Assembly (NCBI GenBank): GCA_031262465.1
Contig: JAISHQ010000060.1
Span: 1-33,420, forward strand
Direction of reading: 5' to 3'
DNA length: 33,420 nucleotides
From: Rikenellaceae bacterium
GTDB lineage: Bacteria > Bacteroidota > Bacteroidia > Bacteroidales > Rikenellaceae
Part shown: positions 1 to 33,420 of the stretch, in pieces
Position numbering within the stretch: the first letter of the stretch is position 1
How the letters are laid out: each line of letters starts with the position of its first letter
The notes under the pieces: model-generated
Databases searched by the model: none
Told to the model about the DNA's origin: nothing
What the model saw: only the letters and a program-made list of their open reading frames with translations
Translations under genes and position numbers: made by a program

Positions 1-127
1 CCTTGATATTCGCAGTTATCGTCCCATAATAAACCCCGAACAAGTCGGCCAACTCTCCGCGCGTGAGGCGGACATCGGGCCGTAACACAGTTTCGAGGTC
101 GCTCAAATCTATTTCTCGGTAGTTCAT
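1..127 (-). CDS. Partial helix-turn-helix protein (N-terminus only)
   Basis: An ATG at 127-125 on the minus strand opens a frame that runs off the left edge, giving 42 residues. Residues about 20-40 (LTRGELADLFGVYYGTITAN) look like a helix-turn-helix. The start lies 26 nt downstream of the integrase stop in the same direction, so the two are probably cotranscribed as part of an integrative element extending left of the window. Seen: open frame and HTH-like pattern. Inferred: a DNA-binding protein of the element. The specific family cannot be named from 42 residues. Confidence 0.55.
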   Translation of the reverse strand, partial: MNYREIDLSDLETVLRPDVRLTRGELADLFGVYYGTITANIK

Positions 128-153
128 CGCGCAGTCGGGGTTTGAGGATTCAA

Positions 154-1368
154 CTAAAATTTGTCGCCGATTCTGGCCGCCAGATTCTCCATGTCTCGTC
201 CAATCTTGTCGCGGGTGATCTTGGCGTAAATCTGGGTCGTCTTGATGCTCGTGTGGCCGAGCATCTTGGAGACAGTTTCGAGCGGAACACCCTGAGACAG
301 AGTAACTGTGGTGGCAAATGAGTGTCTTGCGAGGTGATACGACAGCCGCATCTCAAACTCGCACTGTCGCGCAATCTCTTTCAGCACCCGATTACAGTAC
401 GCCAAATCGGGCACATTGAAAACGCGGTTGTCACGCGTCGGGAACCCTGCGTACTTCTTTATGATCTGCAACGGCACGTCCAATAGCCGGATAGCCGCAG
501 GCGTATTGGTCTTCTGTCGTCGGATGTCAATCCACAGCGAGCCGTCGGCCTCCTTGATGAGATTATCGTGCGTCAGGTGCTTCAGATCAACGTGGGCCAG
601 ACCACAAAAACAGCTGAAAACAAACATATCCCGTACAAAGTCCTGTCCCGAAAACTCTAACTTCTGCGTCATCAGCCGTTTCAACTGCTCCTCATTCAAG
701 AACCCGCGCTCCCGAACCTCCATCTTCAGCCGGTAGTCAGCGAACGGATTACGGCTGATCCATCCTCGGTTGTGGGCAATCGTAACCATCCGTTTGAGCG
801 GGCGCAGGTACATATTCGACGACGAAGAGGTCAGACCACAGTCGGTCATCAGATAGAGCGCGAAATTCTCGATAAACTCCGGCTCCAACTCCTTGAGCGG
901 GATGTCGTAGTTGCGATACCTGAGCCGGATGAAATCAGACAGCTTCGCGTGGACGCTCCGATACTTGCGAAACGTACTCTGTACCCGATCCACTCCGACG
1001 TGCCTCTTGAAATTGTCGTTATGCTCAGCAAAGAGTGAGAGCAGGGTTTTGTACTCTTCGCCCATGCCCAAATAAGCATCTCGCACCTTGATTGCTGTTA
1101 CATAAGCATCCTTGTCGACTATGCGTTGATAATGGCTCGTGATTTGAACCCTGATGTTGTCGATGGTCTTGTTGATCTTCTGTGCTTCGAGGCTCTTACC
1201 CGCCGCACGATTGCTCTTCAAATCCCACAGCGAGGGGGCTACATCGAGCTTACAACTGAACTGTGCGATGCTTCCGTTCACGGTGATTCGCCCCATAACA
1301 GGCACTTTGCCATTGGGTTTCGGAGCGTTCTTTTTGAGGTAGAACAGAACCTTAAATGTACTTCTCAT
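154..1368 (-). CDS. Tyrosine recombinase / integrase of a Bacteroidales integrative element
   Basis: This 404-residue site-specific integrase is the usual length for the Bacteroides phage/conjugative-transposon family. It would cut and rejoin DNA at attachment sites to move the element. An N-terminal arm/SAM-like domain is followed by a catalytic domain with the box-II HLAR at about 345-348, a GH at about 371-372 and nucleophile Tyr about 381 (IYAKI). At the position of the first catalytic Arg the sequence reads FCGLAHVDL, so that Arg is replaced by Ala, as in the IntDOT group, which also lacks this Arg. I chose the ATG at 1368. A longer in-frame TTG at 1419 coincides with a likely -33 promoter element, and homologues normally start MRSTFKVLF. 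It is followed by the HTH fragment in the same orientation. Confidence 0.93.
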   Translation of the reverse strand: MRSTFKVLFYLKKNAPKPNGKVPVMGRITVNGSIAQFSCKLDVAPSLWDLKSNRAAGKSLEAQKINKTIDNIRVQITSHYQRIVDKDAYVTAIKVRDAYLGMGEEYKTLLSLFAEHNDNFKRHVGVDRVQSTFRKYRSVHAKLSDFIRLRYRNYDIPLKELEPEFIENFALYLMTDCGLTSSSSNMYLRPLKRMVTIAHNRGWISRNPFADYRLKMEVRERGFLNEEQLKRLMTQKLEFSGQDFVRDMFVFSCFCGLAHVDLKHLTHDNLIKEADGSLWIDIRRQKTNTPAAIRLLDVPLQIIKKYAGFPTRDNRVFNVPDLAYCNRVLKEIARQCEFEMRLSYHLARHSFATTVTLSQGVPLETVSKMLGHTSIKTTQIYAKITRDKIGRDMENLAARIGDKF

Positions 1369-1388
1369 TACTCTAAGATTTTGGGTTA

Positions 1389-1419
1389 TAAAACTACTTT
1401 TCTTAGAGTCAGCCGTCAA
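1389..1419 (-). promoter_or_regulatory. Likely integrase promoter
   Basis: On the minus strand, TTG (1419-1417) is separated by 20 nt from TAGTTTTA (1396-1389), close to the Bacteroidetes TTG-N19/20-TAnnTTTG arrangement. It sits about 20 nt upstream of the chosen ATG. The last base of the -7 box departs from consensus. Confidence 0.5.
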
Positions 1420-1475
1420 GATGAAGATTTACGCAAACAAATGTAGAACAGTACGTTGTGTGTTATGCGTCGTTT

Positions 1476-1500
1476 CGTTACCGGTAATGATTTGGTAACG
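1476..1500. repeat. Inverted repeat CGTTACC-N11-GGTAACG with internal palindrome
   Basis: A perfect 7-bp inverted repeat with an 11-nt spacer. Its left arm also forms the palindrome TTACCGGTAA. It lies about 110 bp upstream of the integrase start, a sensible place for an integrase or regulator binding site. Binding itself is inference. Confidence 0.45.
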
Positions 1501-1637
1501 GAACTCCGCGTCAACTCTGCTTTTTTATGCGTTTTACTGTCGAAAACGGGATGGCAGACCAACGCATATCTCACTGATGTCAAATAACTTACACTTTACT
1601 GCTCGAACCTGCAAAATCCGCTTGTTTTCCGCTCCGA

Positions 1638-1662
1638 GGGTCTCATTTTGAGGCCCTTTTTT
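1638..1662 (+). terminator. Rho-independent-type terminator reading rightward
   Basis: GGGTCTCA pairs with TGAGGCCC (one G-U wobble on the plus strand) and is followed directly by seven T residues. It is oriented for transcription coming from the left. No plus-strand gene precedes it in the window, so it may insulate the element or belong to a chromosomal transcript interrupted by insertion. Confidence 0.6.
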
Positions 1663-1692
1663 GTTTGTGCCGGTTGGCGGATCGGCGCAAAC
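1663..1692. repeat. 10-bp inverted repeat with 10-nt loop
   Basis: GTTTGTGCCG and CGGCGCAAAC pair over ten positions with one wobble. The repeat directly abuts the preceding terminator and lies 33 bp beyond the EamA stop codon. There is no U-tract on either strand, so it is not a classic terminator. It could be an mRNA 3' stabiliser or a recombination site. Confidence 0.4.
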
Positions 1693-1724
1693 GAATCGGT
1701 TTAATAGAACGGTTAAGAGTTTCC

Positions 1725-2609
1725 TTACTTTTTTCGGCTGGCGGCATAAACACCGCCGATGGTCAGGAGGGCACCCAAGGCGGCCATGGGAGTGATCTGC
1801 TCGTGGAGGATGATGGCCGAGGCCAGCAGGGTGACCAGCGGCGAGGCATAGATGTAATTGTTGGCTCGCACACCGCCCAACTTTTTCACCACCGCGTTCC
1901 ACGCAATGTACCCCAACAGGGAGGCCACCAGCCCCAAAAAGAGCAGGTTGCCCGTCACCACCGGCCGCAGAAAAAGCGCCGGGTCGATCTGCGGCGGGAC
2001 GAAGAAAAAGAGTGGCAGGAGGGTCAGCAGGCCGTAAAAGAAGACCTTGCGCGTGATGAACAGCGTGGAATAACGCCCGTTGACCCCACGCAACAGGATT
2101 GTATAAATGGCCCACGACAGGGCCGAAAGCATACAGAGCAGATCGCCCGATGGGCTAAGTTGGAGGATAAAATGGCCGTTGAAAATGACCAGCGCGATGC
2201 CGACAAAGGCGACGAGCGAGCCGACGATCAACCCCCGGTGTATCCGCTCGCCCCGAACAAAGAGGCGGGAGAGGAGGGCAGTCCAAAGCGGCGCGGTGCA
2301 GATAATCAGTGCCACATTCGAGGCCAGCGTCAAGCCCAGCGCCATGTTTTCGGTCTGAAAATAGAGCGATCCGCCGAAAATTCCCAAGAGCAGGAACACT
2401 CCCTCGTCGCGCCAACTGTCCGATCGAACTTTTTTCGGGGCAACAAACCAAATCGCCAAATAGGCCATCAGAAAGCGGAGAAACATGATCTGGGTCGGGG
2501 TCAGCCCGTTTTGCAGGAGGATTTTGGTCGAAATGTACGTAATCCCCCACACCGTCACCACGCCGATCGCCATCAGGTGGACTATGCCTTCGCCTCTGTT
2601 CCCTTTCAC
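1725..2609 (-). CDS. EamA/DMT-family membrane transporter
   Basis: A drug/metabolite-transporter superfamily protein of 294 residues with ten hydrophobic segments in two EamA halves. The first half begins near GVVTVWGITYISTK. The second follows a short charged loop and includes GYIAWNAVVKKLG, typical of the family. It probably exports a small metabolite across the inner membrane; the substrate is unknown. The frame is open to a TTG at 2633, but that codon lies inside the -7 box of its own promoter. A GTG at 2609 (used here) or an ATG at 2573 is therefore the likelier start. It is transcribed divergently from the WbqC gene. Confidence 0.85.
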   Translation of the reverse strand: MKGNRGEGIVHLMAIGVVTVWGITYISTKILLQNGLTPTQIMFLRFLMAYLAIWFVAPKKVRSDSWRDEGVFLLLGIFGGSLYFQTENMALGLTLASNVALIICTAPLWTALLSRLFVRGERIHRGLIVGSLVAFVGIALVIFNGHFILQLSPSGDLLCMLSALSWAIYTILLRGVNGRYSTLFITRKVFFYGLLTLLPLFFFVPPQIDPALFLRPVVTGNLLFLGLVASLLGYIAWNAVVKKLGGVRANNYIYASPLVTLLASAIILHEQITPMAALGALLTIGGVYAASRKK

Positions 2610-2630
2610 TGCTCCACTCAAATATGGGTT

Positions 2631-2654
2631 CAAAGGTAATAATTTTTACCTTTG
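2631..2654. promoter_or_regulatory. Overlapping divergent promoters forming a perfect inverted repeat
   Basis: TACCTTTG occurs on the plus strand at 2647-2654 and on the minus strand at 2638-2631, separated by 8 nt. Each matches the Bacteroidetes -7 box TAnnTTTG and points at a gene about 20 nt away: WbqC (ATG 2676) to the right, EamA (GTG 2609) to the left. The two promoters occupy the same DNA, so polymerases would compete. No clear -33 TTG was found for either. Confidence 0.65.
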
Positions 2655-2675
2655 CCGTGAAAAAATACCGCCGCT

Positions 2676-3344
2676 ATGCTTATCCTTTCGACCGCCTACC
2701 TGGGGAACATTCAATATTACACCAAACTGCTTCAGGGCAGGGAGGCGGTGGTCATCGAGCGGCATGAAAATTTTGTCAAACAAAGCGGGCGAAACCGCTG
2801 CCTGATCTTGGGGGCCGACGGGGTGATCCCGTTGATTGTCCCCGTGCACAAAACCTCGGGGCAGAAAACGCCGATTCTCCAGGTGCGGATCGACCATTCA
2901 AAACGGTGGCAACACCAACATTGGCATTCGATCCACTCGGCCTATAAAAATTCGCCCTATTTCGATCACTATGCCGACACATTCGAGCGTTTTTATAGCC
3001 AGCGATTTGACTATTTGTGGGAGCTAAACGAGGCGTTGCAACAGGCTATTTTTGGTGCATTAGGGGTTCAGCCCGCGATTAACTATTCCGACGATTACCT
3101 GCGGGAAGTGGTACCGGAAAAGGATTTCAGGAACGCTTTTTCCGACAAACCCCGCCTACAACGACCCGACCCGGCCTTTCGCCCGGAGCCTTATTATCAG
3201 GTGTTTTCCGAAAAAATGGAATTTGTTCCCAACCTGAGCATCCTCGATCTGCTGATGTGTCAAGGGCCTGCCACTTTGGAAATTATTAGACGGTCAACGG
3301 TGTCCGACGAGCCGCGAAAGGCTTCAAATGGTACAATCGGCTAA
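2676..3344 (+). CDS. WbqC-like family protein
   Basis: A 222-residue protein of the WbqC family, found in polysaccharide/O-antigen loci and widespread as a single gene in Bacteroidetes; its biochemical activity is not established. Family landmarks are the N-terminal LSTAYLGNIQYYTKL, the central HWHSIHSAYKNSPYF and the C-terminal PNLSILDLLMCQGP. Length is normal for the family, but the last ~18 residues are a non-conserved tail. The stop codon TAA (3342-3344) is also the flanking triplet of a MITE-like insertion, so the original 3' end may have been altered. It starts about 15 nt after the predicted transcription start. Confidence 0.88.
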   Translation: MLILSTAYLGNIQYYTKLLQGREAVVIERHENFVKQSGRNRCLILGADGVIPLIVPVHKTSGQKTPILQVRIDHSKRWQHQHWHSIHSAYKNSPYFDHYADTFERFYSQRFDYLWELNEALQQAIFGALGVQPAINYSDDYLREVVPEKDFRNAFSDKPRLQRPDPAFRPEPYYQVFSEKMEFVPNLSILDLLMCQGPATLEIIRRSTVSDEPRKASNGTIG

Positions 3345-3505
3345 GAGTCTGTTTAAATTTTGTATCCGAAGTCATTTGTGCCACATTTCGAGCGATTTTT
3401 TTGCGCACGAGGCGGCGAATAGTGGTTCCTATTTAACAACTCGTGGGTGAAAAAAGCGCCGAAATGTGGTGCAAAGAACGAGAGATATAAATTTTAAACA
3501 GACTC
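3345..3505. mobile_element. MITE-like element, 161 bp, long inverted repeats, TAA target duplication
   Basis: Both ends carry the identical inverted 13-mer GAGTCTGTTTAAA (3345-3357; complement at 3493-3505). The whole element folds on itself, with CCACATTTCG (3381-3390) matched by its complement at 3460-3469 at the same distance from each end. The element is flanked on both sides by TAA (3342-3344 and 3506-3508), consistent with a 3-bp target duplication. It encodes no transposase, so it would depend on a related IS elsewhere. Three-base duplications of TNA type are known for some IS5-family elements; family assignment here is only a suggestion. It lies between two convergent genes. Confidence 0.72.
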
Positions 3506-4634
3506 TAATGATCCACACCCACGGCAGGCAGAGGCAAAACAGAAAGGTTTCGACAAACGAGAGCAACAACAGGCGGAAAATAAAGCCGATGCGGAACTTG
3601 GGTTCTAACAAAATTTCCCCGACAAAAATCGTGAACGTATTGGAAATCAACGGCAAGAGGTAAACGGAGAGCAGGAAATAAAAATCTTCGTTGACAACCC
3701 CCGGCGTAAACAACACATGAAGCCCCGTCGCCCAAAAGAGCACGCCCAACATAAACTCCATGCCGGAGATTAGCCGCCCGCGAGGGGTGCTAAACCGCAG
3801 GCGCGGAGCGAGTTGACTCAAGTAGTTTTTCAGCCGGTTGGGTCGGTGTAAAACCACTTGAGGTTGCAGGACAAACTCCTCCCGCCCCCGTTTGCCGGAA
3901 GTATCTTCCAAGACGACAAATTGCCCGAAATCGTCCCGTTTGATGCACCCCACCAGATAGATACGCCGCAAGTTGCATAGCTCCATCAGGGTACGAAACA
4001 GGTTGCCCCGAACTCCTCGTCCTTTTCCACAAGCGTACCGCGCCACGCCACGAATGGGGGTCACGTGCCCGGCCGGGTCGCGCATCTTCATGATCGCCAG
4101 CCGCGCCAAGCTGTTTTGTGAAAGTTCGTTGTTCAGCGAACGGACAAAAAGCATATAATCCGCCCGGCTGACCACCGCGCCGGTGCGGCGCAGGTCGTCG
4201 TCCGCCGCAAAATCTTTGTCTATGATCGTCAGGCGGTTATAGAGGCGGGAACGGCTTCGGTATCTCCCTCGGATCGGATAACGCAGGGCGTTCCACTCTT
4301 CGGGAATCGGTCGAGGATCCAACTCGAAATAATCCAATATCCGCCCGAAAGATTTGGGGTGACCGGCGGAGCCTGCGATCAGAATCACCTCATAGCGGGT
4401 GTAATTGAGTGCCATCAAGGCTTGAATTTTGGGAATAGTGTCTTTGGTCTCACGCAAGTCGCAACGGACGACCACCGAGATTTTGGGCTGAAAAGGTTGG
4501 TGGGCGATCCGCTCGGCATCCAAGTCGACCATCACGTCGCGGTAACGAACTGTCCGGCAAAAGGATAGGATGCCGCAGGTCGTATAAAATGCGATCAGCA
4601 ACCAAAAAAGAAACAGAAGGAGTGCCGAAATCAT
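3429..4634 (-). CDS. GT2-like membrane protein lacking the DxD motif; C-terminus encoded by the MITE
   Basis: 401 residues with an N-terminal membrane segment (about 4-26), a cytoplasmic GT-A-like domain starting at KISVVVRCD (about 51), and C-terminal hydrophobic segments (about 294-312, 318-340, 350-373). The order matches processive family-2 glycosyltransferases. Where active members read GDYLLFLDAD this protein reads ADYMLFVRSLNNEL (about 158-171), so the metal-binding DxD is lost. A weak QxxR-like segment remains at about 274-280. Residues 377-401 are translated from the MITE-like element, replacing the native end. The start lies 3 nt after the stop of the HEAT-like gene, so the genes are coupled. 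It is probably a catalytically dead relative or an enzyme with altered chemistry. Confidence 0.7.
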   Translation of the reverse strand: MISALLLFLFWLLIAFYTTCGILSFCRTVRYRDVMVDLDAERIAHQPFQPKISVVVRCDLRETKDTIPKIQALMALNYTRYEVILIAGSAGHPKSFGRILDYFELDPRPIPEEWNALRYPIRGRYRSRSRLYNRLTIIDKDFAADDDLRRTGAVVSRADYMLFVRSLNNELSQNSLARLAIMKMRDPAGHVTPIRGVARYACGKGRGVRGNLFRTLMELCNLRRIYLVGCIKRDDFGQFVVLEDTSGKRGREEFVLQPQVVLHRPNRLKNYLSQLAPRLRFSTPRGRLISGMEFMLGVLFWATGLHVLFTPGVVNEDFYFLLSVYLLPLISNTFTIFVGEILLEPKFRIGFIFRLLLLSFVETFLFCLCLPWVWIIRVCLKFISLVLCTTFRRFFHPRVVK

Positions 4635-4637
4635 AGG

Positions 4638-5300
4638 TTACATTCCGTTCAGTTTGAGTGCCCTGCGACCAAAACGAACCACCGAAGGGTTGGGCGAATG
4701 GGTCAGGGCTTCGACCCCTGTCACGGGGATGTTGCGCCGTTGAGCCAGCGCATAGATATTGGCGCAATCCCGGTCGCTCAACTCGTGGGGGTAACCGGCC
4801 AGCCGCTCAATTAGCTGGGCGGGTTCCTGATTGAGCCACACCAACAGCGTGACCATCCGCAATTCGTTGTTGGGGCTATCCAAAAAATGGTGCAATTCGT
4901 TCATCATGGCCTCGGGGATGGGTGTTTCGATAAAGACCGAGAGCGATTCGACCTTGCGGTAATCGTCGTGGTATCGACAATCTTGGAGAATTTGGCGATC
5001 CAGCCCGTTGTCGTGGATAATCAGGCGGAGGATGCGCCCTTCGACCCCCTCCAACATGGGCGCAAGGCGCGTTAGCAGGTGAATCAGCACCCGCCGGTTG
5101 AAGGCATATTCAATCTCCGGAAAGACCATCGAGGGGAGATGATCCTGCGGCTGGAGGCATTCAAACAATTTTTGGGTATAGCTCGCCCGCACCCCCCGGC
5201 TCAGCAACCTCCAGCCATAGAGGCCGATCGAGCCGAGCAGAATAAGCCCGTAAAAGAAGCACAAGCAGTAGAGCAAGGTATCGAATACGGTCTGGGCCAT
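4638..5300 (-). CDS. Membrane-anchored HEAT-like protein of unknown function
   Basis: 220 residues with one N-terminal transmembrane helix (about 7-28) followed by a soluble, leucine-rich alpha-helical domain. Helical pairs with a regular spacing (for example around 120-145 and 195-215, ending SPNPSVVRFGRRALKL) suggest HEAT-type repeats. No catalytic motif was recognised. It sits between the degenerate receiver gene (11 nt upstream) and the GT2-like gene (3 nt downstream), a tight operon. I infer a scaffold that tethers the receiver to the membrane GT2-like protein. The HEAT call rests on pattern only. Confidence 0.55.
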   Translation of the reverse strand: MAQTVFDTLLYCLCFFYGLILLGSIGLYGWRLLSRGVRASYTQKLFECLQPQDHLPSMVFPEIEYAFNRRVLIHLLTRLAPMLEGVEGRILRLIIHDNGLDRQILQDCRYHDDYRKVESLSVFIETPIPEAMMNELHHFLDSPNNELRMVTLLVWLNQEPAQLIERLAGYPHELSDRDCANIYALAQRRNIPVTGVEALTHSPNPSVVRFGRRALKLNGM

Positions 5301-5311
5301 TGGCTTGATTT

Positions 5312-5650
5312 TTATAGCGATCGTACTTTCCGAATAAAACGAGCTGGGTCGACGGGCAGGGTCATGTACATACTGATCCCCATGCGATAGGCCTCCATAA
5401 CCGCCTTTTCGTCGTAAATGGAGGAGAGCACGATGACTTTTCCCCGTTGGGTCAGCTCCCGCAAGGGGCAGGTGTCGGAGACACAGAGGCGGGTCGAGAT
5501 AAAAACGATCAGGTCGAAATCCTCTGCCGCCGCCTTGTCGATCATGTCGCTGTCATTTTCGGCATGAACCACGGTATTCCCGTCCATCACCAAGCGATGC
5601 GACAGAAATTGCCCAAAAACCGGATTCGCGTTATTAATCAATATTTTCAT
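5312..5650 (-). CDS. Degenerate response-regulator receiver domain (pseudo-receiver)
   Basis: A stand-alone CheY-like domain of 112 residues starting at the ATG at 5650; the longer open frame upstream has no plausible start context. The beta-alpha pattern of a receiver is clear (MKILINN..., DFDLIVFIST, GKVIVLSS, MYMTLPVDP). The acidic pair normally after beta-1 is Asn6-Asn7, the phosphoacceptor Asp is Ile51, and the conserved Lys before the cis-Pro is Leu98. Only the Ser/Thr position (about 76) is kept. It therefore cannot be phosphorylated in the usual way and probably acts by binding. It is the first gene of the trio with the HEAT-like and GT2-like proteins. Confidence 0.72.
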   Translation of the reverse strand: MKILINNANPVFGQFLSHRLVMDGNTVVHAENDSDMIDKAAAEDFDLIVFISTRLCVSDTCPLRELTQRGKVIVLSSIYDEKAVMEAYRMGISMYMTLPVDPARFIRKVRSL

Positions 5651-5995
5651 GCAATAAAGAAGCCTATCACCCTGCCACAGCCAAGTTCGGAATCTTGTCA
5701 ATGATTAAGCAAAGTCGAAAAATTATCGAACCATTTTATCGGCCTCTCGTCGGCCCCTTTTTCAGCTTCGACCCTCGACTTACCCCGGTAAGCCATCGGT
5801 TCGAACCCGAAAAATTGCCTCGACGATAGGCTCGAAAAATGGATCACTAATTTTCCTCCTTTACTTACAAAACTTCATTGAGATCACTTTCACAAACTCC
5901 TTCTGCGAAAGATAATAAAAATTTCTGAAACCTCCAAAATAAATACCAATATTTTATTGGACTTGAAGCGGATTGGCTATTTCAAAAACAAGCCC
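5651..5995. other. Intergenic region with palindromes and one possible tiny ORF
   Basis: No clear gene lies between the pseudo-receiver and psd. There are short palindromes: CTTACC-CC-GGTAAG near 5778-5791 and GGTTCGAACC near 5799-5808. A possible 42-codon plus-strand frame runs from ATG 5701 to TAG 5829. It has no visible ribosome binding site or promoter and no recognisable similarity, so I do not call it as a gene. The minus-strand promoter for the pseudo-receiver operon must lie here, but no good TAnnTTTG match was found. Confidence 0.35.
5946..5960 (-). terminator. Weak hairpin downstream of psd
   Basis: CCAATA and TATTGG pair around a 3-nt loop, 36 nt beyond the psd stop. On the minus strand the hairpin is followed by TATTTATTTTGG, only partly U-rich. 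It is a plausible end of the rsfS-ftsH-cdsA-psd transcript but AT-rich and weak. Confidence 0.4.
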
Positions 5996-6643
5996 TTACA
6001 GCCGGGCGATCACCGTCTGGGTGCCGGTGACTTTTTGTCCGTTTTTGACCAAAATTTCGGCATCTAACGGCAGGAAGAGGTCGACCCGTGAGCCGAATTT
6101 GATGAATCCGCATTGGGTGTTTTGCCCGAACTGCTCGCCCGCTTTGGCATAGGGGACGATGCGGCGCGCCACAAAACCGGCGATCTGCCGAAACAAGATT
6201 TTTTCACGCCCGGTATCCACGACCACCGTGGTATGTTCATTCAGTTCAGAGGCTTTCGGGAGTGAGGCGATGAAATATTTGCCGGGATGATGCTTGAAAT
6301 AGGCGACCGTTCCGCCCACCGGAAACCAATTGATGTGGACGTTCCAAATCGACATGAAAATCGAGACCTGCATTCGCCGCTCGCCGAGGTATTCGGCCAC
6401 TTCGGCCTCCTGGATAATAACGATCGTTCCGTCGGCCGGGGCATAAACCGCCCGATCGTCCTGCAAAAGCGACCGCTTCGGCTCGCGGAAAAAGCGCACG
6501 ATGAACAAAGTGCCCACCACAGCCAACCCCACCACGCTCCACATCGCCCACCCGGAGAGAAAGACAACGGCCAACAAGGCCACCACGCCCCAAAACAGGG
6601 CGGTCACGGTAATGATTCGAAAGCCTTCTCGGTGAATTTTCAT
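5996..6643 (-). CDS. psd: Phosphatidylserine decarboxylase proenzyme (short, membrane type)
   Basis: Converts phosphatidylserine to phosphatidylethanolamine using a pyruvoyl cofactor made by self-cleavage. The 215 residues match the short PSD-A class. Two hydrophobic segments occur at about 13-33 and 35-51, then the catalytic domain with VSIFMSIWNVHINWFPVGG (about 90-110). The cleavage site is Gly184-Ser185 in KFGSRVD, Ser becoming the pyruvoyl group. It is the last gene of the rsfS-ftsH-cdsA-psd operon, 27 nt after cdsA, so CDP-diacylglycerol synthesis and PE formation are coexpressed. The intervening enzyme, phosphatidylserine synthase (PssA), is not in this window. Confidence 0.93.
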   Translation of the reverse strand: MKIHREGFRIITVTALFWGVVALLAVVFLSGWAMWSVVGLAVVGTLFIVRFFREPKRSLLQDDRAVYAPADGTIVIIQEAEVAEYLGERRMQVSIFMSIWNVHINWFPVGGTVAYFKHHPGKYFIASLPKASELNEHTTVVVDTGREKILFRQIAGFVARRIVPYAKAGEQFGQNTQCGFIKFGSRVDLFLPLDAEILVKNGQKVTGTQTVIARL

Positions 6644-6670
6644 CGTTATAGTGTGTGTCGATCGCGGGGA

Positions 6671-7522
6671 TCAACGCATCAATTGGGTCAATAAATAAAC
6701 AAACGGCAGGGAGAGGTACATGGCATCGAACCGATCCAACAGACCGCCGTGGCCGGGAATCAGGTTTCCCGAATCCTTTACACCGGCTTCCCGTTTAAAC
6801 ATCGACTCGACCAAATCTCCCGCAACGGCGGACAAAGTTAATACAACTCCTCCAACAATCCATCCCCACACCGGAGTATTTTCTGCCCCAGTCATCCGCG
6901 CGCCCAACCAAACGGCAGCAACGGCGGTAAAAATCAGCCCGCCAAAGAAGCCCTCCCACGATTTTTTGGGCGAAAGGCGTTTGCACAGCGGGTGTTTGCC
7001 ATGCCTGCCCAATGTCATGCCGACCAAATAGGCTCCCACGTCGTTGATCCAAATCAGGATCACATAAAATAGCACCACCCCGGCGTTATACGCTGGCGCG
7101 CCGTCCGCCCCGATCTGTACACCTAACGCGGGCAAGAGCGAGAGGGGAAGGGCGATGTAAATCAGTCCTAACGCCTGCGCACCCAAAGTCTGTACACCCC
7201 CTGCATCAAGCGTTCCGCCGTTTTGGCAGAAAATCCGGCCAATCAGCAACAAAAGGAATAGCGGAAGCAACAGAAAGAGGCCCTGCGGTGGAATGATTTG
7301 CCAAACAACCAAATAGGCGGCCACAACCGCCACCGCGCCGAGGACAATCGGCGGGTAAATCTTTTTCGAATCAGGAATAGATAGCCGGTAAAACTCATAG
7401 AGCGAGCCGACTGTCACCGCGACGACCAACGCCAACAGCGTCAGCGGGGAGCAGAGAATCGCCCCCACCATAATCGCCACCAACACCGCGCCGCTCAGGG
7501 TTCGTTTTACCAAACTCTTCAT
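6671..7522 (-). CDS. cdsA: Phosphatidate cytidylyltransferase (CDP-diacylglycerol synthase)
   Basis: Makes CDP-diacylglycerol from phosphatidic acid and CTP, the branch point for all phospholipids, in the inner membrane. The 283-residue protein is mostly hydrophobic helices. The CdsA signature is complete near the C-terminus (about 240-266): SMFKREAGVKDSG followed by IPGHGGLLDRFD, with the metal-binding acidic and basic residues intact. SPKKSWEG, another family motif, precedes it. It starts 10 nt after the ftsH stop, indicating cotranscription. Confidence 0.96.
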   Translation of the reverse strand: MKSLVKRTLSGAVLVAIMVGAILCSPLTLLALVVAVTVGSLYEFYRLSIPDSKKIYPPIVLGAVAVVAAYLVVWQIIPPQGLFLLLPLFLLLLIGRIFCQNGGTLDAGGVQTLGAQALGLIYIALPLSLLPALGVQIGADGAPAYNAGVVLFYVILIWINDVGAYLVGMTLGRHGKHPLCKRLSPKKSWEGFFGGLIFTAVAAVWLGARMTGAENTPVWGWIVGGVVLTLSAVAGDLVESMFKREAGVKDSGNLIPGHGGLLDRFDAMYLSLPFVYLLTQLMR

Positions 7523-7532
7523 CTTTAACGGA

Positions 7533-9563
<2,031 letters not shown>

Positions 9564-9592
9564 AAATATAGTAGTCTGTTGTTAAAATCTTA

Positions 9593-9943
9593 TTAATCGA
9601 ACCGGTAACGGGTCAGGTCGGCATCGGCCCAAAGCTCTTCGAGGTTGTAGAAGGGGCGCATTTCGCTCTGGAAAATATGTACCATAATGTCGCCATAGTC
9701 CATTACGACCCACAGGCCGTTCTGTTTGCCCTCGACCCGGATCACCCGTTGCTTCAACTCCTTTTCGACCGCCTCTTCCACCCCGTCGGCGATGGCCGCC
9801 ACCTGCACATTCGACAGCGCATCGGCAATAACAAAATGGCTGGCAATCGCGCCGTCCAGCTCACTCAGGTCCAAACTTACAATGTCGTTGCCCTTTTTAT
9901 CGTCAATGGCTTCGACGATGGTTTCCAATAAGTTATTACTCAT
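9593..9943 (-). CDS. rsfS: Ribosomal silencing factor RsfS (Iojap/YbeB family)
   Basis: A small 116-residue protein that binds ribosomal protein L14 and blocks 30S-50S joining when nutrients are short. The family core is visible: LDLSELDGAIASHFVIADALSN early on and GLWVVMDYGDIMVHIFQSEMRPFYNLEELWADA at the C-terminus. Length is normal. It is first in the ftsH operon, directly behind a good Bacteroidetes promoter at 9968-9998. Confidence 0.95.
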   Translation of the reverse strand: MSNNLLETIVEAIDDKKGNDIVSLDLSELDGAIASHFVIADALSNVQVAAIADGVEEAVEKELKQRVIRVEGKQNGLWVVMDYGDIMVHIFQSEMRPFYNLEELWADADLTRYRFD

Positions 9944-9967
9944 TCAGTATGTTTTGTTTTTAAAAGT

Positions 9968-9998
9968 CAAAGATACGCCATTTTACCGGGATGTACAA
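9968..9998 (-). promoter_or_regulatory. Promoter of the rsfS-ftsH-cdsA-psd operon
   Basis: On the minus strand TTG (9998-9996), a 20-nt spacer, then TATCTTTG (9975-9968), an exact TAnnTTTG match. The rsfS ATG lies 25 nt downstream of the box. This is one of the cleanest promoters in the window. Confidence 0.75.
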
Positions 9999-10013
9999 CA
10001 TCTGTTCCAATCT

Positions 10014-12404
10014 CTATTCGGGAACGAGATTGAAGAAAAAAGCCGGGTCGATAGAGAGCGTATCGTTGCGATCGCGCCATAGATCCTGTTCGATGAAACG
10101 TTTTTTATCGGCCTGCATCCGGTCGGTGATCTGAAAACGGGGATAAGGTATCGAGCGGCTCGCCTCCTGCTGGGAGGGGCGAATCTCGCGGTCGACCACC
10201 TCATGCCTGCTCATGGGACGAAGCCCGGGCATCCAACTGAAGCCCGGAAAACGCTGGGTGTGATCCTCGGGGATGCGGAGCATGGGGTATTGGGTGGTCT
10301 TGACGTTCATGATCGGAACAATCTGCCGGATCTGCGTGCTGTCGAAACGGAAGATCATGTCGCGGCTGGTGATGTCCATAAACGCACCGATTTGGCTGGG
10401 TTTATCGGCCTCCTGCTCGTAATAATAGCTCTTGGCGTTGCCCAACACCTCCATCCGTTGAATCTCGTTGTCGCGGAAAAAGACCTCGATGCGATCGCCC
10501 GTCACCTGATTGAAGAGCGAGTCGATGACCCATTGCGCCATGATCGGCCCGCCCACAAACTCGGCGCGCACCAACTGTTCGTCCCGCGAGTAGAGGTGAA
10601 CATCTTGTGCCGTGACCTGATTGTTCTCGTTCCAAAGAATGGGACGGACGTAGAAGTGGGCGGTCGTGTCAATCGAAAAAGCGACCAGCGAGTCGCAAAC
10701 GGCCTGTAAATCGGAACGATAAATCTTGACGTTGCCTACCGAGCGGATGATCCGTTGCAACGAATCGCCCCCCGACAGGCTATCCGTCTCAAGTACGCCC
10801 TGCCCCAGCGAATCGGCCAGTGCGCCCGACGAATCGACCGCCAATGAATCCATTGCCTCGCCCAACGAATCGGCGGGGATCAACCCCTGCTCCACGGCGT
10901 ATTCCCGCATCCGTGCCCTGCGCCGTTCCAGCCGCTCCTGTCGGCGAATTTGCCGCTTGGTCAGCGGAAGGGAATCGGGCGGAGTTTGGATTTCGGAAAC
11001 CGCGAGCGAATCGGGTGGCAACGAATCAGGCAAGGAAACAGCCAACGAATCAGGCAAGGAAAGGGTCAACGAATCGACCCCAGAAACCGCGAGCGAGTCG
11101 GGCGGGGTTGGAGGTATATTGGCTGTCACCCCGAGCGAATCGGCCAGTGGGACGGGCACAGCCAATGAATCCGTTGCAGGAACGAATTGCCCCAGCGAAT
11201 CGGCCAACGCTTCGGGCGGTTCTTCCAATTGGCCGGGGACGATGCCCCGCATCCCCTGCTCCAAGAGGGTTGTATCGGCATCCGCGCCATACAGATGTCC
11301 CCAGCGGCTCAGCGAGTCGGGCGGCAGGGAATCCGGGCGTTGCAGAAGCAGGCTGTCGGCGCGGGCGAATGACGTGGTGTCCAACTCCTCCCGTCCGGGC
11401 AGTCGCAGGCGCGCCACCCATTGAGCGTCAAAGGTTTCCTCGCGCGGAATGGCGTGCAGGAAGATCGTATCGCCCCGCAGGAAGACCGAGTCGGTTTCCG
11501 CGCCCTGGTTGTCGTACCCGATCCCCGAAGGGTTGTCGGTGAGGATGGCTTGCCCGCTCTCTTCGAAGTAAACGCCGTAATCGCCAAACAGGTAAGCCGA
11601 TTGTTCCGGATCGTAGAGCTGGATGTTATTGAAAAGGTAAGCCAACTGCCGGGACTTGATGTAGGTGATGCTGTCGGCCATAACCTCCTGATTATCGGCG
11701 GTCAGGATGTACGAATTTTCGGTAAAACGATAGGTGTCGTTGATCCGGTCGTAACTGCCCCGGTCGGCGGTCAGGAAGTCGCCGTCGCTGTTCCATATCC
11801 GGGCGGGGCGGTAAAAGTCGATCACCTCCGTGTCGAAATTGTAGCCCATCGAGTCAGTCTGGATGATGTACTCCTCGTTGCGCGCAACCACCTGATCGAC
11901 AAGGTACAATTGGCGTTCGTCGGCGTGATAAATGGCCTGACGCGACTCCATCAGGTTGTCTTTCTGCGAGATCGTTCCGCCGGTCGTGTACCGGCCAATG
12001 TTGGTCAACGTGTTGAACTCCATGTCGTAGGAGTACATGGTCACGTCGCCGTCGATGGTCTTGATGATCGGGGCAAAGACATGGGCGATGTTGGTCTCCC
12101 CGTTGAAATCGGCGCGATCGCCATAGACGTATGTCGAGTCTTTGTTGATGATGACGTTATTAAAGCATTCGACGTAATTGCGGCTGTTGTACAACACCGC
12201 GCTGTCGCAGGTGATAAGGGCTCCGTTGTGGTGAAAGATCACTTCGCCAACCAACGCCGTGGCCACCGAGTCGCGCACGAGCACCGAAAAGCTGTCCTGA
12301 GCGTCGTAATCAATCGTGGCATACGACTGCCCGTACCCCGCCGTGGTGACGGCCATCAACGCCAACCCCACAAGGAAAATGCCTCTGTACAACAAACGCT
12401 TCAC
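10014..12404 (-). CDS. OstA-like protein with an expanded DSL-repeat insert
   Basis: Probable periplasmic or outer-membrane-associated protein of the OstA/LptA-like beta-jellyroll family, related to lipopolysaccharide transport. I place the start at GTG 12404, 13 nt after the SurA-like stop; it yields a standard signal peptide ending near residue 26 (AGYGQ). The longer frame to 12467 would overlap the upstream gene. OstA-like repeats (for example AIYHADERQLYLVDQVV and ADNQEVMADSITYIKSRQ) fill residues ~30-345 and resume at ~550-790. Between them is a Pro/Ser/Asp-rich insert with about 17 DSL motifs and a short basic stretch (RRQERLERRRARMR). At ~796 residues it seems longer than typical Bacteroidetes OstA-like proteins because of this insert. 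Third gene of an envelope operon. Confidence 0.8.
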   Translation of the reverse strand: MKRLLYRGIFLVGLALMAVTTAGYGQSYATIDYDAQDSFSVLVRDSVATALVGEVIFHHNGALITCDSAVLYNSRNYVECFNNVIINKDSTYVYGDRADFNGETNIAHVFAPIIKTIDGDVTMYSYDMEFNTLTNIGRYTTGGTISQKDNLMESRQAIYHADERQLYLVDQVVARNEEYIIQTDSMGYNFDTEVIDFYRPARIWNSDGDFLTADRGSYDRINDTYRFTENSYILTADNQEVMADSITYIKSRQLAYLFNNIQLYDPEQSAYLFGDYGVYFEESGQAILTDNPSGIGYDNQGAETDSVFLRGDTIFLHAIPREETFDAQWVARLRLPGREELDTTSFARADSLLLQRPDSLPPDSLSRWGHLYGADADTTLLEQGMRGIVPGQLEEPPEALADSLGQFVPATDSLAVPVPLADSLGVTANIPPTPPDSLAVSGVDSLTLSLPDSLAVSLPDSLPPDSLAVSEIQTPPDSLPLTKRQIRRQERLERRRARMREYAVEQGLIPADSLGEAMDSLAVDSSGALADSLGQGVLETDSLSGGDSLQRIIRSVGNVKIYRSDLQAVCDSLVAFSIDTTAHFYVRPILWNENNQVTAQDVHLYSRDEQLVRAEFVGGPIMAQWVIDSLFNQVTGDRIEVFFRDNEIQRMEVLGNAKSYYYEQEADKPSQIGAFMDITSRDMIFRFDSTQIRQIVPIMNVKTTQYPMLRIPEDHTQRFPGFSWMPGLRPMSRHEVVDREIRPSQQEASRSIPYPRFQITDRMQADKKRFIEQDLWRDRNDTLSIDPAFFFNLVPE
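10755..11360 (-). repeat. DSL-motif repeat region within the OstA-like gene
   Basis: About 17 DSL tripeptides, mostly as PDSLAV, ADSLGQ or PDSLP, in roughly 200 codons. At DNA level the repeats are partly tandem, for example a 24-bp unit beginning CAGGCAAGGAAA at 11027 and again at 11051. The pattern suggests slippage-driven expansion of a flexible linker. Confidence 0.8.
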
Positions 12405-12417
12405 CTCGCTGATTCGA

Positions 12418-13812
12418 TTACTTGACCCAATCGTAAACAAAGTCACAATTCTGGTATTTCGGATCAATCCGCACGTACATGGCGGCGATCTTCTCGCTCA
12501 GCCAGTCGTTGTATTTTTTTTGCTGTTTTTCGACGATGGCCATATCTTCGATGTTGCTGTAATCCTCGTTGATATTGGCTCGGTGCGAGGGAATGATCTC
12601 GTCGAGCTTCACGATCTTGACCTGCTGATTCCCCTGAACGTCCTGTGTCATGTAGGAGGTCGAAATATCGCCGGGCTTTAGCAGGCGCAGGGCTTGGTAG
12701 TCGCCGTACAACTCCTCCCGGGTAAAGCGATTGGTCGTCGCTCGCGCACTCGCCCCGTACAGCTCGACGATCTCGCGGTTGGTCACCTGGCCGCCGTTGA
12801 ATTTGGTGTAATCGTCCTGCGAATATTGCAAAGCCGCCTCGGCAAAGGTCAGCTCCCCGTTGCGGATCAGCTGACCGACACTGTCCAGACGTTGAGCCGT
12901 TTGGGTCATCTCCTCGGTCGTGTATTCGGGTTTAATCAGGATGTGGCGGAAGCGATAGTCATTGCCCCGGCTTTCAATCATTTGAATGATGTGGAAGCCG
13001 TATTCGGTCTCGACCACGGGCGAAATCTGATCGGGGCGAAGGCGAGCCAATGCCTCTCTAAAGGGACGCACCAACCCGTCGAGCGGGGTAAAATCAGACT
13101 CGCCCCCCTGTCTGGCGGTTCCAGTATCGACCGAGTAAAGCCGAGCCAGCGTACCGAAATTTTGGCCGTCGATGATGCGTTGGCGTAACTCCAACAACCG
13201 CTCCCGTGCCCGCAGTTTGGCCGCATCCAGCGACGGGGGGTACATCACGATTTGGGAGTACATATACATTTCCGGGGTCATCGGCAGGCTGTCGCGATTC
13301 ATCCGGCGGTAAAAACGCTCGACCTCGGCAGGGGTGACCTCGGTTCCGCTCCGGATAGTCATTTCCATGGTTTGAGCCAGTGCCATGTCGGTGTATTTCT
13401 CGCGCAGGTTGTCCCGAATTTGGTAAACCGGCTTGCGGAGCGCGGCCTCGACGGCCAACAACGAACCATACTCCAACATCAGCTGGTTGACCTCCGCTTC
13501 GACCATTTGTTCGACCGTCGTCATATCGGCGGCCAGCGAGTCGAGCCGTGCCTGATTGGCCAGCATTTTCTGCAACAACAGCTCTTCCAACGCCTCGCAA
13601 CGCGGTTCGCGGTTGGAGGTATAGCCCTCGGCGCGCTGTTGGGCTTCGATCAGGTGCATCATCTCCACCACATCCGACCACATAATCATCGAACCTCCCA
13701 CCACGGCGACGATCTCCTCGCCAATTTGGGTGTTGTCCTGTGCCCGCAAGGGAGCTGTCGTTGCGAATACTCCGGCAAGGAGTGCTATTAAAACCAGGCC
13801 TATTCTTTTCAT
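12418..13812 (-). CDS. SurA-like periplasmic peptidyl-prolyl isomerase / chaperone
   Basis: A 464-residue secreted protein with a signal peptide (cleavage near PLRAQ, about 24). A SurA-type N-terminal chaperone helix bundle is followed by two parvulin-like domains. The first, around 175-285, contains FGTLARLYSVD and VVETEYGFHIIQM. The second, around 285-390, contains RFRHILIKPEY and FAEAALQYSQDD. It should escort outer-membrane proteins through the periplasm. Its ATG overlaps the lipoprotein stop (ATGA), so translation is coupled, and the OstA-like gene follows 13 nt downstream. This groups outer-membrane protein and LPS assembly factors. Confidence 0.9.
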   Translation of the reverse strand: MKRIGLVLIALLAGVFATTAPLRAQDNTQIGEEIVAVVGGSMIMWSDVVEMMHLIEAQQRAEGYTSNREPRCEALEELLLQKMLANQARLDSLAADMTTVEQMVEAEVNQLMLEYGSLLAVEAALRKPVYQIRDNLREKYTDMALAQTMEMTIRSGTEVTPAEVERFYRRMNRDSLPMTPEMYMYSQIVMYPPSLDAAKLRARERLLELRQRIIDGQNFGTLARLYSVDTGTARQGGESDFTPLDGLVRPFREALARLRPDQISPVVETEYGFHIIQMIESRGNDYRFRHILIKPEYTTEEMTQTAQRLDSVGQLIRNGELTFAEAALQYSQDDYTKFNGGQVTNREIVELYGASARATTNRFTREELYGDYQALRLLKPGDISTSYMTQDVQGNQQVKIVKLDEIIPSHRANINEDYSNIEDMAIVEKQQKKYNDWLSEKIAAMYVRIDPKYQNCDFVYDWVK

Positions 13813-14753
13813 TCTGTCGGTTCTTGGTTATTCGGAATAATTTTCAATATCTCTTCTATGGGTTGTGCTTCGGGGGGCGCAATGATCGAATCGACTTCGA
13901 TTCTGACCTCCTTGCGCAGGAGCGCGTTGTTCAGCAGGTCGTCCTCCATTTGGCGAACCAACTCCTGTTTCCGGCGGGCGACGATCAGGGTGCGGATGGT
14001 ACTCTGCGCCCGGCTCAACGGGATGAGGCTCCCGGCTTGCAGTACGTCGGTCATCACGATAAAATGGCGGTTATCGCCCTGTGTCACCTCGTAAAAAGGG
14101 GCCGAAGCCAACATCCGTGCACTTTCGGCCTCGCTCTGCCGGGGCAAAAAGGCGGTCATCTCGCCCAACTCGACCCAATCGGTGAACTCGCGGAAAGGGA
14201 GGTTGTTTTTCATGGCCACATCGACCAAATCTTGCAGGCGATCGGCCCGTCCGGAGAGCGCCATGATGCGCATCTGCCCCTCCTGCCGGAAGCCCACGGG
14301 GAAACGAACGACCACCCCCTTAATCAGCGGAACGGTCAGCCGAAACTCGTCCGGGTGGGTCTCGTAATAAGCCTGAATTTCACCGGCAGAGACGGCGGTA
14401 TCCAACCGCTGGTCGATGTATTGTTTTTCGTACTCGTAGATTAACAGCGAGTTGCGGTAATCGTCGACCATACGGGTGATCCGCTCCTGATCGTCCGGGA
14501 AAGCCAATTCGGCCTGCTGGATTTTGAGCTGTTGTTTGACCCACGAGTCGACATAAGAGCTGAGCAATTTCAGGCTATCCTCCGGAGTCATCCCCGCAAA
14601 GAGGGTCTGCACGTCCTCAGCATAGAGCTTTTTGTCACCGACCGTGGCCAGCGGCTCGCCCCGCATGAAGGAGGTAAACGAAAAATCCCGGCATCCGACA
14701 AGGAGAATCCCCATCAGGCCGAGAAGTGTCAGGTATTTAAAGCGTCTGAGCAA
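13809..14753 (-). CDS. PPIase/SurA-N-like lipoprotein
   Basis: Predicted lipoprotein of about 314 residues, with a basic start, hydrophobic core and lipobox LLVGC (Cys at about 21). The mature part resembles the helical N-terminal and parvulin-like regions of SurA-type foldases (for example QTLFAGMTPEDSLKLLSSYVDSWVKQQL in pieces), without a full active parvulin signature. The frame extends to 14792, but the -7 box TATCTTTG lies at 14788-14781, so translation must begin inside; TTG 14753 gives a proper signal peptide. First gene of the lipoprotein-SurA-OstA operon, overlapping the next gene by 4 nt. It may be an accessory foldase. Confidence 0.78.
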   Translation of the reverse strand: MLRRFKYLTLLGLMGILLVGCRDFSFTSFMRGEPLATVGDKKLYAEDVQTLFAGMTPEDSLKLLSSYVDSWVKQQLKIQQAELAFPDDQERITRMVDDYRNSLLIYEYEKQYIDQRLDTAVSAGEIQAYYETHPDEFRLTVPLIKGVVVRFPVGFRQEGQMRIMALSGRADRLQDLVDVAMKNNLPFREFTDWVELGEMTAFLPRQSEAESARMLASAPFYEVTQGDNRHFIVMTDVLQAGSLIPLSRAQSTIRTLIVARRKQELVRQMEDDLLNNALLRKEVRIEVDSIIAPPEAQPIEEILKIIPNNQEPTE

Positions 14754-14780
14754 ATTCCGTCTACATAAAAGTTCCAAAGA

Positions 14781-14788
14781 CAAAGATA
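14781..14788 (-). promoter_or_regulatory. -7 box for the lipoprotein-SurA-OstA operon
   Basis: TATCTTTG on the minus strand matches TAnnTTTG. No clear TTG is present 19-20 nt upstream, so only half of the promoter is recognised. It decides the start of the downstream lipoprotein gene. Confidence 0.5.
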
Positions 14789-14804
14789 GCAATTAATTTT
14801 ATTT

Positions 14805-15668
14805 TCAGGCTATTTCCTGCCTCCGAGAGCGACGAATCGAGACGATCACTCCGGCCAGCGAAGCGACCAAGAGCAGGGCACACGCCCCATAAAGCGTCCA
14901 GTACCACTCCGGCGAGCCGATCAGCTCGCGCAACGACTGTTCTTCCAAGCCGCTGTCGGTTTCAAAAATCGACAGAAAGACAGAGAGTGCATTGTTGATC
15001 GCGTGGAGAACGACCACTGAAAGCAACGAGCCGGTTCGGTCGTAAACCAGCCCGATAACGATCCCCAGTACAAAACCGGCCACGATTTGTTGCGGGATGC
15101 CGTGGATGATGCCAAAAATGGCCGAGGCGATCAACACCCCCGCCCAACTGCCCCGTTTGCGGGTGATGCCGCCCTGAATAATCCCCCGAAAGAGCATCTC
15201 CTCGCAGAGCGGTGCCATGACGATGGCGGTAAACATGGCCCAACCACCATTGGCCAATTGCTGATCGACCAAATCGTACCATTCGGAAGGGAATAGTTCG
15301 ATCAACGGCTCGATCACCACGCTGGCCGCCAACATCAGGACAATACCGACCAAAATAACGGTCGGATTAAAGCCCCGAAACGAGAGGCGAAGCCACCCGC
15401 GCGCGCTCCCCTCCTTGCGGCGCACTCGGGCAAGGGCAAAGGCGATTGTCGCGGCAAGGGTCACGGTATAAACCCCGAAGATACCCCACCCGGCGACCGC
15501 TCCCCCGGGCAAAGCTCGAACCAAAACCGTGCTCAACAGATTGACCACCAGAAAGACAAAGAAAATCGCCAAAATGTCTTTCCAATCGGGAAAGACACCC
15601 CGGCGCGAATCGTCCGTTGAGGTCGATGCGACTGTTTTCGATGCCGATAGTTGTTCTTCTTTCTTCAT
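14805..15668 (-). CDS. CPBP-family intramembrane glutamic/metallo protease
   Basis: A 287-residue membrane protein of the CPBP (Abi/Rce1-like) family. The hallmark motifs are complete: Glu156-Glu157 with Arg161 (EEMLFRG), His189 (FGIIHG) and His222 with Asn225-Asn226 (LHAINN). Around eight hydrophobic segments are visible after a ~25-residue polar N-tail. Family members cleave membrane substrates or process peptides and bacteriocins; the substrate here is unknown. It lies downstream of lon-tsaE, separated by an intercistronic repeat element, and probably belongs to the same transcript or uses a promoter in that element. Confidence 0.92.
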   Translation of the reverse strand: MKKEEQLSASKTVASTSTDDSRRGVFPDWKDILAIFFVFLVVNLLSTVLVRALPGGAVAGWGIFGVYTVTLAATIAFALARVRRKEGSARGWLRLSFRGFNPTVILVGIVLMLAASVVIEPLIELFPSEWYDLVDQQLANGGWAMFTAIVMAPLCEEMLFRGIIQGGITRKRGSWAGVLIASAIFGIIHGIPQQIVAGFVLGIVIGLVYDRTGSLLSVVVLHAINNALSVFLSIFETDSGLEEQSLRELIGSPEWYWTLYGACALLLVASLAGVIVSIRRSRRQEIA

Positions 15669-15687
15669 AGGGTTGTACCTTACTTAC

Positions 15688-15812
15688 AATGAAACTAATA
15701 CAAGCTCAAAAGACAAGGCTTGCGACCGAGACAAAAGCGCAGTGTACAAAGGTACTCGAGCATTTTGGCGAGGGAGCGTAACGCAGTATTTTGGGCTTGT
15801 ATTAGTTTCATT
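15688..15812 (-). repeat. Intercistronic element, copy 1: conserved core with perfect 18-bp arms
   Basis: Read on the minus strand, the element starts at the tsaE stop codon and ends 20 nt before the CPBP start. Arms AATGAAACTAATACAAGC and GCTTGTATTAGTTTCATT are perfect complements. The enclosed 89-bp core (15706-15794) runs from CCAAAATACTGCG to GTCTTTTGA. The same core occurs at 24398-24487 in the same sense orientation relative to its genes, with one substitution and one 1-nt insertion, but with unrelated arms. Inside the core are CTCGAG and a GTAC-CTTT-GTAC mini-hairpin. Interpretation (structured RNA or mobile palindromic element) is open. Confidence 0.8.
15747..15754 (-). promoter_or_regulatory. 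Promoter-like -7 box inside repeat copy 1
   Basis: TACCTTTG on the minus strand within the core, about 80 nt before the CPBP start. It matches TAnnTTTG but no -33 TTG is evident. The second copy of the element has TACCTTTA at the equivalent place. It could give CPBP its own transcription; weak evidence. Confidence 0.3.
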
Positions 15813-16230
15813 AGGGATTGACGGTGATTTCGCGCGCTCCGTCCGCACTCACCCGGATATAGACCCGGTCGATGTCGTCCGCCAGCAGGCTCTCGACCTT
15901 TTCTGGCCATTCGATCAGGCAACGGTACCCGCTGGACAGGTACTCTTCCGAGCCAAAATCCAAGGCCTCTTCGGGGCGGTCGATGCGGTAGAAGTCGAAA
16001 TGAAAAATCGGCTCCCCGGCCTCGGTGCGGTATTCGTTGACGATTGAAAAGGTGGGGCTGTTGACATTGTCCTGCACCCCCAATCGCTCACAAATCGCCC
16101 GGATGAGGGTGGTCTTGCCCGCTCCCATTTCCCCGTAAAAGGCCACGACCCCGCCGGGGCGGAGCATCTGCAAAAGCAGATCGGCCACCTCGGGCAGGTC
16201 GTCGGTATCTTTTACCCGAATAGCTTCCAT
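15811..16230 (-). CDS. tsaE: tRNA N6-threonylcarbamoyladenosine biosynthesis ATPase TsaE
   Basis: ATPase partner of TsaB/TsaD in making the t6A modification at position 37 of ANN-decoding tRNAs. The 139-residue length is normal. Walker A is GEMGAGKT (33-40), followed by the family motifs SPTFSIVNEY, FHFDFYRI and LIEWPEK. It begins 4 nt after the lon stop, and its TAA stop overlaps the first arm of the downstream repeat element. TsaB and TsaD are not in the window. Confidence 0.96.
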   Translation of the reverse strand: MEAIRVKDTDDLPEVADLLLQMLRPGGVVAFYGEMGAGKTTLIRAICERLGVQDNVNSPTFSIVNEYRTEAGEPIFHFDFYRIDRPEEALDFGSEEYLSSGYRCLIEWPEKVESLLADDIDRVYIRVSADGAREITVNP

Positions 16231-16234
16231 TATG

Positions 16235-18661
16235 CTAAAGCAGTGCGCGGTTTAATACATCTGTATTCGTCTGCACATAGGTAAATTCCAGCCCTTTGAG
16301 GTATTCCGGCTGAATTTCCAGGATGTCCTTTCGGTTTCGTTCGCTCAGGATGATCTCCTTGATGCCGGCGCGTTTGGCCGCCAAAATCTTCTCCTTGATG
16401 CCACCCACCGGCAACACACGCCCCCGCAGGGTCGTCTCGCCGGTCATGGCGATGTTTTTCCGCAACCGCCGACCGGTGTAGGTCGAAACCAACGAAGTGA
16501 CCATCGTCACTCCCGCGCTCGGGCCATCCTTCGGAATAGCTCCCTCGGGTACATGGACGTGAACGTCGAACCCGGAGAGTTTCTCCTCCGGAATGCCTAA
16601 GGGCTGGGCGTTGGATCGTATCCACTGCAAAGCCAACGTGGCCGACTCCTTCATCACATCGCCCAAGTTCCCGGTCATGGTCAACACCCCTTTGCCTTTG
16701 CTGATCGACGACTCGACGAAGAGAATCTCCCCGCCCACTTCGGTCCACGCCAGCCCGGTCACCACGCCCGGAATCTCGTTGCCCTCGTACATATCGTTCG
16801 AAAAACGGGGCACACCCAATATCTTTTCTACCTCGGCGGCATTCAGTTCCGGCACGAATTTTTCTCCGAAGCCGATGTTTTTGGCCCGGTAACGCACCAA
16901 CTTGGCGATCTGCTTGTCGAGTGCGCGCACCCCCGACTCGCGGGTGTACCCGGCGATGATCTTTTCGATCATTTTGACCGGCAGTTTAAAGTCCGTCGCC
17001 CCCACGCCGTGTGCCTCCAACTGCTTGGGCACCAGGTGGCGTTTAGCGATTTGGATTTTATCCTCCAAAATATAGCCCGCGATGTTAATCATCTCCATTC
17101 GGTCGCGCAGGGCGGGCGAAATGGCACCGATGTCGTTGGCAGTGGCAATGAAGAGCACTTTGGAGAGGTCGTATTCGATGTCCAAATAGTTGTCGTGGAA
17201 GGTCGAGTTTTGTTCCGGGTCGAGCACCTCCAACAGCGCCGACGACGGGTCGCCGTGGTTGCTCTGAGAGCCGACCTTGTCGATTTCGTCCAAAATGACG
17301 ACCGGATTCGACGTTCCCGCCCGGCGAATGGTCTGAATCACCCGCCCCGGCATAGCCCCGATGTAGGTTTTGCGGTGACCCCTGATCTCCGATTCGTCGT
17401 GCAGACCACCCAGCGAAATGCGTCCGAACTTGCGCCCGAGGGCTTCGGCCACCGACTTACCGAGCGAGGTTTTACCCACGCCCGGAGGGCCGTAAAGGCA
17501 GATGATCGGCGATTTCAGGTCGCCCTTGAGCTTGAGCACCGCCAAATGTTCCAAAATGCGATCCTTGACCTCCTTCATGCCGAAGTGGTCTTTGTCCAAC
17601 TGTTTTTGGGCGTGAATCAAATCGAAATTATCCTTCGAATACTCCAGCCACGGCAATTCGAGCATCAGTTGCAAGTAATTCAACTGCACCGAATATTCGG
17701 CCACCGCCGGGTTCATCCGCTCCATTTTGGCCAGCTCCTTGTAGAAAATCTCTTCGACCTCCGCGCTCCACTTCTTGCCCTCGGCTTTTTCGCGCAGTTC
17801 GTCCAAGTCCTTTTCAACCGGGTCGCCGCCCAACTCCTCCTGAATGGTGCGAATCTGCTGTTGGAGGAAATAGTCGCGCTGTTGCTCGTCGATCGACTCC
17901 TTGACCTTGCTCTGAATCTCGTTCTTCAGCTCCAACAGCTGTTGTTCGCGCACCAGCATCTCCAACAGGTATTTCGCCCGGGAGAGAAGCCCCGGAGCCT
18001 CCAACAGCTTCTGCCGATCGGCATCGGGCAAATCCATGTTGGCGCAGACGAAGTTGATGATCCCCCGGTTGCTGTCGATGTTTTTGATCGCAAACGAAGC
18101 CTCTTTGGGCAGGGAGGGAGAGATGTGGATGATGTGGAGTGCCACGTCCTTGATCGAATCGACCAAGGCATCAAACTCCACATTTTTCTTATCCGGAATG
18201 CTGTCTTTCAGGACATTGACCGACGCCTTGAAATAGGGATCGGAGGAGACGAACTCCCGAATCTCGAATTTTTCCAGCCCGTGCAGGATGACCGTCAAGT
18301 TGCCGTTGGGCATTTCGAGGATTTTCAGGATGCGCGCCGCCGTACCCACGCGGTACAGGTCGTCCGGACCGGGGCTTTCGACCTCGGCTTCGCGTTGCAA
18401 CACGGCACCCAAAATTCCGCCCTGATCGTTGACTTCGCGCACCAGCCGCATCGACTTTTCGCGCCCCACGGTGATCGGGGTTATCGCGCCGGGGAACAAC
18501 ACCGAACTGCGCAGGGTGAGGATCGGAATCACATCCGGCACCGCCACATCGACCTCCACCTCGTCGTCTTCCGACGTAATCAGGGGGATCATTTGGTGCC
18601 GTCCGTCCAAAATGTCCGTTATTTCCGAAAGTTCTTCCTTTTTTCTGTATTTTTTGCTCAT
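16235..18661 (-). CDS. lon: ATP-dependent protease La (Lon)
   Basis: Cytosolic AAA+ serine protease that degrades damaged and regulatory proteins. In 808 residues: a LonN substrate-binding domain (about 40-240), a coiled-coil region rich in Glu/Gln (about 235-320), the AAA+ module with Walker [10 protein letters not shown] and Walker B VILDEIDK, and the protease domain with catalytic Ser at about 715 (KDGPSAG) and Lys at about 758 (GGIKEK). Length is normal. It is the first gene of a lon-tsaE operon and is divergent from valS; each gene has its own TAnnTTTG box in the shared 242-bp gap. Confidence 0.97.
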
Positions 18662-18683
18662 TTTTTCTTCTCCGATTAGCCAG

Positions 18684-18714
18684 CAAAAGTACGGAATTGT
18701 GCCCGTACTTGCAA
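18684..18714 (-). promoter_or_regulatory. lon promoter
   Basis: Minus strand TTG (18714-18712), 20-nt spacer, TACTTTTG (18691-18684), matching TAnnTTTG. The lon ATG is 23 nt downstream. No heat-shock CIRCE-type inverted repeat was seen. Confidence 0.7.
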
Positions 18715-18786
18715 TTTATACCCGATTAAAACGCTCGATTTGTTAATAAATCACGATCTCTTCATCTGTTTTCCCTCCAAAAATTC

Positions 18787-18794
18787 TATCTTTG
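18787..18794 (+). promoter_or_regulatory. valS -7 box and ~105-nt leader
   Basis: TATCTTTG matches TAnnTTTG; a T-rich stretch (TGTTTTC) lies about 15-19 nt upstream. Transcription would start near 18800, leaving about a 100-nt leader before the valS ATG (18904). This is longer than the 12-25 nt leaders of other genes here. The leader contains CCGG-A6-CCGG and a repeated CTGACAG, but no T-box signature was recognised. Confidence 0.55.
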
Positions 18795-18903
18795 TGCCTT
18801 GTTATTAGCAAAAACAAAGCCGAACGCATTACCCTGACAGGATGGCAGAAGCTCCGGAAAAAACCGGCGGGCAGCTGACAGCGATGGATTGAAAATTTGA
18901 TTT

Positions 18904-21552
18904 ATGGAAACGATAACCGCTTACACCCCTGCCGAGATCGAGCAGAAATGGTACGACTACTGGATGGAACACCGTCTGTTCCGCAGTACGCCCGACACGC
19001 GCCCCCCTTACACCATTGTAATTCCGCCGCCCAACGTGACGGGCGTGTTGCACATGGGGCACATGCTCAACAACACGTTGCAGGACGTGCTGATCCGCCG
19101 CGCACGCATGAAGGGGTTCAACGCCCTGTGGGTGCCGGGAACCGACCACGCCTCGATCGCCACCGAGGCCAAAGTGGTGCAGAAACTCAAGAGCGAGGGA
19201 ATCGAAAAAAACGACCTGAGCCGCGACGAATTTCTGAAACACGCTTGGGAGTGGACCGAAAAACACGGAGGCATCATCCTCAAACAGTTGCGCAAATTGG
19301 GTGCCTCGTGCGATTGGGAGCGGACGGCCTTTACCATGGACGAGGCGCGGAGCGAGAGCGTCATCCGGGTCTTTGTCGACCTTTATAATAAGGGCAAAAT
19401 TTACCGGGGGGTGCGCATGGTCAATTGGGATCCGTCGGCCAAAACCGCCGTCTCGGACGAGGAGGTGATCCACCGCGAGGTACACGGCAAACTCTATTAC
19501 CTGCGCTATCGCCTCGAAGGTTCCGACCGCTATGTGGTGGTGGCCACCACACGGCCCGAAACGATCATGGGCGACGTGGCCGTCTCGGTCAACCCGGCCG
19601 ACCCGCGATATGCCGACCTGCAAGGTAAAAAGGTGATCGTTCCGCTCGTGAATCGCACCGTGCCCGTGATTGCCGACGACTATGTCGATATCGAATTTGG
19701 TACGGGGGTGCTGAAAATCACCCCGGCGCACGACGTAAACGACTATATGCTCGGCGAAAAATACGGCTTGGAGACGATCGACGTCTTCAACGACGACGGC
19801 ACGATCAACGAACGGGGAGGCCTCTATGTCGGCATGGATCGCTTCGCCGTGCGCCAGCAGATCGCCGAAGACCTCGAAGCCGCCGGGCTGATGGAAAAGG
19901 TCGAAGATTACACGAACAAAGTCGGTTTTTCGGAGCGCACCAACGCGGTGATCGAGCCGAAGCTCTCCATGCAGTGGTTCCTGGCGATGAAAGAGATTTC
20001 GGAGCCTGCCCTGCGGGCCGTGATGGAGGATGCCGTGCGGCTGATTCCCGAAAAGTTCAAAAATACCTACCGCCATTGGATGGAAAATGTCCGCGATTGG
20101 AACATCTCGCGCCAACTTTGGTGGGGACACCGTATCCCGGCCTATTACCTGCCCGAGGGCGGTTTTGTGGTGGCCGAAACCGAGGAACAAGCCCTCGAAT
20201 TGGCGCGATCCAAGACGGGCAACCCCGCTCTGCAAATCGCCGACCTGCGGCAGGACGAAGACGTGCTCGACACCTGGTTCTCGTCGTGGCTCTGGCCAAT
20301 CTCGGTCTTCGACGGCATCCGCCACCCCGACAACGCCGACATCCGCTATTATTACCCGACCAGCGACTTGGTCACCGCGCCGGAGATTCTCTTCTTTTGG
20401 GTGGCGCGCATGATTATCGCCGGGTACGAATACCGGGGCGAGCGTCCCTTTAATAATGTCTACCTGACCGGAATTGTGCGCGACAAACAACGCCGCAAGA
20501 TGAGCAAATCGCTGGGCAACTCGCCCGACCCGCTCGAACTGATCGCCACGTATGGAGCCGACGGCGTGCGCGTGGGGATGCTCCTCTGCTCAGCCGCCGG
20601 GAACGACCTGATGTACGACGACGCGCTGGTCGAACAGGGGCGCAACTTTGCCAACAAGGTGTGGAACGCCTTCCGCCTCGTTCAAACGTGGCAGGTCGAC
20701 GAAACCCTCGTCGATGACCCCGCCTACCGCGAGACGACAGGCCGCAACAACGCCATCGCCACCGAATGGTTTGGCCACACGCTGAGTCGCGCGATCGAAG
20801 AGATTGAGTCCGATTTCGACCAATATCGCATCTCCGAGGCACTGATGCGCACCTATAAACTCTTTTGGGACGAATTTTCGGGCTGGTACCTCGAATTGGT
20901 GAAGCCCGCCTATCAACAGCCCATCGACGGGCCGACCTATCGGGCGACGCTCGGATTCTTCGAGAAACTCTTGCAGTTGCTCCACCCCTTCACCCCCTTC
21001 TTCACCGAAGAGATTTGGCACCGGATCGGCACACGCGCCGACGGGGAGTCGATCATGTTGACCGCCATGCCTCAAAGCACCGGGTACGACAGTCGCCTGC
21101 TCGCCGAATTTGACGGGGTCAAAGAGACGATCACAGCGATCCGCAACATCCGCCGCCAGAAAAACATCCCCAACCGCGAGGCGTTGACCCTCTATGTCAA
21201 ACCGGACGAAAATTACCGGGAGCGGTACAACCCCGTGGTGATGAAGATGGCCAACCTGTCGAGCATCGAAGAGACCACCCACAAGATCGACAACGCCTCG
21301 GCCTTTATCATCAAGAGCACCGAATATTTCGTCCCGCTCGGCGACAACCTCAACATCGAAGAGGAGCTGACCAAACTCAAAGCCGCGCTCGAATACCAAC
21401 AAGGCTTCTTGCGGACGGTGATGGCCAAACTCAACAACGAACGCTTCGTGGCCGGTGCTCCCGCCCAAGTGGTCGCGGGCGAACAGGCCAAAAAAGCCGA
21501 CGCCGAAGCTAAAATCGCCGCCCTCCAACAACAAATCGCCCAACTGAGCTAA
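18904..21552 (+). CDS. valS: Valyl-tRNA synthetase
   Basis: Class Ia synthetase that charges tRNA-Val and edits mischarged threonine. The 882-residue length is normal for the shorter bacterial form. HIGH motif HMGH lies at 50-53 in [20 protein letters not shown] is at 532-536. The editing (CP1) domain between them includes [10 protein letters not shown]. Near the C-terminus the anticodon-binding helices are followed by a ValS-type coiled-coil arm (about 805-882) rich in Lys, Ala and Gln. It is transcribed alone and ends at a strong terminator. Confidence 0.97.
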
Positions 21553-21571
21553 AGCGATCATCATTTTAAAG

Positions 21572-21607
21572 GGGTACTTCGGGCAAAGCCCGAAGTACCC
21601 TTTCTTT
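21572..21607 (+). terminator. valS terminator
   Basis: A perfect 13-bp stem GGGTACTTCGGGC / GCCCGAAGTACCC with an AAA loop, flanked by AAA and TTT and followed by TTTCTTTGTTTT. It begins 19 nt after the valS stop. Confidence 0.9.
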
Positions 21608-21635
21608 GTTTTAAGACAAAAAATCAATAACTTTG
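21605..21635 (+). promoter_or_regulatory. Promoter of the SLC12-like transporter gene
   Basis: TTTG (21605-21608), 19-nt spacer, TAACTTTG (21628-21635): an exact match to the Bacteroidetes pattern. The -33 element overlaps the T-tract of the valS terminator. The ATG is 20 nt downstream of the -7 box. Confidence 0.75.
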
Positions 21636-21655
21636 TTCGGAGCAAGAGATAAACC

Positions 21656-23917
21656 ATGACCGAAAAGAGACAATCCAACACCGTGGGCGAGAGGAAGAGC
21701 GGTTTCGGGACCGCGCCGGTCTATTTTACGGCGATCACCTCGATTTTGGGGGCGATCCTCTTCCTGCGTTTGGGCTATGCGGTCGGTACGCTGGGATTTT
21801 TCGGGGCGATAACGATCATCGTCGTCGGCCACCTCATCACCCTGCCTACTTCGCTGGCTATCTCGGAGTTAGCCACCAACACCCGCGTCGAGGGAGGGGG
21901 CGTTTATTTCATCATCTCGCGATCGTTCGGCTTGAAACTCGGCTCGACGATCGGCATCGCCTTGTATCTTTCCCAATCCATCAGCATCGCTTTTTATATC
22001 GTCGCCTTTGCCGAATCGTTCGGATTTTTCTTCGACTGGTGGCACCAATGGGCGGGATGGGAGCTGCCTCGGCAGGTTATCAGTGTGCCGACGTTGCTGA
22101 TCTGTGCCTTTATCATGCTCAAAAACGGCGCGGGTTCCGGGTTGAAAATGCTCTATTTCGTCGCCTTGGTTTTGGCCGGATCGCTCGCCCTGTTCTTTTT
22201 GGGCAAACCGGTTGCGCCGATCGAGGTGGCGGAGGGTGTGCTCAGCACCCCGGCGGACAACTTCGGGTTTTTCAACCGCGACCAATTTTTCATCGTCTTC
22301 GCTATCTGTTTCCCCGCCTTTACGGGCATGACCGCCGGGGTCGGCCTGAGTGGCGACCTGAAAAATCCGGGCAAGTCGATCCCGCTGGGCACCATGGCCG
22401 CCACATTTACCGGATTGGCTATCTATTCGTTGGTCGTGTGGAAACTTGCGGTTTCGGCTTCGCCCGCCGAATTGGCCTCCGACCAGCTGATTATGTCGCG
22501 AATCGCCCTGTTCGGCGCGGTGGTCGTGCCGTTGGGGTTGGCGGCCAGCACCTCCTCGTCGGCCATCGGGGCCATGTTGGTGGCACCTCGCACCCTACAA
22601 GCCATTGCCGGTGACAAAGTGTTGCCGTTTCCCAAAATGAACCTCTTTCTGGCTCGGGGAAAAGGGGCTGAGAAAGAGCCATACAACGCCTCCTTGTTTA
22701 CGTTTGCCCTCGCGTTGGTTTTTGTTCTGTTGGGCGATGTCAATTCGGTGGCCGAGGTTATCACCATGTTTTACCTCATCACTTATGGCACACTCTGCCT
22801 GAACTCGTTTTTGAATCACTTCGGGGCACCGCCCTCGTACCGGCCCCGATTCAAATCGCGCTGGTATTTTTCGCTGGCCGGATTTCTCTTGTCGGTGTGG
22901 GTGATGTTTATGATTAACCCGATGTACACGGTGATCTCCTACTTGCTCATCATCGCCATTTACCTCGGGATCGAACGCGCCAACAAGGATAAAAAAGGGA
23001 TCGTCAACATTTTCAAAGGGGCACTCTTTCAGCTCAACCGCCATTTGCAGGTCTATATGCAAAAACACCGGCAGGGGATGGAAAAAGAGGATTGGCGACC
23101 GGCGGCGGTCTGCATTTCGGCCCATTCGTTCGACCGGGAGAAAGTGCTCGAACTGATGAAATGGGTCAGCTATCAGCACGGCTTCGGCACCTATTTCCAT
23201 TTTATCGAAGGGTTCTATAACGCGGACACCCACCAACAGGCACAGGCCGTTTTGGAGGAGTTGGTGGAGAGCCAAAAGGAGCGCGGAAGTACGCTTTACA
23301 TCGACACGATGATCTCACCCTCCTACACCTCGGCCATCGCGCAGGTGATTCAAGCCCCGTCGATCTCCGGTATGGAGAACAACATGGTGGTCTTTGAGTA
23401 CGACAAACGCTATCCGGAGGAGTTGGTGCGCATCTTGGACAACGTCAATTTGGTCAAGGCGGGCAATTTCGATACCTGCATCTTCGCCGGTTCCGAGCAC
23501 CTGATCCGCCCAGCGGGGGGCCTGCACGTCTGGATTCGGGAGGCGGACGAGATGAATACCAATTTCATGATCCTGTTGGGCTACATCATCCTTGCCCACC
23601 CCGATTGGCACCGCAGTTCGATTAAAATATTCCTCACCAGCGCCAAAGGCGAGCTGACCGCCGTGCGCGAAGAGTTGGAAAAGCGCATGGCCTCGGGGCG
23701 ACTGCCCATCACGATGAACAACGTGGAGATCGTTGTCCTGCCCGAGGGGCGGAATTTCAGTCAGGCTCTCGAAGAGCGTTCATCGCACGCCGGGCTGACG
23801 CTGATCGGCTTTAACCAGGAGGACATGGATCGCGACGGCGGCCATTTCTTCACCCTGTTCGAGGGCATCGGCGATATTTTGTTTGTCAATTGTTCCTCAC
23901 CAAAGGAGATTGCCTAA
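21656..23917 (+). CDS. SLC12-like (cation-chloride cotransporter family) APC permease
   Basis: A 753-residue membrane protein with about 12 transmembrane helices (residues ~20-440) and a ~310-residue cytoplasmic C-terminal domain. TM1-TM3 resemble eukaryotic Na-K-Cl cotransporters closely: ILGAILFLRLGYAVGTLG, then AISELATNTRVEGGGVYFII, then SRSFGLKLGSTIGIALYLSQ. The C-terminal domain has the alternating beta/alpha pattern of SLC12 tails. It probably moves cations with chloride or amino acids; substrate and coupling ion are not visible from sequence. It has its own promoter and a terminator downstream, so it appears to be monocistronic. Confidence 0.85.
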   Translation: MTEKRQSNTVGERKSGFGTAPVYFTAITSILGAILFLRLGYAVGTLGFFGAITIIVVGHLITLPTSLAISELATNTRVEGGGVYFIISRSFGLKLGSTIGIALYLSQSISIAFYIVAFAESFGFFFDWWHQWAGWELPRQVISVPTLLICAFIMLKNGAGSGLKMLYFVALVLAGSLALFFLGKPVAPIEVAEGVLSTPADNFGFFNRDQFFIVFAICFPAFTGMTAGVGLSGDLKNPGKSIPLGTMAATFTGLAIYSLVVWKLAVSASPAELASDQLIMSRIALFGAVVVPLGLAASTSSSAIGAMLVAPRTLQAIAGDKVLPFPKMNLFLARGKGAEKEPYNASLFTFALALVFVLLGDVNSVAEVITMFYLITYGTLCLNSFLNHFGAPPSYRPRFKSRWYFSLAGFLLSVWVMFMINPMYTVISYLLIIAIYLGIERANKDKKGIVNIFKGALFQLNRHLQVYMQKHRQGMEKEDWRPAAVCISAHSFDREKVLELMKWVSYQHGFGTYFHFIEGFYNADTHQQAQAVLEELVESQKERGSTLYIDTMISPSYTSAIAQVIQAPSISGMENNMVVFEYDKRYPEELVRILDNVNLVKAGNFDTCIFAGSEHLIRPAGGLHVWIREADEMNTNFMILLGYIILAHPDWHRSSIKIFLTSAKGELTAVREELEKRMASGRLPITMNNVEIVVLPEGRNFSQALEERSSHAGLTLIGFNQEDMDRDGGHFFTLFEGIGDILFVNCSSPKEIA

Positions 23918-24003
23918 GAGCCTTTAATCCCTCTCTCATCTCATTCTAATCCCCTTTTTATCTCATTCCTCCCCGGAGCGAGGCTGGATAATTGCGTTCG
24001 GGT

Positions 24004-24042
24004 GAGCCGGTTTTCCGTTAGCAAACTAACAGCTCTTTTTTT
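24004..24042 (+). terminator. Terminator after the SLC12-like gene
   Basis: GAGC (24004-24007) pairs with GCTC (24032-24035) and GTTAG with CTAAC inside it, followed by seven T residues (24036-24042). A second small hairpin, AAAACG-CTT-CGTTTT, lies just beyond. It separates the transporter gene from oadG. Confidence 0.6.
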
Positions 24043-24128
24043 CGGAAAAACGCTTCGTTTTTTCAAAAGGAATGCCTACCTTGTGCCTGATTTTTTTCAC
24101 TTTTTAGCGTAAATTTAAACAAAACAAT

Positions 24129-24380
24129 ATGAATTCTTTCAGTGACGCATTGATGCTGATGGCCGTAGGTATGGGGACGGTCTTCATTGCCCTGCTGTTG
24201 ATTATCTTCTGCAGTCGGGGGTTGATCGCGGTGATTAACCGCTGGTTTCCGGAACAGGAGGTGGCTCCGGTCGTGAAAAAAGCGGCGGAGATACCGGCCA
24301 AAACGCTCGCGGCCATCACGGCGGCGATTAACATCGCGACAAACGGCAAAGCACGGGTGGAAAAAGTAGAGAAGAAGTAA
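24129..24380 (+). CDS. oadG: Oxaloacetate decarboxylase gamma subunit (OadG family)
   Basis: A small 83-residue protein with one N-terminal transmembrane helix (about 8-31, MLMAVGMGTVFIALLLIIF) and a charged soluble tail, the standard OadG layout. It anchors and assembles the sodium-pumping decarboxylase and is linked to its zinc-dependent activity in known members. It is first in the oadG-A-B cluster. The stop is followed after one base by an inverted-repeat element that fills the gap to oadA. Confidence 0.88.
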   Translation: MNSFSDALMLMAVGMGTVFIALLLIIFCSRGLIAVINRWFPEQEVAPVVKKAAEIPAKTLAAITAAINIATNGKARVEKVEKK

Positions 24381-24381
24381 T

Positions 24382-24503
24382 GGTGCTTCTAAAAAGTCCA
24401 AAATACTGCGTTACGCTCCCTCTCCAAAATGCTCGAGTACCTTTAGTACACTGCGCTTTTGTCTCGGTCGCAAGCCTTGTCTTTTGAACTTTTAAGAAGC
24501 CCC
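24382..24503 (+). repeat. Intercistronic element, copy 2: conserved core with different complementary arms
   Basis: Begins one base after the oadG stop codon and ends 33 nt before the oadA ATG. Arms GGTGCTTCTAAAAAGT (24382-24397) and ACTTTTAAGAAGCCCC (24488-24503) pair at 14 of 16 positions. The 90-bp core (24398-24487) is the same as copy 1 at 15706-15794 in sense orientation, with one substitution and one extra A in the loop of the GTAC mini-hairpin. The arms share no sequence with those of copy 1, yet both copies keep self-complementary arms. Confidence 0.8.
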
Positions 24504-24536
24504 AATAAAGAGGAAGATCATAAACACAAAATAATC

Positions 24537-26417
24537 ATGAGCAAACAACACGAAGTAAAATTCAGCCTGCTGTACCGGGATATGTGGCAGTCGGCCGGAA
24601 AATACGTGCCGCGCGTCGACCAATTGGAACGGGTGGCTCCGGAAATCATCAAAATGGGCTGTTTTGCCCGCGTCGAAACCAACGGGGGCGGGTTTGAACA
24701 GGTCAACCTCCTCTTTGGCGAAAACCCGAACATTGCCGTGCGTCGCTGGACAAAACCGTTCCACGAAGCGGGCATTCAAACCCACATGCTCGACCGGGCG
24801 TTGAACGGTCTGCGCATGAGTCCGGTACCTGCCGATGTGCGCAAGCTCTTTTATAAGGTAAAAAAGGCACAGGGAACCGACATCGCCCGCACCTTCGACG
24901 GACTGAACGACACACGCAACATCATCCCCTCGATCGGCTATGCCAAAACGGCGGGCATGATTTCGCAGGCCTCGATGAGTATCACCTTCTCGCCCCTGCA
25001 CACGGTCGAATACTATACCAAAATGGCGAAAGAGCTGATCGAAGCCGGTGCCGACGAAATCTGCCTGAAAGACATGGCAGGGATCGGTCGCCCGACCGAC
25101 TTGGGGCAGATCACGGCCAACATCAAGAAAGATTACCCGCACATTCCGATCACTTACCACAGCCACGCAGGCCCCGGTTTTTCGGTCGCTTCGATCCTCG
25201 AAGTGTGCAAGGCGGGGTGTAACTATGTCGATGTGGGCATGGAACCGCTCTCGTGGGGTACCGGTCACGCCGACCTGCTGACCGTGCAGGCCATGCTGAA
25301 AGAGGCAGGCTTTAAAGTGCCGGAGGTCAACATGGAGGCCTACATGAAGGTGCGCGCACTGACCCAGAGCTTTATGGACGACTTCCTCGGGCTGTACATC
25401 AACCCGAAAAACCGCCTGATGAACTCGCTGTTGATCGCTCCGGGGCTTCCGGGCGGGATGATGGGGAGCCTCATGGCCGACTTGGAGACCAACATCGAGG
25501 GGGTGAACCGTTACCTGAAGAAAAACGGCAAACCGGAACTTACGCAGGACGACCTGTTGATTAAGCTCTTCGACGAGGTGGCTTACGTTTGGCCGCGCAT
25601 CGGCTATCCGCCGCTGGTGACCCCGTTCAGCCAATACGTGAAAAACCTCGCGTTGATGAACGTGATCCAAATGATTAAGGGCAAGGAACGTTGGTCGATG
25701 ATCGCCGACGATATTTGGGACATGATCCTGGGCAAAGCCGGTCGTCTGCCGGGCAAACTCGACCCGGAAATCATCGCGCTGGCCAAAGAACAGGGACGCG
25801 AATTTTACACGGGCGACCCGCAGGCCGCTTACCCCGACGCGCTCGACAAATACCGCGCGCTGATGAAAGAACAGGGTTGGGAATTGGGTCAGGACGACGA
25901 AGAGTTGTTCGAGTACGCCATGCACCCCGCTCAATACGAGGCTTATAAGTCGGGCAAGGCCAAAGCCGATTTCGAGGAAGATGTGGCCAAACGCAAGGCG
26001 AAAGAGAGTGCGGCTTCAGGCTCTGCAACGATCGCCCCGCAGACGCTGACGGTCGATGTCAACGGCGAACAGTTCCGCGTGAGCATCGTTCCCGCTGGCG
26101 CAGACCTCGCCGCCGCCGGCTCTGCACCGACAGCCGCTCCGGTTGCCGCCGCTTCGGTTGCCGCCGCTTCGGTGTCTGCCGCCGATGCCGAAGACTTGCC
26201 CTCGCCCCTCGAAGGCAAATTCTTCCTGACCAAAAACACATCGGAAGCACCGATCAAAGTCGGCGATACCTTCAAAAAAGGCGACCGCTTGGGTTATGTC
26301 GAGGCTATGAAGACCTACAACGCCATTTTGGCTCACCGCGACGGCGTGGTGGTCGAAATCGTTGCCGGGAACGGCGACTCGGTGTACGAGGACGACGTGT
26401 TGATGAAAATCAAATAG
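24537..26417 (+). CDS. oadA: Oxaloacetate decarboxylase alpha subunit-like biotin carboxyltransferase
   Basis: Carboxyltransferase/biotin subunit of a sodium-pumping decarboxylase; it would move CO2 from oxaloacetate to biotin, giving pyruvate. I start at ATG 24537 (626 residues); the longer frame reads into the upstream repeat. An HMGL-like TIM barrel (about 5-270) keeps the metal Asp (YRDMWQS), the carboxylated-Lys motif LKDMAG and the HSH pair (YHSHAG). A PYC/OADA conserved domain, an Ala/Pro linker (about 520-560) and a biotin domain with Lys about 592 (VEAMKTYN) follow. The N-terminal motif usually written RDGHQS is RDMWQS and the EMWGGA segment is ETNGGG, so this is a divergent member and the substrate deserves a check. 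Followed by oadB. Confidence 0.87.
   Translation: MSKQHEVKFSLLYRDMWQSAGKYVPRVDQLERVAPEIIKMGCFARVETNGGGFEQVNLLFGENPNIAVRRWTKPFHEAGIQTHMLDRALNGLRMSPVPADVRKLFYKVKKAQGTDIARTFDGLNDTRNIIPSIGYAKTAGMISQASMSITFSPLHTVEYYTKMAKELIEAGADEICLKDMAGIGRPTDLGQITANIKKDYPHIPITYHSHAGPGFSVASILEVCKAGCNYVDVGMEPLSWGTGHADLLTVQAMLKEAGFKVPEVNMEAYMKVRALTQSFMDDFLGLYINPKNRLMNSLLIAPGLPGGMMGSLMADLETNIEGVNRYLKKNGKPELTQDDLLIKLFDEVAYVWPRIGYPPLVTPFSQYVKNLALMNVIQMIKGKERWSMIADDIWDMILGKAGRLPGKLDPEIIALAKEQGREFYTGDPQAAYPDALDKYRALMKEQGWELGQDDEELFEYAMHPAQYEAYKSGKAKADFEEDVAKRKAKESAASGSATIAPQTLTVDVNGEQFRVSIVPAGADLAAAGSAPTAAPVAAASVAAASVSAADAEDLPSPLEGKFFLTKNTSEAPIKVGDTFKKGDRLGYVEAMKTYNAILAHRDGVVVEIVAGNGDSVYEDDVLMKIK
26141..26170 (+). repeat. 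Two tandem 15-bp units in the oadA linker
   Basis: GGTTGCCGCCGCTTC occurs twice head to tail with no mismatch, in frame, encoding repeated Val-Ala-Ala-Ala-Ser. It makes the flexible swinging-arm linker before the biotin domain, and copy number may vary between strains. Confidence 0.8.
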
Positions 26418-26446
26418 TGTGACCGTTTTAAATAAGTTATCACATC

Positions 26447-27652
26447 ATGCAGATTCTCAATAATTTATTTGAAATGACAGCGTTCAGCAACATCGCCGAA
26501 AACCCGGCGATCCTGCTGATGTTCCTGCTGGCCTTTGTCCTCCTCTATTTGGGGATCAAAAAGGGCTATGAACCGCTGTTGCTGGTGCCGATCGGTTTCG
26601 GCGTGCTGTTGGCCAACTTCCCCGGTGGGGAGATGGGCGTTGTTCAGGCGACCGACGAGAACGGGATCATGCACATGAGCCTGCTCGAAATCGCTCACGA
26701 TTACGGCATCATGAACTACCTCTATTACTCGCTGATTAAGACCGGGTTACTCCCGCCGCTGATCTTCATGGGGGTAGGGGCCATGACCGACTTCGGCCCG
26801 CTGTTGCGTAACTTGCGGCTGGCCATCTTCGGCGCGGCCGCTCAGGTCGGCATCTTCGCCACGCTGTTGGTGGCTGTGCTTATGGGATTCACCTTGCAAG
26901 AAGCGGCCTCACTCGGGATCATCGGGGGAGCCGACGGCCCGACGGCTATTTTCACCACGATCAAACTGGCTCCGCACCTGTTGGGGCCGATCGCTATTGC
27001 GGCTTACTCTTACATGGCCCTTGTGCCGGTCATCATTCCGCTGGTCGTTAAGCTGACCTGCTCGCGGAAAGAGCTGATGATTAACATGAAGGAGCAAGAA
27101 AAACTCTACCCGTCGAAATCTGAAATCAAAAATATGCGGGTGGCCAAAATCATCTTCCCGCTCTTCGTCGGTACGTTGGTCGGCATCCTTGTTCCGTCGG
27201 CGGTTCCGCTGGTCGGGATGTTGATGTTCGGTAACTTGGTCAAAGAGATCGGCACAGCGACTTCGCGCCTCTTCGATGCCGCCTCGAACACGATCATGAA
27301 CGTGGCCACCGTCCTGTTGGGCCTCTGCGTGGGCGCAACGATGACCGTCGAAGCCTTCCTGAATTGGCAAACGATCGGCATCGTGGTCGGCGGGTTCCTC
27401 GCCTTTGCGATCTCCATCGCCGGGGGTATCTTTATGGTGAAATTTATCAACCTCTTCACCAAGAAGAAGATCAACCCGCTTATCGGAGCCACCGGGCTGA
27501 GTGCCGTACCCATGGCCTCGCGCGTGGCCAACGACATCGCTATCAAATACGACCCGCGCAACCACCTGTTGCAATACGCCATGTCGAGCAACATCTCCGG
27601 GGTAATCGGCTCAGCCGTCGCCGCCGGGGTGCTCATCACCTTCCTCAGTTAG
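26447..27652 (+). CDS. oadB: Oxaloacetate decarboxylase beta subunit (sodium pump)
   Basis: Integral membrane subunit that decarboxylates carboxybiotin and exports sodium ions. It has 401 residues and about nine to eleven hydrophobic segments. The family's conserved regions are present: FMGVGAMTDFGPLL, SLGIIGGADGPTAIF with its conserved Asp, and GATGLSAVPMASRV near the C-terminus. Its ATG lies 29 nt after the oadA stop, so oadG-A-B form one unit. A strong terminator follows 24 nt downstream. The same subunit is used by methylmalonyl-CoA and glutaconyl-CoA decarboxylases, so substrate is set by the alpha subunit. Confidence 0.94.
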   Translation: MQILNNLFEMTAFSNIAENPAILLMFLLAFVLLYLGIKKGYEPLLLVPIGFGVLLANFPGGEMGVVQATDENGIMHMSLLEIAHDYGIMNYLYYSLIKTGLLPPLIFMGVGAMTDFGPLLRNLRLAIFGAAAQVGIFATLLVAVLMGFTLQEAASLGIIGGADGPTAIFTTIKLAPHLLGPIAIAAYSYMALVPVIIPLVVKLTCSRKELMINMKEQEKLYPSKSEIKNMRVAKIIFPLFVGTLVGILVPSAVPLVGMLMFGNLVKEIGTATSRLFDAASNTIMNVATVLLGLCVGATMTVEAFLNWQTIGIVVGGFLAFAISIAGGIFMVKFINLFTKKKINPLIGATGLSAVPMASRVANDIAIKYDPRNHLLQYAMSSNISGVIGSAVAAGVLITFLS

Positions 27653-27676
27653 GAGAGCTGACACCTAACTTACACG

Positions 27677-27715
27677 AAACCCCCTCATGCAAGTTTGCAT
27701 GAGGGGGTTTGTTTT
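27677..27715 (+). terminator. oad operon terminator (likely bidirectional)
   Basis: A perfect 16-bp stem AAACCCCCTCATGCAA / TTGCATGAGGGGGTTT around GT, followed by GTTTT. It begins 24 nt after the oadB stop. Confidence 0.92.
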
Positions 27716-27773
27716 AACAGCCTGTGACTGTTCTTTTCAGCCTCCGACTGCCGCTTTTAGAAAGCGGCGCAAA

Positions 27774-28162
27774 TCGTCGCCTTTTGTAAAAGGCGACACC
27801 GAAAACTTTTGTGCTTGTCTTTGCAGGGCGATCATCCCTTCAGGAATTTCGTCCTGAAAATCCATTCTGCAACAGTGTATTGGGGATTCAACCTTTCTGC
27901 AATAATGTGGTCTCCTTGAGACTCATTTCGTCCCACTATTTATCTGAAGTTGAATCCAATAAAACTGAATGGCCGTTGAGTTTTCAGGGCGGAAACATTC
28001 ACTCCGCAGGAGATGAATGTCTCTTGTGCGGGACACTCCTGCTCACGCTTGCGTGAAAGCTAAGGGGTGTCTCGTACAAGAGGATTATTCCCGCAGGGAA
28101 TTTTCGCCCTGCAAAGACAAGCAGAAAAGTTTTTGGGGCGCCTTTTTTCAAAAAGGCGCGAT
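27774..28162 (+). repeat. Highly structured ~390-bp inverted-repeat element
   Basis: Outer hairpins sit at 27776-27797 (GTCGCCTTTT/AAAAGGCGAC) and 28138-28159 (GCGCCTTTTT/AAAAAGGCGC). Next to them are 30-bp terminal inverted repeats, 27802-27831 and 28104-28133, differing at one position. Inside are further hairpins: TTCAGGA/TCCTGAA (27839-27858), ATTGG..ATTCAAC with GTTGAATCCAAT (27879-27960), GTCTC/GAGAC (27910-27922), ACATTCACTCC/GGAGATGAATGT (27995-28020), a 62-nt hairpin (28021-28082) and TTCCC/GGGAA (28088-28100). No ORF is convincing. It lies between terminators of the convergent oadB and mdh genes. It may be a mobile palindromic element or a structured RNA; strand is set to plus because the wobble pairs favour that strand. 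Confidence 0.7.
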
Positions 28163-28199
28163 GGTTCTCTAAGAACAGTCGAAGGCGGGATTCTAAAAG

Positions 28200-28229
28200 A
28201 ACCGCCCGTGGCAAATGCCACGGGCGGTT
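28200..28229 (-). terminator. gcvH-mdh terminator
   Basis: A perfect 14-bp stem AACCGCCCGTGGCA / TGCCACGGGCGGTT with a 2-nt centre. On the minus strand it is followed by CTTTTAG, and it lies 23 nt beyond the mdh stop. Confidence 0.88.
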
Positions 28230-28252
28230 TGGTGTTTAGGCATTGATTGTGA

Positions 28253-29197
28253 CTACAACGCGCCGATTTCTTTGAGAACGGCGTTGGTTTTGCGGACGGC
28301 TTCGGCGCTCTTTTCAAAGGCGGCCTGTTCGTCGGCGGTCAGTTTGACTTCGAGGATTTTTTCGATCCCGTTGCGCCCGATCACGGCAGGAACGCCGATG
28401 CAGATGTCGCTCTGCCCGTATTCGCCTTCGAGCGAAACGCAGGAGGGAACCACTTTTTTCTGGTCGTTCAGGATCGACTCGACCACATAAGCGGCGGCCG
28501 CGCCGGGAGCGTACCAAGCCGAGGTACCCAACAGGCCGGTCAGCGTCGCGCCACCCACCATCGTGTCGGCGGCCACTTTTTCAAGCGTGGCGGCATCGGC
28601 AAATTCCGACACCGGAATCCCTTTGTAGGTCGCCTTGCTCACGAGCGGAATCATCGTCGTGTCGCCGTGTCCGCCAATCACCATGCCTTCGATCTCGTTC
28701 GAGTTGGCATTCAGCGCCTTGCTCAGGTAACATTTGAAACGCGCGCTGTCCAATGCTCCCCCCATCCCGAAGATTCGGTTGCGCGGAAGCCCCAAAATTT
28801 TGCTGGCCAGGTAGGTCATCGTATCCATCGGGTTGCTGACCATCAGGATGATCGCGTTGGGCGAATATTTCAGCACATTTTCAGCCACATTTTTCACGAT
28901 ACCGGCGTTGGTTCCGATCAAATCTTCGCGACTCATGCCCGGCTTGCGGGGAATCCCCGAGGTGATGACCACCACATCCGAGTTAGCTGTTTTCGAATAA
29001 TCGTTGGTGATGCCCAACAGATTGGTGTCGAAATCCATCAGCGTGGCCGTCTGGAAAATATCCAGCATTTTGCCTTCGGCCAACCCCTCTTTGATGTCCA
29101 ACAAGACCAACTCGCTGGCAATCTGACGTGTGGCAATCACATTTGCGCAGGTGGCACCCACGTTGCCCGCACCTACGACTGTTACTTTGTTTCCCAT
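28253..29197 (-). CDS. mdh: Malate dehydrogenase (LDH-like class)
   Basis: Interconverts malate and oxaloacetate with NAD(H). In 314 residues: the Rossmann motif GAGNVGATCA (9-18), Asp34 for NAD binding, the substrate Arg pair in IPRKPGMSR (about 84 and 90) that marks malate rather than lactate specificity, the catalytic Asp150/Arg153 and His177 in GGHGDTTMIP. Length is standard. It lies 25 nt downstream of gcvH and is probably cotranscribed with it. Convergent with the oad operon, whose product uses oxaloacetate, so the two loci may form a malate-to-pyruvate node. Confidence 0.96.
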   Translation of the reverse strand: MGNKVTVVGAGNVGATCANVIATRQIASELVLLDIKEGLAEGKMLDIFQTATLMDFDTNLLGITNDYSKTANSDVVVITSGIPRKPGMSREDLIGTNAGIVKNVAENVLKYSPNAIILMVSNPMDTMTYLASKILGLPRNRIFGMGGALDSARFKCYLSKALNANSNEIEGMVIGGHGDTTMIPLVSKATYKGIPVSEFADAATLEKVAADTMVGGATLTGLLGTSAWYAPGAAAAYVVESILNDQKKVVPSCVSLEGEYGQSDICIGVPAVIGRNGIEKILEVKLTADEQAAFEKSAEAVRKTNAVLKEIGAL

Positions 29198-29222
29198 TTC
29201 AACTTATGTATTTAGTTCGTTA

Positions 29223-29600
29223 TTAGCCTATTAGTGCTTTGTATTGCTCTGCCGAAAGCAGTTCGTCCAACTGGCTGGAATCCGACATTTTGACCTTGAC
29301 GATCCATCCCTCACCATAAGGGTCTTTGTTGACCGTCTCCGGCGCGTCGTTCAGTGCCTCGTTGAAGGCCAAAATCTCGGCATCGACCGGCAAAAAAACG
29401 TCCGAGACCGTCTTCACGGCCTCGACCGTGCCAAAAACAGCCTCGCGCGCCAACGTCTCGCCAACGGTGGTAACATCCAGAAAGACAATGTCTCCCAATT
29501 GGCTTTGCGCAAAATCGGTGATGCCGACCAAGGCCTCGTCGCCCTCGGCTTTGATCCATTCGTGGTCTTTCGAATACTTCAGATTTTCAGGTACGTTCAT
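29223..29600 (-). CDS. gcvH: Glycine cleavage system H protein
   Basis: Lipoyl carrier of glycine cleavage: it shuttles the aminomethyl group between the P, T and L proteins. The 125-residue length is normal. The lipoylation site is Lys63 in [13 protein letters not shown], and the N-terminal [10 protein letters not shown] is the family signature. No gcvP, gcvT or lipoate gene is nearby, so the partners are encoded elsewhere. Instead mdh follows, an unusual pairing that might only reflect shared expression. Transcribed from a TAnnTTTG promoter divergent from the AraC gene. Confidence 0.96.
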
Positions 29601-29670
29601 ATCCTTGTTAATTTACTAACAGTAAAACCGCTTAAAAAAGGGAGATGATCCCCTGCTCAAAAAGCCGTTT

Positions 29671-29678
29671 CAAAGGTA
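29671..29678 (-). promoter_or_regulatory. gcvH-mdh -7 box
   Basis: TACCTTTG on the minus strand matches TAnnTTTG, about 70 nt before the gcvH start. A T-run lies 19 nt upstream in place of TTG. A C/T-rich hairpin (CTTTTTTC / GAGAAAAAAG, 29683-29704) separates it from the divergent AraC promoter and could be a regulator site. Confidence 0.6.
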
Positions 29679-29733
29679 AGGTCTTTTTTCCGGGAGAAAA
29701 AAGATTTTTGTAGAAATTTTCACCCGAAATCAT

Positions 29734-29741
29734 TATATTTG
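29734..29741 (+). promoter_or_regulatory. AraC gene -7 box
   Basis: TATATTTG matches TAnnTTTG, 17 nt before the ATG at 29759. The nearest TTTTG (29706-29710) is 23 nt upstream, a longer than usual spacing. Confidence 0.55.
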
Positions 29742-29758
29742 AATCTAAACTCATTGCG

Positions 29759-30664
29759 ATGAAAACGTGCACCACACCGGAATACACCTGTTTCTCAAAG
29801 TATCCGGTCATCAACGACACCGATTTTTACTGGGGGCTGGCCGTTGCCGCGGCCGGATACCGCCGGATGTACCGCGTCGAGACCTATCCGCCCAACGATC
29901 AGCCCACAGAATACTTTTTCGACAGCACTAAAGGCCGCGTCTTGGGTGAGTACCAACTGCTGACCATCACGCGGGGAAGCGGCTCGTTCCAATCGAAACA
30001 TGTGCCACCGACCACCGTCAAAGAGGGCGACATGATCCTGTTGTTCCCCGGCGAGTGGCACACCTATCGCCCCAACGAGCGAACCGGTTGGGACGAATAT
30101 TGGGTGGGATTCAAAGGGCCAATCATCGACGGGCTGGTTAAATCGGGATTTTTCAAAGTCACCCAACCGATTTATTCGATCGGGGTCAACGAATTGGTCA
30201 TTACCTTGTACAACCGGATTTTGGAGGTCGCCGACGAAGAAAAAACCGGCTTTCAGCAAATCTTGGGCGGACTGGTCTATCACCTGCTGAGCCTATTGCA
30301 ATATACACTTAAAAACCAGCAGTTTAACGACAGCGACATCATCAATCGGATCAACCGAGCCAAAATCATCATGCAGGAAAATATTTTCCAGCCGATCGCG
30401 CCGGAGGAGATCGCCGCCCAACTCAACCTGAGCTATTCTTGGTTCCGCCGCGCATTCAAGGAGTACACCGGCTTTTCACCGGCCAAATACATCAGCGAGC
30501 TGAAGCTGAAAAAGGCCAAAACCATGCTCGTCTCCACCCCCAAAAGCATCAAGGAAATATCCATCGCTCTCGGCTTCGAGAACGCCGAATATTTCTCCAC
30601 CTTCTTCAAAAAAATGACAGGCCAAACCCCCATGAATTACCGGAATAAGGTGCCGAAGGCATAA
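29759..30664 (+). CDS. AraC-family transcriptional regulator
   Basis: A 301-residue regulator with an N-terminal cupin-like ligand domain (about 45-165; GRVLGEYQLLTITRGSGSF and GDMILLFPGEWHTYRPNE are typical of AraC_binding) and a C-terminal pair of HTH motifs (about 200-298). The first HTH is in APEEIAAQLNLSYSWFRRAF and the second in SIKEISIALGFENAEYFSTF. The ending GQTPMNYR is a family hallmark. The ligand is unknown; such domains usually bind sugars. It precedes the POT transporter by 79 nt in the same direction and is divergent from gcvH-mdh, so either could be its target. Confidence 0.92.
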   Translation: MKTCTTPEYTCFSKYPVINDTDFYWGLAVAAAGYRRMYRVETYPPNDQPTEYFFDSTKGRVLGEYQLLTITRGSGSFQSKHVPPTTVKEGDMILLFPGEWHTYRPNERTGWDEYWVGFKGPIIDGLVKSGFFKVTQPIYSIGVNELVITLYNRILEVADEEKTGFQQILGGLVYHLLSLLQYTLKNQQFNDSDIINRINRAKIIMQENIFQPIAPEEIAAQLNLSYSWFRRAFKEYTGFSPAKYISELKLKKAKTMLVSTPKSIKEISIALGFENAEYFSTFFKKMTGQTPMNYRNKVPKA

Positions 30665-30743
30665 GACTCAAGAACTTGTTTAGGATTATCCCAAAAATCA
30701 GTAATTTTCCGGCATTACTTAGTTTTTTTAAAACAATAACACA

Positions 30744-32282
30744 ATGAAAGGACATCCCAAAGGACTGATCGGTGCTGCGCTCTCCAACATGGGCGAACGC
30801 TTCGGTTTTTACATCATGATGGCGATTCTGACGCTCTTTTTGGCGTCGAAATTCGGGCTTACCGATGCCCAGGCGTTGGTCATCTATTCGATTTTCTATG
30901 CGCTGATCTATGTATTGGCACTGGTGGGCGGAGTGATCGCCGACCGAACACAGCGATACAAACGGACGATTGTCTGGGGGCTTTTGCTGATGATGACAGG
31001 ATATGCCCTGATTGCGATTCCCACCGCCACGCCGGTCTCCCAAATGGGGCTGATGCTCACGCTCACCTGCTTGGGGTTGCTGGTCATCGCCTTAGGTAAT
31101 GGTTTTTTCAAGGGGAATCTACAAGCCGTCGTCGGCCAGATGTACGACGACACCCGGTACGCCGAAAAGCGGGATACCGGCTTTCAGATCTTTTATATGT
31201 TCATCAACATCGGCGCGCTGTTCGCCCCGTTTATCGCCGTCGGAATCCGCAACTGGTCGTTGCAATCGCACGGTTTTCTCTACAACGCCGACCTACCCAA
31301 GTATGCCCACCAGTTCCTTCAGGGTTCGATCGAGCCGACTGCCATGGGGCGTTTTACGGAGATGGCCAGCGAGGTGAGCCGTACTCCGGTCACCGACCTG
31401 AATGCCTTTGCCGCCGACTACCTGAGTGCCTTTACCACCGGATTCCACTATGCATTTATCGCGGCGGTTGTGTTGATGGCCGTTTCGCTGATGATCTTCC
31501 TTTTTAACCAAAAGAAATTGCCCGACCCTTCGACCAAAAAAGGCATGGAGGCAAAGGCGGCCGACGGAACGGCGGCTCCCATGATGGATACGAAAGAGAT
31601 CAAACAACGGATTTACGCCCTATTTGCCGTCTTTGCCGTTGTGATTTTCTTCTGGTTCTCCTTCCATCAAAATGGTGCGACGCTGACCTATTTTGCCCGC
31701 GATTATACCGATTTGAGCCGCATCGACCTCGATTTAGGCTTTACCCGGATTCAGGGTGCCGAGGTCTTCCAGTCGGTCAATCCGGTGTTGGTCGTCCTGC
31801 TGACCTTCCCGATCATTGGCCTGTTCGCCGCGTTGCGGCGGCGGGGCAAAGAGCCTTCGACCCCGCGCAAGATCGCGATCGGTATGGGGATCGCCGCGCT
31901 GGCCTATATCCTGATGATGTTGGGATCGGTGGGGTTGCCCGACGCGGCCACCCGCGAAGCGATGGGAGGGCTGAGCAACGCGATGCGCGTCACGCCGTGG
32001 CTGTTGACCGGCACCTATTTCATCCTGACCATCGCCGAATTGTTTATCAGTCCGCTCGGGCTTTCGTTCGTCTCGAAAGTTGCCCCACCCCATTTGCAGG
32101 GGTTGATGCAAGGGTGTTGGCTGGCGGCCACGGCAGTCGGCAACCTGTTGGTGATGGTCGGTGGATTCTTCTACGAGTCGCTCCCGCTTTGGGGAACTTG
32201 GCTGGTCTTCGTTTGCGCCTGCGCCCTCTCGATGGGAGCTATGCTGGCTATGGTGAAGTGGCTGGAACGGGTCGCCCGATAA
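30744..32282 (+). CDS. POT/PTR-family proton-dependent oligopeptide transporter
   Basis: A 512-residue major-facilitator protein with about 12-14 transmembrane helices that imports di- and tripeptides with protons. The N-terminal family motif is GERFGFY (about 17-23, a variant of ERFxYY), followed by GGVIADRTQRYKR. The GNGFFKGNLQAVVGQMYD segment is the PTR2 signature region, and FISPLGLSFVSKVAPPHLQGLMQGCW is the C-terminal signature. A long hydrophilic loop (about 255-285) separates the two halves. No clear -7 box was found upstream, so it may be cotranscribed with the AraC gene. Confidence 0.92.
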   Translation: MKGHPKGLIGAALSNMGERFGFYIMMAILTLFLASKFGLTDAQALVIYSIFYALIYVLALVGGVIADRTQRYKRTIVWGLLLMMTGYALIAIPTATPVSQMGLMLTLTCLGLLVIALGNGFFKGNLQAVVGQMYDDTRYAEKRDTGFQIFYMFINIGALFAPFIAVGIRNWSLQSHGFLYNADLPKYAHQFLQGSIEPTAMGRFTEMASEVSRTPVTDLNAFAADYLSAFTTGFHYAFIAAVVLMAVSLMIFLFNQKKLPDPSTKKGMEAKAADGTAAPMMDTKEIKQRIYALFAVFAVVIFFWFSFHQNGATLTYFARDYTDLSRIDLDLGFTRIQGAEVFQSVNPVLVVLLTFPIIGLFAALRRRGKEPSTPRKIAIGMGIAALAYILMMLGSVGLPDAATREAMGGLSNAMRVTPWLLTGTYFILTIAELFISPLGLSFVSKVAPPHLQGLMQGCWLAATAVGNLLVMVGGFFYESLPLWGTWLVFVCACALSMGAMLAMVKWLERVAR

Positions 32283-32335
32283 GTCTTTCCTCTGCATAAC
32301 GCCCCCTCGGTTTTTTAAATCCAAACAATCTTTAA

Positions 32336-32369
32336 AACGAGAAGCGAGCCTCACGGCTCGCTTCTCGTT
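32336..32369. terminator. Shared terminator between the POT and acyl-CoA dehydrogenase genes
   Basis: AACGAGAAGCGAGCC pairs perfectly with GGCTCGCTTCTCGTT around TCAC. On the minus strand it is followed by TTAAAGATTGTTT, on the plus strand by GGATTTTAGG. It serves the convergent gene ends, best on the minus strand. Confidence 0.85.
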
Positions 32370-32415
32370 GGATTTTAGGTTGACTTTCTGTAAAGAGAGT
32401 CGGTTTCGGGTAAAA

Positions 32416-33420
32416 TTAGGCTTCGGCGGGGTGTTCGACCAGGACCATTTTGAAGTTGTCGAGGTCTGAAACCTCGGAAGCCATGATGTAGTCGTACCGG
32501 TTGTGGTTGGCGGCTTCGACCACCTTGAGGTGAACCTCGGCGGAGCGGCGGTACTCGTCGTCAACGGCACCCTGAGTCATCAGCAGGTAGACGGCGATGA
32601 TGTGTGTGGCCATCTCGACCAAACGGCGGGCGTGGAAGTCGAGGTAGGTGGCATCGTTCATCTCGGTAACCCGCGCAACAGCCGCCTCGTATTCTTCACG
32701 CATTTTGACCAGCGGAGCCTTCAGGTGCGACATTTCGGGGCAATAGTCCATTTGCTCATAGGCCTGAATCTGCGCGAGATAAGTTCCCGTGGTCACGTGA
32801 CGGATGGCAGCGACCACCTGCAACTGCGAGGTACCCTCGTAGATGTTGATGATGCGGGCATCGCGGTAGAGGCGTTCGATCGGATAGTCCTTCATGAAGC
32901 CCGATCCGCCGTGGATTTGCACCCCGTCATAAGCCACCTGATTGCAATATTCGCTGCTCATCAGCTTGAGCATCGGCGTGAAAGCGTCTGCCAATTTGGC
33001 GTTATATTTCATCTCGGCGCGCTCTTCCGCTTCGAGTTTCCGCTCTTTGGAGATCGCGTCGTAGGTTTTGTACATCTCCACAAAACGGGTCGTTTCGTAA
33101 AGCATCGCCCGGCTGGCCTGCAATTTGGCCTTCATCAGGGTCAGCATTTCGTACACCGCCGGGAACTCGATGATCGGGTGGCCGAACTGTTGCCGTTCGT
33201 GGGCGTATTTAAGTGCTTCACGATAAGCCGCTTCCGACAGGCCGGTAGCCTGCGCGCCGATCCCCAGACGAGCGGCGTTCATCAGCGCCATCACGTATTT
33301 GATCAGCCCCATTTTGCGGTCGCCGACCAATTTGGCCGGGGCGTTGGTGAAGACCAATTCGCAAGTCGGCGAGCCTTTGATCCCCATTTTATTCTCGATG
33401 CGGCGCACTTTGGTGGCGTT
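32416..33420 (-). CDS. Acyl-CoA dehydrogenase, C-terminal part (runs off the right edge)
   Basis: 334 residues of a longer FAD enzyme whose N-terminus lies outside the window; the frame stays open to the last base. It oxidises acyl-CoA to enoyl-CoA and passes electrons to ETF. Visible are the middle-domain end (CELVFTNAPAKLVG), the helical C-terminal domain with YAHERQQFGHPI and QIHGGSGFMKDYPIER, and the catalytic Glu in NIYEGTSQLQ. About 125 extra residues after that site form the helical extension found in longer members of the family. The internal GTG at 33408 is not a start. Confidence 0.93.
   Translation of the reverse strand, partial: NATKVRRIENKMGIKGSPTCELVFTNAPAKLVGDRKMGLIKYVMALMNAARLGIGAQATGLSEAAYREALKYAHERQQFGHPIIEFPAVYEMLTLMKAKLQASRAMLYETTRFVEMYKTYDAISKERKLEAEERAEMKYNAKLADAFTPMLKLMSSEYCNQVAYDGVQIHGGSGFMKDYPIERLYRDARIINIYEGTSQLQVVAAIRHVTTGTYLAQIQAYEQMDYCPEMSHLKAPLVKMREEYEAAVARVTEMNDATYLDFHARRLVEMATHIIAVYLLMTQGAVDDEYRRSAEVHLKVVEAANHNRYDYIMASEVSDLDNFKMVLVEHPAEA

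Follow-up and report, generated by a model that had tools for sequence, protein, structure and literature searches.

How does an operon come to keep both a receiver and a glycosyltransferase that have lost their catalytic residues, and does it still serve a function? The question is raised by three genes on the minus strand of a 33,420-nucleotide stretch of DNA from a Rikenellaceae bacterium (assembly GCA_031262465.1, contig JAISHQ010000060.1), here called the window. An earlier note on this DNA had placed at 3429-5650 an operon of a pseudo-receiver, a membrane HEAT-like protein, and a GT2-like protein, separated by gaps of 11 and 3 nt; coordinates and spacing were confirmed.

5312..5650, minus strand: pseudo-receiver (REC), single-domain, 112 aa (PF00072 and comparison with CheY-type PDB chains)
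5301..5311, minus strand: intergenic gap of 11 nt, from the REC stop to the start of the HEAT-like gene
4638..5300, minus strand: HEAT-like protein, a predicted membrane-anchored alpha-solenoid (HEAT/ARM-like), 220 aa
4635..4637, minus strand: intergenic gap of 3 nt, from the HEAT-like stop to the start of the GT-like gene
3429..4634, minus strand: pseudo-glycosyltransferase (GT2-like), membrane protein, 401 aa
4131..4142, minus strand: lost DxD site, window residues R165-N168
3344..3507, no strand assigned: MITE-like repeat (inverted repeats and copies elsewhere in the genome)

Three degenerate or shortened proteins

The first protein is recognizable as a receiver relative from its matches to PF00072 (E=7e-5, under the gathering score) and to CheY-type PDB chains (E~3e-4). 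Aligned to CheY, it carries N7 and A8 in place of the acid pair, I51 at the site of the phosphoacceptor Asp, and L98 at the Lys site; Ser is retained at the Thr site, as is a Pro (P99) after the Lys site. Four of the five residues of a functional receiver (acid pair, phospho-Asp, Thr/Ser, and Lys) are thus lost, exactly as the earlier note had read them, and the protein qualifies as a pseudo-receiver as defined in PMC12632262.

The HEAT-like protein has one N-terminal transmembrane (TM) helix at residues ~9-27. Its AF2 model (mean pLDDT 92) is an all-alpha, paired-helix solenoid of the HEAT/ARM kind, with ten helices past the TM segment. Foldseek returned ARM/HEAT proteins as best matches to this model, individually weak (E 0.016 and above, ~0.02), and a relative of the protein in an intact operon, described below, matches HEAT_2 significantly (6e-11). 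Compared with the TM-HEAT proteins of such intact operons, which mostly measure 270-430 aa, the window protein is C-terminally shortened. Neither the HEAT nor the GT protein of the trio matched a curated family in Pfam/NCBIfam above cut-off.

Intact GT2 synthases are recovered with a family profile of the third protein (E 1e-29 to 3e-44). The absence of its DxD motif, also claimed before, was verified: the site reads R165..N168. NDGS, GED, and QxxRW are gone too, with Gly replacing the first nucleotide-binding Asp of NDGS, and the combination of DxD, GED/TED, and QxxRW that marks processive GT2 enzymes of the PgaC/BcsA type is therefore missing. Hydropathy predicts one hydrophobic helix near the N terminus and about three toward the C terminus. 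In an AF2 model built on 54 sequences, the first ~200 residues form an N-terminal TM helix and half a GT-A domain (pLDDT 80-97 for residues 1-190), residues 205-289 fall below 50, and TM helices follow; the underlying alignment contains only relatives of 14-22% identity, and the poorly modeled half may be an artefact. The confident part retrieved GT2 enzymes in Foldseek (best E 2e-4, BcsA among the matches). On this model, the GT of the trio probably lacks half of the GT-A fold. Searching PDB sequences with a GT profile gave ceramide glucosyltransferase as a weak match (1.7e-4) confined to the N terminus; matches to a phage holin (PF11031), MlrC, and BRCT were rejected as weak noise.

Between the 3' ends of the GT-like gene and a convergent wbqC-like gene lies the MITE-like element, 164 bp long with 47-nt terminal inverted repeats (79% complementary). 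The same genome holds seven full-length copies and one part copy of 91-100% identity, those beyond the window being located on contigs C76, C24, C100 (2), C101, C16, and C73. The stop codon and last ~26 codons of the GT-like gene fall within the element. We considered and rejected it as the cause of degeneration, because no other codons are affected and MITE-free relatives are equally degenerate.

Upstream of the trio and on the same strand (5996-9563, minus strand) are what we take to be psd-, cdsA-, and ftsH-like genes of phospholipid synthesis; in genus g6, the trio adjoins a pssA-like gene (locus L035) instead. A tyrosine recombinase of the Bacteroidota type (Arm-DNA-bind_5, Phage_int_SAM_5, and Phage_integrase) is encoded near the window edge at 154-1419 (minus strand).

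The trio is widespread in the family and uniformly degenerate

Of 200 genomes from the window's family, 91 were matched by a profile of the degenerate GT (A5) and 89 by one of the HEAT protein (A6). Intact synthases account for a few of the GT matches, so we put the number of genomes with the trio at ~85. A receiver profile matched 86 of the 200, at a threshold that misses the window's own clade and takes in some ordinary receivers. About 75 more trio loci were fetched, and 82 complete loci were compared. All 82 have REC, HEAT, and GT genes on one strand and in this order, with a median junction of a 4-nt overlap. Most genera have the trio between a divergent rplU and cysQ (RplU in 69 and CysQ in 77 annotated loci); in the window's clade it sits elsewhere, with wbqC or pssA/RNase HII neighbors. 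Scanning named genomes with a receiver alignment gave 62 loci, 59 of them with all three genes; in 61 cases the title read Alistipes, Rikenellaceae, or Bacteroidales, and the remaining locus was an alphaproteobacterial stray. No histidine kinase was found beside the trio in trio loci, nor a YaiO homolog in the flanks of those examined. A presumed GH31-like gene stands between the trio and cysQ in loci L036, L037, L041, L039, L051, L058, L060, and L063, and in four of these a gene of ~100 aa, labeled DUF4286 and likewise assigned presumptively, is located there as well.

The loss of catalytic residues is nearly complete throughout. None of the 86 trio receivers retains the Lys (replaced by F in 49, L in 36, and T in 1) or the first acidic residue, and six retain the phospho-Asp; all 86 have the Pro that follows the Lys site. 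Gly98 and Pro106 (CheY numbering) are invariant. The best conserved side of the domain is alpha4-beta5-alpha5 (mean entropy, 1.3-2.0 bits), and the catalytic half is its most variable part (2.3-2.9 bits). DxD was found at or near its site in none of 85 trio GTs. No trio GT has the Trp of QxxRW at the aligned position, and only two of the 85 contain a QxxRW string anywhere. The first nucleotide-binding Asp of NDGS is retained in 72. An Arg-rich hairpin (YRSR..RRL.VVD) accounts for several of the most conserved GT positions; a strict regular expression for it matched 48 of 85 and was uninformative. GT length ranges from ~259 to 440 aa (~260-345 aa in most Alistipes). The homologs that the earlier note had proposed to collect thus conserve both the trio and its degenerate sites. 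That note had also reasoned that close homologs with an intact DxD and receiver Asp would mean local decay, perhaps after MITE insertion. The trio homologs turned out to be equally degenerate, and catalytic residues are kept only in other families or in a separate intact operon of a few family members; the MITE replaced nothing but the last GT residues.

The three genes are not equally persistent. About half of the family genomes are without the trio, which is therefore not essential. In G124 (L064), G117 (L122), and G119 (L123), REC and HEAT genes are present at the usual place and the GT gene is absent. In G001, the one congeneric genome compared (a draft of 82% completeness), the GT gene (L032:1147-2283) has two in-frame nonsense codons, TAG and TAA, and REC and HEAT are intact; either relaxed selection or a draft error accounts for these stops. 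The more durable core consists of REC and HEAT; the GT is more dispensable.

Intact relatives are found in a Bacteroidia operon

In G043, from another family of the same order, locus L045 has the arrangement REC-YaiO-HEAT-GT2 with all catalytic residues kept. The trio profiles match its receiver (3e-12), HEAT protein (2e-17), and GT (3e-44); the trio accordingly shares homologous REC, HEAT, and GT2 proteins in one operon with this locus, and lacks YaiO. Using the L045 HEAT protein as query, we found matches in 23 of 198 genomes of the class and read 20 loci. A single-domain receiver is encoded in 16 of them, complete in its catalytic residues (E, D, D, S/T, K) in every case, and all 20 GT2s have DxD and QxxRW. 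Nearly all loci include the YaiO outer-membrane protein, some also what we assume to be a CotH-like protein, and a histidine kinase is near seven. Loci L045 and L129-L148 represent a widespread Bacteroidia operon with a YaiO/TPR outer-membrane protein and often a hybrid histidine kinase. The intact GT2 of L045 matches the PgaC model TIGR03937 at 2.5e-38, under the equivalog cut-off, and intact GT2 relatives match BcsA structures by sequence. These domains point to a synthase-type exopolysaccharide module as the presumable nature of the intact operon.

Another intact version, HEAT-GT2-TPR/YaiO without a receiver, is present in nine of the 200 Rikenellaceae genomes. The trio coexists with an intact synthase of this HEAT-GT2-YaiO type in G031, G151, and G190; the window's genome and most trio genomes lack such a synthase.

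The earlier note knew of no named system with this layout. The layout does have a precedent in the Bacteroidia REC-YaiO-(CotH-like)-HEAT-GT2 operon, but a published name or description of that operon was not found in the open-access full-text literature. Searches of open-access full texts for YaiO/HEAT/GT2 operons, Alistipes exopolysaccharide, and pseudo-glycosyltransferase scaffolds yielded nothing relevant except a pseudo-receiver review.

The losses probably date to a common ancestor and the genes are under selection

In both the GT and the REC tree, trio sequences form a single clade (SH-aLRT 99 each, by a quick method), although several GT rows have long branches and unusual composition and the place of the trio clade relative to intact clades is unsettled. 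Wherever dS could be estimated, dN/dS was 0.015-0.40 for all three genes (19 pairs), the weight resting on close pairs because dS is saturated in more distant ones. Mirror-tree partial correlations were 0.66 for REC-HEAT and 0.77 for HEAT-GT; we do not take them as evidence of interaction, because cysQ correlates equally strongly.

The losses are neither recent nor special to the window genome, and the trio is most likely a once-derived, vertically inherited pseudoenzyme version of the Bacteroidia synthase-type exopolysaccharide module, without the outer-membrane protein. The earlier note had argued from two independent losses to a dedicated noncatalytic complex. Such a complex remains favored over decay, since near-total loss is conserved in the homologs and the genes are under purifying selection; the independence of the losses did not stand, as one ancestral origin fits degenerate forms that make up one clade in both trees.

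A constitutive complex as the preferred reading

We infer that the trio probably acts as a constitutive, noncatalytic inner-membrane scaffold or sensor. In the intact operon, a phosphorylated receiver may act on the membrane-anchored HEAT protein and so switch the synthase. By analogy, the receiver of the trio would provide the input and the GT2 the output, with the HEAT protein as adaptor between them. The pseudo-receiver, with its conserved alpha4-beta5-alpha5 side, might bind the HEAT protein constitutively, independent of phosphorylation, and the pseudo-glycosyltransferase with its half GT-A domain might be kept at the inner membrane by the HEAT protein. Together they could then scaffold or regulate some other envelope process, controlled by expression level or a ligand rather than by phosphorylation. 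A constitutive protein-protein module is the simplest reading, because both ends are dead yet selected and the adaptor and receiver are the last to go. One point against a pure scaffold is the first nucleotide-binding Asp kept in most trio GTs, which would be superfluous for it, even if the window GT is without this residue.

This Asp also bears on a related reading, possible but held tentatively, in which UDP or a UDP-sugar is still bound by the half GT-A domain but no sugar is transferred, and the trio would report the pool via HEAT and pseudo-receiver. The Asp outlasts the later motifs, the half of GT-A that folds is the nucleotide-binding half, and the Arg-rich hairpin is among the best conserved parts of the GT. 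A nucleotide or nucleotide-sugar sensor fits poorly with the Gly at this position in the window GT, with the nonsense codons in the congeneric gene, and with the three genomes that dispense with the GT while keeping REC and HEAT. We consider it doubtful that the trio instead regulates another, intact GT2 synthase in trans: the three genomes with both systems would suit such a role, and the target could be a different GT, but the synthase is too rare in the family and missing from the window's and most trio genomes.

Local decay, or a relic, is refuted at the family level and is very improbable even though the tail of the window GT is MITE-derived and the stops in the sister species' gene may indicate relaxed selection on the GT in this genus; the same residues are gone in ~10 genera without the MITE, and each of the three genes has a dN/dS far under 1, close pairs included. 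Hardly more credible is an active enzyme with an alternative active site, the new chemistry entertained in the earlier note. Conservation of the Arg-rich hairpin and of D139 in a GT devoid of the classical motifs could be read in its favor; the second half of GT-A is not confidently modeled, GED and QxxRW are lost besides DxD, and the length of the GT varies widely, which makes it unlikely.

Returning to the constitutive complex, we lean toward the view that a whole secretion-linked polysaccharide synthase module was turned, once and in the ancestor of those Rikenellaceae that carry the trio, into a wholly noncatalytic signaling complex at the inner membrane. Phospho-switch and glycosyltransferase would both have become pseudoenzymes, kept across a major gut genus in a new envelope-related role. 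With ~85 natural variants and intact relatives outside, the trio allows a direct test, in the common gut genus Alistipes, of how a signaling output outlives the loss of its phospho-switch and of the enzyme that it presumably controlled.

Comparison with known systems

By fold, the half GT-A of the window GT resembles GT2 structures. In contrast to the PNAG synthase PgaC/IcaA (TIGR03937) and the cellulose synthase BcsA, the trio GT is without DxD, GED, and QxxRW, half of its GT-A is unrecognizable, and the operon has no PgaA/B/D or BcsB partner. Pseudo-receivers are common, and their mode of action in bacteria is largely obscure (PMC12632262). FrzS, CmrT, and the second receiver of PleD likewise have a receiver fold without phosphorylation residues and usually no adjacent kinase (PMC12632262). 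Unlike them, the receiver of the trio stands alone, without a DNA-binding or enzymatic output domain, locked in a coupled membrane operon with a dead glycosyltransferase and a presumed HEAT membrane adaptor. The REC-YaiO-(CotH-like)-HEAT-GT2 operon differs from the trio in its catalytic receiver and GT2, its YaiO protein, its full-length GT-A, and an often nearby histidine kinase; it shares with the trio a homologous receiver, TM-HEAT protein, and GT2, similar membrane helices, and often the order REC..HEAT..GT2.
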